NCBI RefSeq assembly: GCF_028640845.1
Contig: NC_080539.1
Span: 369,441,233 to 369,505,232, forward strand
DNA length: 64,000 bases
Source: Ahaetulla prasina
Taxonomy: Eukaryota; Chordata; Lepidosauria; Squamata; Colubridae
Direction: 5' to 3'
The translations under genes were made by a program, and so were the position numbers. The notes under the pieces were generated by a model, which was not told the DNA's origin, searched no databases, and saw only the letters and a list, made by a program, of their open reading frames with translations. Below, in pieces: positions 1-64,000 of this stretch (positions are counted from its first letter, which is position 1; every line of letters starts with the position of its first letter).

Positions 1-180
1 GCCAAGTACCACTTATACTGTACCTGTGCATTTTGTTTTCCTTGCCTAAAAATAGAACCTTCCTTTTTTTCACCGTTGAATTTCATTTCGTTAGATAGCG
101 CCAATGTTCAATTCTGTCAAGATCCTTCTGCATCTTAAGCCCATCCCAGGCTATCCCTTTTCATAGCCCTCTTCCTCGGC
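1..180 (-). repeat. CR1-type LINE fragment
   Basis: The stretch resembles 40200-40420, where an equivalent minus-strand CR1 segment is found (shared words around 'ttgaatttcat' and the following 'gatcc..ctg..tctt..gccc'). It is short, has no open frame and is truncated by the window edge. Bases 181-239 show nothing recognisable. Confidence 0.55.
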
Positions 181-239
181 TCGGCTCGGCTTGTGGGAGC
201 CAAAAAAGCAACAGCTGAATCAGCGCTGAAGCCTCCTCT

Positions 240-905
240 TCCTTTATTTATTTATTTATTTTGTCACAACAATATATGTAGGTATCATACAAAAAGATTA
301 TATAGTATATAAACACATATATGAGTAAATATAAGGAGGTATAAGCATATATATATATATAGGAAGAAGAAAAGAAAAACAATAGGACAGGAACGGTAGG
401 CACGTTTGTGCGCTTATGCACGCCCCTTATGGTCCTCTTAGGAATGGGGTGAGGTCAATAGTAGAAAGTTTTTGGTTAAAGCTTTTAGGATTATGAGAAG
501 AGACCACAGAGTCAGGTAAAGTATTCCAAGCACTGATGATTCTGTTACAGAAGTCATATTTTCTGCAATCTAGATTAAAGCGGTTGACATTAAGTTTAAA
601 TCTATTAGTTGCTCTAGTATTATTGCAATTAAAGCTGAAGTAGTCTTTGACAGGAAGGACATTACAATAGATGATTCTGTGAGTTAAACTTAGGTCTTGT
701 CGAAGGCGACGGAGTTCCAAGTTTTCTAATCCCAGGATTTCAAGTCTGGTGGGATAAGGTATTTTGTTGTTTTCAGAGGAATGGAGAACTCTTCTTGTAA
801 AATATTTCTGGACACGTTCAATTGTATTGATGTCAGAGATGTGGTGAGGGTTCCAAACAGGCGAGCTGTATTCTAGAATTGGTCTAGCAAATGTTTTATA
901 TGCTC
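240..905 (-). repeat. CR1-group LINE, 3' end with RT C-terminus
   Basis: The element reads on the minus strand and ends at the left in a TTTATTTATTT tail (241-260). A 97-codon frame at 427-720 encodes the C-terminal tail of a non-LTR reverse-transcriptase polyprotein, ending in L-T-P-F-L-R-G-P. Related copies lie at 2195-2340, 39430-39960 and 51765-52260. It is 5' truncated near 905. Confidence 0.8.
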
Positions 906-1702
906 TGGTTAGTAGTAATAATAATAATAATAATAATAATTTAATTTTTATACCGCCCTTCTCCCGAAGGACTCAGGGCGGTGAACAGGCAGATAAAATA
1001 ATACAATACATTTCAATAAAAACACTATTTAAAAAACTTATTCCATAAAGCCTAAATTTAAAATACAATACAAAATATAAAATAAACCCCAATAAAATCC
1101 ATGTTTAAAAACCCTATTAAGCCAGTCCTGCTCGGAAGAATAAATATGTTTTAAGCTCGCGGCGAAAGGTCCGGAGGTCAGGAAGTTGTCAAAGTCCTGG
1201 GGGAAGCTCATTCCAGAGGGTAGGTGCTCCCACAGAGAAGGCTCTCCCCCTGGGGGTCGCCAACCTACACTGTTTGGCTGACAGCACCCTGAGGAGGCCC
1301 TCTCTATGGGAGCGTACCGGCCAGTGGGAGGCATGTGGTAACAGAAGGTGGTCCCGAAGATATCCCGGTCCTATGCCATGGAGCGCTTTAAAGGTGGTAA
1401 CCAACACCTTGAAGTGCACTCGGAAAACCACAGGTAGCCAGTGCAGCCTGCGCAGGATCGGTGTTATATGGTGTTATATGGGAGCCACGAGTGGCTCCCT
1501 CTATCACCCGCGCGGCTGCATTCTGAACTAACTGAAGTCTCCGGGTGCACCTCAAGGGGAGCCCCATGTAGAGAGCATTACAGTAGTCCAGGCGAGAAGT
1601 GACGAGGGCGTGAGTGACCGTGCATAAGGCATCCCGGTCTAGAAAGGGGCGCAACTGGCGGACCAGAGATAGTGTGGTGTTTTTGGAAAAGAAGCTACGC
1701 AA
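906..1702 (-). repeat. L2-like LINE, 3' part
   Basis: Minus-strand L2-like element of the family whose 3' end reads 'ATACCGCCCT...AGGGCGGT'. It starts at the left with a (TAA)n tail at 910-940. Broken frames at 1189-1431 and 1388-1702 encode the RT C-terminal region (T-H-A-L-V-T-S-R-L-D-Y-C-N-A-L-Y motif), separated by a frameshift caused by a small duplication of 'tggtgttatat' near 1465-1480. It is 5' truncated. Confidence 0.85.
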
Positions 1703-1935
1703 GATTAGGTTTACAACTCTTAGAGCTTTTCTTCCTCTTCCTTCTCCCTCTCCAAGTCACCTCTTCCTGGTTGCCAGCTTTGTGGAGCGGACCGAGCACG
1801 GGGGACTTGCGCTGGAAGCGTGCACCTGCATAAATTTAAAATGTGCCTTAGGCACACCGAATTGATTTTCAAAAAAAAGGGGGAATAAAACACAAAGGGG
1901 GATTTTAAATGCCTGCCGTTGTCATCTCTTTTCAG
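1703..1935 (+). other. Gene-proximal sequence upstream of first coding exon
   Basis: This stretch shows no recognisable repeat except the L2 edge. It ends in a pyrimidine-rich tract and AG at 1934-1935, a plausible 3' splice site, implying a non-coding leader exon further upstream. No convincing TATA box or CpG island is visible. Confidence 0.4.
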
Positions 1936-2014
1936 CTGCTGTGCGCTGTGAGCTTCAGGATGTCCCTCACACTATCGTGGATCGTGGCTCTTCTCGCCTG
2001 TCTCTCCTGCTTAG
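1936..2014 (+). CDS. CSF3R: CSF3R-like exon 1: 5'UTR end and signal peptide
   Basis: The ATG at 1960 opens an 18-codon hydrophobic leader (M-S-L-T-L-S-W-I-V-A-L-L-A-C-L-S-C-L), a typical cleavable signal peptide that directs the receptor into the secretory pathway. The exon appears to start at 1936 after 'tctcttttcag', so 24 bases of 5'UTR precede the ATG. It ends in phase 1 at 2014 before the donor 'gtaaca'. A leader exon carrying only the UTR end and signal peptide is usual in gp130-group receptors. The next exon found is 23 kb away and completes the split glycine codon. Because the exon is so short, its assignment rests on position, phase and leader quality rather than homology. Confidence 0.65.
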
Positions 2015-2194
2015 GTAACAATTGAGATCCAGAAGAGTTTTTGGTGGGTTTGGTATGGGGAGTCCTCCACTTATGACCGTAGTCAAGCCCCCAACACTTC
2101 CGTCGCTAAACAAGACATTTGTTAAGGGAGTTCTGCTCTATTTTAGGACCTTCCTTGCCCCAGGTGTTATCTACTATCTACTATCTCCTATTAT
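2015..2194. other. First-intron start, no gene
   Basis: Intronic sequence with a few words of the 'gttaagggag' MITE family (2100-2135) and a short 'tatctactatct' run. Nothing else was recognised. Confidence 0.5.
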
Positions 2195-2340
2195 CTATTA
2201 TTGACCTCACCCCATTCCTAAGAGGTCTGTAAGGGGCGTGCATAAGAGCACCAGCGTGCCTACCGTCCCTGTCCTAATGTTCCCTTTGACTGTATCCAAT
2301 TTGTATGGTTATTTCATGTTTATACTTATTTATTTATTTA
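2195..2340 (+). repeat. CR1-group LINE 3' end
   Basis: Plus-strand 3' end matching the family at 51765-52260. It contains the coding tail for L-T-P-F-L-R and its stop, then 'aggggcgtgcataagagcac' and a TTATTTATTT tail. Confidence 0.75.
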
Positions 2341-2520
2341 TTTTTCAAATTTTTATACCGCCCTTCTCCAAGGACTCAGGGCGGTGTACGGCATAGATAA
2401 AATACAAATACCCAAAAGATTTTAAAATGCAATATCCAGTTAAAAATCTAATTCAATAGCTGTATATTTAAAATTAGTAAGTAAAAAATTACAAAATAAA
2501 TTAAAAACCCTTAAAAACCC
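2341..2520 (-). repeat. L2-like LINE 3'UTR fragment
   Basis: Contains the family signature 'ataccgcccttctcc...aggactcagggcggt' and the A-rich 3'UTR, but no coding part. Confidence 0.75.
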
Positions 2521-2524
2521 ACTG

Positions 2525-2905
2525 CAGTCTGTTATTAACAGCAGCTGCCTGCAATTACTGCAGGTTCAAGCCCCACCAGGCCCAAGGTTGACTCAGCCTT
2601 CCATCCTTTATAAGGTAGGTAAAATTGTGTTGTAAATGTTGTACCTTGATGAAGGTATCTTTTCTTTTATGTACACTGAGAGCATAGGCACCAAGACAAA
2701 TTCCTTGTGTGTCCAATCACACTTGGCCAATAAAAATTCTATTCTGTTCTATTCTATTAAATGAGGACCCAGATTGTTGGGGGCAATAAGTTGACTTTGT
2801 ATATAAATATACAAATAGGATGAAGACTATTGCTAACATAGTGTAAGCCGTCCTGAGTCTTCGGAGAAGGGCCGGATATAAATGCAAATAAATAAATAAA
2901 TAAAG
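2525..2905 (+). repeat. Sauria-type SINE split by a CR1 3' end
   Basis: The SINE halves are 2525-2632 and 2759-2905; the uninterrupted version lies at 53882-54145. Between them is a ~125-bp plus-strand CR1 3' end (2633-2758) with 'ttggccaataaaa' and an ATTCT tail. The SINE tail ends in AAATAAATAAAT. Confidence 0.8.
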
Positions 2906-3330
2906 TTTATTTTTATTTTATTTTATTTTATTTTTCAAATTTATATACCGCCCTATCTCCCTAAGGACTCAGGGCGGTTCACAGGCAGTTAAAATACATA
3001 TAAATACAGATTAAAAAACAATTTAAAAACTTATTCTATTGCCCGAAATTTAAAATAGTATAAATAATAAAAACCCCTTAAAACCCATAACTTTAAAATC
3101 TAATCCAGTCCCGCACAGATAAATAAGTGTGTTTTAAGCTCGCGACGAAAGGTTCGGAGGTCCGGAAGTTGCCGAAGTCCTGGGGGGAGTTCGTTCCAGA
3201 GGGTGGGAGCCCCCACAGAGAAGGCCCTTCCCCTGGGTGTCGCCAGACGGCACTGCCTAGCTGACGGCACCCTGAGGAGTCCCTCTCTGTGAGAGCGCAC
3301 GGGTCGGTGAGAGGTATTTGGTAGCATTAA
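2906..3330 (-). repeat. L2-like LINE, truncated
   Basis: Minus-strand 3' end with a frame at 3100-3327 encoding the RT tail (W-N-E-L-P-P-G-L-R motif). A TTTTATTTTA tail marks the 3' end at the left. Beyond it, 3330-3495 is A/T-rich with no clear identity. Confidence 0.8.
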
Positions 3331-3496
3331 AATTAAAATTAATTAGCATTAAATTAGCATTAAAATTAAGTATTAAAATTTGTCAATTTAAGCCAGCCCC
3401 GCTTGGTGGAAAAAGAAAGTTTTGAGCTCATGCTTATATATACTGCTGTGTTTGACAAATAAAAAAAAAAGTGAAATCGTTGCATGTATTAAATTA

Positions 3497-4114
3497 CACC
3501 TAGTCCTCGACTTACAACACTTCACTTAGTGGCCGTTCATCGCTACAGCCGCACTGAAAAAAAGGGACCTAGGACCGTTTTTCACACTTACAACCTCTGT
3601 CGCATTCCCCATGGTCACGCGATGAAAATTCAGAGGCTTGGCAACTGGCTCGCATTTATGACGGTCGCAGTGTCACGCGATCTCTTTTTTGCGACCTTCC
3701 GGCGAGCAAAGTCAAGGGGGAAGCCAGATTCACTTAACAACCGTGTTACTCCCTTATCAGCTGCAGGGATTCACTTAACAACTGTGGCAAGAAAGGTCGT
3801 AAAACGGGACAAAGCTCACTGAACAAAAGAAATGGTGGCCATAAGTCGAGGACTACCTGTAGTCATGCAGTTGTTAAGTGAATCTGGCTTCCCCGTTGAC
3901 TTTCTCCTGTCGGATGGTCGTAAAAGGGGAACACGTAAGATCCCGGGAGACGGCAACCGTCATAAATACGAACCAGTTGCCAACAGTCCTGAGTTCTGAT
4001 CACGCGACCCTGGGGATTCTTGCAACGGTCATCAGTGTGAAAAATGAGTCTCTTTTTTTTCAATGCTGTGGCAACTTCGATCACTAAATGGAACTGTTGT
4101 AAGTCGAGGACGAC
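3497..4114. repeat. Palindromic MITE family (GTCCTCGACTTAC), two copies
   Basis: Two back-to-back copies (3497-3862 and about 3855-4114) of a short element. Its ends read 'gtcctcgacttacaac' and the inverse 'aagtcgaggactacctg', and its body repeats 'gattcacttaacaac'. No coding capacity. The family recurs throughout the introns and gives rise to the 33-bp minisatellite at 33716-34990. Confidence 0.8.
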
Positions 4115-4190
4115 AACATAAATGTAGCTTGAGCTCCTCATTTTCAAAACAAGTGTCTTTCTCTGTCAATCAAATTGTCGTTGTTGTTAG

Positions 4191-4960
4191 TTGCGAATTC
4201 GTGTCCGACCCATCGCGACCCCATGGACAACATTTCTGGGTTCTATCATATCGCAAGATCTCAAATGGACAGCTAACATCAAAAACATCATTAAAAAAGG
4301 ACAACAAAGAATGTTCTTTCTGCGCCAACTCAGTAAGCTCAAACTGCCCAAGGAGCTGCTGATCCAATTCTACAGAGGAATTATTGAGTCTGTCATTTGC
4401 ACCTCTATAACTGCCTGGTTCGGTTCTGCAACCCAACAAGAAAAACACAGACTTCAGAGGATAATTAGAACTGCAGAAAAAATAATTGCTACCAACTTGC
4501 CTTCCATTGGGGACCTGTATACTGCACGAATCAAGAAGAGGGCCATGAAAATATTTGCAGATCCCTCGCATCCTGGACATAAACTGTTTCAACTCCTACC
4601 CTCAAAACGCCGCTATAGAGCACTGCACACCAGAACAACTAGACACAAGAACAGTTTTTTCCCGAAGGCCATCACTCTGCTAAACAAATAATTCCCTCAA
4701 CACTGTCAAACTATTTACTGAATCTGCACTACTATTAATCGTTTCATAGTTCCCATCACCAATCTCTTTCCACTTATGACTGTATGACTATAACTTGTTG
4801 CTGGCAATCCTTATGATTTATATTGATATATTGATCATCAATTGTGTTGTAAATGTTGTACCTTGATGAACGTATCTTTTCTTTTATGTACACTGAGAGC
4901 ATATGCACCAAGACAAATTCCTTGTGTGTCCAATCACACTTGGCCAATAAAAAAATAAAA
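4191..4960 (+). repeat. CR1 LINE (snake type), 3' part
   Basis: A frame at 4191-4691 encodes the C-terminal tail of a CR1 reverse transcriptase (L-I-Q-F-Y-R-G-I-I-E-S, L-P-S-I-x-D-L-Y-T-A, R-H-K-N-S-F-F-P motifs) and ends in a stop at 4689. The 3'UTR follows and ends in 'ttggccaataaa' with an A-rich tail in place of the usual ATTCT repeats. The first part of that frame (4191-4235) is not CR1. The element is 5' truncated near 4236. Confidence 0.85.
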
Positions 4961-4980
4961 ATAAAAAATAAAAAAATAAA

Positions 4981-5575
4981 CATTCCTCCAGGCCTTCCTG
5001 TCCTCTACCATCCTCTGGAGTCCATTTAAACTCATGCCTACTGCTTCAGTGACTCCATCCATCCACCTCGTTCTCTGTCGTCCCCTTCTTCTTTTGCCCT
5101 CCATCTTTCCCAGCATTAGGCTCTTCTCCAGGGAGTCCTTTCTTCTCATTAGGTGGCCAAAGTATTTCAGTTTCATCTTCAGGATCTGGCCTTCTAAAGA
5201 GCAGTCAGGACTGATCTCCTCTTCGCCTTGCAGTCTCCCTTGGACTGCAAGGCGAACAAACAAGTCAGTCCTAGAGGAGATCAACCCTGACTGCTCTTTA
5301 GAAGGCCAGATCCTGAAGATGAAACTCAAATACTTTGGCCACCTAATGAGAAAGAAGGACTCCCTGGAGAAGAGCCGAATGCTGGGAAAGATTGAGGGCA
5401 AAAGAAGAAGGGGACGATAGAGAACGAGGTGGCTGGATGGAGTCACTGAAGCAGTCGGCATGAGTTTAAATGGACTCCAGAGGATGGTAGAGGACAGGAA
5501 GGCCTGGAGGAACGTTGTCCATGGGGTCGCGATGGGTCAGACACGACTTCGTAACTAACAACAACAAGGACCAAC
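4981..5575. repeat. BovB (RTE) LINE 3' end, inverted duplication
   Basis: Two BovB 3' ends lie head to head: 4981-5240 in minus orientation and 5245-5575 in plus orientation. The plus arm encodes Y-F-G-H-L-M-R-(R/K)-K-D-S-L-E-K and ends with the BovB-type 'tcagacacgact'. The arms pair to form a large palindrome with a centre near 5240. Both arms carry substitutions and stops. Confidence 0.85.
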
Positions 5576-5579
5576 CAGT

Positions 5580-5740
5580 TTGATTGCCTTGCACTCCAAG
5601 GGACTCGCAGGAGTCTTCTCCAGCACCAGAGTTCAAAGGGCTCAATTCTTTGGCGCTCAGCCTTCCTTATGGTCCAGCTTTCACAGCCATCCGTTGCAAC
5701 CGGGAAAACCAGAGCCTTGACAATGCGCACTATATCAGAT
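5580..5740 (-). repeat. BovB LINE internal fragment
   Basis: The minus strand encodes the BovB hallmark D-G-C-E-S-W-T-I-R-K-A-E and L-W-C-W-R-R-L-L-R-V-P-W at 5590-5720. The remainder, 5740-5885, shows nothing. Confidence 0.85.
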
Positions 5741-5885
5741 CATTAGCAGATGTCAAATCAATAACACCCCCCATCGAAGCTGTTATCTTGTTCTCTAGGC
5801 CTTCTCTGCAGTTAAATGCTCCAGGAAATAAACCACAGAGCGCTGACCTAGTTCTCCAGTCTAAATACAAGCCCTTGCTCATTTT

Positions 5886-6095
5886 GAAGTGCAGGCAGTC
5901 CTCGACTTACGACCGGTTGCTTAGCAACCCTCTGAAGCAGACTTCCCAAAAGATGCATGTACCGAAAGCCCTCGATTTACAGCAGTTTTTTTCAGTGATG
6001 GTTCAAAGTTACAGCGGCACTGAGGAAAAAGTGGCATGGCTGTTTTGTCACCCTTACGACTGTTTAGGCCTCGCCATGGTCGCGTGACCAACAAG
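5886..6095. repeat. GTCCTCGACTTAC MITE, partial
   Basis: Left end 'cagtcctcgacttacgacc' and the body words of the family, interrupted at about 6097 by a tRNA-like SINE. Confidence 0.75.
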
Positions 6096-6096
6096 A

Positions 6097-6340
6097 AGTG
6101 GTGGCGGTGGCCGAGAGGTGGAGCTCTCGCCTCACAATCAGGAGGCCATGAGTTCGATCCTAGACAGAGACAGATCTTTCTCTCTCTGGGCACAATGAGA
6201 ATATATCTGCTGAACAAAACTTCTCATTGGCAACAGGAAAGGCCTCCGGCCATTAAACAGTCTGCTAGCTCCATTCAGTGGCCCAGACTCCACCCCACAA
6301 GGGATTATGGGGTCATTAAAAGATGATGATGATGATGGTC
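6097..6340 (+). repeat. tRNA-derived SINE with GAT tail
   Basis: A tRNA-like head (A-box-like 'ggtggccgagaggtgga', B-box-like 'gagttcgatcc') is followed by a 150-bp body and a (GAT)n tail at 6324-6337. The head resembles a class II (Leu/Ser-like) tRNA. It sits inside a MITE whose other part resumes at about 6340. Confidence 0.75.
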
Positions 6341-6389
6341 CATGTGATCAACAGTCAGATGCTTGGCAACTGACTCATACTGGGTTTGT

Positions 6390-7025
6390 ACAGGTAGTCC
6401 TCAACTTACAACAGTTCATTCAGTGACCGTTTGAAGTTACAATGGCACTGAAAAAGTGACCTATGACCGTTTTTTCACACTTATGACCATTGCAGCATCC
6501 CCATGGTCATGTGGTTTACATTCGGATGCTTGACAACTGACTCACACTTACGACGGTCGCAGTGTCCTGGGTCATACAATCCCCTTTTGCAACCTTCTGA
6601 CAAGCAACTAACCTAACAACTGTGATGATTCATTTAACAACTGTGACGAAAAAGGTCGTAAAATGGGGCAAAACTCATTAACAAATCTCTCACGTAGCAA
6701 CAGAAACGGTGGGCTCAATTTTGGTCGTAAGTCGAGGACAACCTGTATTACCAGTTTTGAAGTTCCACCCCCACCCCAGATGTTAAGCGAGGCAGTTGTT
6801 AAGGGAGCTTGGCCCCATTTTTACATCCTGTTTGCCACAGTCATTAAGTGAATCATTGCTGTTGTTAAGTGAATCATATACGTCCCACTTAATGATTGTG
6901 GGTATGTTCACCAGAGAAAAAGCGCGGTTATAAACCCATTGTGGTCACACTATTATTTTGTTTAACGACCCTAATGCTTAGTCACCAATTCACTAATAGC
7001 AATTTGGGTCGCTAAGTGAGGACAA
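6390..7025. repeat. GTCCTCGACTTAC MITE, full copy plus diverged inverted copy
   Basis: A copy at 6390-6755 begins 'caggtagtcctcaacttac' and ends 'cgtaagtcgaggacaacctg'. A more diverged, inverted copy follows to about 7025. Confidence 0.75.
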
Positions 7026-7320
7026 CCAGCATAAATCTGCCAATCTAACCTACAACCACCACCAACCTCTTAAACTCATGAACTCATGACATTTCCTCCA
7101 GATTCCTGTTGGCTACTTTCCCTCTCCCTACGCTTCTTGTACTTTTCTTTTTAATTTAAAAATGGTGTAAAGAAGGGGGAAAGCAATTTCCTGTTTTGCA
7201 ATCGATTCAGAGCCTGGGGCTCCATCTCATCCGATGAAGATCGCAACCGATGCGCAGGTGGAAATCAAAGTAAAGCTGGAGAAACCGAGGAAGATTTTTA
7301 GAAGAAAGACCATCGGATCC
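7026..7320. other. Intronic, no gene seen
   Basis: No open frame of note, no repeat recognised and no Ig-like exon. Confidence 0.5.
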
Positions 7321-7900
7321 TCAGGCTAGAAGTCTATCGAGATTCTCAGCCATCCAGGTCACGGTTGGCCCAAAAGGTGCTTTTTTTTCAAGAGGCAATT
7401 GGACTTTTTCTTTGAAGACGTTTCGTTTCTCATCCAAGAAGCTTCTTCAGCTCTGACGGGGTGGGGAATGGAATGATTTATACTCCTTGCAGACAGTTGG
7501 TCATTTGCATTGTTTTAGAGAGCCATTGAGGCCACTTGGAGGCTGGTTCGAAAGAGGCCATTATGTCAAAATTGAACAGCCCTCTCTCAACAGAGGGGAA
7601 GGGATACAACATCATCTATCTCCTGCTCACAACACAGTCCTTTTGGCAGTTCCAAGAAGGCTCCATACCCATTTGCACCACTCGGGTGACTCTGAGGACA
7701 CAGATTAAATCTCCAAGTGGCCTCAACGACCCTCTCAAAGGATGCAAATGACCAGCTGTCTGCAAGGAGTAGAAATCCTTCCGTTCTCCGCCATCCAGTT
7801 AGAGCTGAAGAATCTCCTTGAATCAGAAGTGAAATGTCTTCAAAGAAAAAACAAGAAAGTTCAGTTGCCTCTTGAAAAAAAAAACACCTTTGGAATAAGG
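7321..7900. repeat. Penelope-like element 3' fragment with inverted flanks
   Basis: Overlapping plus-strand frames at 7487-7751 encode the GIY-YIG-region tail of a Penelope element (Q-P-S-L-N-R-G-E-G and H-H-L-S-P-A-H-N motifs). The flank 7340-7510 is the inverse of 7735-7895 (shared words such as 'gaagcttcttcagctctga'). The inverted pair encloses the coding fragment. Frames are broken. Confidence 0.8.
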
Positions 7901-7919
7901 CTAGAAGAATAGAACAGAA

Positions 7920-8526
7920 TAAAGTAGAATAGAATAGAATAGAATAGAATAGAATAGAATAGAATAGAATAGAATAGAATAGAATAGAATAGAATAGAAT
8001 AGGAATAGGAATAGGAATAGGAATAGAATAGAATAGAATAGAATAGAATAGAATAGAATAGAATAGAATAGAATAGAATAGAATAAGGAATAGGAATAGG
8101 AATAGGAATAGGAATAGGAATAGGAATAGAATAGAATAAGGAATAGGAATAGGAATAGGAATAGGAATAGAATAGAATAGAATAGAATAGAATAGAATAG
8201 AATAGAATAGAATAGAATAGAACAGGTTACAGACTAGAATAAGGTAGGGTAGAATAGAATAGAATAGAATAGAATAGAATAGAATAGAATAGAATAGAAT
8301 AGAATAGAATAGAATAGAATAGAATAGAATAGAATAGAATAGAATAGAATAAGGAATAGGAATAGGAATAGGAATAGGAATAGGAATAGGAATAGGAATA
8401 GGAATAGGAATAGAATAGAATAAGGAATAGAAATAGGAATAGGAATAGAATAGAATAGAATAGAATAGAATAGAATAGAATAGAATAGAATAGAATAGAA
8501 TAGAATAGAATAGAATAGAATAGAAA
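7920..8526. repeat. (GAATA)n / (GGAATA)n microsatellite array
   Basis: About 600 bp of GAATA repeats with blocks of GGAATA. It abuts the 3' end of the minus-strand CR1 at 8527, so it is most simply the expanded tail of that LINE. Confidence 0.9.
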
Positions 8527-9173
8527 AGAAAACAGAGTTGGAAGGGACTATGGAGGTCTTCTAGTCCAACCCCATGCTTAGGCAGGAAACACTACAGCAC
8601 TTCAGACAAATGGTTCTCCAGCATCTTCTTAAAAACTTCCAGTGTTGGAGCATTCAACTTCTGGAAGCAAGTTGTTCCACTGATCAACTGCTTTTACTGT
8701 CAGGAAATTTCTCCTTCGCTCTAGGTTGATTCCGTCCTTGATTAGTTTCCACCTATTGCTTCTTGTTCTACCCTCAGGTGCTTTGGAGAATAGTTTGACT
8801 CCCTCTTCTTTGTGGCAACCCCTGAGATATTGGAAGACTGCTATCATGTCTCCCCTAGTCCTCCTTTTCATTAAACGAGACACACCCAGTTCCTGCAATC
8901 GTTCTTCCTATGTTTTAGCCTCCAGTCCCCTAATCATCTTTGTTGCTCTTCTCTGCACTCTTTCTAGAGTCTCAGCATCTTTTTTATATTATGTGACCAA
9001 AACCGGATGTCGTATTCCAAGTGTGGCCTTTCCAAAACATTATCAAGTGGTGTTAATTCTTCACCTGATCTTGATTCTCTCTCTCTGTTATTTGCAGCCT
9101 AGGACTGCTTTGCCTCATTTCAGCAGCTTCTTCTAATCCAACTTCCTGCTCAAGGAGGTTGGACATCTTATAC
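8527..9173 (-). repeat. CR1 LINE 3' part
   Basis: A minus-strand frame at 8629-8898 encodes the conserved CR1 tail ([22 protein letters not shown]). Upstream coding continues with frameshifts to about 9150. The 3' end 'cagagttggaagggac' joins directly to the microsatellite on its left. Confidence 0.85.
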
Positions 9174-9371
9174 CAGGGGTTTCCAACCTTGGCAACTTTC
9201 AGACTTGTGGACTTCAACTCCCAGAGTTCCTCAGCCAGCAAAGTTGAAGTCCACAAGTCTTAAAGTTGAAGTCTTCAATTCTGGGAGTTGAAGTCCACAA
9301 GCAAAGCTGGCTGAGGAATTCTGGGAGCTGAAGTCCACAAGTCTTAAAGTTGCTAAGGTTGAAGACCCCTG
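9174..9371. mobile_element. Short non-autonomous hAT-type element
   Basis: Ends are CAGGGGTTTCCAACC and the inverse ...GAAGACCCCTG. It is flanked by 8-bp near-duplicates (tcttatac at 9166-9173, ccttacac at 9372-9379). The interior holds repeated 'gaagtccacaagtctt' blocks in both orientations. CAG-type ends with 8-bp duplications fit hAT transposition. Confidence 0.75.
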
Positions 9372-9450
9372 CCTTACACCAGCCCGGGTCATTGAGCAAG
9401 GGGGTTGGACTAGAAGACCTCCAAGATCCCTTCCAACTCTGTTATTCTGT
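9372..9450 (+). repeat. CR1 3' terminus fragment
   Basis: Carries the plus-strand CR1 3' end words 'ggttggactagaagacctcc' and 'cttccaactctgttattct'. Confidence 0.7.
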
Positions 9451-9689
9451 CAAATGAACTGGGAACCGGAATTGGGTGGGGTGGGGGGCTTTAATCGACC
9501 TTAATCCTCCTCACCTCCCCTTTCTGGACCATGCAAGGTGCATCATGCGGGCAAATTGCCTTCCTCTGCTTGGACAGTTTCGGATTTCCTGCTTTCTGCT
9601 GGCTGTTTCTCTCTGTTCCACTCTGAGCCACGTTCTCTCCATATTCAATAGCTGCATTATTATTTTTTTCTTCTCCTTTTTTTTCCTTC

Positions 9690-9724
<35 letters not shown>

Positions 9725-10255
9725 GTGCCGGCTGGCTTCGTGGAAGTGGAGGGAACATTGTGTCCAGGGCTGCAAATTGTTGGAAGGAAGCCAGATGGGC
9801 GCTCGGGCTCTTTTTCATCGGTACAAGCCCCCCCCTCCCCCCCAGGGCAGGGGAAGGGGATTCCGAGTGGCTTTGCAGGTCGGTGGTGAAAGTCCTGGTA
9901 GCTGCTGATCCTCTCTCCAGGGGTCTCGTGCAGTTAGCGCTGCAATTACGAATCCAATTTTAGTTCATCCCTCCATTATGAATTAATTAGATCGTGGGGT
10001 GTGCAAATCTCAGAGTCTCTCTCGCTCCCCCCCACTCCTTCCACAGCCCCTTTAAACCTCAGGTGTTGTCTCTCGAGTCCGTCAAAAAGCCACCTTTGAA
10101 TTGTCATGTTTGGTGTGAAACGCAGGGAGTCAGCACATCAACAGAAGGCCCTTTTTAATCCCATATCTGTGGTTTTCTTGAAGATGTTTCACTACCTAAC
10201 TAGGTAACATCATCAGGGAAGGTCTGATAAAACACTTCCAAGGAAACCACCAAGC
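9451..10255. other. Mostly unique intronic sequence with a (TTTC)n run
   Basis: No gene seen. A (TTTC)n tract lies at 9690-9724. The AT-rich 'attatgaattaattaga' near 9975-9992, within an otherwise repeat-free 9730-10100, resembles homeodomain-type sites and could be regulatory. A fragment related to the 15060-15535 repeats lies at 10175-10255. Confidence 0.4.
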
Positions 10256-10374
10256 TCAGAGACAGAGTATCAAGGATCCCACAGTTCGACCCCGAACTCC
10301 AAATATTCTTTTTTGTTGGAATTCCAAATCTGTTAAATTTAATGTGGGGGTTGTCCTGCATCCACCCATACTGT

Positions 10375-10980
10375 GTGTGTGTGGGAGAGAGAGAGAAAGA
10401 GATGGAGAGAGAGAGACATGGAGAAAGAAAGAGAGTGACAGTAAGAGAGAGAGAGAGAGAGAAAGAGACAGAGAGACATGGAGAAAGAAAGAGAGTGAAA
10501 GTAAGAGAGAGAGAGAGACAGAGAGATATGGAGAAAGAAAGAAAGTGAAAGTAAGAGAGAGAGAGAGAGAAAGAGGGAAAGAGAAAGAAAGAAGAGAGGA
10601 AGAAAGAAAGAAAGGAAGGAAGGAAGAAAGGAAGAAAGAAAGAAAGGAGGAAGAAAGAGAGAAGAAAGGGAGAGAGAGAGAGAAAGAGGGAAAGAGAAAG
10701 AAAGAAGAGAGGAAGAAAGAAAGAAAGGAAGGAAGGAAGAAAGGAAGAGAAAGATGAAAAAAGAGAAAGAAAGGGAGAGAAAGAAAGAGAAAGAAAGAGA
10801 GAAAGAAAGAAAGAAAGAGAAAGAGTGAAAAAGAAAGGGAAGAAAAAGGAAAAGAGAGATGAAAAGAGAAAGAGAAAGTAAAAAAAGAAGGAAAATAGAG
10901 AGAAAGAGGGAATGAGAGAAAAAAGAGGAAGAAAGAAAAAGATGGAAAAAAGAAAAAAGAAAGCAAGAAAGAAAGCATTC
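10375..10980. repeat. Polypurine (GAGA/GAAA/GGAA) tract
   Basis: About 600 bp of almost pure purine on the plus strand. The long frames on both strands here are low-complexity artefacts. Confidence 0.9.
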
Positions 10981-10984
10981 TCAC

Positions 10985-11400
10985 TTCTAATTTTTTATTA
11001 GCTTATAGTATAAAATACAAAAGGATCCAGAGAGAAGGGGAAGAGAGGAGTGTAGAAGAAGAGAGGGAGGGAAAGAAAAAAAAAAGACTTTGACTTCTGA
11101 CTCCCTCTGTTGCAGTAGGATAAGGCATTAACATCAAACCTCAACCTTTTATTTTTCCATAATATTATAAACTAGCCATTTCTATAACAACAAATCAATC
11201 TAATCCGTAAAACCCAAAATCAAAGTTTCATTTTTTTCCCACCTCAGGCAGAAAGTCCAGAAGCGGTTTCCGAGTAGAAAGCAGATGCACTTATATTCTT
11301 TTCTTGGATCAAAACGGTCAATTTAGCCATCTCTTCTCACTTCTAAAAGCATGCACACCACCACTGGCCATGTCCTGGGTGTGCTTGAATTGAGAATTGA
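10985..11400. other. Intronic, no gene seen
   Basis: A/T-rich and purine-rich sequence with no repeat family recognised and no exon-like open frame. Confidence 0.45.
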
Positions 11401-11402
11401 CA

Positions 11403-11895
11403 CCAAGTAATCCTCGACTTACAACCATTTTCTTTAGTGACCGTTCAAAGTTACAAAACCACTGAAAAAAAGTGACTTATGACCGTTTTTCACACTTGCG
11501 ACTTTTGTAGCATCCCCATGATCAAAATTCAGAGGCTTGGCAACCGGCTCGCATTTATGACGGTTGCAGTGTGTCTCTGGGTCACGCGATCCCCTTTTGC
11601 AACCTTCTGCCAAGCCAAGTCAAGGGGGAAGCCAAGTTCACTTAACAACCGTGTTACTAACTTATGAACTGCGGTGATTCACTTAACAACTGTGGCAAGA
11701 AAGGTCGTCAAATGGAGCAAAGCTCACTGAACAAATGGCTCGCTTAACCAAAGAAATGTTGATGTTGGGCTCAGTTGTGGTCGTAAGTCGAGGACTACCT
11801 GCAGTAACACAGTTGTTAAGTGAATCTGGCTTCCCCATTGGCTTTGCCTGTCAGAAGGTCGTAAAAGAGGATTACGTGAAATCCTGGAAGATGGC
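11403..11895. repeat. GTCCTCGACTTAC MITE, full copy plus half copy
   Basis: A full copy spans about 11403-11802. An opposite-orientation copy starts at 11803 and is interrupted at 11895 by the solo LTR. It resumes at 12482. Confidence 0.8.
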
Positions 11896-12481
11896 TGTTG
11901 TGCCTCGTACTCCCTCCTCTCTTCAGCCGGGCCCCTCCCATCTCCTCCCGGGCCTGCTATCAGACTCAGAGTCTGATAATGAAGATGAACGGCCTGTCAT
12001 GCCTCCAGCCCCCGGCCCTGGCCCCATGCCCGGACAGGATGTCAGGAATGAACAAACAAACCTCACTCATACGGCGTGTGTTCCTTTGGCTCAGCCATCA
12101 GAGGAAGTCAGCCACGGATTGGAATTACTCGGGCCTACTCCTTCTGACCCCTCCCTTTCTCAAACAGCAGAAGACAATTCAAAGTGGGAGGATCCTCGCT
12201 TCCGGAGATCTGAGAGGCGACGCCAGCAGAAGGAAGGGAGGGGCAGGCCTGGATAAACGCTGAGTCATGGAGCCACACCCCACAGCCTATATAAAGGACC
12301 TGCTTTTGGCATTCCAACTTTGAGTCAAGCAAAGTCTCATCTAGTTTGCTGAAGTCACAACTTGGACTCCTGCCTGCCCTGAGAAACCTGGAAGGAATTT
12401 GGCAAAGCTGCAGAGGCTTCGTGGCCATGCTTGATACGGACTTCCTAGACCCGGTCGTCGGAGGGGGAGGGGGACATGACA
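11896..12481 (+). mobile_element. Solo LTR with 5-bp target duplication
   Basis: Starts TGTTGTGCC and ends ...ACATGACA (TG...CA). It is flanked by ATGGC (11891-11895) and ACGGC (12482-12486), a 5-bp duplication with one mismatch. The interrupted MITE reads through on both sides. A TATA-like 'tatataaagg' lies near 12287. Related LTRs lie at 35565-36067 and 62374-62569. No internal retroviral region is present. Confidence 0.85.
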
Positions 12482-12815
12482 ACGGCAACCGTCATAAATA
12501 CGAACCAGTTGCCAGTTGCGTCCCCCATGTGATCAAAATTCAGGTGTGTGGAAACCAGCACATACTTATGACAGTTGCGGTATCCTGGTCACGTGATCAC
12601 CATTTGCAACTTTCCCAGCCAGCTTCCGACAAGCCAAGTCAACGAGGGAAGCCAGATTCACTTCCCGACCGCATGAGTCACTTAACGAATGCAGGGATTC
12701 GCGTAATAAATATGACAAAAAAGGTCATAAAATTGGACACAGCTCACTTAACGATCTTAGCCCTGGAAATTCCGATCCCAATTGCATTCGTAAGTCGAGG
12801 ACTGGCTGTATAGCA
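12482..12815. repeat. GTCCTCGACTTAC MITE, right part
   Basis: Continuation of the MITE interrupted at 11895, ending 'cgtaagtcgaggactggctgta' at about 12811. Confidence 0.8.
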
Positions 12816-13098
12816 ATGGATTCAGATTCTGGGTGGGGAATAAGGGGTCGGAATAAGTGATCTCCAGGTACCCTTTCAATCCTTCTGTACTAGAAGAAAT
12901 TCCAACCAGTTAAGTCAGGTTTCCATGGAGATCAATCTAACTCACTGGTGGCTAAGAGTCAAGATCAAGTTGATGGCACATAATCAATCAAACAAGATTG
13001 GTTTAAGAGAAGGGCAAAAAGATTGGACTCTGAAAATATCTTTAAATAAAGACTAGAGGAGCCCCACCATTGAGGGTGCTTGAATGATGAAATCCTGC
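12816..13098. other. Intronic, no gene seen
   Basis: No repeat or exon-like frame recognised. Confidence 0.45.
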
Positions 13099-13748
13099 AT
13101 TTATTTATTTTATTTATTTATTAAATTTTTATACCGCCCTTCTCCCGAAGGACTCAGGGCGGTTTACAGCCATAATAAAAAACAACAGCAATATACACAT
13201 AAAACCATAATTAAAAAACTTATTATACAAATGGCCGAATTAAAACATTTAAAATAAAACCCCGAATTATAGAATGTTAAAACATTAAAACTAATTAAAA
13301 TCCTATTAAAATCCTATGCCAGTCCTGCGCGAACAAACAAATAGGTCTTCAGCTCGCGGCGGAAAGTCCGAAGGTCCGGCAGTTGCTGGAGTCCAGGGGG
13401 AAGTTCGTTCCAGAGGGTGGGAGCCCCCACAGAGAAGGCCCTCCCCCTGGGGCCCGCCAGCCGACATTGCTTGGCGGACGGCACCCTAAGGAGTCCCTCT
13501 CTGTGCGAGCGTACAGGTCGGTGGGAGGCATTCAGTAACAGCAGGCGGTCCCATAAGTACCCTGGCCCTAAGCCATGGAGCGCTTTAAAGGTAGTCACCA
13601 ACACCTTGAAGTGCACCCGAAAGACCACAGGTAGCCAGTGCAGACTGCGCAGGAGAGGTGTTACATGGGAGCAACGTGTGGCTCTCACTATCACCCACGC
13701 AGCTGCATTCTGAACCAACTGGAGCCTCCGGGTATGGGGCAAGACTTG
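13099..13748 (-). repeat. L2-like LINE 3' part
   Basis: Minus-strand element with a 146-codon frame at 13314-13754 encoding the RT C-terminal region. The 3' end carries the 'ataccgcccttctcccgaagg' signature and a TTTATTTATT tail at 13100-13125. Confidence 0.85.
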
Positions 13749-13761
13749 GACCAAAATAACA

Positions 13762-13809
13762 GACTAACAGAATAACAGAGTTGGAAGGGACCTTGGAGGT
13801 CCTCTAGTC
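13762..13809 (-). repeat. CR1 3' end, left part of an interrupted copy
   Basis: CR1 3' terminus 'cagagttggaagggacc', continuing at 14570 after the hAT-type insertion. Confidence 0.75.
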
Positions 13810-14569
13810 CAGTGGTCACCAACTGGTGGTCCGTGGACCACTGGTGGTCCGCGAGAAAATTTTGGTGGTCCGCAGAAAAATTATTTGCATTTTTTATATT
13901 GCACTAAATCAGGGGTCCTCAAACTACAGCCCCTGGGACGGATATGTGCAATGAACGTTTGTGTTGCTGCAGAGAGAAAGACCCCCTTTGGGGTCTTTTT
14001 GTGAGAGTCAGAGGGGGGCAAAAATTCCGACTTAAGGTCTGCTTCAGCCTCCTGGTGTGGGGCTTTGGGCAAAGGCTGGAGGGAAGTGCCGCTAGTGGCA
14101 AAGAGCCGGAGGGCCTCGTTCCAGTGGGACTGCATCATGGCCTGGAACTGGCTGACCATCTCAGCCTGCTGAGTCTCTAGGCGCCGGCACCTGGCCTTGC
14201 ACTCTTGCAGGTCTTCCCTCTGCTTGGAAAGCCTATGCTCCTAGTCCTCAGTGAGGTGCTTCTGCTGAGCCTCCTTCTCGGTCAGATCCAATTTGAACTG
14301 AGCTGTTTTGCCAACTCTTTCTCATGGTGGCTGCTTAGTTCCAACAACTGTTTCCCGTTGGGGCCCTAAGGAGCCCAAGCGGGCAGGCAAAGAGTGGCTG
14401 GGAGGGCCAGCGAGGCGCCTCTCGACGCGAGTGACATTGAGTTGGCCACGCCCACCCAGTCACATGACCACCTAGCCACGCCCACACAGCCGGTCATTAG
14501 GCAGATCATATTAGTAGTTAAAATTATGAATTTAATGGCCCCTGAGGTCCGAAAGGTTGAGGACCCCTT
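13810..14569. mobile_element. hAT-type element carrying a coiled-coil-like gene fragment
   Basis: Ends read CAGTGGTCACCAAC and ...GGTTGAGGACCCCTT. It is flanked by perfect 8-bp duplications CTCTAGTC (13802-13809 and 14570-14577) and splits a CR1. A second end-like sequence, CAGGGGTCCTCAAAC, lies inside at 13911, so the structure is composite. On the minus strand, 13925-14330 has protein-like content (frame 13881-14159: M-V-S-Q-F-Q-A-M-M-Q-S-H-W-N-E-A-L-R-L) followed upstream by charged Q/E/K/R-rich coding with stops. This resembles a captured fragment of a host coiled-coil gene whose identity I do not recognise. Confidence 0.7.
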
Positions 14570-14765
14570 CTCTAGTCCAACCCCACCCCCCATGCTCAAG
14601 CAGGAGATCCTACACCACTTCAGACAAATGGTTATCCAATCTCTTCTTAAAAGCCTCCAGTGTTGGAGTGCCCACAACTTCTGGTGGCAAGCTGTTCCAC
14701 TGGCTAATTGTCTCACTGTCAGGAAATGTCTCCTTAGTTCTAGGTTGCTTCTTCCCTGGATTAAT
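14570..14765 (-). repeat. CR1 LINE, right part of the interrupted copy
   Basis: Minus-strand CR1 3' region with words matching 8527-8760, ending in a purine tract. Confidence 0.75.
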
Positions 14766-14930
14766 AAGAGGAGGAAGGTAGAGGAAGAAGAAGAAAAATC
14801 GAAGGGGAGGAAGAAGAAGGAGAGGAAAAGGAGAAGGAGAAGAGAGAAGAAAAGAAAAAGAAGAAGAAGAAGAAGAAGAAAAGGAAGAGAAGAGGGAAAG
14901 GAAGAAGAAGAAAAGGAGTGAGAAGAATTA
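14766..14930. repeat. Polypurine (AGG/GAA) tract
   Basis: Plus-strand purine run. The lysine/arginine- or serine/phenylalanine-rich frames across it are artefacts. Confidence 0.85.
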
Positions 14931-15059
14931 ACTTTACAACTTTGCAATGCTGAGCCCAGTCCCAAACCATTGAAAAACTTTCAGTTGTTGTTTTTTAACT
15001 GTGGAGAGATGTGAAGCATGAAGATCTGGATACCTTTATTTCATTACCCAAACTAGGTA

Positions 15060-15535
15060 ATATCATTAATACTAGCACTGAGGATGTTACCTAGTTGGGT
15101 AATGAATTGTTTGCAAGAAAACAACCAAGTTCAGAAAAACACCAAAGATCTCACTTTCCCCCACCCACTTCCTCCTCCTCCTCCTCCTCCTCCTCCTCCT
15201 CCTCCTCCTCCCTGCAAATCACACCCCTTTCTAGCACTGAGGATGTTACCTAGTTGGGTAATGAATTGTTTGCAAGAAAACAACCAAGCTCAGAAAAACA
15301 CCAAAGATCTCACTTCCCCCCACCCACTTCCTCCTCCTCCTCCTCCTCCTCCTCCTCCTCCCTGCAAATCACACCCCTTTCTAGCACTGAGGATGTTACC
15401 TAGTTGGGTAATGAATTGTTTGCAAGAAAACAACCAAGCTCAGAAAAACACCAAGGACCTCACAGTCCTCCTCCTCCTCCTCCTCCTCCCCCCACCAAAC
15501 CCCACTGTCACTCATGATGTTACCCAGTTTGGGTA
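15060..15535. repeat. Tandem ~155-bp repeat with (CTC)n spacers
   Basis: Three units begin 'tagcactgaggatgttacc' at 15072, 15232 and 15382, each followed by a ~100-bp conserved part and a (CTC)n run of decreasing length. A partial unit closes at about 15535. A related single fragment is at 10175-10255. Confidence 0.85.
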
Positions 15536-15589
15536 ATTGTTGGGGGATTGTCTGCCTTCCCTCCCTCCCTCCCTCCCTCTCTCTCTCTC

Positions 15590-16430
15590 TCTGCTCTCCT
15601 AAAATTGGGCCCAGATTTCTCATTGGACCCATTTCCACTCCGCGATTCGCTTTCGGACTCCACGGCTGGACGGATGGAGCAGAATGACAGCCGAACAGTA
15701 GTTTTCGTGAGCCGCACGCTTTTCCTCCCTGAGTGATTGCGAAGAATCCAACCGCCAGCTTGATGGCCCTTCATCAAAAATCAATTGCTGCTCTCAGCCG
15801 CGCGCCCAGGCATAGCCGGTCTGGCATTATATGCTGTCCTGAAGCCATGCCAATCTTTTCCCCCTGCGATGCGCCGAGCACGCTCCTCGCAGCGTGGAGT
15901 TGTTTGGAAACATGTGGCAGAGGTCTTGCATGAGCTGGAGTCAGCGCCTCGAACGTTTTGCTAGGCGGTCTTCTTTTCTGGGGGACGGTTGTTTCTGCGG
16001 GGGGCTCTAATTTTCCAATTTCACCCTTTGTTTCTGGCCCTAAACTCATCCGTCCACATTCTGATTCTGTCCCCAGAGTGAATCACGGCTAATCTCTCCC
16101 ATCTGTTCCGGTGCGGTTTGAAAGGGGTAGATGTCTCTTTTCCCTCCCTCTGAAATTTATTATTAATCATTCTGGTAACTGGTTTGCGGTGGTGGTTTTT
16201 AAATGTGTACACTTTATCGTAATTATCAGATTAATCTTCGGCAGAAGGCGATTAGCATTCGTAGTACGAACATATGTGTGTTTACTGCAATAAGCAGGAA
16301 TCGGAAGTCAAAACACAGCGCAAACTGTGGCCCTCTTCAGGGGGAGGGGTGCCACAGTCCCCCTCCTCCCAAATTTATATCAATGAGATAAGCCTTTGGA
16401 CTAACTGGGTGTTTTTCAATCGGAGCAACA
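15590..16430. promoter_or_regulatory. Repeat-free intronic block, candidate regulatory element
   Basis: About 840 bp without any recognised repeat, in an intron otherwise filled with them. It contains several CpGs near 15640-15950 and an AT-rich core 'tttattattaatcattctgg' near 16157. No exon-like frame with splice sites was found. Retention of unique sequence suggests constraint, but nothing here proves function. Confidence 0.35.
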
Positions 16431-16435
16431 TTAAG

Positions 16436-17107
16436 AAGTCTGTGGACTTCGACTCTTAGAATTCTGGGAGTCGAAGTCCACAAATGCCGGCTGGGGGATT
16501 CTGGGAGTTGAAGTCCACAAATGCCTGCTGGGGGATTCTGGGAGTCGAAATCCACAAATGCCGGCTGGGGGATTCTGGGAGTCGAAATCCACAAATGCCT
16601 GCTGGGGGATTCTGGGAGTTGAAGTCCACAAATGCCTGCTGGGGAATTCTGGGAGTCGAAATCCACAAATGCCGACTGGGGGATTCTGGGAGTTGAAATC
16701 CACAAATGCCGACTGGGGGATTCTGGGAGTCGAAATCCACAAATGCCGGCTGGGGAATTCTGGGAGTTCAAGTCCACAAATGCCTGCTGGGGGATTCTGG
16801 GAGTTGATGTCCAGAAATGCCAGCTGGGGGATTCTGGGAGTCGAAATCCACAAATGCCTGCTGGGGGATTCTGGGAGTCGAAATCCACAAATGCCGGCTG
16901 GGGAATTCTGGGAGTTCAAGTCCACAAATGCCTGCTGGGGGATTCTGGGAATTGATGTCCAGAAATGCCGGCTGGGGGATTCTGGGAGTCGAAATCCACA
17001 AATGCCTGCTGGGGGATTCTGGGAGTCGAAATCCACAAATGCTGGCTGGGGGATTCTGGGAGTCAAAGTCCACAAATGCCAGCTGGGGAATTCTGGGAAT
17101 AGAAGTC
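16436..17107. repeat. 37-bp minisatellite derived from a hAT-type element
   Basis: About 18 copies of a 37-bp unit built on 'attctgggagtcgaaatcc' plus 'acaaatgccggctggggg'. The unit equals the inner part of the hAT-type family seen at 46953-47217. Many overlapping frames are open on both strands, but this reflects the repeat, not a gene. Confidence 0.9.
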
Positions 17108-17124
17108 TAAAGACTTCTAAAGGG

Positions 17125-17395
17125 AGTAGGAGGCTAAAACATATGAAGAACGGTTGCAGGAACTGGGCATGTCTAATTTAATGAAAAGAAGGACTAGGGG
17201 AGACATGATAGCAGCGTTCCAATATCTCAGGGGTTGCCACAAAGAAGAGGGAGTCAAACTATTCTCCAAAGCACCTGAGGGTAGAACAAGAAGCAACGGG
17301 TGGAAACTAATCAAGGAGAGAAGCAACTTAGAACTAAGGAGAAATTTCCTGACAGTTAGAACAATCAATAAGTGGAACAACTTATACGGGGGTCA
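17125..17395 (+). repeat. CR1 LINE tail, 3' end missing
   Basis: Plus-strand frame at 17154-17390 encodes the CR1 tail (Y-E-E-R-L-Q-E-L-G-like start in the preceding bases, [17 protein letters not shown]). It breaks off at 'aacaacttat', where Gypsy sequence begins. Confidence 0.85.
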
Positions 17396-17415
17396 GAGAC
17401 ATCCGTTTGAGGAGA

Positions 17416-20400
17416 CGGTTGCTAGCCAAGAGCAACCTGACATTGGCAAACGCTCTGGAAGCCAGAGCCCATGAGATGTCCAACCATGCAGCAGACACCT
17501 TACAAAGCGACTCACGCCGATGGCGGGCGCAAAGCGAGCACAGTCCACCACGAAGAAACCTATCGTGAGTCAACCAGCGAAGAGGAGGAAGAAGTCCACT
17601 ACACCGGAAAATCGACAAGGGAAGACCCGGAGGAATGCGGAAGTTGCGGGCGACATCAGCGCCAAAGATGTAAGTTCAGGGCGCCATTTGCGGCGGTGTG
17701 AAAGGAAGGGCACCTGGCTCAAGTCTGCCGAGCACCCCAACCTTCCGCCGAAAATTCAAATCGCCAATCAGAGCGGCTCTGAGTCAGAGATGCAAACCCC
17801 ACATTCCCGAAATTTCAAACCAGCCAATCAGGCCGAGATCGGCGACCAGCGATTGGCCAGGAAAGAAAAGCGCGAAGTCAAACCGAATGACTGTTACCAT
17901 AGACCACGCAGCTACCCGCATCGAAGAAAAGATCTTCACAAACCCGACAATTGAAGGCGTACCGTGCCGACTGGAAGTAGACACAGGATCAGCTATCACA
18001 ATCATGTCCTGGGACACTTTTGTGAAAGCCTTGCGCCGTAAGCGCAAGCTACAGAAACAACGGCCCGGGTGCAGGATTACCAGGGCAACCGCATCCCTGT
18101 TCGAGGGACAACGACCGTCGAGGTCAATCGGGACATACGAAAAGACCCTGCCCATCACGTTAGTCGAGGAACCTTGCCAAGCTTGCTGGGGCTAGACTGG
18201 TTCCGGGCGTTGGGAATGGGGTGACTGGCGTCCACGGCGGATGCAACCTGCAAAACACCCTAATGGAGGAATTCGAGCGTATTCGAGGACCGTTTAGGCA
18301 AGTACAAGGGGACCCCTATCTCCTTCAATTTAGACCCCAAATAGCTCCCATTAGGTTAAAGGCAAGGAGGGTTCCTTTGCACTCAAACCTAAAATCGACA
18401 AAGAGTTAGATAAATTAGTCAGCCAGGGATACTAGTGCCAGTTGATCATGCCAAATGGGAGACGCCAATCGTCACCCTATAAAACCAGACGGGTCCATAA
18501 GAATTTGCGCTGATTACAAGGCTACCTTGAACAAAGCATTGCAAAAGAGCGCCTACCCAGTTCCAGTAGTGCAACACTTATTGCACTCACTAGGGCACGG
18601 ACAAGTTTTCGCCAAATTAGACTTGGCACAAGCGTACCAACAGCTACCCGTAGATGCTAGCACAGCTGAGGCCCAGACCATTGTAGCAGGTGCCTTTAAG
18701 TGCACCCGGTTACAGTTTGAGTGTGGCCCGGCTATTCAAAATTTGATGGAGCTCCTACAAGGGTTACCGGAGTCGTACCCTATTTCGATGATGTGTTGGT
18801 ATCAGGGAAGATTTAAGAGAACTGGGGGCGATTAAGGAAAGTTTTGGCCATTTTAGGTCGGCAGGATTAAAAGTCAAAGCAAATGCAGTGTCAGATTGAA
18901 TCTGTTGAATTTTGGGCTATAGAATAGATAAAAAAATTCACCCACTGAGAGTCAAAGCGATAAAGAGAGCCCCAGCACCAAAAACAAGACAGAACTCCAG
19001 GCTTTCCTGGGTCTGGTAACTTTTACGCCGTGTTTTTAAAAGACAAGGCAACCGTTGCTGAACCGCTGCATAAATTGCTTGGAAAAACACTGTTTGGTCG
19101 TGGGGAAGTCAGAGAATAGGGCATTTGAGGCGGTTGCTAGCCAAGAGCAACCTGACATTGTAACGCTCTGGGCGAAGCCAGAGCCCATGAGATGTCCAAC
19201 CATGCAGCAGACACCTTACAAAGCGACTCACGCCGATGGCGGGCGCAAAGCCGAGCACAGTCCACCACGAAGAAACCTATCGTGAGTCAACCAGCGAAGG
19301 AGGAAGAAGTCCACTACACCGGAAAATCGACAAGGGAAGACCCGGAATGCGGAAGTTGCGGGCGACATCAGCGCCAAAGATGTAAGTTCAGGGCGCCATT
19401 TGCGGCGGTGTGAAAGGAAGGGCACCTGGCTCAAGTCTGCCGAGCACCCCAACCTTCCCGCGAAAATTCAAATCGGCCAATCAGAGCGGCTCTGAGTCAG
19501 AGATGCAAACCCCACATTCCGAAATTTCAAACCAGCCAATCAGAGGCGCGAGATCGGGGCGACCAGCGATTGGCCAGGAAAGAAAGAGCGCGGTCAAACC
19601 GAATGACTGTTACCATAGACCACGCAGCTACCCGCATCGAAGAAAAGATCTTCACAAACCCGACAATTGAAGGCGTACCGTGCCGACTGGAAGTAGACAC
19701 AGGATCAGCTATCACAATCATGTCCTGGGACACTTTTGTGAAAGCCTTGCCGCACATCGCATAGCGCAAGCTACAGAAACAACGGCTCCGGGTGCAGGAT
19801 TACCAGGGCAACCGCATCCCTGTTCGAGGGACAACGACCGTCGAGGTCAAACGGGACATACGAAAAGACCCTGCCCATCACGTTAGTCGAGGAACCTTGC
19901 CAAGCTTGCTGGGGCTAGACTGGTTCAGGCGTTGGGAATGGGGTGACTGGCGTCCACGGCGGATGCAACCTGCAAAACGCCCTAATGGAGGAATTCGCAG
20001 GCGTATTCGAGGACCGTTTAGGCAAGTACAAGGGACCCCTATCTCCTTCAATTTAGACCCCAAATAGCTCCCATTAGGTTAAAGGCAAGGAGGGTTCCTT
20101 TTGCACTCAAACCTAAAATCGACAAAGAGTTAGATAAATTAGTCAGCCAGGGATACTAGTGCCAGTTGACCATGCCAAATGGGAGACGCCAATCGTCACC
20201 CTATAAAACCGGGTCCATAAGAATTTGCGCTGATTACAAGGCTACCTTGAACAAAGCATTGCAAAAGAGCGCCTACCCAGTTCCAGTAGTGCAACACTTA
20301 TTGCACTCACTAGGCACGGACAAGTTTTCGCCAAATTAGACTTGGCACAAGCGTACCAACAGCTACCCGTAGATGCTAGCACAGCTGAAGCCCAGACCAT

Positions 20401-20867
20401 TATAACGCACCGGTGCCTTTAAGTGCACCGGTTACAGTTCGGGTGAGTGTGGCCCGCTATTCAAAATTTGATGGGCGGCTCCTACAAGGGTTACCGAGTC
20501 GTACCCTATTTCGATGATGTGTTGGTATCAGGGAAGATTTAAGAGAACTGGGGAAGCGATTAAGGAAAGTTTTGGCCATTTTAGGTCAGGATTAATTAAA
20601 GTCAAAGCAAAAAATGTCAGATAGGGGTCGAATCTGTTGAATTTTTGGGCTATAGAATAGACAAAAGGATTCACCCCACTGAGAGCAAAGTCAAGCGATA
20701 AAGGCCCCAGCACCCAAAAACAAGACAGAACTCCAGGCTTTCCTGGGTCTGGTAAACTTTTACGCCGTGTTTTTAAAAAACAAAGCAACCGTTGTTGAAC
20801 CGCTGCATAAATTGCTTGGAAAAACACTGTTTGGTCTTGGGGAAGTCAGAGAATAGGGCATTTGAGG
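17416..20867 (+). repeat. Tandem duplication inside the Gypsy element
   Basis: Units 17416-19130 and 19131-20867 both run from 'cggttgctagccaagagcaa' to 'agaatagggcatttgagg'. They differ mainly by small indels at different places, with few substitutions. Each covers gag end, protease and reverse transcriptase. Confidence 0.9.
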
Positions 20868-22717
20868 CAGTAAAAGTTTGCTATCAAGCGATAGCCTGTT
20901 AATACAGTACAGTAGCAGGCTGCCGTTAGTACTGGTTCAGATGCATCCCCTATGGAGTAGGAGCTGTACTTAGCCACAGACTCCCAAACGGCACTGAAGC
21001 CCCTATAGCGTTCTATTCACGAACGATGTCCCCGGCTGAGAAATTACAGCCAGCTAGATAGGGAGGCTCTCGCAATAGTGTCAGGCGTGAAAAATTTCAC
21101 GAATCGCTTTTGGGAGAGACTTTGAAATTGTCACTGATCACAGACCGCTATTGGGGTTACTGGCTGGCGACCGCCCAACGCCAGTGCACTCTCACCTAGA
21201 CTGACCAGATGGACTATTTTCTGGCCGCCTACTCCTACAAACTGCAGCATCGGCCTGGAAAGGAGCTGGGGCATGCAGACACTGAGCAGATGCCCATTGC
21301 CAGGGAAATCGAGGACCCACCCGGCACCCCGTTCTACTAATTGACTCTTGACTCTGGCCCAGCCACATCGCAGGAAGTGGCTCGGCCTCCTACCGGGACG
21401 TTGTTTTAAGAACTGTAATTGGTTGGGTTCAAGGGATGGCTGGCTACCGGCACGCTTTCAAAGAGTTTGTAAAGAAAAAGGGAATTGTCTGTACAAGGGG
21501 TGCCTGCTCTGGGGGATAGGGTAGTCCAGAGAAGCTGAGGAAAAAGTCCTGAACTCCTGCATGAGGGTCACCCAGGAATTGTGAGGATGAAGGGTTTGGC
21601 TAGGAGCTATGTCTGGTGGCCCCTAATGGACAGGGAAATCAGTGACAGGTTGGCCGATGCCAAGTATGTCAGGAATCCAGACCACTACCACCCACGGCCC
21701 CAGTGTTGGAGTGGAGAAACCCCAAGGCCCTTGGTCCCGACACATTGATTTTGCGGCCCTTCCACGGCCAAACATTTCTAATTGTGGTGGATGCATTCTC
21801 CAAATGGCTGGAGATCATCTAATGAAATCCACAACCGCGAGCTGTCATCTCAGCACTAAAACACCTTTTAGCCACATGGCTGCGGACACCCTCGTGTCCG
21901 ATAGCGACCCACAGTTCACGCAGCATTATTTGAAGGGTACCTGGCTGAAGAGGGCATCCGACATGCCCTCTCAGCGCCGTTCCACCCTGCGTCGAGCGGC
22001 CTTGCTGAGCGTTTTGTTCGGGGCGAAAGAGCGCTATCACGAAGCGCCCGGCGATTGGCAGTCACAAATCGGCGCATTCCTAACGTCAACACAGGACCCC
22101 TGTGTAGCCACTGGCCGCAGCCAGCCGAGCTATTAATGGGCGGAAGCTACGGTGCCCACTAGACCGGCTACACCGAACTACATGCAGGGCGGGTTCAAAA
22201 CAAAACCAGATAGAATCCGAGAAATTAAACATAGGAGACTCAGTGTGGGCACATAATTACAGCGGCCCTAACTGGAGGAGGGAGTCATAGACAAAGCGGG
22301 CCCCAAATCTTATCTAGTGGAAATGAGGCGATGGCAGAATCTGGGCGCCACATAGATCAATTAAGAAACAGATTGGCGATAAGGCAGAATTGGCGAGACC
22401 AGCCCTGACTATGATTTAATTAACCCCACAGCTGACTGGGCCGAGAACAAACAGAAAGCGTAAGAGACCAAACAGAGACTTATCTGAGTCAGGCGAGGTC
22501 AGCGACACCCTCCGGTCCCTCTGAGGACAGCAGGTCCGAGCCGGCGAATAATCCAGGGCGGATGGCGGGAGGAGGAGCTCAGAGGGCGAAAAGTCCCTCA
22601 AGCTCGACTCAACTCCAGAAAGTGAACTGCGCAGGTCCGGGAGAGTCAGGAGGCGTACCTGCAGGACTACGTGAAGTAATATGCAAATATTGGCAAAGTG
22701 CCTTCTGGGAGGAAGGG

Positions 22718-22901
22718 TGTAATTACTGTAAGTTTTGGCGGGAGTTTTAGGCGGAAATATCTCGTCTCTGATTGGATGCAGCCTCAGGCTGAAGTGTATA
22801 TAAGGAGAGGTTTTTCTCCAGAGTTTTGCTGGGTCACACTATATTAAAGAGCTGTTGTCACTAACCTGGTCTCCTGCCTCGTCAATACCCATACTTAACA
22901 A
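22718..22901 (+). repeat. Probable Gypsy 3' LTR
   Basis: Begins TGTAATTACTG and ends ...CATACTTAACA. It holds a TATA-like 'gtgtatataagg' (22795) and an ATTAAA-type signal near 22843. The start is tentative because no 5' LTR is available for comparison. Confidence 0.6.
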
Positions 22902-22902
22902 G

Positions 22903-23300
22903 GAGGCTAAAACATATGAAGAACGGTTGCAGGAACTGGGCATGTCTAATTTAATGAAAAGAAGGACTAGGGGGAACATGATAGCTGTGTTCCAATATCT
23001 CAGGAGTTGCCACAAAGAAGAGGGAGTCAAGCTATTCTCCAAAGCACCTGAAGGCAGGACAAGAAGCAACGGGTGGAAACTAATCAAGGAGAGAAGCAAC
23101 CTAGAACTAACGAGAAATTTCCTGACAGTTAGAATAATTAATCAGTGGAACAACTTGCCTCCAGAAGTTGTGAATGCTCCAACACTGGATATTTTTAAGA
23201 AAATGTTGGATAACCATTTGTCTGAAGTGGTGTAGGGTTTCCTGCCTGGGCAGAGGGTTGGACTACAAGACCTCCGAGATGCCTTCTGAACACTGTTATT
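22903..23300 (+). repeat. CR1 LINE 3' end
   Basis: A 126-codon frame (22855-23235) is open through the CR1 RT tail and ends at the normal stop. The usual 3' end 'ggttggactacaagacctcc' and a short ATT tail follow. Confidence 0.85.
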
Positions 23301-23307
23301 ATTATTA

Positions 23308-23450
23308 AGTCCACAAAACGCTGGCTGGGGAATTCTGGAACTTGAAACCCACAAGTGCTGGCTGAGGAATTCCTGGCAGTTGAAATCCACAAATCCTGGC
23401 TGAGGAATTCTGGCAGTTGAAGTCCATCCATCTTCAAATTTACAAGCTTT
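23308..23450. repeat. hAT-type family fragments
   Basis: Three partial copies of 'gctgaggaattctgg...gttgaagtccac', the inner part of the CAGGGGTC element. Confidence 0.7.
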
Positions 23451-23730
23451 AAAAGGCTGAGCGATGGATTATGAGGGAAGAGGTGAAGAAATTCAAGATG
23501 GCCTTTACAATCATACGAACCAAAGTCCGCCCTTTGGATAAAGATTGTCATTTTCTTGGCCTCTTTTTCAGAAGTGGTTTGCTGTCGCCTTCTTCTTCTT
23601 CGAGCTAGGAGAGAGGGACAGGCCCCAAAATCATTCAGCCTGCTTCCTGCCTAACCCAGGACTTGAACTCATGGTCTCCTGGTGACTTTGAGGCACAAAG
23701 ATCCGGTGACTTCTCTGCTTTGTTTATTCT
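23451..23730. other. Intronic, no gene seen
   Basis: No convincing repeat or exon. The stretch 23640-23705 reads like a SINE fragment ('gacttgaactcatggtctcc'). Confidence 0.4.
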
Positions 23731-23734
23731 ATCA

Positions 23735-24480
23735 TATCGTATTTTATCATATTCTATCATATCGCAAGATCTAAAATGGACAGCTAACATCAAAAACATC
23801 ATCAAAAAAGGACAACAAAGAATGTTCTTTCTGCGCCAACTCAGTAAGCTCAAACTGCCCAAGGAGCTGCTGATTCAGTTCTACAGAGGAATTATTGAGT
23901 CTGTCATTTGCACCTCTATAACTGTCTGGTTCAGTTCTGCAACCCAACAAGAAAGACACAGACTTCAGAGGATCATTAGAACAGCAGAAAAAACAATGGC
24001 TACCAACCTACCTTCCATTGAGGACCTGTATACTGCACGAATCAAGAAGAGGGCCGTGAAAATATTTACAGACTCCTCGCATCCTGGACATAAACTGTTT
24101 CAACTCCTACCCTCAAAACGACTCTATAGAGCACTGCACACCAAGACAACTAGACACAAGAACAGTTTTTTCCCGAAGGCCATCACTCTGCTAAACAAAT
24201 AATTCCCTCAACACTGTCAAACTATTTACTAAATCTGCACTACTATTAATCTTCTCATCGTTCCCATCACCCATCTCCTTCCGCTTATGACTGTATGACT
24301 GTAACTTTGTTGCTGGCAATCCTTATGATTTATATTGATATATTGACCATCAATTGTGTTGTAAATGTTGTACCTTGATGAACGTATCTTTTCTTTTATG
24401 TACACTGAGAGCATATGCACCAAGACAAATTCCTTGTGTGTCCAATCACACTTGGCCAATAAAAAAATAAAAATAAAAAT
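23735..24480 (+). repeat. CR1 LINE (snake type), 3' part
   Basis: A 179-codon frame at 23663-24202 encodes the RT tail and stops normally. The 3'UTR ends 'ttggccaataaa' with an A-rich tail. It is the twin of 4236-4960, and both are followed by the same BovB palindrome. Confidence 0.85.
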
Positions 24481-24504
24481 AAAAATAAAAAAATAAAAAA
24501 AATA

Positions 24505-24857
24505 AACATTCCTCCAGGCCTTCCTGTCCTCTACCATCCTCTGGAGTCCATTTAAACTCATGCCGACTGCTTCAGTGACTCCATCCAGCCACCTCGTTCT
24601 CTGTCATCCCCTTCTTCTTTTGCCCTCCATCTTTCCCAGCATTAAGCTCTTCTCCAGTGAGTCCTTTCTTCTCATTAGGTGGCCAAAGTATTTCAGTTTC
24701 ATCTTCAGGATCTGGCCTTCTGAAGAGCAGTCAGGACTGATCTCCTCTTCGCCTTGCAGTCTCCCTTGGACTGCAAGGCGAACAAACAAGTCAGTCCTAG
24801 AGGAGATCAACCCTGACTGCTCTTTAGAAGGCCAGATCCTGAAGATGAAACTGAAAT
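24505..24857. repeat. BovB inverted duplication, second copy (right arm truncated)
   Basis: Matches 4981-5335. The left minus-strand arm is complete; the right arm stops at about 24857, where a CR1 3' end begins. Confidence 0.85.
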
Positions 24858-24967
24858 ATGCACCAAGACAAACTCCTGGTGTGTCCAATCACACTTGGCC
24901 AATAAAAATTCTATTCTATTCTATTCTATTCTATTCTATTCTATTCTATTCTATTCTATTCTATTCT
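24858..24967 (+). repeat. CR1 3' end with (ATTCT)n tail
   Basis: Sequence 'caatcacacttggccaataa' followed by about twelve ATTCT repeats. Confidence 0.85.
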
Positions 24968-25025
24968 AGCCTTAAACCTCTTTCAGCTCATATAACTGGG
25001 TTTTCTGTCTCGGTTTCTCTTTCAG

Positions 25026-25149
25026 GAGTCATGTCCAAGACTCTCGAGATCAAATATTGTGTCAGCTTCTGGGGAAAAAACATCACATGCTACTGGGATC
25101 TTCTGCCAGAGTTGGATTCTCCAACCACCTACACCCTCCAGGTCACGGA
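25026..25149 (+). CDS. CSF3R: CSF3R-like exon 2: first half of cytokine-binding domain D1
   Basis: The acceptor 'tttctctttcag' precedes 25026 and the donor 'gtaagc' follows 25149. Entry is in phase 1, completing the glycine codon of exon 1, and exit is in phase 2. The 41 residues include C-V-S-F-W-G-K-N-I-T-C-Y-W-D, the first conserved Cys-Cys-Trp set of a class I cytokine receptor, with an N-glycosylation site (N-I-T), then P-T-T-Y-T-L-Q. The W-(D/E)-x-x-P-E ... P-T-x-(Y/F)-T-L spacing matches CSF3R. The usual proline-rich linker from a preceding Ig domain is absent; the exon begins V-M-S-K-T-L-E-I-K-Y. Confidence 0.85.
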
Positions 25150-25397
25150 GTAAGCATTCCTCCTGGGTCCCTTGCGGAAGGTATTGGTGTGAGTTACTGG
25201 CGAAGTGGCAGTTGTGTTCTGCAAAGAGGACAACCAAAGCTTTTTCCAGCCAGCTTGAGCAGCGGGGTTGGACTAGAAGACCTCTAGGGTTCCTTCTAAT
25301 TCTGTTGTTCTATGTTTTATGCTCTATGTTCTAAATCGGCAGTCCCCAACCTTTGCCCAGCTGGGGAGTGGGAGAAAGGGGAATAGGGCCGCAGGAG

Positions 25398-25665
25398 CAG
25401 GGGTGGGCTGCTGGGGTTCGGGAGAACCTCTAGTTTAGGGGTTCTGGAGAACCTCTAGCTAAGATTCTGTGCAGTTCGGAGAACCCCCAAATCCCACCCC
25501 TGGCTGGCTCCGCCCACCCTGCCCCTCCCAGGAGTCCCCATACGGATTGTTTTGGATGCCAAAACACACCACCACCCTGCCATGAAGCAGGAAGCCAACT
25601 AGGCCACGCCCACCATGGCCACACCCACCCAGCAACCGGGCAGATAACTTGAAGCCCACCCCAGC
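25398..25665. mobile_element. hAT-type element, probable
   Basis: Starts CAGGGGTGGGCTGC and ends ...GAAGCCCACCCCAG, with imperfect flanking octamers. The interior has 'ccacgcccacc' words shared with other hAT-type copies. Confidence 0.5.
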
Positions 25666-25779
25666 ACGGGAGTGGTGGTCGGTGGGCACATGCCTGGGTC
25701 TGTAACTCAACTCATGTGAGTGGCAATCTATTCCACCATTTCTTTGATATTAGTGTAACTCTTGTCCCACAGCGAGTTG

Positions 25780-26160
25780 GTTGCGATGAATTGGTCATGA
25801 GGAGTTGGTTGTAATGAATTGGTTGTGATGAGTTGGTTGTGATGAGTTAGTTGTGATGAGTTGGTCGTGATGAGTTGGTTGGGATGAATTGGTTGTGATG
25901 AGTTGGTTGTGATGAGTTGGTCGTGATGAGTTGGTTGGGATGAATTGGTTGTGATGAATTGGCTGTGATGAATTGGTCATGATGAGTTGGTTGTGATGAA
26001 TTGGTTATGATGAAATGGTTGTGATGAATTGGTTGTGATGAGTTGGTTGTGATGAATTGGTTGTGATGAATTGGTTGTGATGAGTTGGTTGTGATGAATT
26101 GGTTGTGATGAGTTGGTCGTGATGAGTTCGTTGTGATGAATTGGTTTAGATGAATTGGTT
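25780..26160. repeat. 14-bp minisatellite, left part
   Basis: About 27 copies of GATGAGTTGGTTGT and variants. It stops where the L2 insertion starts, and the same repeat reappears at 30852-30920. Confidence 0.9.
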
Positions 26161-29100
26161 GTATTTATTTATTTAATCATATTTATATACCGCCCTATCT
26201 CCCAAGGGACTCAGGGCGGTTTACAGGCACTAAAAACAGATAAATACTATATAAATACAATATAAAACACTTAAAAAACTTATTCTAAAGCCCATCAATT
26301 AAAAAATATAAAAAATAAAACCCAGTTTAAAACCCAAATTTAAAATCTAGCTCAGTCCTGCACAATTAAATAAGTATGTTTTAAGCCCGCGGCAGAAGGT
26401 CCGAAGGTCTGAAAGCTGGCGAAGTCCGGTGGGAGCCCCCACAGAGAAGGCCCTTCCCCTGGGCGTCGCCAGACGACATTGCCTCGCTGACAGCACCCTG
26501 AGGAGACCCTCTCTGTGAGAGCGCACGGGTCGGTGGGAGGTATTCGGTCGCAGTAGGCGGTCCCGTAAATAACCCGGCCCAATGCCATGGAGCACTTTAA
26601 AGGTGGTCACCAAAACCTTGAAGCGCACCCGGAAGGCCACAGGAAGCCAGTGCAGCCTGCGCAGGATGGGTGTTATATGGGAGCCACGAGGGGCTCCATC
26701 TATCACCCGCGCAGCCGCATTCTGGACTAACTGTAGCCTGCGGATGCCCTTCAAGGGGAGCCCCATGTAGAGAGCATTGCAGTAATCCAGGCGGGGCGTC
26801 ACGAGTGCGTGGTGACCGTGCATAGGCATCCCGGTCCAGAAAGGCGCAACTGGCGTACCAGGCGAACCTGGTAAACGCTCTCCTGGAGGCGGCCGTCAAA
26901 TGCTCTTCTAGAGACAGCCGTTCATCCAGGAGGGCGCCTAAGTTGCGGACCCTCTCCATGGGGCCAATGACTCGCCACGATGGTCAGCGGTTAGCTGACT
27001 GTGCCGGGATGCGGCATCCACAGCCACTCTGTCTTGGAGGATTGAGCTTGAGCCTGTTTCTCCCCATCCAGACCCGTCGGCCTCCAGACACGGGACAGCA
27101 CTTGATAACCGTTGGGGTGGTCGGTGTGAAAATACAGCTGGGTGTCATCCGCATACAGCTGGTACTTCACACGAAACCACTGATGATCTCACCCAGCGGC
27201 TTCATGTAGATGTTAAACAGAAGGCGAGGATGGGCCCCCTGGCACCCCACAAGTGAGGCGCCTCGGGCGACCTCTGCCCCCTGTCAGACACCGACTGCGA
27301 CGGTCGGAGAGATAGGAGGAGAACCACCGATACGGTGCCTCCACTCCCAATCCTCCAACCGGCGCAGCAGGATACCATGGTCGATGGTATCGAAAGCCGC
27401 TGAGAGGTCTAATAGGACCAGGGCAGAGGAACAACCCCTATCCTGGCCCTCAGAGATCATCCTGCGACCAAAGCCGTCTCCGTGCTGTAACCGGGCCGGA
27501 ACCGGACTGGAGCAGGTCTAGATAGACAGTTTCATCCAGGTGCAAGGAAACTGATATGCCACCATACTCTCTACAACCTTCGCCGCGAAGGTTGGAGACC
27601 GACGATAATTACCTAAAACAGCGGGTCAGGAAGGCTTCTTAGGAGGGCCTCACCACCGCCTCTTTCAAGGCGGCCGGAAGACACCCTCCACCAAAGAAGC
27701 GATCGTCGCCTGGAGCCAGCCTCGTGTCACCTCCTGAGTGGCCAGCACCAGCCAGGAGGGGCAGGTCCAGTAAACACGTGGTGGCATTCAACCTACCCAA
27801 CAACCTGTCCATGTCCTCGGAGCCACAGGGTCAAACTCATCCCAAACAATGTCGCCAAGACCACCTCGAGCATCTCACCCATCACCGCAATCTTGGTCCA
27901 AACCATCCCGAAGCTGAGCGATTTTATCGTATAGATAACGTTAAACTCCTCAGCACGTCCCTGCAATGGGTCATCCCGCTCCCCTGATGTAGGAGGGAGC
28001 AGTCACCCGAAACAGGGCGGCTGGGCGGTTATCTGCCGATGCAATGAGGGAGGCGTGGCTCGCCTCGCTTCCCTCAATGCCACTAGGTAAGTCTAGTATA
28101 GGACTTCACTAGTGTCCGATCAGCTTCGAGCAGCTAGACCTCCAGGAACTCTCTAGGCGTCTTCTCCGGCGCTTCATCCCCTCAGCTCCTCGGAGAACCA
28201 AGGGCGGTTGGGACGTGCGCCGGGTCAGAGGCCGCAGAGGCACGACACGGTCTAAGGCCCCCGCGGCCCGTTCCCAGGCCGCAACAAGTTCCTCAGCCGA
28301 GCCGTGAGCCAGACCCTCAGGAAATGGCCCAAGCTCCGTCCGGAACCCATCCGGGTCCATCAGGCGCCTGGGGCGAAACCAACGTGTCGGCTCCGTCTCC
28401 CTGCGGTGGTGAATGGCGGTCAGAAAGTCCAGGCGAAGAGAGTGATCTGACCATGACAAAGGTTCAGTGACTATTTCCTTTAAGTCCAGATCTCTCAACC
28501 ACTGACCAGAGAGAAAAATCAGGTCCAGAGTGCCACCCCCAATGTGAGTAGGGCCGTCAAATGATCTTCTAGAGACAGCCGTTCATCCAGGAGGGCGCCT
28601 AAGTTGCGGACCCTCTCCATCGGGGCCAATGACTCGCCACCGATGGTCAGCGCAGTTAGCTGACTGTGCGGGATGCCGCATCCACAGCCACTCTGTCTTG
28701 GCGGGATTGAGCTTGAGCCTGTTTCTCCCCATCCAGACCCGTCGGCCTCCAGACACCGGGACAGCACTTGATAACCGTTGGGGTGGTCCGGTGTGAAAAA
28801 ACAGCTGGGTGTCATCCGCATACAGCTGGTACTTCACACGAAACCACTGATGATCTCACCCAGCGGCTTCATGTAGATGTTAAACAGAAGGCGAGAGGAT
28901 CGACCCTGCGGCACCCCACAAGTGAGGCGCCTCGGGGCGACCTCTGCCCCCTGTCAACACCGACTGCGACGGTCGGAGAGATAGGAGGAGAACCACCGAT
29001 AAGCGGTGCCTCCACTCCCAATCCCTCCAACCGGCGCAGCAGGATACCATGGTCGATGGTATCGAAAGCCGCTGAGAGGTCTAATAGGACCAGGGCAGAG

Positions 29101-30695
29101 GAACAACCCCTATCCCTGGCCCTCCAGAGATCATCCTGCGACCAAAGCCGTCTCCGTGCTGTAACCGGGCGGAAACCGGACTGGAGCAGGTCTAGATAGA
29201 CAGTTTCATCCAGGTGCAAGGGAAACTGATATGCCACCATACTCTCTACAACCTTCGCCGCGAAGGTTGGAGACAGACGATAATTACCTAAAACAGCGGG
29301 TCCAGGAAGGCTTCTTGAGGAGGGCCTCACCACCGCCTCTTTCAAGGCGGCGGAAGACACCCTCCACCAAAGAAGCGTCGTAATCGCCTGGAGCCAGCCT
29401 CGTGTCACCTCCTGAGTGGCCAGCACCAGCCAGGAGGGCCGCAGGTCCAATAAACACGTGGTGGCATTCAACCTACCCAACAACCTGTCCATGTCCTCGG
29501 AGCCACAGGGTCAAACTCATCCCAAACAATGTCACCAAGACCACCTCGAGCATCTCACCCGCATCACGCAATCTTGGTCCAACCATCCCGAAGCTGAGCG
29601 ATTTTATCGTATAGATAACCGTTAAACTCCTCAGCACGTCCCTGCAGCGGGTCATCCCGCTCCCCTGATGTGAAGGAGGCGAGTCACAGGCGGCTGGGCG
29701 GTTATCTGCCGATGCAATGAGGGAGGAGGCGTAGCTCGCCTCGCTTCCCTCAATGCCACTAGGTAAGTCCTAGTATAGGACTTCACTAGTGTCGATCAGC
29801 TTCGAGCAGCTAGACCTCCAGGAACTCTCTAGGCGTCTTCTCCGGCGCTTCATCCCCTCAGCTCCTCGGAGAACCAAGGGCGGTTGGGACCTGCGCCGGG
29901 TCAGAGGCCGCAGAGGCACGACACGGTCTAAGGCCCCCGCGCGGCCGTTCCCAGGCCGCAACAAGTTCCTCAGCCGAGCCGTGAGCCAGACCCTCAGGAA
30001 ATGGCCCAAGCTCCGTCCGGAACCCATCCGGGTCCATCAGGCGCCTGGGGCGAAACCAACGTGTCGGCTCCGTCTCCCTGCGGTGGTGAATGGCGGTCAG
30101 AAAGTCCAGGCGAAGAAGAGTGATCTGACCATGACAAAGGTTCAGTGACTATTTCCTTTAAGTCCAGATCTCTCAACCACTGACCAGAGAAAAATCAGGT
30201 CCAGGTGCCACCCCAATGTGAGTAGGGCCATCAACTACTTGGGTCAGGTCCAAGGCCGTCATGGAAGCCATGAACTCCCGAGCTGCTGTCGATGGCGAGC
30301 GGAAGATGGCAAGTTAAAGTCCCCATGACTAAAAGTCTGGGGTCTCAACTACCACCCCAGCAAGCACCTCCAGGAGCTCGGGCAGGGCAGCTGTCACGCA
30401 GCAAGGAGCCAGGTACGACCAGCAAGCCCATCTGACATCTATGGCCCCACTTCACAAAGAGGATTCACACCCGGCAATCTGAGGTACAGTGGTCTCCCTC
30501 GCTCCAGACTCTCTAATCACAACCGCCACCCCCACCCCTACCCTGGGCTCGGCTGATGGAATGCACGGAAACCTGGCGGGGACATCTGTACCAGGGGCAC
30601 GCCCCCTTCTGCGCCCAACCAGGTCTCCGTAATGCCTATAAAGTCCGCGGCACCCCCCTGAATAAGATCGTGAATTAGGGGGGCCTTATTGTGAT
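26161..30695 (-). repeat. L2-like LINE with internal tandem duplication
   Basis: Minus-strand element with the 3' 'ataccgccctatctcccaag' end at the left. Frames (26347-26829, 28109-28498, 28869-29492 and others) encode RT tail, RT core (A-A-F-D-T-I-D-H, Y-A-D-D-T-Q-L) and part of the endonuclease-side region, all with frameshifts. Collinear with 47546-50520 except that the segment 26892-28552 is repeated at 28553-30226. Confidence 0.85.
26892..30226 (-). repeat. 1.66-kb tandem duplication inside the L2
   Basis: Units 26892-28552 and 28553-30226 both begin 'gccgtcaaatg.tcttctaga' and differ mainly by scattered 1-4 bp indels. The junction is at 'gtgagtagggccgtcaaatg'. Confidence 0.9.
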
Positions 30696-30851
30696 GATGA
30701 TGTAAATGTTGTAGCTTGATGAACGTATCTTTTCTTTTATGTACACTGAGACAAATGCACCAAGACAAATTTCGTGTGTGTCCAATCACACTTGGCCAAT
30801 AAAAAATTCTATTCTATTCTATTCTATTCTATTCTATTCTATTCTATTCTA
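30696..30851 (+). repeat. CR1 3' end with (ATTCT)n tail
   Basis: 3'UTR end of the snake-type CR1, 'ttggccaataaaaaattct', followed by ten ATTCT repeats. Confidence 0.85.
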
Positions 30852-30920
30852 TGAGATGGTCGTGATGAATTGGTCATGATGAGTTGGTTGTGATGAATTG
30901 GCCATGGTGAGTTGGCTTTT
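30852..30920. repeat. 14-bp minisatellite, right remnant
   Basis: Four to five units of 'gatgaattggtcat' type, the continuation of 25780-26160. Confidence 0.75.
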
Positions 30921-31199
30921 GAAAATTGTCATAGACCAAGCTGGTCTTACCAAAAACCACACATTTTTGGCAAAAGAGTCATAAAATGTGGTCAGGTGAA
31001 TGCGGGATGGTGTAAATTCAAGCCAGGTGCCAAGGACTCGAATTGGGTTTTAAATTTATGAAGCTGAGCGTCATCATCAAAGGCTCTCCCCATCACTTGC
31101 TGCCTCCAACACCTGCTTAGTGCCTCTTCTGAGGTCCCTGGTGCCAAGTTACCAACAGGTTACTTTTAGATCCTATCATTGCTGGTTTCTTTTCTGCAG

Positions 31200-31381
31200 G
31201 GAAGCTGGACGCTGCCAAAGAGACTTTGGCCTCCTCAAGAATTGCGTGGCTGATCCAGGAGAACACTGGTGTGGTGTCCCAATGGAGAATCTCTTTGCTT
31301 TCTACAAGATCAAATTAATCGCACAGAACCAGCAGCTAAGGGCTTACTCCTCGGAGAAGTGCCTCCACGGAATGAGCATCG
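31200..31381 (+). CDS. CSF3R: CSF3R-like exon 3: second half of domain D1
   Basis: The acceptor is 'tttcttttctgcag' and the donor is 'gtaagc'. Enters phase 2 and leaves phase 1, giving 61 residues. G-R-C-Q ... N-C-V-A-D-P-G-E-H-W-C-G-V-P supplies the second conserved cysteine pair and the turn of D1. The exon ends in E-K-C-L-H-G-M-S-I. The spacing of G-x-C-Q, C-V and C-x-(V/I)-P agrees with CSF3R rather than with IL27RA or IL12RB2. This part helps form the ligand-binding elbow with D2. Confidence 0.88.
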
Positions 31382-31439
31382 GTAAGCCGAAGGGAAGGGA
31401 GAGAAATTGGACTCACCTGGTACAAGTAGTCCTAGTCCT

Positions 31440-32190
31440 CTAGCTTCTCCTTCTGCTTCTATAGCTTCTCCTTCTCCTTCTTCTCCTGATCCTTCTATGG
31501 CTCCTCCTCCTCCTCTTCCTCTTCCTCTTCCTTCTCCTCCCTCCTCCTCCTTCTATAACCTCCTGCTTTTCACCTTCTCCTTCCCCTTCCCCTTTTCTTT
31601 TTCCTCCTCCTCCTCCTCTTCCTCCTCCTCCTCCTCCTTCTATGGCTCCTCCTCCTCCTCCTCTTCCTCCTCCTTCTCCTCCCTCCTCCTCCTTCTATAA
31701 CCTACTTCTGCTTTTCACCTTCTCCTTCTCCTTCTCCTTCTCCTTCTCCTTCCTCCTCCTCCTCCTTCTATAGCTCCTCCTCTTCCTCCTCCTTCTCCTC
31801 CCTCCTCCTCCTTCTATAACCTCCTGCTTTTCACCTTCTCCTTCCCCTTCCCCTTTTCTTTTTCCTCCTCCTCCTCCTCCTCCTCCTCCTCCTCCTCCTT
31901 CCTCCTCCTCCTCCTCCTTCTCCTTCTCCTTCTCCTTCTCCTTCCTCCTCCTCCTTCTCCTCCTCCTCCTCCTTCTATAATCTCCTTCTGCTTTTCTCCT
32001 TCTCCTTCCTCCTCCTCCTTCTTCCTTTTCCTCCTCCTCTTCCTTCTTTCTTTTTCCTCCTCCTCCTGCTTCTTTTTCTCCTCTTTCTATAGCTCCTCTT
32101 CTGGCTCCTTCTCCTTCTCCACCTCTAGCTCCTATCCTTTTCTCCTCCTCCTCCTCCTCCTCCTCCTCCTCCTCCTCCTCCTCCTCGGTG
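31440..32190. repeat. Polypyrimidine (CTC/CTT) tract with higher-order repeats
   Basis: About 750 bp nearly pure pyrimidine on the plus strand. A longer phrase around 'ccttctataacctcctgctt' recurs at about 31550, 31693, 31813 and 31973, so the tract grew by larger unit duplication as well as slippage. Confidence 0.9.
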
Positions 32191-32343
32191 CTTTGAACCT
32201 GGCACTTAAATACTCACTCTGCCTGCTTATCAAATCGAGAACCGCTCAAGAGTGCCAGGCCAAAATATAAATCAAACGAAAGGCAATTCTTCTTCCGTTT
32301 CAGCTTCGGTACCCAGCAGGACAACCCGAGTTATAGTTTGAAA

Positions 32344-32705
32344 TACAGGTAGCCCTCCTCTTGCAACCACAACTGAGCCCAAATTTCTGTTGCTGAGCGA
32401 AGACCGTTGTTAAGTGCATTTTGCCCCCATGTTATGACCTTTCATGCCCAGCTTGTTAAGTGAAGCCCGGCAGCTGTTAAGCTAGTAACCCGGTTTTTAA
32501 GTGAACCTGGCTTCCCCTTTGATTTTTCTTGTCAGACAGTCATAAAAGGGGATCACATGACCCCCAACCGTCATCGATACGAGTCAGTTGTCCAGCGTCT
32601 CAATTTTGATCCTGCAGACCATGGGGATGCGGCAACGGTCGTAAGCATGAAAAAGGGTCACTTTTTTTCAGTGCTGCTGTAACTTTCAACAGTCACTAAA
32701 TGAAC
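32344..32705. repeat. GTCCTCGACTTAC MITE, diverged
   Basis: Family words ('ttgttaagtg', 'cagtcataaaaggggatcac', 'gtcactaaatgaacc') in inverse order. Cut at 32705 by CR1 sequence. Confidence 0.7.
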
Positions 32706-32707
32706 CA

Positions 32708-33245
32708 TCATCCCAACAAGAAAAACACAGACTTCAGAGGACAATTAGAACTGCAGAAAAAATAATTGCTACCAATCTGCCTTCCATTGAGGACCTGTAT
32801 ACTGCACGAATCACGAAGAGGGCCGTGAAAATATTTGCAGATCCCTCGCATCCTGGACATAAACTGTTTCAACTCCTACCCTCAAAACGATGCTATAGAG
32901 CACTGCACACCAGAACAACTAGACACAAGGACAGTTTTTCCTGAGGCCATCACTCTGCTAAACAAATAATTCCCTCAACACTGTCAGACTATTTACTGAA
33001 TCTGCACTACTATTAATCGTTTCATAGTTCCCATCGCCAATCTCTTTCCACTTATGACTGTATGACTATAACTTGTTGCTGGCAATCCTTATGATTTATA
33101 TTGATATATTGACCATCAATTGTGTTGTAAATGTTGTACCTTGATGAACGTATCTTTTCTTTTATGTACACTGAGAGCATATGCACCAAGACAAATTCCT
33201 TGTGTGTCCAATCACACTTGGCCAATAATAATTCTATTCTTTCTT
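32708..33245 (+). repeat. CR1 LINE (snake type) 3' end
   Basis: RT-tail coding with a frameshift near 32940 and the 3'UTR ending 'ttggccaataataattctat'. Confidence 0.85.
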
Positions 33246-33375
33246 TCCCTGTAAGTGGAGGACTTCCTAGGAAGATGGGTGAAATCCCTACAACACCCCC
33301 CCCCCCGTTTTGAGGTGTAAAAGACCTCAGTGCTGCCCTATAACCTGTGTGCCTTCTTCCCATTGCTCCTCCTAG

Positions 33376-33527
33376 TGAAACTGAACTCGCCAGTATTGAA
33401 CGTGGCTGCACCCCAAAGCCGCTGCCTCCAGCCACAATGGAGCCTGCCTGGGGACGAGCTGATATCGGCAACGGAAGCCCAGTATCAGGTCCGGTACTGT
33501 GACCTGGTGGATTTATCTTGCCTGCAG
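33376..33527 (+). CDS. CSF3R: CSF3R-like exon 4: first half of domain D2
   Basis: The acceptor is 'gctcctcctag' and the donor is 'gtgggt'. Enters phase 1 and leaves phase 0, giving 51 codons with the split one. Starts V-K-L-N-S-P-V-L, the inter-domain linker, then C-L-Q-P-Q-W-S-L-P (B-C strand tryptophan) and Y-Q-V-R-Y-C. The linker with its downstream C-L-Q-x-x-W matches the CSF3R pattern closely. Polypyrimidine and MITE sequences lie directly on either side. Confidence 0.88.
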
Positions 33528-33554
33528 GTGGGTGCCAAGCTTTTTCAGGGCCAA

Positions 33555-33715
33555 ATGGGTTGCAGGTGCTCCTTGACTTACGACCACAATTGAGCCCCGA
33601 ATTTCCACTGTTCAAACGGCGGTTAAGCGAGTTTGGCCGCATTTTTAAAACTTTTCTTGCCACCGTTGCTAAGCAAATCACTGCAGTTCTTATGTTAATC
33701 ACATAGTTGTTGTTT
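33555..33715. repeat. GTCCTCGACTTAC MITE, left part
   Basis: Begins 'gcaggtgctccttgacttacgacc', 28 bases after the exon 4 donor. Leads into the minisatellite. Confidence 0.75.
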
Positions 33716-34990
33716 AACTATGTTCCTAGTAACATGGTTGTTAAGTGAATCTGGCTTCCTAGTGACATGGTTGTTAAGTGAATCCGACTTCCAAGTAACA
33801 TGGTTGTTAAGTGAATCCAGTAACATGGTTGTTAAGTGAATCCAGTAACATGGTTGTTAAGTGAATCCAGTAACATGGTTGTTAAGTGAATCCAACTTCC
33901 TAGTAACATGGTTGTTAAGTGAATCTGGCTTACTAGTAACATGGTTGTTAAGTGAATCTGGCTTCCTAGTAACATGGTTGTTAAATGAATCCGGCTTCCT
34001 AGTAACATGGTTGTTAAGTGAATCCGACTTCCAAGTAACATGGTTGTTAAGTGAATCCGGCTTCCTAGTAACATGGCTGTTAAGTGAATCCGCCTTCCAA
34101 ATAACATGGTTGTTAAGTGAATCCAGCTTCCTAGTAACATGGTTGTTAAGTGAATCCGGCTTCCTAGTAACATGGTTGTTCCTAGTAACATGGTTGTTAA
34201 GTAACATGGTTGTTAAGTGAATCCAGTAACATGGTTGTTAAGTGAATCCAGCTTCCTAGTAACATGGTTGTTAAGTGAATCCGGCTTCCTAGTAACATGG
34301 TTGTTAAGTGAATCCGGCTTCCTAGTAACATGGTTGTTAAGTGAATCCGGCTTCCTAGTAACATGGTTGTTAAGTGAATCCGGCTTCCTAGTAACATGGT
34401 TGTTAAGTGAATCCGGCTTCCTAGTGACATGGCTGTTAAGTGAATCCGGCTTCCAAATAACATGGTTGTTAAGTGAATCCAGCTTCCTAGTGACATGGTT
34501 GTTAAGTGAATCTGGCTTCCTAGTGACATGGTTGTTAAGTGAATCCGGCTTCCTAGTGACATGGTTGTTAAGTGAATCCGGCTTCCTAGTGACATGGTTG
34601 TTAAGTGAATCCGGCTTCCTAGTGACATGGCTGTTAAGTGAATCCGGCTTCCAAATAACATGGTTGTTAAGTGAATCCAGCTTCCAAATAACATGGTTGT
34701 TAAGTGAATCCGGCTTCCTAGTGACATGGTTGTTAAGTGAATCTGGCTTCCTAGTGACATGGTTGTTAAGTGAATCCGGCTTCCTAGTGACATGGTTGTT
34801 GAGTGAATCCAGCTTCTTACTAACATGGTTGTTAAGTGAATCTGGCTTCCTAGTGACATGGTTGTTAAGTGAATCCAGCTTCCTAGTGACATGGTTGTTA
34901 AGTGAATCCAGCTTCCTAGTAACATGGTTGTTGAGTGAATCCAGCTTCTTACTAACATGGTTGTTAAGTGAATCTGGCTTCTCCATAGAC
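33716..34990. repeat. 33-bp minisatellite grown from the MITE
   Basis: About 38 units of 'aacatggttgttaagtgaat' plus 'ccggcttcctagt', with some 21-bp shortened units at 33806-33880. Since 33 is a multiple of three and no unit contains a stop in several frames, long open frames appear on both strands (up to 281 codons). They are artefacts of periodicity. Confidence 0.92.
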
Positions 34991-35564
34991 TTTGCTTGTC
35001 AGAAGGTCACAAAAGGGGATCGCCTGACCCCGGGATGCTGCAACTGTCAAAAATACAGGTAGTCCTCAACTTACAACAGTTCATTTAGCAACCGTTCAAA
35101 GTTACAACGACATCAAAAAAAGTGAGCTATGATTGTTTTTCACACTTACGACAGTGCTTGGCCACTGATTCATATTTATGACGGTTGCCATGCCCTGCAG
35201 TTACGTGATCCCTGTTTGCGACCTTCTGACAAGCAAAGTCAATGGGAAGCCCAGATTCCCTTAACAACCGTGTTGCTACCTTAACAAATGCAATGATTCA
35301 CTTAACTACTTAGGGTGACAAGGAAAGTCGTAAAATGGGGCGAACTCCCTTAAGAAGTGTTTCACGTAACAACGTAAATTTTGGGCTCAATGGCAGTCGT
35401 AACTTGAGAACTACCTATGCATGCCAGTTGGCCAAGCCTCTGAATTTTGCTTGCGTTGACCATGGGGATACCGCAATGGTCCCAAAAAGGATCATCAGTC
35501 CCTTTGTTCAGTGTTGTCGTAACTTTGAATGATCACTAAACGAACGGTTGCAAGTCAAGGACTA
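34991..35564. repeat. GTCCTCGACTTAC MITE copies
   Basis: The right end of the minisatellite-bearing copy (to 35056), a full copy at about 35054-35425, and part of an inverse copy interrupted at 35564 by the solo LTR. Confidence 0.75.
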
Positions 35565-36067
35565 TGTTGTGTCTGTAGTCCCCCGAGCCGGGCCTCCTGC
35601 CAGAAAGTGACTTGGAAAGTGAGGGGGTCAGGACTTACCTCGGGAGCACCGGCTTCCCTGGCTCAGCTCCAGGAGCCAGAAGTAGGCGAGGTGGAAGAGA
35701 TAACGAGGCCTCCGTCCCCTGACTCTTTGCCCCCCCAGGCCACGCCTGCAGACCCAGCTGATGGCAATCAGGCCTGGCTGGACCCTAGGTTTTGTAGGCA
35801 GGAGAGGCGGGAACAACAGAAGCAGGGGTGGGGCAGGCCTAGGAAGTGCTAAGTCATGGAGCCACACCCCACGGGATATAAAGGCAGTGAGCAATACTGT
35901 GTCTCTTCATAGCAGGCAAATCAACTGATTAACTAAGAGCTAAAGTGACTCACCACCGTCAAGGGAGATATCAGAGAACTTGGCAGACGCTGGCTATTCT
36001 GCTGCCAGAGCTGATAGTGCCGGCTAATTAAGCCATCGCTCAAACGGAGGCGAAGGAGGACAGAACA
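35565..36067 (+). mobile_element. Solo LTR with perfect 5-bp target duplication
   Basis: Starts TGTTGTGTC and ends ...ACAGAACA, flanked by GACTA at 35560-35564 and 36068-36072. The MITE word 'gtcaaggacta|cctgta' is split by it. A TATA-like 'ggatataaaggc' lies near 35874. Related to 11896-12481. It ends about 100 bp upstream of exon 5. Confidence 0.9.
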
Positions 36068-36164
36068 GACTACCTGTATTTAGATCAGTTTTCACTGGCA
36101 GGTCTAATTTTAATCTCTCATGAATATGAGGTCAAAGACTTAACCTGTCTCAACACACTCACAG

Positions 36165-36345
36165 GTCAATTTTACAGCACTGGAGAATGCACCGCTTTCT
36201 GCAAACATCTGTGGGCTGTTCCCCTTCACCAACTACTCTATGCAAGTACGGGCAAAATATCTGCCGAGTTCTGCTTACCAAAGCGATGGTGATCCCTTTT
36301 GGAGCGACTGGAGTTTGGAGACATTTGCAAGGACCCTTCCGGCAG
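36165..36345 (+). CDS. CSF3R: CSF3R-like exon 5: second half of D2 with WSDWS box
   Basis: The acceptor is 'aacacactcacag' and the donor is 'gtatgg'. Phase 0 in and phase 1 out, giving 60 codons. It carries I-C-G-L-F-P-F-T-N-Y-S-M-Q-V-R, the conserved F-G region of the second cytokine-receptor domain, and F-W-S-D-W-S-L-E, the WSxWS motif that identifies class I cytokine receptors. Potential N-glycosylation sites are N-F-T and N-Y-S. An insertion (S-S-A-Y-Q-S-D-G-D-P) just before WSDWS makes the loop longer than in mammalian relatives. Confidence 0.95.
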
Positions 36346-36424
36346 GTATGGGAATTCAGCTGTTTTTAGTGGATGTGATTTGGGTTACACATTGCTGATT
36401 TACAAGATATAGATACAGATTAAC
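36346..36424. other. Start of intron 5
   Basis: Unique sequence with no recognised element. Confidence 0.4.
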
Positions 36425-37962
36425 AAGAGTTGGAAGGGAACTTGTAGGTCATCTAACCCCCCCCCACCTAAGCAGGATACCCTACACCATTTATTTATTT
36501 ATTTATTTATTTATCAAACAGGAAGCAGCAGGTGAAGCTAAGCAAGATCACATCAAATACCTGTACAATTAGCACAGGGCCCCCAAGGCTGTGTGCTCCC
36601 ACTCTCTCTCTCTGTATACCAATGACTGCATCTCCAATGATCCATTTGTTAAGCTACTGAAGTTCGCAGATGACACAACAGTGATTGGTCTCATTCGAGA
36701 CAATGACGAATCCGCATATAGGCGAGGAGGTCGACTAGCCTTGTGGTGCAACCAAAACAAGCTGGAACTGAACACACTCAAAACCGTAGAAATGGTGGTA
36801 GACTTTAGGAAAAACCCTTCCATACTTCCACCTCTCACAATACTTGACAACACAGTATCAACAGTAGAAACCTTCAAATTTCTGGGTTCTATCATATATA
36901 AGATCTCAAATGGACAGCTAACATCAAAACATCATTAAAAGGACAACAAAGAATGTTCTTTCTCGCCAACTCAGTAAGCTCAAACTGCCCAAGGAGCTGA
37001 TCCAGTTCTACAGAGGCGAGTCTGTCATTTGCACCTCTATAACTGTCTGGTTCGGTTCTGCAACCCAACAAGAAAGACACAGACTTCAGAGGATAATTAG
37101 AACTGCAGAAAAAATAATTGCTACCAACTTGCCTTCCATTGAGGACCTGTATACTGCACGAATCAAGAAGAGGGCCGTGAAAATATTTGCAGATCCCTCG
37201 CATCCTGGACATAAACTGTTTCAACTCCTACCCTCAAAAGCAGCTATAGAGCACTGCACCAGAACAACTAGACACAAGAACAGTTTTTTTGAAGGCCATC
37301 ACTCTGCTAAACAAATAATTCCCTCAACACTGTCAAACTATTTACTGAATCTGCACTACTATTAATCGTTTCATAGTTCCCATCACCAATCTCTTTCCAC
37401 TTATGACTGTATGACTATAACTTGTTGCTGGCAATCCTTATGATTTATATTGATATATTGATCATCAATTGTGTTGTAAATGTTGTACCTTGATGAACGT
37501 ATCTTTTCTTTTATGTACACTGAGAGCATATGCACCAAGACAAATTCCTTGTGTGTCCAATCACACTTGGCCAATAAAATTCTATTCATTCTATTCTATA
37601 CCCTACACCATTTCTGACAGATGGCAGTCCAGTCTCTTCTTGAAAGCCTCCGGTGATGAAGCTCCCACAACTTCTGAAGGCAACTGGTTGGTTGCTCTCA
37701 CTGTCAGAAAATATTTCCAGGTTGAATCTCTCCTTGACCAGTTTCCATCCATTATACTTTGTCTAGCCTTCCGGTGCCTTGGAAATTATCTTGACCCCCC
37801 GCCCCTCCTCTCTGTGGAAGCCCCTCAAATATTGGAAAATTGCTATCATGTCTCCCCTGGTCCTTCTCTTCACTAGACTAGCCATGCCCAGTTCCTGTAA
37901 CAGTTCATTGTATGTTTTAGCCTCCAGTCCCCTAATCATCTTGGTTGCTCGTCTCTGCACTT
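36425..37962 (-). repeat. CR1 copy (minus) split by a second CR1
   Basis: Minus-strand CR1 parts lie at 36425-36490 and 37596-37962 (frame 37763-37960). The interruption has a long duplicated target, 'taccctacaccattt', at both ends (36476-36490 and about 37599-37613). Confidence 0.85.
36491..37598 (+). repeat. CR1 LINE (snake type) inserted into another CR1
   Basis: Plus-strand element with frames 36591-36938 and 37129-37365 encoding the RT (F-A-D-D-T-T-V motif near 36665) and its tail, broken by several small deletions. Ends 'ttggccaataaaattctatt'. Confidence 0.85.
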
Positions 37963-37963
37963 T

Positions 37964-37994
<31 letters not shown>

Positions 37995-39425
37995 TTTTAT
38001 TAGATTTTTATACCGCCCTTCTCCCGAAGGACTCAGGGCGCTGTACAGCCAAAAGATAAAAACCCAACATATATACAATTAAAACAAAAAATTTAAAACA
38101 GAGCATATTACAAAAGTGGCCGACATTAAAAATTTAAAATTTAAAACCCTAAAATAATAAAACCCCAATTAAAATTTAATAAGACTGTTAAGCCAGTCCC
38201 GCTTGAATAAATAAGTGTGTTTTCAGCTCACGGCGAAAGGTCTGAAGGTCAGGCACTTGGCGTAGGCCAGGGGGAAGTTCGTTCCAGAGCGTAGGAGCTC
38301 CAACAGAGAAGGCCCTGCCCCTGGGGGCCGCCAGCCGACATTGTTTGGCGGACGGCACCCTGAGAAGACCCTCTCTGTGTGAGCGTACGGGTCGGTGGGA
38401 GGCATGAGGTAACAGCAGGCGGTCCCATAAGTACCCGGGTCTTAAGCCATGGAGCGCTTTAAAGGTGGTAACCAAAATCTTAAAGCGCACCCGAAAGACC
38501 ACAGGAAGCCAGTGCAGACTGCGTAGCAGTGTTGTTACGTGGGAGCAACAAGTGGCTCCCGTTACTACTCGCGCAGCTACATTCTGGACTAGCTGCAGCC
38601 TCCGGGTGCACTTCAAGGGCAGCCCCATGTAGAGAGCATTGCAATAATCCAAATGAGAAGTGACCAGAGCGTGAGTGACCATGCATAAGGCATCCCGGTC
38701 AAGGAAGGGACGCAACTGGCGAACCAAGCATACTTGGTAAAAGGCCCTCCTGGAGACGGCCACCAGGTGATCATCAAAAGACAGCCATCCATCCAAGAGG
38801 ATGCCCAAGTTGCGTACCCCTTCCCTTGGGGCCAATAACTCGCCCCCAACAGTCAGCCGCGGTTGCAGCTGACTGTACCGGGGTGCCGGCATCCACAGCC
38901 ACTCCGTCTTGGAGGGATTGAGCTTGAGTCTGTTTCTCCCCATCCAGACCCATACGGCTTCCAGGCACCGGGACAGCACTTCGACAGCTTCGTTGGGATG
39001 GTCCGGGGTGGAAAAGTACAGCTGAGTATCATCAGCGTACAGATGGTAACTCACCCCGAAACCACTGATGACCTCACCCAGCGGCTTCATATAGATGTTG
39101 AACAGGAGAGGCGAGAGAATCGACCCCTGAGGCACCCCACAAGTAAGGTGCCTCACAGACGACCTCTGCCCCCCTGTCAACACCGTCTGCGACCGGTCAG
39201 AGAGATAGGAGGAGAACCACCGATAAATGATGCCTCCCACTCCCAAACTCTCCAACCGGTGCAGCAAGATACCATGGTTGATGGTATCAAAAGCCGCTGA
39301 GAGGTCTAATAGGACCAGGGCAGAGGAACAACCCCTATCCCTGGCCCTCCAGAGGTCATCCACCAAAGCGACCAAAGCCGTCTCCGTACTATAACCGGGT
39401 CGAAAGCCGGACTGGAACGGGTCTA
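37963..39425 (-). repeat. L2-like LINE with long RT frame
   Basis: The least decayed L2 coding sequence in the window: one 395-codon frame (38188-39375) covering the RT core (A-A-F-D-T-I-N-H, G-V-P-Q-G-S-I-L-S-P-L-L-F, Y-A-D-D-T-Q-L-Y) through the C-terminal tail. The 3' end has TTTATT repeats at 37964-37995. The element is 5' truncated, so it cannot move on its own. Confidence 0.92.
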
Positions 39426-39429
39426 GATA

Positions 39430-40440
39430 TTTATTTATTCATTTATTTATTTATTTATTTATTTATTTTGTCACATAGTATATATAAACATGAAATAACT
39501 ATACAATATATAAGCATAGATATAAGTATGAGTATGTAATGACTATATTAATTGGATATAGCGAAAGGAAACAATAGGACAGGAATGGTAGGCACGCTTG
39601 TGCTCTTATGCACGCCCCTTACAGACCTCTTAGGAATGGGGCGAGGTCAATAGTAAACAGTTTTTGGTTGAAGCTTTGGGGATTTTGGGAAGAGACCACT
39701 GAGTCAGGTAGTGTATTCCAAGCATTAACAACTCTGTTATTGAAGTCATATTTTCTGCAATCAAGATTGGAGCGGTTCACATTAAGCTTAAATCTACTGT
39801 ATGCTTGTGTATTGTTGCAACTGAAGCTGAAGTAGTCTTAGACAGGAAGGACATTGTAATAGATGATTCTATGAGTTAAACTCAGGTCATGTTGAAGACG
39901 GCGTAGTTCTAAATTTTCTAAACCCAGGATTTCAAGTCTGGTGGCATAAGGTCATTTGTTGTATTCTAGACTCTCAACATCTTTTTTATAGTGTGGTGAC
40001 CGGAACTGGATGCTGTACTCTAGGTGTGGTCTTACTAAGGCTTTATAGAGTGGTATTAGTACCTCCCTTGATCTTGATTGTATCCCTCTGTTAATGCAGT
40101 TTAGGATTGTGTTGGATTTTTTGGCTGCTGCCGCACACTGCTGGCTCATATTAGCTGGCTGTCCACTGAGACTCCAAGATCCCTCTCACATCGTTTATGT
40201 TAGTTACTTAATAGTCTGGTTTCACTCAGTCTATATGTGCACTTTTGGTTTTTCTTATTTAAGTATAAGACTTTACATTTCTCTACATTGAATTTCATTT
40301 TGTTAAATAGGGCCTAGTATTCAAGTCTGTCGAGATCCATCTGGATCTTGAGCCTATCTTCTAGGATGTTGGCTATTCCTGCCATCTTAGTATCATTTGC
40401 AAATTTGGTTGGGCTCGGATTTCATGGAACAGAACCTTAT
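39430..40440 (-). repeat. CR1-group LINE fragments
   Basis: 39430-39960 matches the family at 240-905 (TTTATT tail at left). 39961-40440 is a CR1 portion of the kind at 9000-9150 and 47310-47545, with a short minus-strand frame at 39952-40149. Confidence 0.75.
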
Positions 40441-40654
40441 TCATTAGTTCTGGAACTCATCAAGAACTTCAAAGTATGCCCAGAATGGATAACACCAAAA
40501 ATTTAGACCTGGTGGTTTTTTTAAGGAGGGTTTTTTTTTAAGCCGTATTTTAAGGGATTTACAAGACAGGTTTAAGCTCTTAAAGTCCTCTGAATTCAGG
40601 CCTTTCCTAAATTTGGGCTGATTTTCCTCTCTGGGATAATTAAATTCCAAAATT
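40441..40654. other. Intronic, no gene seen
   Basis: No repeat recognised and no splice-flanked frame. Confidence 0.4.
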
Positions 40655-41372
40655 TATTTATTTTATTTATTATTCAAATTTTTATACCTCCCTATGTCCC
40701 GAAGGACTCAGGCGGTTTACAGCCTTATAAAAAACATAAAAAACATAAGAATAAATACAAGTTAAAACAACATCTTAAAAAACTTATTACATTAGGCCAA
40801 ATAAAATATTGATTAAAATAGTACAAAACCTTATTTAAAACTAATTTTTAAAAACTAAACCTTAGGCCAGCCCCGCACAAATAAATAGATGTGTCTTAAG
40901 CTCGCGGCGGAAGGTTCGAAGGTCAGGAAGTTGGCGCCGTCCTGGGGGGAGCTCGTTCCAGAGGGTGGGAGCCCCCACAGAGAAAGCCCTTCCCCTGGGT
41001 GTCGCCAGTCGGCACTGCCTGGCGGATGGCACCCCAAGGAGTCCCTCTCTGTGGGAGCGTACGGGTCGGTGGGAGGCAGTCAGTGGCAGCAGGCGGTCCT
41101 GTAGATAGCCCGGCCCTATGCCATGGAGCGCTTTAAAGATGGTAACCAAAACCTGGAAGCGCACCCGGAAGGCCACAGGTAGCCAGTGCAGTCTGCGCAG
41201 GAGAGGTGTCACATGGGAGCCACGAGGGGCTCCCTCTATCACCCGCGCAGCTGCATTCTGAACCAACTGAAGCCTCCAGATGCTCTTCAAGGGGAGCCCC
41301 ATGTAGAGAGCATTACAGTAATCCAAGCGAGATGTGACGAGCGCATGAGTGACTGTGCATGTCTGCATTAAG
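40655..41372 (-). repeat. L2-like LINE 3' part
   Basis: A 168-codon minus-strand frame (40862-41368) encodes the RT C-terminal region. The 3' end has 'tatacctccctatgtcccga', a variant of the family signature. Confidence 0.85.
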
Positions 41373-41379
41373 GCATCAG

Positions 41380-41545
41380 AATAACAAAGTCGGAAGGGAG
41401 ACGGAGGTCTTCTAGTCCAGCCCCCTGCTCAAGCAGGAGACCCGACACCATTCCAGACAAACGTTTGTCCAATTTCTTCTTTAAAAACATCCAGTGATGG
41501 AGTATCCCACAACGCCTGGTGGCAACCCGTTCCACTGATTAATTG
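41380..41545 (-). repeat. CR1 3' end, diverged
   Basis: Words 'ggtcttctagtccagccccc' and 'ccattccagacaaacg' of the minus-strand CR1 3' end. Confidence 0.7.
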
Positions 41546-41796
41546 TTCTCTGAAATCCTCCCCCGCTTGAAACGCTGAATTTTTCTCGCCTGTTCCAACG
41601 ATTTCATTGACAGCTTCAAGAAGCTCTTAGCTTTTCCTAGAATGTGGCCCAGCGCGGTGGGCGCCAGCCATCGGGAATGACCTAATCTGGATGCACAGTC
41701 ACGTTCGTCGTGAAATCAGCACTTTGGACAGCTCCGCTGGAGCATTTGCTTTCATTAGGCAGCACAACGAGATGTTGTCTCAGCAAGGAACTTCAA
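41546..41796. other. Unique intronic block
   Basis: About 250 bp without recognised repeats. No exon-like frame with splice sites. Possibly conserved, not shown. Confidence 0.35.
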
Positions 41797-41965
41797 ATAG
41801 TCCTCGACCTACGACCGCAATTGGGCCAGGTTTTCCGTTTGCTAAGCAAGGCAGTTTTTAAGGCAGTCAAACCCTCATTTTTATGGCTTTTTTGGCCAGT
41901 GTTGTTAGGCAAATCCCTTCAGTTGTTAAATGAACGATGCTGTTGTTCAACGAATACAGTTCACT
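41797..41965. repeat. GTCCTCGACTTAC MITE half copy
   Basis: 'atagtcctcgacctacgaccg' followed by family body words, running into the GGATA array. Confidence 0.7.
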
Positions 41966-41969
41966 CCAT

Positions 41970-42515
41970 TGAGTAGAATAGAATAGAATAGAATAGGATA
42001 GGATAGGATAGGATAGGATAGGATAGGATAGGATAGGATAGGATAGGATAGGATAGGATAGGATAGGGGAGGATGGGATGGGATAGGATGGATAGGATGG
42101 ATAGGATGGGATGGGATGGGATAGGATAGGATAGGATAGGAGAGGAGAGAGGAGGAGGAGAGGAGAGGAGGAGGAGAGAGAGAGAGAGAGAGAGATGGGA
42201 TAGGATAGGATAGGATAGGATGGGATAGGAGAGGAGAGAGAGGAGAGGAGGAGGAGAGAGAGGAGAGGAGAGGAGGAGGAGGAGGAGGAGGAGGAGGAGA
42301 GAGAAGAGAGGAGAAGATAGGATAGGATAGGATAGGAGAGGATAGCAGAGAGGAGAGGAGAGGAGGAGAGAGGAGAGGAGAGGAGAGGAGAGGAGAAGAG
42401 AGGAGAGGAGAGGAGAAGAGAGGAGAAGAGAGAGGAGAAGATGGGATGGGATGGGATGGGATGGGACGGAACGGAACGGAACGGAACGGAACGGAACGGA
42501 ACAGAATAGAATATA
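41970..42515. repeat. (GAATA)/(GGATA)/(GGAGA)/(GGAAC) array
   Basis: About 545 bp of related pentanucleotides arranged in blocks: GAATA, then GGATA, GGGAT, GGAGA/GGAGG, GGGAT, GGAAC, GAATA. The block order suggests stepwise mutation and expansion from a GAATA seed. Confidence 0.9.
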
Positions 42516-42825
42516 TTTTAAAATTCCAAAATAGTCCTGCTACTTATGTAGATTCCTGTGTATCAGCAAAGGAATCAGTTTAACTAGAATGTCAGGTGTG
42601 TTCTTCCTGGACTTTATGGTTGAAACATCCTTAGGGAATATAGTCCAGGTTTTCTCCACCCACTACAAAAAATGCCAACTTGTGTTCACGATGGAGATGT
42701 TCATAGGCACAAGTTCTAGAGATGTCTCTTGCTCCACAACCTTGCAATTGATTTGCTTCTTTCTCCTTCTCCTCTCCTTCTGCTTCTCTTTCTTCTTCTA
42801 CCTGGAATGGTGGCTGGTGATGAAG
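42516..42825. other. Intronic sequence before exon 6
   Basis: Unique sequence ending with a strong pyrimidine tract (42745-42800), unusually far (about 25-30 bp) from the AG at 42824-42825. Confidence 0.5.
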
Positions 42826-42908
42826 TTCCTTCCCGAGGGCCAGCATTCTGGAGAAAAATAGGAAGCCCCACTGCTGACAAAGAGAGAGCGGTTGTCCTGA
42901 TGTGGAAG
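42826..42908 (+). CDS. CSF3R: CSF3R-like exon 6: first half of FNIII domain D3
   Basis: Reads V-P-S-R-G-P-A-F-W-R-K-I-G-S-P-T-A-D-K-E then R-A-V-V-L-M-W-K, in phase 1 and out in phase 0 at donor 'gtagga'. The A-x-F-W-x-K-I and V-x-L-x-W-K spacing is that of the first membrane-proximal FNIII domain of gp130 and CSF3R. It joins in frame with exon 5 (phase 1) and exon 7 (phase 0), which is why this 83-bp exon is accepted despite its weak donor and the distance between pyrimidine tract and AG. Confidence 0.8.
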
Positions 42909-43419
42909 GTAGGAGAAGACACCAAGCTATATATAGGAGAAGGACTGGCAGAAGCTGGGAGCGGAGTGAAAAGAGGGATCAGCCTAGAATCCCTACGTCC
43001 ATGATGGTGAACCGACGGTAGTCATATTGGTGGGCACGCGAGCTCAGCTCTGGCGTGAATGCGCGCACCAGCCAGCAGATTTTCGGCCCTTCTGGGCCCA
43101 CCAGACGTAGGGAAACAGGTTGTTTCCTGTCTCCAGAGGGCCTCCGGGGATGTGTGGAAGGCCATTTTCGCCCTCCCCAGGCTCCTAGAAAGGCTCTGGA
43201 GCCTGGGAAAAACAAAAAACAGGCCTACCGGGCCCACCGGGCCATTGCATGCCAGGAGCGGGGGGTATGGGGGGGGCACATGTGCATGCACAGGGGCCGG
43301 GCACATAGAATTAAGGTGTGGGCACGTATGTACGTGACTCCCCTCCCCGCTCACTTCTGGCACTCAATGGCAAAAAGGTTAGCCATTACTGCCCTATGTA
43401 GTCACAAGCGGACTTAGCC
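42909..43419. other. Intronic, G-rich, no gene seen
   Basis: Overlapping open frames on both strands (43022-43417) have no family match and no splice context. The part at 43010-43400 looks like an old hAT-type repeat with 'cactcaatggcaaaaaggtt' at its end. Confidence 0.4.
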
Positions 43420-44150
43420 CAACCCCTTGCGCCCCTTCCTTGACCGGGATGCCTTATGCACGGTCACTCATGCCCTCGTAACTTCCCGCCTGGATTATTG
43501 CAATGCTCTCTACATGGGGCTGCCCTTGAAGTGCACCTGGAGGCTGCAGTTAGTCCAGAATGCAGCTGCGCGGGTAATAGTGGGAGCAACGCGTTGCTCC
43601 CATGTAACACCAATCCTGCGCAGTCTGCACTGGCTTCCTGTGGTCTTCCGGGTGCGCTTTAAGATTTTGGTCACCACCTTTAAAGCGCTCCATGGCTTAG
43701 GACCCGGGCACTTACGGGACCGCCTGCTGTTACCGTTTGCCTCCCACCGACCCGTATGCTCTCACAGAGAGGGCCTTCTCAGGGTGCCGTCCGCCACACA
43801 ATGTCGGCTGGCGGGCAGCCAGGGGCAGGGCCTTCTCTGTGGGAGCTCCCACGCTCTGGAATGAGCTTCCCCCTGGTTTACGTCAAGTGCCTGATCTTCG
43901 GACCTTTCGCCGTGAGCTGAAAACACACGTATTTATTCAAGCGGGACTGGCCTAAAATTTTATTGGGTTAAAATTTTATTGGGTTATTTATATTTTAATA
44001 TTTTAATTCGTTTTAAATTTGGCCACTTTATAATATGTTGTTTTAATTTCTTTTAATATTGATACTGTGATTTTTATTTGGCTGTACACCGCCCTGAGTC
44101 CTTCGGGAGAAGGGCGGTATAAAAATTGAATAAAATAAAATAAATAAATA
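43420..44150 (+). repeat. L2-like LINE 3' part
   Basis: The only plus-strand L2 copy here. Frames 43427-43864 and 43737-43955 give the RT tail with one frameshift. The 3' end is 'gaagggcggtataaaaatt' followed by AAATAAATAA. Confidence 0.9.
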
Positions 44151-44159
44151 ACCCCCTGT

Positions 44160-44485
44160 GCTGCTCCCACTCACCCACACGTCAGGGTTGGTGTAGAGAG
44201 CTTTATTCAGTCTGTTCCCACAACAGTTCTGCTTCAGAACTTTCAGCTAATCCCCCAGCTGCAAGCTTAGCAAGTAATCGGCTCGCAGCCAAGTAGCTAA
44301 CCAAAAGCAAAACGAACTTACAGCCAAACCAAAAACAGTCTTGATAATAAAGGTTCACAGCCTTTAGCTAAAGGCCTGTGAGGAAGACATGGATGACCCA
44401 TCATCCACAGGAGACATCACACCCCCTTGAATTTCTGTTGACCCTCATCTAAGTCCTAACAGATTCTAATAATTAATAGAGTAGA
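44160..44485. other. Possible LTR-element remnant
   Basis: Non-coding sequence with 'gctttattcagtctgttccc', resembling an LTR in minus orientation. No clear ends. Confidence 0.3.
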
Positions 44486-44929
44486 TGTCAGAGTTCCGAT
44501 GGATGCCCTAATTAAATCATGAGCCTCGAGCCAAGCTTCAAAAGAAATCCAGTTATTTATTAGGAGCTCCATATCAGCAGGTTCCAAGTGAAGCCTACTC
44601 TGACCCCACATAATTTACAGCCCAGACTTGACCCTGTTTTCCCCCTCCCCCTGTGGGACATCATCAGTCACATTCGCCGACGGAACAATTTCGCGGGTTG
44701 TAGAGATCGCTCCCCTCCGGCTGCTGTGGGTAACCCTGAGAGACAGCCTTGAGAGAGAGATGTCCGGAATGCGGTTTTGTTTTTGGCTGCCCTGCTGCTT
44801 CCCCCTTGCCTATGGCAACTTGTGAGAGCAGGTCAGGGATGCTCTGCGAATTGACATTAGATTCCTGTGTGTAAGCATGAGCAGCAATAAGTCAATTTCA
44901 CATATGGACCTCACCTTTCACACCTGACA
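44486..44929 (-). mobile_element. LTR-like element
   Basis: Bounded by TGTCAGAGTTCC and ...CACACCTGACA (inverted TGTCAG ends). No flanking duplication was seen. No coding sequence. Confidence 0.45.
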
Positions 44930-44944
44930 TAACCATACCATTAC

Positions 44945-45190
44945 AGCAAGGATCTCAAACTTGGCGGTTTAAAGGCTTGTGGACTCCAACTCCCAGAATC
45001 CCTCAGCCAGGCGTGCTTCAAGACACCGCAACCGTCACAAATACAAGTCGGTTGACAGACAATGAATTTGGATCATGTGACCGCAGGGATGCCGCTGCAA
45101 CAGTTGTAAGTGGTGAAAAATGGTCCTAAGTCATTGTTTTCACACTGCCGTTCCAGTGGTCACTAAATGAACCATTGTAATACCTGTAAC
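44945..45190. repeat. hAT-type fragment and MITE half copy
   Basis: 'gcttgtggactccaactccc' at 44976 begins the hAT-type fragment. From 45020 the GTCCTCGACTTAC family words follow in inverse orientation. Confidence 0.65.
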
Positions 45191-45295
45191 ATAGAAGAAA
45201 AAGTGAAAAATTAAAAATGAAGGACCAAGGTTATTTATCTGCTGCCATCTCCTTCGTCACCTGTGAATCAGGGGTAGGGCACGATGGGCCCCTTT

Positions 45296-45392
45296 ATGAC
45301 TTGTGGACTTCAACTCCCAGAATTCCTGAGCCAGCCAGCATGGATCGCGCAGGAATTCTGGGAGTTGAAGTCCACAAGTCATAAAGGGGACC
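45296..45392. repeat. hAT-type palindrome
   Basis: 'tgacttgtggacttcaactc' and its inverse 'gttgaagtccacaagtcata' enclose about 35 bp, giving a near-perfect hairpin. Confidence 0.8.
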
Positions 45393-45770
45393 ATCCTTCC
45401 TCACTCTTGCACTAGAATTTGCTGCTGCTGTTCTAAGCTGCTCTTCGCGTTGCTTCAGTCCCAGCCAAGCCTATTAAACCAACAATCATGGTTTGCTGGT
45501 CTTGGTCCAAAAAATAAAAAAAAATACTTTTCACGGCCTTATTTTCCAAACAAAGATTGTGTGATCTGCATCGTATTACCTTAATCTGGAAGAAGCGGAG
45601 CAAAATCTTATTTGTTCTCTTTGGTTATGTGGTTCCCTTGCTACTGTTTGAATTCTCTACTCCTTGGTGTATAAATACGTTCATAATTATATTTGCTGTG
45701 CTGAGCCTTATCTCTCTCGCTGTCTTATTTGCTTTTTATATAACTATTTCCAACTGGTACATTTAGTCCT
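45393..45770. other. Intronic, no gene seen
   Basis: A 69-codon hydrophobic frame (45557-45766) has no splice context or family match and lies in AT-rich sequence. Confidence 0.45.
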
Positions 45771-45849
45771 CAACATACAACGTCCATTTAGCGACCGTTC
45801 GAAAATTACAGTCTCACTGAAAAATGTGACTTATGGCCGATCCTTGCAC

Positions 45850-45850
<1 letters not shown>
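45771..45850. repeat. MITE fragment
   Basis: 'agtcctcaacatacaacgtc' and following family words, cut by the L2. Confidence 0.65.
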
Positions 45851-45851
<1 letters not shown>

Positions 45852-45924
<73 letters not shown>

Positions 45925-46372
45925 TAATTTCTATACCGCCCTTCTCCCGAAGGACTCAGGGCGGTTTACAGCCAGGTAAAAACACAATAAAAGTATACAA
46001 TATACAACTAAAAAAACCGATTTTAAAAAACCTATTCAATTTGGCCCATTAATTAAAATACACATTAAAATCATAAAAAACCCCATTAAAATTACTAATA
46101 GTTTTTAATTTATGCCAGTCCTGCACGGAAGAATAAGTACGTCTTCAGCTCGCGGCGGAAGGTCCGGAGGTCAGGGAGCTGTCGAAGTCCTGGGGGAAGC
46201 TCATTCCAGAGGGTAGGTGCCCCCACAGAGAAGGCTCTCCCCCTGGGGGTCGCCAGCCGACATTGTTTGGCTGATGGCACCGTGAGGAGGCCCTCCCTAT
46301 GGGAGCGCACAGGACGATGGGAGGCAAACGGTGACAGCAGGCAGTCCCGTAAATACCCCGGTATGACCATTG
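45852..46372 (-). repeat. L2-like LINE with (TTA)n tail
   Basis: (TTA)n at 45852-45923 is the expanded 3' tail. A frame at 46110-46370 encodes the RT tail. Confidence 0.85.
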
Positions 46373-46379
46373 TGGCAAC

Positions 46380-46675
46380 CAGAGGTGGATTTCAGCAGGT
46401 TCTGACCAGTTGTAGAGAACCAGTAGCAGAAATTTTGAGTAGTTCAGAGAACCGGTAGTAAAAATTCTGACTGGCCTTGCCCACCATCTATTCTCTGCCT
46501 CCTGAGTCCCAGTTGATCGGGAGGGAATGGGGATTTTTGTAGTAACCTTCCCCTGGATTGGGGAAGGAATGGAGATTTTGCAGTATCCTTCCCGTGCCAT
46601 GCCCACCAAGCCATGCCACGCCCACCAAACCACACCCACAGAACCAGTAATAAAAAAAATTGAAACTCACTACTG
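46380..46675. mobile_element. hAT-type element
   Basis: Ends CAGAGGTGGATTTCA and ...TGAAACTCACTACTG. Flanks GTGGCAAC (46372-46379) and GCAGCAAC (46676-46683) differ at two positions. Confidence 0.7.
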
Positions 46676-46721
46676 GCAGCAACCTTACGAGGATCAAACT
46701 TTTGGCACTTGGCAACCAGCA

Positions 46722-47310
46722 TATACAGGTAGTCCTTGACTGACGACCACAATGGAGCCCAAGATCTATGTTGTTAAGCGAGACATTTGTTAAGGGACTT
46801 TCACCCCACTTTACGACATTTCCCGTCATGGGTTGTTAAGTGAATCACTGAAGTTGTTAAATTAGTAGACCGGGTTGTTAAATGAATCGGGGTTCCCGAT
46901 TGACTTTTGCTTGTCAGGAGATCGCAAAAAAGGGGATCACTTGATCCTAGGACAGGGGTCCCCAACCTTGGCAACTTTCAGACTTGTGGACTTCAACTCC
47001 CAGAATTCCTCAGCCAGCAAAGCAGTTAGTTAGATAGTGACCTTAACGCAATGAACATGAATTTGGGCAAATTCTGAGACAGTGGAAGACGGTGAGCTGG
47101 GGTGCTATAGTCCAGGGGTCTCCAACTGTGGCAACTTTAAGACTTGTGGACTTCAACTCTCAGATTCTGGGAGTTGTAGTCCACAAGTCTTAAAGTTGCC
47201 AAGGTTGGAGACCCCTGTCCTAGGACAATCATCATAAATATGAACCTGTTGCCAAGAGTCTGAGTTTTGATCACATGACCGTGGGGATGCTGCAAAGGCT
47301 TTAAGTGGTC
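46722..47310. repeat. GTCCTCGACTTAC MITE split by a hAT-type element
   Basis: The MITE parts are 46722-46952 and 47218-47310. The interruption is the element at 46953-47217. Confidence 0.8.
46953..47217. mobile_element. hAT-type element with perfect 8-bp target duplication
   Basis: Starts CAGGGGTCCCCAACCTTGGC and ends ...GGTTGGAGACCCCTG, flanked by TCCTAGGA at 46945-46952 and 47218-47225. Contains a second internal left end (47112). This copy defines the family to which the 'gacttcaactcccagaattc' fragments and the 37-bp minisatellite belong. Confidence 0.88.
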
Positions 47311-50300
47311 CTACTGGACAACCATTTAGATATGAGCCAGCAGTGTGCAGCAGCTGCCAAAAAAGCCAACACAGTTCTGGGCTGCATAAACAGAGGGATA
47401 GAATCAAGATCACGTGAAGTGTTAATACCACTTTATAATGCCTTGGTAAGGCCACATTTGGAATATTGCATTCAGTTTTGGTCGCCACGATGTAAAAAGG
47501 ATGTTGAGACTCTAGAAAGAGTGCAGAGAAGAGCAACAAAGATGATTTATTTTATTTATTTATTTATTTATTTGATTTCTATACCGCCCTTCTCCCGAAG
47601 GACTCAGGGCGGTGTACAGGCAAAAATAAAACAAACAGTGCAATATATAATTTAAAATGCAATTAAAAAACTTATTTTAAAATTGGCCTGAAAATTAAAA
47701 TATACAGTGAGCTAAAAACCCCATTTAAAATTAGTTAATAAAAATTTTAAAAATTTGATAAAATTCAATTTAAGCCAGCCCCGCGCGAATAAAAAGATGT
47801 GTCTTCAGTTCGCGACGGAATGTCCGAAGGTCAGGTATTTGGCGTAAACCCGGGGGAAGTTCGTTCCAGAGTGTGGGAGCCCCCACAGAGAAGGACCTTC
47901 CCCTGGGGGCCGCCAGCCGACATTGCTTGGCGGACGGCACCCTGAGAAGTCCCTCTCTGTGAGAGCGTACGGGTCGGTGGGAGGCATGTGGTAACAGCAG
48001 GCGGTCCCGTAAGTACCCAGGCCCTAAGCCATGGAGCGCTTTAAAGGTCATAACCAGCACCTTAAAGTGCACTCAAAAGGCCACAGGCAGCCAGTGCAGT
48101 CTGCGCAGAGGCGTTGTTTTATGGGAGCTAGGCGGAGCTCCCTCTATCACCCGCGCAGCTGCATTCTGGACTAACTGAAGCCTCCGAGTGCACTTCAAGG
48201 GGAGCCCCATGTAGAGAGCATTACAATAATCCAAGCGAGAGGTAACGAGCGCATGAGTGACCGTGCACAAGGCATCCCGATCAAGGAAGGGGCGCAACTG
48301 CCGAACCAGGCGAACCTGGTGGAAGGCCCCCCTGGAGACGGCCGTCAAATGATCTTCAAACGACAGCCGTTCATCCAGGAGGACACCTAAGTTGCGCACC
48401 CTATCCTTTGGGGCCAATAACTCGCCTCCAACAGTCAGCCGCGGCTGCAGCTGACTGAATCGGGGTGCCGGCATCCACAGCCACTCCGTCTTGGAGGGAT
48501 TAAGCTTGAGCCTGTTTCTCCCCATCCAGACCCGTACGGCTTCCACACCGGGACAGCACTTCAACAGCTTCATTGGGGTGGCCTGGGGTGGAGAAGTACA
48601 GCTGGGTGTCATCAGCGTACAGCTGGTATCTCACCCCAAAGCCACTGATGATCTCACCCAACGGCTTCATATAGATGTTGAATAGAAGGCGAGAGAATCG
48701 ACCCTGCGGCACACAAGTGAGGTCCCTCGCGGTCGACCTCTGCCCCCCTGTCAACACCGTGTGCGTCCGGTCAGAGAGATAGGGGGAGAACCACCGCTAC
48801 ACGGTGCCTCCCACTCCCACTCCCCCCCACCCGCGCAGCAGGATACCATGGTCGATGGTATCAAAAGCCGCTGAGAGGTCTAATAGGACCAGGGCAGAGG
48901 AGTACCCCGTCCCTGGCCCGCCAGAGATCATTCACCAATGCGACCAAAGCTGTCTCCGTGCTGTACCCGGGTTGGAAGCCGGACTGGAACGGGTCTAGAT
49001 AGACGGCTTCATCCAGGTATTGGGGTAGCTGTCGCGCCACAGCACTCTCTACAACCTTCGCAACAAAGCGAAGGTTGGAGACTGGACGATAATTATCCAA
49101 AATAGCTGGGTCCAGGGAGGGCTTCTTGAGAAGGGGTCTCACCACCGCCTCTTTCAAAGCGGCAGGGAAAACCCCTTCCAACAAAGAAGGGTTGATAATC
49201 TCCTGGAGCCAGCCTCGTGTCACCTCCTGAGTGGCCAGTACCAACCAGGAAGGACACGGGTCCAGTAAACATGTAGTGGCGTGAAGCCTCCCCAACAGCC
49301 TGTCCACGTCCTCGGGAGCCACAGGGTCAAACTCATCCCAAATGGGCTCAACAAGACGTGTCTCCTCTCCCTCGCTTGGATCATCCCAATTTCGGTCCAG
49401 ACCATCCCGGAGCTGAGCGATTTTATCGTATAGATAACCACTAAACTCCTCAGCACGTCCCTGCAACGGGTCATCCTGCACCTCCTGATGAAGGAGGCGG
49501 GTCACCAAACAGGGCGGCCGGGCGGTTATCTGCCGACGCAATGAGGGTGGAGGCATATGAGCGCCACGCCTCCCTCATTGCCACTAGGTAGGTCCTAGAA
49601 TAGGACCTAACTAGTGTCCGATCAGCCGAACGGCTGGACCTCCAGGTGCTCTCTAGGCGTCTTCTCCGGCGTTTCATCTCCCTCAGCCCCTCGGAGAACC
49701 AAGGGCCGGCGAGATCTGCGCCGGGTCAGAGGTCGCAAAGGCACGACACGGTCCAAGGCCCCAGCCGGCTCCCAGGCCGCAACTAGTTCCTCAGTCATGC
49801 CGTGGGCCAGATCCTCAGGAATGGCCCAAGCTCCGTCAGAACCTCTCAGGGTCCATCAGGCGCCTGGGACGGAACCACCGTATAGGTTCCATCTCCCTGC
49901 GATGGTGGATGGCGGTTCGAAGTCTAGTCGAAGGAGGAAATGATCGACCATGACATCGGTTCTGTTACTAAATCATCTAATTCCAGATCATTTAACCACT
50001 GTCCAGAGATATAAATCAGGTCCAGTGTGCCTCCCCCCATGTGCGTGGGGCCATCATTTACCCGAATCAGGTCCAAGGCCGTCATGGAAGCCTGGAACTC
50101 CTGAGCTGCAGTCGATAACAAGCCAGCCGATGGCAGTTGAAATCCCCATGACTATAAGTCTGGGGGTCTCAACCGCCACAGAGGCAAGTACCTCCAACAG
50201 CTCGGGCAGGGCTGTGGTCACGCAGCAAGGAGCCAGGTACGCGATCAACAAGCCCAACTGATTCCTATGGCCCCACCTCACATAGAGGGATTCACAACCG

Positions 50301-51200
50301 CAATCTGAGGAACAGTGGCCTCCCTCGGCTCTAGATCTTCCTTAATGACAACCGCCACCCCACCCCTACCTTGGGCCTCGGCTGATGAAATGCCCGGAAA
50401 CCTGGAGGGCACAGCTCAACGAGGGGAACCCCCCCCTCCGGACCCAACCAGGTCTCCGTAATGCCCATAAGGTCCGCGGACTCCCCCTGAATAAGATCAC
50501 AAATCAGGGGGGCTTTATTAGCCACGGACCGGGCATTACATAACATCAACCGAAGATCCAGGCTCTGAGGATCATGGCCGCCTGAGGAACGGGTAGGGAC
50601 TGAGGCGGAGCACGTGATCGCGTCAAACATCGAGCACGTGCTCCCAACACTCGATCGCCCCCCTCCGCCATATCTGCCTCTCCCACTTACCGTACAGATT
50701 GAACAACCCTCTAATCCTGGAACAGAACCCTCCCCCCCTGCCTTCAGACCAGATGTAATAATGTCGCGAACAAGCACAGGACTGGAGACTAAAACTTAGG
50801 GGACTGGAGGCTAAAACATATGAAGAACGGTTGCAGGAACTCAGTATGTCTAGTTTAATGAAAAGAAGGACTAGGGGAGACATGATAGCAGTGTTCCAAT
50901 ATCTCAAGTGTTGCCACAAAGAAGAGGGAATCAAACTATTCTCCAAGGCTGGACAAGAAGCAATAAATGGAAACTAATCAAGGAGAGAAGCAACCTAGAA
51001 CTAAGGAGACTTTTCCTGACAGTTAGAACAATTAATCAGTGAAACAACTTGCCTCCAGAAGTTGCGAATGCTCAACACAGGAAATTTTTAAGAAAATGTT
51101 GGATAACCATCTGTCTGAGATGGTGTAGGGTTTCCTCCCTGGGCAGGGGGTTGGACTAGAAGACCTCCAAGGTCCCTTCCAACTCTGATATTATTATTAT
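47305..51200 (+). repeat. CR1 copy split by an L2 insertion
   Basis: CR1 parts are 47305-47545 (frame 47305-47550, [10 protein letters not shown] motif) and about 50800-51200. Joined, they read through a known CR1 junction 'aagatgatt|aggggactgg'. An (ATT)n/(GTT)n tail follows at 51188-51227. Confidence 0.85.
47546..50798 (-). repeat. L2-like LINE, near full length
   Basis: About 3.25 kb on the minus strand, the longest L2 copy without duplication. From right to left: endonuclease N-terminal part (N-A-R-S-V-x-N-K-A, I-T-E-T-W-L motifs, frame 50331-50777), middle region (49924-50281), RT (48861-49556, 48500-48757), RT tail (48073-48612, 47770-48072), 3' end 'ataccgcccttctcccgaag'. Many frameshifts make it inactive. 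Confidence 0.9.
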
Positions 51201-51227
51201 TATTATTGTTGTTGTTGTTGTTGTTGT

Positions 51228-51476
51228 GAAAAAAGGGTCCTAAGTCACTTGTTTCAGTGCTGTTGTAACTTTGAACGGTCACTAAGTGAACTGTTGTAAG
51301 TCGAGGACGACCTGCATTTACTACGGTTGCAGGATCCCGGAGTCATGTGCTCACCGTTTGTGACTTTCCTGGATAGCTTCCAACTAGCTCAGTCAATGGG
51401 GGAAGGTGGATTTTCTTAATGAGGGTATGATTCACAACAAATGTAGTGATTCACTTAACAACCATGACAAATAATA
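51228..51476. repeat. GTCCTCGACTTAC MITE parts
   Basis: An inverse half copy ends 'gtaagtcgaggacgacctgc' at 51317. Diverged family words follow to 51470. Confidence 0.7.
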
Positions 51477-51715
51477 GCAATAGCACTTAGATTTATATAC
51501 CGCTTCACATTGCTTTACAGCCCTCTCTAAACGGTTTAGAGTCAGCCTTTTGCCCTTCCAACTATCTGGGTCCTCATTTTACCCACCTCGGAAGGATGGA
51601 AGGCTGAGTCAACCTTGAACCTGGTGAGATTCGAACTGCCAAATTGCAGGCAGCCGGCAGTCGGCAGAAGTAGCCTGCAATACTACACTCTAACCATCAT
51701 CTTTCCTACTATTAG
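51477..51715 (-). repeat. Sauria-type SINE
   Basis: Reads on the minus strand from the tRNA-like head (right) through 'ggttgactcagccttcc'-type body to the tail 'gcggtatataaatctaagtg' (left). Same family as 63347-63610. Confidence 0.85.
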
Positions 51716-51764
51716 GTTGAATACTTTTTATTTTTTTTTAAAAAACCAACAAGACATAACAAAC

Positions 51765-52262
51765 ACTAACATAAAACTCCTCCGCCTTCGACAGGACCTG
51801 TGTTTAACTCATAGAATCATCTATTGCAATGTCCTTCCTGTTAAAGACTACTTCAGCTTCAATCACAACAATACAAGAGCAAACAATAGATTTAAACTTA
51901 ATGTTAACCGCTTCAATTTTGATTGCAGAAAATATGACTTTTGTAACAAGAGTTGTTAATGCCTGGAATAAACGACCTGACTCTGTGGTCTCTTCTCAAA
52001 ATCCCCAAAGCTTTAACCAAAAACTGTCTACTATTGACCTCACCCCATTCCTAAGAGGTCTGTAAGGGGCGTGCATAAGAGCACAAGCATGCCTACCGTT
52101 CCTGTCCTATTATTTTCTTTCATTATATCCAATTAATATAGTTATTGCATGCTTATGCTTATATATATATATATATATGCTTATATATTATATAGTTACT
52201 TTCATGCTTATGCTTATATACTGTTGTGACAAAATAAATAAATAAAAATAAATAAAATAAAA
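51765..52262 (+). repeat. CR1-group LINE 3' end
   Basis: Two overlapping frames (51615-51959, 51829-52065) shift once and encode the RT tail ending T-P-F-L-R-G-L. The 3' end has a (TA)n run and AAATAAATAA. Confidence 0.85.
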
Positions 52263-52729
52263 TAAAATAAAACATATACTTCTTCTTTACATCAGCTTCG
52301 TATCGGTATTCCTCTATTATTTACATTTTTCCCCTCTCGTTTTCTTCAATTATACTTATCTTTTTGTCCCATTATCCCTTATTTCTGCATATATTCCATC
52401 ATACCTATCATTATAACAATTCATTTTCTTTCATGCACTACCCCTTTTTTGTGTGTGACCTTTTCCGCTTTTTCGTCATTTACCATTTCTAATTTCTATC
52501 CAATTATACAATTTATTCCATACTATATAATATTCCGTGTCTTCCTTTTTTTTAATCTCCTTTGTTAATTCATCCATCTCAGCACAGTCCAGAATTTTCC
52601 TTATCACTTAGCAACAGAAATTCTGATCCTAATCGTGGCCGTAAGTCGAGGACTACCGTAATCCTGACTTTTCAGGATCCCTCTCCCAGGCCATGAAGGC
52701 TTGGCCCCGTCCCTTTGAGGAGAGCAGCT
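52263..52729. other. AT/pyrimidine-rich, no gene; small MITE fragment
   Basis: The segment 52263-52590 resembles antisense L1 sequence but was not verified. 52600-52660 contains a MITE end 'gtaagtcgaggactaccgta'. Confidence 0.4.
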
Positions 52730-53150
52730 CTTGACATACTATTCTTTTTTTTTCTTCCCATAATTCCCACAATTTGACCAGTGTACAATACAATCACATA
52801 TCCAACAATCGATCCTATACTCAAATTATACTCCATCAGGGCTGCTCGACCGCCACTCCCTCCCTTAATCCTTTCTACCCTTCTCATCCTTCTTCGACTT
52901 TCCCCACCATCCTTCTCCTCGCTTTCCTACTTCCCCACCTCTTTCCCACTTCTCACTACCATCCTTTCTAACTCTCTATCTTCTCCTTCTTCTTCTCCTC
53001 CTATCCTTTCTTCTCCCTCCCTTCTTTCCTACCTCCCTACCTCCCTACCTACTTTCTTCCTTCTTTACTCCTCTTTCCTTACCCTTTCCCTTCAGGAGTG
53101 GTTACCGAGCAGTCCCGACTTTACACCATTCCAACTTGACATACTATTCT
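52730..53150 (-). repeat. Retroposed fragment with 16-bp target duplication
   Basis: CTTGACATACTATTCT is found at 52730-52745 and 53135-53150. A poly-T run follows the left copy, so a poly-A-tailed (L1-type) transcript was inserted in minus orientation. The body is pyrimidine-rich; its source was not recognised. Confidence 0.75.
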
Positions 53151-53152
53151 GA

Positions 53153-53715
53153 TGTAGGCTTCCCAAAAGTATGAAGCCGACTCCTCGTCCCGATAAAACC
53201 CCTTTTATTTAGTTTAAAGGGAATTCTTCTCCAGCAAAGTCCCGGCCAACAGTTTTCCATGGGATTTCACAACTTAACAGACTTTTATCAGGCTTGGAGA
53301 GCAGCCAGGCCAATATCTTCCAAACGCCATGCTATAGCAGACAATACTTGGCAAGAAATCAGGAACAGATCTTCGCTCTAATGAATTGAACTAATTGTCT
53401 CCTGCAAACTCCCCTCCCCTTTTGCTCCTCTTTATTCCTTATGGGAGGGGCCCATTCACCATCCACCTGTGGCTTTACTCCTGAGTCGACCCTTGTTCCT
53501 TAGCTGTTCCCTTCTCTTGACAGTTCTGCGCATGCTCACACTGGGAACAGGGTCCAGCTGTTTTTCTGCCCCACTGATGTCCAACTCCGAAGGCAGCTGA
53601 CAATTGTCATATGGCCCTGGCTCCCTCTCTGCCTCCGACGCAGAGCCTTCTCCAGACTCCAGGTTCCTCAGCAACTGTCTGAATCTGCTGCCAGATCCGC
53701 TGGCGTGCCACAACA
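53153..53715 (-). mobile_element. Solo LTR, minus orientation
   Basis: On the minus strand it begins TGTTGTGGCACGCC and ends ...GCCTACA, with an AATAAA-type signal near its right third. It shares the TGTTGTG start with the LTRs at 11896 and 35565 but otherwise differs. A clean flanking duplication was not found. Confidence 0.65.
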
Positions 53716-53737
53716 CATACTAGCTTAGTATTTTTTT

Positions 53738-53852
53738 TTTCAATGTTGGCAACTTTAAGACGGGTGGACTTCAACTCTCCAAGCTGGCTGGGGAATTCTG
53801 GGAGTTGACGTCCCCTCCATCTTAACATTGCCAAGGTTGAGAAACACAGGAC
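53738..53852. repeat. hAT-type family fragment
   Basis: 'caatgttggcaactttaaga' to 'ccaaggttgagaaacacagg', containing the 'aattctgggagttga' core. Confidence 0.75.
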
Positions 53853-53881
53853 TAGGATAAACCTTGATGAAACCTTGATGA

Positions 53882-54145
53882 AAGGGGCCGCGGTGTGGCT
53901 CAGGCTGTAAGAAGCCTGTTATTAAAACACAGCTGCCTGCAATTACTGCAGGTTCTAGTCCCACCAAGTCCAAGATTGACTCAGCCTTCCATCCTTTATA
54001 AGGTAGGTAAAATGAGGACCCAGATTGTTGGGGGGGCAATAAGTTGACTTTGTAAATATACAAATAGAATGAGACTATTGCCTTACACACTGTAAGCCGC
54101 CCTGAGTCTTCGGAGAAGGGCGGGATATAAATGTAAACAACAAAA
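53882..54145 (+). repeat. Sauria-type SINE
   Basis: Uninterrupted copy: tRNA-like head 'gccgcggtgtggctcaggct', body 'ttgactcagccttccatcc', tail 'gaagggcgggatataaatgt'. Confidence 0.85.
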
Positions 54146-54210
54146 AAACAACCCTGAAATATCTAAGATAGGCAAAACACACGTTTCGTCTTGCATAGGT
54201 TTCCTTAGTG

Positions 54211-54389
54211 CAGCGGTGAGCTGCCCCCGGTTCACTCCGGTTCTATAGAACCGGTAGTAAAACCGGTGGGAGGCTCCGCCCACTGACCCGAACGTCATCA
54301 AAAGTGACCTGCGCACGCGCGGAATCTTCCGTCCACACGTGCAGGTACGATATGAACCGATAGTAAAGGTTAAGTAGAACCCACCGCTG
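54211..54389. mobile_element. hAT-type element
   Basis: Ends CAGCGGTGAGCTGC and ...GAACCCACCGCTG. Flanks CCTTAGTG (54203-54210) and CCTTAATA (54390-54397) differ at two positions. Confidence 0.75.
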
Positions 54390-54512
54390 CCTTAATAGTG
54401 GACTTTTGTGTAGTATGCAGGGCATTGCCTTTTCCTTTGTCATTCCTTATCCTAGCCGCCTTCTCTCCATGAAACCTAATCACAGTCCTCGTCTTTTCAT
54501 TTATCCTGCTAG

Positions 54513-54732
54513 CCCTTGAAGCCCAAGGAAGCCAACGGTGAGATTTTGGGGTACAGCCTCCGCTCTCAGCAGAAAGGGGAGCTCGCGAGGCCCGCATGCA
54601 ACACTCACCACCTGCAGTGCCGTCTGCTCCTCCCGGCCGGCGAAGAATTCACCTTTTATCTCACCGCTAAAAACACGGTCGGCATCTCGCCTCCAACCAG
54701 GCTGGTGATCCCAGCCTTCCGTAACCCGGAAG
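54513..54732 (+). CDS. CSF3R: CSF3R-like exon 7: second half of FNIII domain D3
   Basis: The acceptor is 'ttatcctgctag' and the donor is 'gtaaga'. Phase 0 in and phase 1 out. Starts P-L-K-P-K-E-A-N-G-E-I-L-G-Y, the strand C region also seen in gp130 relatives, then A-C-N-T-H-H-L-Q-C-R-L-L-L-P-A-G and Y-L-T-A-K-N-T-V-G. The C-N-T-x-x-L-x-C ... L-P order is a strong CSF3R-like trait. Ends in a short P-A-F-R-N-P-E linker to the next domain. Confidence 0.93.
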
Positions 54733-54854
54733 GTAAGAATTGCAAGAGTCGTTATAAAAGGGGAAGAAGAAAAAAAACTTGCTTAAATGTTTCGGGGGCC
54801 CTTTTTTTTTTGCGGGTGGCAAAAATAAGAAGATAAGTTTCTGCAAACTATATG
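54733..54854. other. Start of intron 7
   Basis: Unique, A-rich. No element recognised. Confidence 0.4.
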
Positions 54855-55680
54855 AATAGAATAGAATTTTTTATTGGCCAAGTGTGATTGGACACACAAG
54901 GAATTTATCTTTGGTGCATACGCTCTCAGTGTACGTAAAAGAAAAGATACGTTCATCAAGAATCATAAGGAACAACACTTAATGATAGTCATTGGGTACA
55001 AATAAGCAATCAGGAAGCAATCAATATCAGTATAAACCGTAAGGATACAAGCAACGAATTACAGTCATAAGTGGAAGGAGATGGGTGATGGGAATGATGA
55101 AAAGATTAATAGTAGTGCAGATTTAGTCAATAGTTTGACAGTGTTGAGGGAATTATTGGTTTAGCAGAGTGATGGCGTTTGGGAAAAAACTGTTCTTGTG
55201 TCTAGTTGTTCTGTTGTGCAGTGCTCTATAGCGTCGTTTTGAGGGTAGGAGTTGAAACAGTTTATGTCCAGGATGCGAGGGGTCTGTAAATATTTTCACG
55301 GCCCTCTTCTTGATTCGTGCAGTATACAGGTCCTCAATGGAAGGCAGGTTGGTAGCAATTATTTTTTCTGCAGTTCTAATTATCTTCTGAAGTCTGTGTC
55401 TTTCTTGTTGGGTTGCAGAACCGAACCAGACAGTTATAGAGGTGCAGATGATAGACTCAATAATTCCTCTGTAGAACTGGATCAGTAGCTCCTTGGGCAG
55501 TTGGAGCTTTCTGAGTTGGTGCAGAAAGAACATTCTTTGTTGTCCTTTTTTGATGATGTTTTTGATGTTAGCTGTCCACTTTAGATCTTGCGATATGATA
55601 GAACCTAGAAATTTAAAGGTTTCTACTGTTGATACTGTGTTGTCTAGTATTGTGAGAGGTGGAAGTATGGAAGATATTTG
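54855..55680 (-). repeat. CR1 LINE (snake type) 3' part
   Basis: The 3' end at left is 'attggccaagtgtgattgg'. A 228-codon frame (55153-55839) gives the RT tail up to about 55680; the rest of that frame is Penelope sequence. Confidence 0.88.
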
Positions 55681-55734
55681 AGGAGGAAGGGAAATTGTGT
55701 TGGTGGTCCTTTCTCCTTGATCAATGTGAGAAGC

Positions 55735-56098
55735 AGAATGTCTATGGAGAGTCTCAGTCATCCAGGTCTCGATGGTCCTAAAGGTCCTTTTTTTTTTTCC
55801 AAGAGGCAACTGGAGTTTCTGGTTTTTCTTCGAAGACATTTCGCTTCTCCTCCAAGAAGCTTCTTCAGCTCTGACTGGATGGTGGGGAACGGAAGGATTT
55901 ATATTCCTTGCAGACAGCTGGTCATTTGCATCCTTTTTAGAGAGTTGTTGAGCCCACTTGGAGGTTTGTCTGTGTCCTCAGAGTCACCAGAGTGGCGCAA
56001 ATGGGTGTGGAGCCTTCTTGGCTGCAGGATGTTTTCTGGACTGGGTCCCTTCCCTGTTGAAGACAGGCGCAGGCTCTTGGGGATGAATCTGCGTTCGC
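55735..56098. repeat. Penelope-like terminal fragment
   Basis: Matches the left flank of the element at 7321-7900 ('ctcagtcatccaggtc', 'agaagcttcttcagctctga', 'gcagacagctggtcatttgc'). Confidence 0.75.
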
Positions 56099-57180
56099 TG
56101 CTGATTCAGTTCTACAGAGGAATTATTGAGTCTGTCATTTGCACCTCTATAACTGTCATTTGTCATTTATTTATTTATTTATTTATTTATTTTATTAATC
56201 ATACTTTTATACCGCACCATCTCCCATAGGACTCAGGGCGGTTCACAGGCATATTAAAAAACAATATAATAAATAAGCATTAAAAACCCAATTAAAACTA
56301 AATATTATCATAGCCAAATCACTAAAAATGATAAAAACCCATTAAAAACCCTTAAAATTTAGTTAAAACATTTTATTCCAGGCTGTCAGCTGAAATAATA
56401 GAGTCTTCAGTTCACGTCTGAAGGTCCGGAGGTCGGGAGTTGTCGTAATCCGGAGGAAGCTCGTTCCACAGGGCTGGTGCACAGCAGAAGACCTCTGGTC
56501 GCCAACCTACATTGTTTGGTCGACGGCACCCTGAGGAGGTCCACTCTGTGGGAGCGCACGGGTCGTTGGGAGGCAATCGGTGGCACAAGGCGGTCTCGAA
56601 GGTATCCCCATCCTAAGCCATTTGTATCTCTATAACTGTCTGGTTTGGTTCTGCAACCCAACAAGACAGACACAGATTTCAGAGGATCATTAGAACTGCA
56701 GAAAAAACAATGGCTACCAACCTGCCTTCCATTGAGGACCTGTATGCTGCACAAGTCAAAAAGAGGGCTGTGAAAATATCTACAGATCCCTCGCATCCAG
56801 GACATAAACTGTTTCAACTCCTACCCTCAAAACGACACTACAGAGCACTGCACACCAGAACAACTAGACACAAGAACAGTTTTTTCCCGAAGGCCATCAC
56901 TCTGCTAAACAAATAATTCCCTCAACACTGTCAAACTATTTACTGAATCTGCACTACTATTAATCTTCTCATCGTTCCCATCACCCCCATCTCCTTCCAC
57001 TTATGACCGTATGACTGTAACTTTGTTGCTGGCAATCCTTATGATTTATATTGATATACTGACCATCATTTGTGTTGTAAATGTTGTACCTTGATGAAGG
57101 TATCTTGTCTTTTAGGTACACTGAGAGCATATGCACCAAGACAAATTCCTTGTGTGTCCAATCACACTTGGCCAATAAAG
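56099..57180 (+). repeat. CR1 LINE (snake type) split by an L2
   Basis: CR1 parts are 56099-56160 and about 56615-57180 (frame 56710-56916). The break is marked by a ~22-bp duplicated CR1 word (cctctataactgtc region), as expected for LINE insertion. Confidence 0.85.
56162..56622 (-). repeat. L2-like LINE 3' fragment
   Basis: 3' end 'ataccgcaccatctcccata' and diverged RT-tail coding with stops. (TTTA)n tail at 56166-56195. Confidence 0.8.
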
Positions 57181-57262
57181 GATTCTATTCTATTCTATTC
57201 TATTCTATTCTATTCTATTCTATTCTATTCTATTCTATTCTATTCTATTCTATTCTATTCTG
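57181..57262. repeat. (ATTCT)n microsatellite
   Basis: About sixteen ATTCT units forming the tail of the preceding CR1. Confidence 0.95.
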
Positions 57263-57490
57263 GATCTCAAACAGAAGCGCAAAGGTTTCCTGCGATTTTA
57301 GATAAACCTCCAAAGCACCACAATGACCCTCTCAAAGGATGCAAATGACCGGCGGTTGCAAGGAGTAGAAATCCTTCCATTCTCCACTATCCAGTCAGAG
57401 CTGAAGAAGCTTCTTGGATGAGAAGCGAAACGTCTTCAAAGAAAAACCAGAAAGTCCAATTGCCCCTTGGAAAAAACACCTTTTGGGGAC
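57263..57490. repeat. Penelope-like terminal fragment
   Basis: Matches the right flank of 7321-7900: 'tgaccctctcaaaggatgca' and 'agaagcgaaacgtcttcaaa'. Confidence 0.75.
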
Positions 57491-57527
57491 ATGAGAAGCA
57501 GATGGCAACATTAAAATTATACAAATT

Positions 57528-57640
57528 CAATGTTTCTGAACCTTAGGAACTTTAAGGTGCATCGACCTCAACGTGCTGGCTGGGGAATTCTGGGAGTTGA
57601 AGTCCATGCATCTTCAAGTTGCCACGGTTGAGAAACACCA
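57528..57640. repeat. hAT-type family fragment
   Basis: 'gtttctgaaccttaggaact' to 'ccacggttgagaaacacc'. It ends about 27 bp before the exon 8 acceptor. Confidence 0.7.
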
Positions 57641-57667
57641 TAAATTACCTCTCTTTTTTGTCTCTAG

Positions 57668-57853
57668 TCCCGCCTTCCCCTCTGTCCATCCTCGTGTCTT
57701 CGGCAGGGGACCACTCCCTCCTCTTACAGTGGTCTCTTCCCAGCAACCCAAAGATGGACTTTGTTCTGGAGTGGAACAAACTGCCTGAGAAGGAAGGGGG
57801 AGACCCATACTGGCAGTATCAGCCGGAGAATGTCAACCATACGGTCATTACTG
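57668..57853 (+). CDS. CSF3R: CSF3R-like exon 8: first half of FNIII domain D4
   Basis: The acceptor is 'tcttttttgtctctag' and the donor is 'gtgagt'. Phase 1 in and out. V-P-P-S-P-L-S-I-L-V opens the domain; H-S-L-L-L-Q-W-S-L-P and D-F-V-L-E-W are the conserved B and C strands (W and L-E-W). Ends P-E-N-V-N-H-T-V-I-T-G, with a glycosylation site N-H-T. The following exon must supply strands E-G. Confidence 0.93.
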
Positions 57854-57904
57854 GTGAGTGTGGTTGATGATGGTGAGGCTGGAGGCAGAAAAAGAAGTTG
57901 TTAA

Positions 57905-59260
57905 AGCAACAAAGGGGCATAGTGAGAGAAAAAGGGAGGGAGGGAGGGAGCAAGGAGGGAGGAGGAGGAGGAAAGGGAGGGAGGGAAGGGAGAGGAGAGG
58001 AGGGAGAGAGAGAAGAATGAGGGAAGGAAGGGAGGAAGAAGAGGATGAGATAGGGAAGGTGGGAGGGAGGAAATGAGGAGGGAGGAAAGGAAGGAAGGAG
58101 AGAGAAGGGAGGAGGGACAGAGGAAGTAAGACGGAAAGGAGGAAAGGAGGGAGGAGGAAGAAGGAAGGAAGGAGAGAGACAGAAGGGTGGGAGGGAGGGA
58201 CAGAGGGATGGAGGGCGGAAGAAAGAAGGAAAAGAGGAAAGAAGGAGGGAGGAAGGGAACGAGGGAGGGAGAGAGGAAGGAAGGAGGGAGAGAAGGGTGG
58301 AGGGAAGGACAGAGGGATGGAAGGAGGAAGTAAGATGGAAAGGAAGAAAGAAGGAGGGAGGGAAGGAAGGAGAGAGAAGGGTGGGAGGGAAGGACAGGGA
58401 TGGAGGGAGGAAGAAGGAAAGGAGGAAAGGAGGAGGGAGGAAGGAAAGGAGGGAGGGAGGGAGGAAGGAAGGAAGGAGAGAGAGAAAGGTGGAGGGAAGG
58501 ACAGAGGGATGGAAGGAGGAAGTAAGATGGAAAGGAGGAAAGAAGGAAGGGAGGGAAGGAAGGAGAGAGAAGGGTGGGAGGGAAGGACAGGGATGGAGGA
58601 AGGAAGAAGGAAAGGAGGAAAGAAGGAGGGAGGAAGGGAAGGAGGGAGGAAGGGAGGAAGGAAGGAAGGAGAGAGAGAAAGGTGGAGGGAAGGACAGAGG
58701 GATGGAAGGAGGAAGTAAGATGGAAAGGAGGAAAGAAGGAAGGGAGGGAAGGAAGGAGAGAAGGGTGGGAGGGAAGGACAGGGAGGGAGGAAGGAAGAAG
58801 GAAAGGAGGAAAGAAGGAGGGAGGAAGGGAAGGAGGGAGGGAGGAAGGAAGGAAGGAGAGAGAGAAGGGTGGAGGGAAGGACAGAGGGATGGAAGGAGGA
58901 AGTAAGATGGAAAGGAGGAAAGAAGGAGGGAGGGAAGGAGAGAGACAGAAGGGTGGGAGGGAGGGACAGAGGAAGTAAGACAGAAAGGAGGAAAGAAGGA
59001 GGGAGGAAGGGAGGGAAGAAGGAAGGAAGGAAAGAGAGAGACAGAAGGGTGGGAGGGAGGGACAGAGGGATGGAGGGCGGAAGAAAGAAGGAAAAGAGGA
59101 AAGAAGGAGGGAGAGAGGAAGAAAGGGAGGGAGGGAGGAAAGGAATAAGAGGACATTCAAAAAGAAAGAGGGGATTGGGAAAATATCAGAGAGAAAGAAT
59201 TGCCACAAAGAAAGACAGAAGAGAGAAAAAGGAGGGTGGAAAAAAGAATGATGATGGGCG
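57905..59260. repeat. 1.35-kb polypurine (GGAA/GGGA) tract with ~190-bp higher-order repeat
   Basis: Plus strand nearly all purine. A phrase containing 'acagagggatggaaggagga' recurs at about 58310, 58503, 58692 and 58882, so the tract has a ~190-bp higher-order unit. The 445- and 468-codon serine/proline/phenylalanine frames on the minus strand are low-complexity artefacts. Confidence 0.92.
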
Positions 59261-59589
59261 AGAAAGAATGGATATGGCAAGATCCTACAGAGTTTTGGCA
59301 CTGCCAACTATTTGCAAGGCCCCTTTGGTGATAGAAAGCAGCTGCTTGGATGTCTTTGCAGCAGCTTGCATGGAGCGGTTCTCAAGGTCGTGTTGACCCA
59401 CTTTACAAGCCTCTCATGAATAGGAAATAGGAATGCATATCCTGGCTTGCAAGACTGAAGTAGACCCCTCTCACACCCCCATACACACCCCACGCCCCCC
59501 CCCGAACTTCCAACAATGCCCCCCCTTAGGATTTGGCACCCAGTCTTTCCAAGGCAGCCAGGAAATTACTATTGATCCTCTACTTACAC
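59261..59589. other. Intronic, no gene seen
   Basis: Unique sequence with a C-rich run (59466-59526). A frame after 'cccccccttag' at 59530 was examined as an exon and rejected. Confidence 0.4.
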
Positions 59590-59597
59590 GGCACATC

Positions 59598-59906
59598 CAG
59601 GCGGTGAAATACTCCCAGTTCGGACCGGATCGCTCGATCCGGTAACAATCTTGGCTGGTGGTTTGGAGAACCGGTAGCAATCGCGGTGCGAGACTCCACC
59701 TGTCCACCCCCTTGTCGTTACTTCCTGCTTTTAACCAGGAAGTAATGTGTTCTGTACCCTCTGCGCATGCGCAGGAAGATTTTGCGCATTCGCAGAGGGC
59801 GTGCGTGCGAATGGGACGCCCGTGTGGGCGTGCAAGAGAAACGAGCGCACACGGGCAGCGCGTGCACTTCCGAACCGGTAAGGAAGGTAAGTAGATTTCA
59901 CCCCTG
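59598..59906. mobile_element. hAT-type element with perfect 8-bp target duplication
   Basis: Starts CAGGCGGTGAAATAC and ends ...GATTTCACCCCTG, flanked by GGCACATC at 59590-59597 and 59907-59914. CpG-rich interior with 'ctctgcgcatgcgcagg' and its inverse. Confidence 0.9.
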
Positions 59907-59989
59907 GGCACATCATCAGAGAAAGCTCTCTTGAATCACACCCACAAGGCCCCCCTTCCTTTGTGAAAATGAGCCTTGCCAGAACCGAG

Positions 59990-61262
59990 GGGGCTCAATC
60001 GAAGGGAGATTTCCTGCAAGAAACTTCACGGTGAACTTCGCCGTGAGCTGCCAAAATGATCAGAGCAAAACAGACAAGGGAGGATAGAAAAACCAAACTA
60101 GACATAAGTAAGATGCCAAGATATTCGGAAATATTAGACAAACAGGAAAAACTTAAAAACGTTAAAGGAACAGGGAATATCGATAGATTGGTGGCCATAT
60201 TTACAATTGCAATCCAGATATAAGAAAGACATGGAAGAATTTGGAATGGATTTGGAACCAAACCAACTAGACAAATTATTGATAGGCCCAGAAGGAAAAT
60301 TAATATCTAAATTATATAAATACCTACTAAGAATTTGATAGAATGGAAGAGGTGGTGAAAGAACCAATGATTGCATGGGCAAAGAATATAGGGCACAATA
60401 TAGATTTAGATAATTGGGAATTAATCTGGACTAAAAATTTAAAATTAACCAAATCTACTGCTTACAAAGAAAATCAATATAAAATGCTTTACCGCTGGCA
60501 CCTAGCGCCAGATAGGTTGGCCAAAATATACTCGAACCTAAGTCCAAAGTGCTGGAAATGTAATTAACATCAAGGTACCTTCTTTCATGCCTGGTGGACT
60601 TGCCCCAAAGCGAAAAAGTACTGGATTAAGATCAGTGGTGAGATTCAAGTAATTCAACAACCGGTTCTCTGCCTTCATGATTTCTTCCAACAACCAGTTT
60701 GCCAAACTGCTCAGAAAGTTAACAACCGGTTCTCCCGAAGTGGTGCGAACTGGCTGAATCCCACCACTGATTAAGATACAGGGGTGGTTACAGGATATAA
60801 CAAAATGCCAAATTGAACTGAATCCAGAAACATTTCTTTGGGGAATGTTTAAGACAAAATTAGATAAAAAAAACAAGATACTTGATTTTGCACATTCTAA
60901 CAGCGGCAAGGATTGCGTTCGCGCAATATTGGAAACTTAGGAACATACCACCTGAGAGTCTGATTATCCAAAAAGTATATGACTGTGCAGAAATGGACAG
61001 GCTTACCATAGAACTACAAGAAAAAGAAGATTCAGAATACTATGCGGTCTGGGAAAACTGGTACACATGGACAATCAATAGAAATAGAAAACAATATATA
61101 TATATAAGGCTGTTGAAGATTAGATGTATATAATGCATATAGAAATTATATGGAAGGTAGATCCAAAATATACAATAATATCACAGCTCTGTTGAATATG
61201 TACAATTGTTATGAAAAAAACATGGTAATAAAAATAAAATTAAAAGAAAAGAAAAATCAAAC
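59990..61262 (+). repeat. L1-type LINE 3' part, interrupted by a hAT-type element
   Basis: Frames 60343-60567 and 60882-61133, with a gap, encode the C-terminal region of an L1 ORF2 (Y-K-M-L-Y-R-W-H-L-A-P, C-W-K-C-N, H-A-W-W-T-C-P). The 3' end is A-rich. Frameshifts and stops throughout. Confidence 0.85.
60633..60769. mobile_element. 137-bp hAT-type MITE with perfect 8-bp duplication
   Basis: Starts CAGTGGTGAGATTC, ends GAATCCCACCACTG, flanked by ATTAAGAT at 60625-60632 and 60770-60777. Removing it restores the L1 sequence. Confidence 0.92.
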
Positions 61263-61334
61263 GGCAGGGCCACAAATGTTTCTGTAATTGTTCACTTCTT
61301 CCTCCTCCTCTTCCTCCTCCTCCTCCTTCTCTAG

Positions 61335-61436
61335 AAGCCATCGATCCTGGGCATCTTTATGCCGTGAAGATCTTTGGACTCTTAGATGGACGTCTCATAG
61401 CCTTTGGTTCCGCTCAGGCTTACTCCAAGCAAATCG
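61335..61436 (+). CDS. CSF3R: CSF3R-like exon 9, copy A: second half of FNIII D4
   Basis: A 102-bp exon, phase 1 in and 1 out, with a (CTC)n/CTT pyrimidine tract and 'ctctag' before it and 'gtaagt' after. Encodes 34 residues: E-A-I-D-P-G-H-L-Y-A-V-K-I-F-G-L-L-D-G then the G strand with A-Y-S-K-Q-I. The D-P-G-x-L-Y-x-(V/I)-x-(I/V) pattern is the E-F strand of an FNIII domain, and A-Y-S matches CSF3R. Keeps its native upstream intron end next to an L1 3' end. Confidence 0.92.
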
Positions 61437-61502
61437 GTAAGTGGAGCCTGTGAGGCCTCCTGGGGGGGATATTCCTGGATTTGAGGGCTGGCTATTATTT
61501 AG

Positions 61503-61833
61503 TAGAGGGATGCGGTGGCTCAGTGGCTAAGACGCTGAGCTTGTCGATCGAAAGGTTGGCAGTTCAGCGGTTCGAATCCCTGGTGCTGCCGCATAACGGG
61601 ATGAGCTCCCGCCAACCTAGCAGTTCCAAAGCACGTAAAAAAATGCAAGTAGAAAAATAGGGACCACCTTTGGTTGGGAAGGTAACAGCGTTCCGTGCGC
61701 CTTTGGCATTGAGTCATGCCAGCCACATGACCATGGAAACGTCTTCGGACAGCGCTGGCTCTTCGGCTTTGAAACGGAGATGAGCACCGCCCCCTAGAGT
61801 CAGGAACGACTAGCACATATGTGTGAGGGGATG
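61503..61833 (+). repeat. tRNA-derived SINE, copy in unit A
   Basis: Head with A box 'gtggctcagtggctaag' and B box 'ggttcgaatcc', about 250-bp body, ending 'cacatatgtgtgagggga'. Confidence 0.8.
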
Positions 61834-61857
61834 TTGTGACTCATCCTCCTTCTCTAG

Positions 61858-61959
61858 AAGCCATCGATCCTGGGCATCTTTATGCCGTGAAGATCTTTGG
61901 ACTCTTAGATGGACGTCTCATAGCCTTTGGTTCCGCTCAGGCTTACTCCAAGCAAATCG
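61858..61959 (+). CDS. CSF3R: CSF3R-like exon 9, copy B (tandem duplicate)
   Basis: Identical to copy A over all 102 bp, same phases, acceptor 'tctctag' and donor 'gtaagc'. The duplicated segment begins only about 15 bp upstream of the exon, so the natural branch-point region is replaced by the end of a SINE and the first bases of an LTR (61830-61842). Whether it is spliced cannot be told from sequence. Confidence 0.75.
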
Positions 61960-62021
61960 GTAAGCGGAGCCTGTGAGGCCTCCTGGGGGGGATATTCCTG
62001 GATTTGAGGGCTGGCTATTAT

Positions 62022-62373
62022 TTAGTAGAGGGATGCGGTGGCTCAGTGGCTAAGACGCTGAGCTTGTCAATCGAAAGGTTGGCAGTTCAGCGGTTCGAAT
62101 CCCTGGTGCTGCCGCATAACGGGGTGAGCTCCCGTGACTTGTCCCAGCTTCTGCCAACCTAGCAGTTCCAAAGCACGTAAAAAAATGCAAGTAGAAAAAT
62201 AGGGACCACCTTTGGTTGGGAAGGTAAGAGCATTCCGTGCGCCTTTGGCATTGAGTCATGCTGGCCACATGACCACGGAGACGTCTTCGGACAGCGCTGG
62301 CTCTTCGGCTTTGAAACGGAGATGAGCACCGCCCCCTAGAGTCAGGAACGACTAGCACATATGTGTGAGGGGA
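62022..62373 (+). repeat. tRNA-derived SINE, copy in unit B
   Basis: Copy of 61503-61833, with the additional words 'gacttgtcccagcttct' in the body that unit A lacks. Confidence 0.8.
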
Positions 62374-62569
62374 TGTTGTGACTCGTCCTCCCTCCTCTCC
62401 TCAGCCGGGCCCCTCCCGTCTTCAACCAGGCCTTTTATCAGACTCCGAGTCTGATAATGAAGATGAAAGGTCTGTCATGACTCCAGCCCTGGCCTCATGC
62501 CTGGAGAGGATTCAAGGAGTGAAAGGAGAAGCCCAATAAACCTCACTCACACAGCGTGTGTTCCTTTGG
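62374..62569 (+). repeat. LTR fragment
   Basis: Starts TGTTGTGACTCG and matches the first ~190 bp of the LTR at 11896. It breaks at 'ggctcag|ccttccgtcc' into SINE sequence. Confidence 0.8.
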
Positions 62570-62778
62570 CTCAGCCTTCCGTCCTTCCGAGGTTGGTAAA
62601 ATGGGGACCCAAAATTGTTGGGGTTAAGAGGTTGACTCTGTAAACTGCTTAGAAAGGGCTGTAAAAGCACTGTGAAGCGGTATATAAGTCTAAGCGCTAT
62701 TGCTACTGCACCACCCATACAGAAAAAGGAGGTATCAGTAGGCTTGGAGTGACCTCAAATTATGGAGATGTACATGTA
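62570..62778 (+). repeat. Sauria-type SINE 3' part plus flank
   Basis: Nearly identical to 63463-63679, including non-SINE flank 'atggagatgtacatgtacga', which shows it belongs to a segmental duplication. Confidence 0.85.
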
Positions 62779-63118
62779 CGAATATTGGAAACTTAGGAAC
62801 ATACCACCAGAGAGTCTGATTATCCAAAAGTATATGATTGCGCAGAAATGGATAGGCTTACCATAGAATTACAAGAAAAAGAAGATTCAGAAATACTATG
62901 CGGTCTGGGAAAATTGGTACACATGGACAATTAATAGAAATAGAAAACAATATATATATAAGGCTATTGATGATTAGATGTATATAATGTATATAGAAAT
63001 TATATGGAAGGTAGATCCAAAATATACAATAATGTCACAGTTCTGTTGAATATGTACAATTGTTATAAAAAAAGTAATAAAAATAAAATTAAAAGAAAAG
63101 AAAAATCAAACGGCAGGG
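62779..63118 (+). repeat. L1 3' end, duplicated
   Basis: Copy of about 60929-61262 with small differences. Confidence 0.85.
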
Positions 63119-63177
63119 CCACAAATGTTTCTGTAATTGTTCACTTCTTCCTCCTCCTCTTCCTCCTCCTCCTCTAG

Positions 63178-63279
63178 AAGCCATCGACCCTGGGCATCTT
63201 TATGCCGTGAAGATATTTGGACTCTTAGATGGACTTCTCAGAGCCTTTGGTTCTGCTCAGGCCTACTCCAAGCAAATCG
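63178..63279 (+). CDS. CSF3R: CSF3R-like exon 9, copy C (diverged duplicate)
   Basis: 102 bp, phase 1-1, acceptor 'cctcctctag', donor 'gtaagt'. It differs from copies A and B at six positions: four silent, and two replacements in adjacent strands (the codon pair R-L-I becomes L-L-R). Reading frame and splice sites are intact. Its upstream L1 and pyrimidine tract are retained, so of the two extra copies this one looks the more usable. Confidence 0.8.
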
Positions 63280-63346
63280 GTAAGTGGAGCCTGTGAGGCC
63301 TCCTGGGGGGGATATTCCTGGATTTGAGGGCTGGCTATTATTTAGT

Positions 63347-63610
63347 AAGAAAGTGCACGATGGTGCAGTGGTTAGAGTGCAGTACTGCAGGCTACTTCTG
63401 CTGACTGCCGGCTGACTGCAATTTGGCAGTCTCAAATCTCATCAGGTTCAAGGTTGACTCAGCCTTCCGTCCTTCCGAGGTTGGTAAAATGGGGACCCAA
63501 AATTGTTGGGGTTAAGAGGTTGACTCTGTAAACTGCTTAGAAAGGGCTGTAAAAGCACTGTGAAGCGGTATATAAGTCTAAGCGCTATTGCTATTGCTAC
63601 TGCACCACCC
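63347..63610 (+). repeat. Sauria-type SINE
   Basis: Head 'gatggtgcagtggttagagt', body 'ttgactcagccttccgtcc', tail 'gcggtatataagtctaagcg'. Confidence 0.88.
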
Positions 63611-63706
63611 ATACAGAAAAAGGAGGTATCAGTAGGCTTGGAGTGACCTCAAATTATGGAGATGTACATGTACGAATATCTTTTATTTGCTACCATATTG
63701 TGAAGC

Positions 63707-63927
63707 AGAGGGGTCTCCAAAGTTGGCGACTTTAAGACTGGTGGACTTCAACTCCCAGAATTCCCCAGCCAGCATGGAGTATCTCGACCGCTGTGGGTAT
63801 TTACTTTGGATTCGTTTTTAGAGTTTTAAAATGGTTTTAGTGTTTTCATTGTAATATATTGGCTGGCGGAGGAATTCTGGGAGCTGAACTCCACAAGTCT
63901 TAAAGCGGCCAAAGTTGGAGACCCTCC
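63707..63927. repeat. hAT-type element, diverged
   Basis: From CAGAGGGGTCTCCAAAG to 'aaagttggagacc', with inverse internal blocks around 'aactcccagaattccccagc'. Confidence 0.75.
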
Positions 63928-63928
63928 C

Positions 63929-63998
<70 letters not shown>

Positions 63999-64000
63999 CA
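63928..64000. repeat. (GATA)n(GACA)n microsatellite
   Basis: About twelve GATA units followed by five GACA units, cut by the window end. Confidence 0.95.

Follow-up and report, generated by a model that had tools for sequence, protein, structure and literature searches.

A recent tandem triplication of one FNIII exon in a CSF3R-like receptor gene of the snake Ahaetulla prasina

The locus described here raises the question of how a receptor gene came to carry three nearly equal copies of one exon in series, and what such a gene can make of them. The copies lie in a 64,000-nucleotide stretch of Ahaetulla prasina DNA (the window), for which the original prediction had proposed a triplicated phase 1-1 exon with open frames and consensus splice sites. 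We recovered exactly this arrangement for exon 9 of the gene.

61335..61436, + strand: exon 9 copy A, assigned to the F-G hairpin of the D5-equivalent domain
61858..61959, + strand: exon 9 copy B, identical to A, with a shortened pyrimidine tract and a GTAAGC donor
63178..63279, + strand: exon 9 copy C, with six differences from A; L at codon 20 and R at codon 22, where A and B have I

Each copy is 102 nt long, phase 1-1, preceded by AG, followed by GT and open. Copies A and B are identical over the 102 nt, and C differs from A by six changes, four of them silent (codons 4, 13, 26 and 29) and two replacement (codon 20, CGT in A and CTT in C, R/L; codon 22, ATA in A and AGA in C, I/R); a recheck gave the same counts as had been predicted. 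A DNA search of the 1.77-Gb genome with exon 9 returned three candidates, all of which were scored and all of which lie at the window locus (E values of 3.7e-45, 3.7e-45 and 4.9e-37), and no fourth copy was found elsewhere in the genome or in the next 40 kb downstream. Self-comparison of the window placed the copies inside larger repeats, and tblastn of six relatives against the window identified exon 9 as the sole repeated exon. An exon copied with flanking intron, in direct order and within one gene, is a tandem exon duplication. The expectation that the exon can be included or skipped without frameshift was borne out for the spliced full-length gene, whose reading frame is open in 8/8 inclusion combinations of A, B and C, the predicted receptor having 726 residues with no copy, 760 with one and 828 with all three.

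The remaining exons of the host gene were located through the proteins of relatives, exons 10–14 being read from four 10-kb pieces fetched downstream of the window and given in window numbering continued past 64000.

1960..2014, + strand: exon 1, start codon and signal peptide, matching residues 1-19 of the Pantherophis protein P0001
25026..25149, + strand: exon 2, first half of the first cytokine-receptor (CHR) domain, from relatives' proteins
31200..31381, + strand: exon 3, second half of the first CHR domain, from relatives' proteins
33376..33527, + strand: exon 4, first half of the second CHR domain, from relatives' proteins
36165..36345, + strand: exon 5, second half of the second CHR domain with the WSDWS motif, from relatives' proteins
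42826..42908, + strand: exon 6, start of the FNIII domain equivalent to gp130 D4, from relatives' proteins
54513..54732, + strand: exon 7, remainder of the D4-equivalent domain, from relatives' proteins
57668..57853, + strand: exon 8, five strands (to E) of the D5-equivalent FNIII domain, ending in phase 1, from relatives and the structure model
64958-65104: exon 10, downstream of the window
67983-68126: exon 11, downstream of the window
70287-70380: exon 12, downstream of the window
77325-77406: exon 13, downstream of the window
80391-80921: exon 14, downstream of the window

Exons 10–14 are intact with GT-AG borders, and the spliced one-copy product of 760 residues is 89.8% identical to P0001. 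Of the 16 matches of P0001 in the genome, 15 fall at the window locus and the remaining one, elsewhere, is weak (31%); neither this search nor that with exon 9 revealed a second CSF3R-like locus or a retrocopy in the 1.77-Gb genome. The product shows the features of a class I cytokine receptor, namely a CHR with a WSXWS motif (WSDWS, exon 5), three membrane-proximal FNIII domains, a transmembrane helix (at 528-560 in the model of P0001) and a full open frame, exons 6–14 being open. In a PDB sequence search with P0001 the best CHR-only chain was 1cd9_B of the G-CSF receptor (49.8 bits, against 29.6 for 1bqu_A of gp130), and for the whole ectodomain gp130 came first with 189.5 bits; among G-CSF receptor chains only 2d9q_B is longer, covering three domains, and it scored 64.9 bits. 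A turtle relative gave the same ranking, and the database names of the relatives are divided between CSF3R and gp130. The matches to relatives' proteins agree with the predicted CSF3R-like gene and with exon 8 as the upstream neighbour. We retain the name "CSF3R-like" since a search for the Ig-like D1 of human CSF3R found none at the locus.

For this domain (PF06328), a turtle-derived profile gave no convincing match in the six frames of the window (best E 0.059). The search of the genome returned four places, none of them at the CSF3R-like locus, which indicates that the search itself works. The same turtle-derived profile matched 11/11 turtle rows and 0/22 squamate rows, 13 of the latter being informative, with a methionine ahead of exon 2, and nine truncated; D1 appears to be missing from 13/13 squamate proteins with an intact N-terminus, and it was not found at positions 2014-25026 of the window, between exons 1 and 2. 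In human CSF3R the Ig-like domain takes part in the 2:2 ligand complex, and with D1 absent squamates may assemble the ligand complex differently. Our literature search found no paper joining CSF3R and squamate; the available part of PMC7717901 describes CSF3R as largely present in reptiles, with no mention there of an absence of D1.

Two repeat tracts were observed in the introns. In intron 4 a short unit is repeated many times over at 33860-35060, where each strand has an open frame (281 and 269 codons); we take this to be a minisatellite. Intron 8 contains a 1.2-kb purine-rich tandem repeat at 57930-59144, upstream of exon 9, with one period of 193 nt.

The relatives used for comparison were 33 different proteins of squamates and turtles, among them Pantherophis, Erythrolamprus, Pseudonaja, Crotalus, Python and Notechis, obtained from two protein searches (32 rows, and 25 rows with one new). 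The query of the second search was the three copies in series, and scoring was limited to the 7996 candidates with the most words in common. The comparison with related snakes that had been proposed as a check gave a uniform answer: in these annotated proteins, clustered at 90% identity with members hidden and compared as proteins rather than as DNA with unannotated copies, exon 9 occurs once in 30/30 squamate and turtle proteins holding the exon (33 examined; P0019, P0027 and P0031 are without it), and none of the 33 contains two copies, also with the three-copies-in-series query. Judged by these sequences, the triplication looks lineage-specific and young. Residue 4 is D in A, B and C, and E or K in all 27 relatives used for residue counts (two isoforms and one incompletely aligned row having been dropped); since D is common to all copies and occurs in 0/27 relatives, the copies probably postdate that change.

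The same 27 relatives bear on the direction of the two replacements. The L of copy C at codon 20 occurs in 0/27 relatives, and at codon 22 the R of copy C occurs in 8/27, including Pseudonaja and Crotalus adamanteus, and the I of A/B in 0/27. The polarity at codon 22 is likely rather than certain, because the two closest relatives, Pantherophis and Erythrolamprus, have G there. The original prediction was therefore correct in counting two replacements between the copies and probably wrong in assigning both to C, one having probably occurred on each branch (L20 in C, I22 in A/B). Among the predicted proteins, P0027 (Notechis scutatus) has exon 8 joined to exon 10 in frame, without exon 9, a loss seen in a prediction only and possibly due to a gap in the assembly, and P0006 (Erythrolamprus reginae isoform X4) has exons 5-6 missing in frame.

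The repeats surrounding the copies allow the duplication joints to be read at base resolution. Their labels as L1-like and SINE-like are our presumption from general recognition of such stretches.

60925..62785, + strand: first copy of the large duplication unit, with L1-like stretch, exon A, SINE-like stretch, exon B and segment X
62781..63679, + strand: second copy of the large unit, with L1-like stretch, exon C, start of intron 9 and segment X
62781-62785, + strand: junction of the large units, a 5-bp microhomology AATAT common to both parents
61844..61849, + strand: junction of the 523-bp A/B tandem duplication, microhomology TCCTCC, in the pyrimidine tract of copy B

The two repeat units are of different extent, and their joints carry 5- and 6-bp microhomology; in random position pairs from 60-64 kb, microhomology of at least 5 arises by chance in 0.5% and of at least 6 in 0.2%. 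The two short joints suggest two duplication events. In the first, the unit from 60925 to the end of segment X would have been duplicated through the AATAT joint, giving the ancestor of A and B on one side and C on the other. A SINE-like stretch would then have entered the intron of the first unit copy, a placement between the events that we adopt because the stretch follows A and B and not C. In the second event, duplication of 523 bp through the TCCTCC joint would have split A from B, and since this joint lies inside the pyrimidine tract, copy B keeps only the last part of the native acceptor. Substitution rates lie at 1-3e-9 per site per year, by which the first event would date very roughly to 6-18 and the second to 4-12 million years ago.

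Divergence between the copies is uneven. Copies A and C differ at 14/396 sites of the upstream intron, at 0/68 sites in the first 68 nt of intron 9 and at 0/215 sites of segment X, where there is one indel; A and B differ at 10/413 intron sites and 0/102 exon sites. Over the large unit this amounts to a mosaic of 13/286 differences in the distal L1-like flank, 1/178 in the exon-adjacent introns, 6/102 in the exon and 0/283 in intron 9 plus X. Under even placement, a stretch of 299 sites free of differences among the 781 A/C sites has P=0.0009, and the L1-like flank plus exon differs in divergence from intron 9 plus X (p=0.0002). Moreover, each unit has a stretch that the other lacks, at ~62395-62565 in the first and ~63350-63453 in the second. 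The simple two-step history leaves both the mosaic and these unmatched stretches unaccounted for; one guess is that patches of gene conversion passed between the units and spared the exon core.

The mosaic also bears on an assembly artefact, which the original prediction had named as the main alternative, whereby a haplotype with A and B and a haplotype with C would have been joined in series. Segment X and the start of intron 9 are indeed as alike as alleles. The L1-like flank and exon, however, differ at 20/498 sites (4%), which exceeds the usual allelic distance, and the joints of only 5 and 6 bp are too short for an assembler's overlap. The window is without any N, it occupies 369441233-369505232 of a 377.6-Mb contig, and no further exon copy was found in the genome. 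A stitch would account for the identity of X and not for the divergence or the short joints; the artefact is thereby weakened as an alternative, and we consider it improbable.

The original prediction had further read the excess of silent changes as a hint of constraint on copy C. This reading did not hold. The probability of at most two replacements among six changes under neutrality is 0.05-0.08, which is borderline. Divergence is also higher in the exon than in the introns beside it (6/102 against 1/178, p=0.010), silent sites included (~4/29 against 1/178, p=0.0014), whereas the exon and the whole upstream intron do not differ (p=0.27); these comparisons were picked once the data had been seen. 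As the exon is more diverged than the adjacent introns, the silent excess needs another cause, perhaps gene conversion in the flanks. Two observations on the replaced residues point in opposite directions: the columns of the two replacements are variable among relatives (ranks 1 and 8 of 34), which was counted for constraint, and L20 and I22 each occur in 0/27 relatives, which was counted against it. The residue differences at codons 20 and 22 are probably near-neutral. We also considered intact frames as a sign of use and set this aside, as in simulation a copy was still open with GT-AG borders with a chance, per branch, of 0.56 for the A/C distance and 0.85 for the A/B distance.

These values are what would be expected if two of the copies were silent spares, that is, young and neutrally drifting pseudo-exons, with splicing always using A or C, and the remaining two either passed over or present in transcripts that are degraded. 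Besides the simulated survival, this reading is supported by an exon that is not less diverged than its flanking introns and by the shortened pyrimidine tract and weaker donor of copy B. It offers no visible cause for the complete exclusion of A or of C, whose sites are equally strong, and we regard it as unlikely, if worth some weight, next to a gene in which the copies compete.

What the copies would mean for the protein depends on the place of exon 9 in the receptor. A structure model of P0001, built from an alignment of 24 relatives (mean pLDDT 66.8, pTM 0.48; pLDDT 89-91 in the exon-9 blocks), shows exon 8 as five strands of one FNIII domain and exon 9, residues 396-429, as the last two, with strands F and G at 403-412 and 415-425. 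Foldseek searches with the model retrieved gp130 ectodomains and crystal structures of gp130 D4-D6 (3l5i, TM 0.88 by target length), and exons 8+9 align weakly with residues 407-474 of gp130 in 3l5h, the domain after D4. In the model exon 9 is the F-G beta-hairpin of the FNIII domain that corresponds to D5 of gp130. The predicted placement in D4 has accordingly to be revised to the second of the three membrane-proximal FNIII domains; that domain counts as the fourth here only because this protein is missing the Ig-like D1. Residues 20 and 22 of the exon correspond to model residues 415 and 417, at the start of strand G.

Since exon 9 forms part of one beta-sandwich, serial copies would give surplus hairpins rather than the lengthened domain that had been suggested, and we infer from the model that the FNIII domain cannot fold without the exon 9 piece. 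In gp130, the D4-D5 bend appears to be crucial geometry and removal of any of D4 to D6 leads to unresponsiveness, according to the available text of PMC10022904. Multi-copy products would have unpaired hairpins near the D4-D5 bend, so that the one-copy form is probably the working receptor.

The splice signals of the copies are graded. Scored with a human splice-site matrix, the donors of A and C (8.8 each, both GTAAGT) fall within the range of exons 4-8 (8.4-11.0) and that of B (7.4, GTAAGC) falls below it. In the acceptors of A and C all positions from -22 to -5 are pyrimidines (18/18), with a TTCAC at -41 and -35, and the acceptor of B has 14/18 pyrimidines with its only YTNAY within 60 nt at -15. 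The introns measure 421 nt between A and B, 1218 nt between B and C, and 1678 nt from C to exon 10.

Mutually exclusive isoforms, as had been proposed, would need some means of enforcement. The accessible portion of PMC5740500 names a U2/U12 conflict, a donor-to-branch-point distance of <50, a frame-breaking length, competing RNA structures and proteins as such devices, and the first three are all absent here (GTAAGT and GTAAGC donors, introns of 421 and 1218 nt, 102 divisible by 3). No inverted repeat of at least 14 nt linking single copies was found in 60-64 kb, nor any Rfam match at gathering threshold in 56-64 kb. RNA pairing between copies was set aside as a candidate device, the sole long-range inverted pair in 60-64 kb, I3 (15 nt, 87%, arms at 60118 and 63668), bracketing all three copies. 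With no barrier to joint inclusion seen, two- and three-copy transcripts are to be expected.

Regulated use of A/B and C as mutually exclusive alternatives with different F-G hairpins (R-L-I and L-L-R) has some appeal all the same. The exon is phase 1-1, in frame and within a folded domain, like the mutually exclusive exons described in the available part of PMC5740500, the two branches probably carry one replacement each, in columns that vary among relatives, and the borderline silent excess would fit. Apart from the missing devices, the identity of A and B leaves at most two variants, and in the portion of PMC9741552 at hand more than 90% of annotated human tandem-exon events have bony fish orthologues and mutual exclusion of duplicated exons is described as not common and mostly ancient. 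We do not place the locus among the mutually exclusive exon clusters, as neither conservation in relatives nor a simple enforcing device was found, and we judge regulated alternatives to be highly improbable.

The explanation we favour, with confidence a little above even, is a tandem duplication of one exon, young, lineage-specific and made in two steps, within an intact CSF3R-like gene that is present once in the genome; the exon copies would be chosen by competition. A working receptor would need exactly one exon 9 copy per transcript, the F-G hairpin closing the D5-equivalent beta-sandwich, and splicing would choose among the copies by competition, A and C being stronger and B weaker. Multi-copy or skipped transcripts would arise as by-products that fold badly; in the multi-copy products the unpaired hairpins would lie between D5 and D6, close to the D4-D5 bend. 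Enough one-copy receptor would be made for the duplication to be tolerated, as is suggested by the gene still being intact. Counted against competition is that the sequences of A and C offer no visible reason for preferring either.

A bolder reading, which we regard as quite improbable, is that two receptor forms, with A/B or with C according to cell type, tune signalling geometry, or that a serial A-B-C receptor signals differently. If true, a very young alternative exon beside the D4-D5 bend would tune the signalling geometry of a cytokine receptor, or, in the bolder form, an A-B-C receptor with surplus hairpins between D5 and D6 would reach the surface. If the extra copies are simply skipped, the locus is an ordinary young duplication.

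Among known systems, the exon 9 triplication is a recent tandem exon duplication, a known type of event. A literature search combining exon duplication with cytokine receptor, FNIII, gp130 or CSF3R in snakes gave no such case among the matches listed. The recent tandem exon duplications in the available text of PMC9013439 likewise copy a single coding exon with flanking intron head to tail in one gene; unlike the cases presented there, the snake locus has three copies, two nested units of different size and joints readable to the base, and concerns a cytokine receptor. The pathogenic duplication of DMD exon 2, as far as described in the accessible part of PMC3982197, likewise adds an exon copy with its own splice sites, whereas the 102 nt of exon 9 keep the frame and were found in a genome assembly, not through disease. 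The mutually exclusive clusters of PMC5740500 and PMC9741552, in the portions available, likewise consist of homologous, in-phase serial exons for the same piece of a domain; unlike them, the snake copies are near-identical, occur as a single copy in known relatives and showed no exclusion device. With the CSF3R/gp130 (IL6ST) family the locus shares the CHR with WSXWS, three FNIII domains and one transmembrane helix, and it differs in having no detected N-terminal Ig-like domain and in its triplicated exon 9. As most human tandem-exon events are ancient, the first few million years of a new event are seldom seen; the snake locus shows the duplication, both of its joints and the intact host gene together, and its three nearly equal copies would give a view of how the splicing machinery handles such exons and what a cytokine receptor tolerates.
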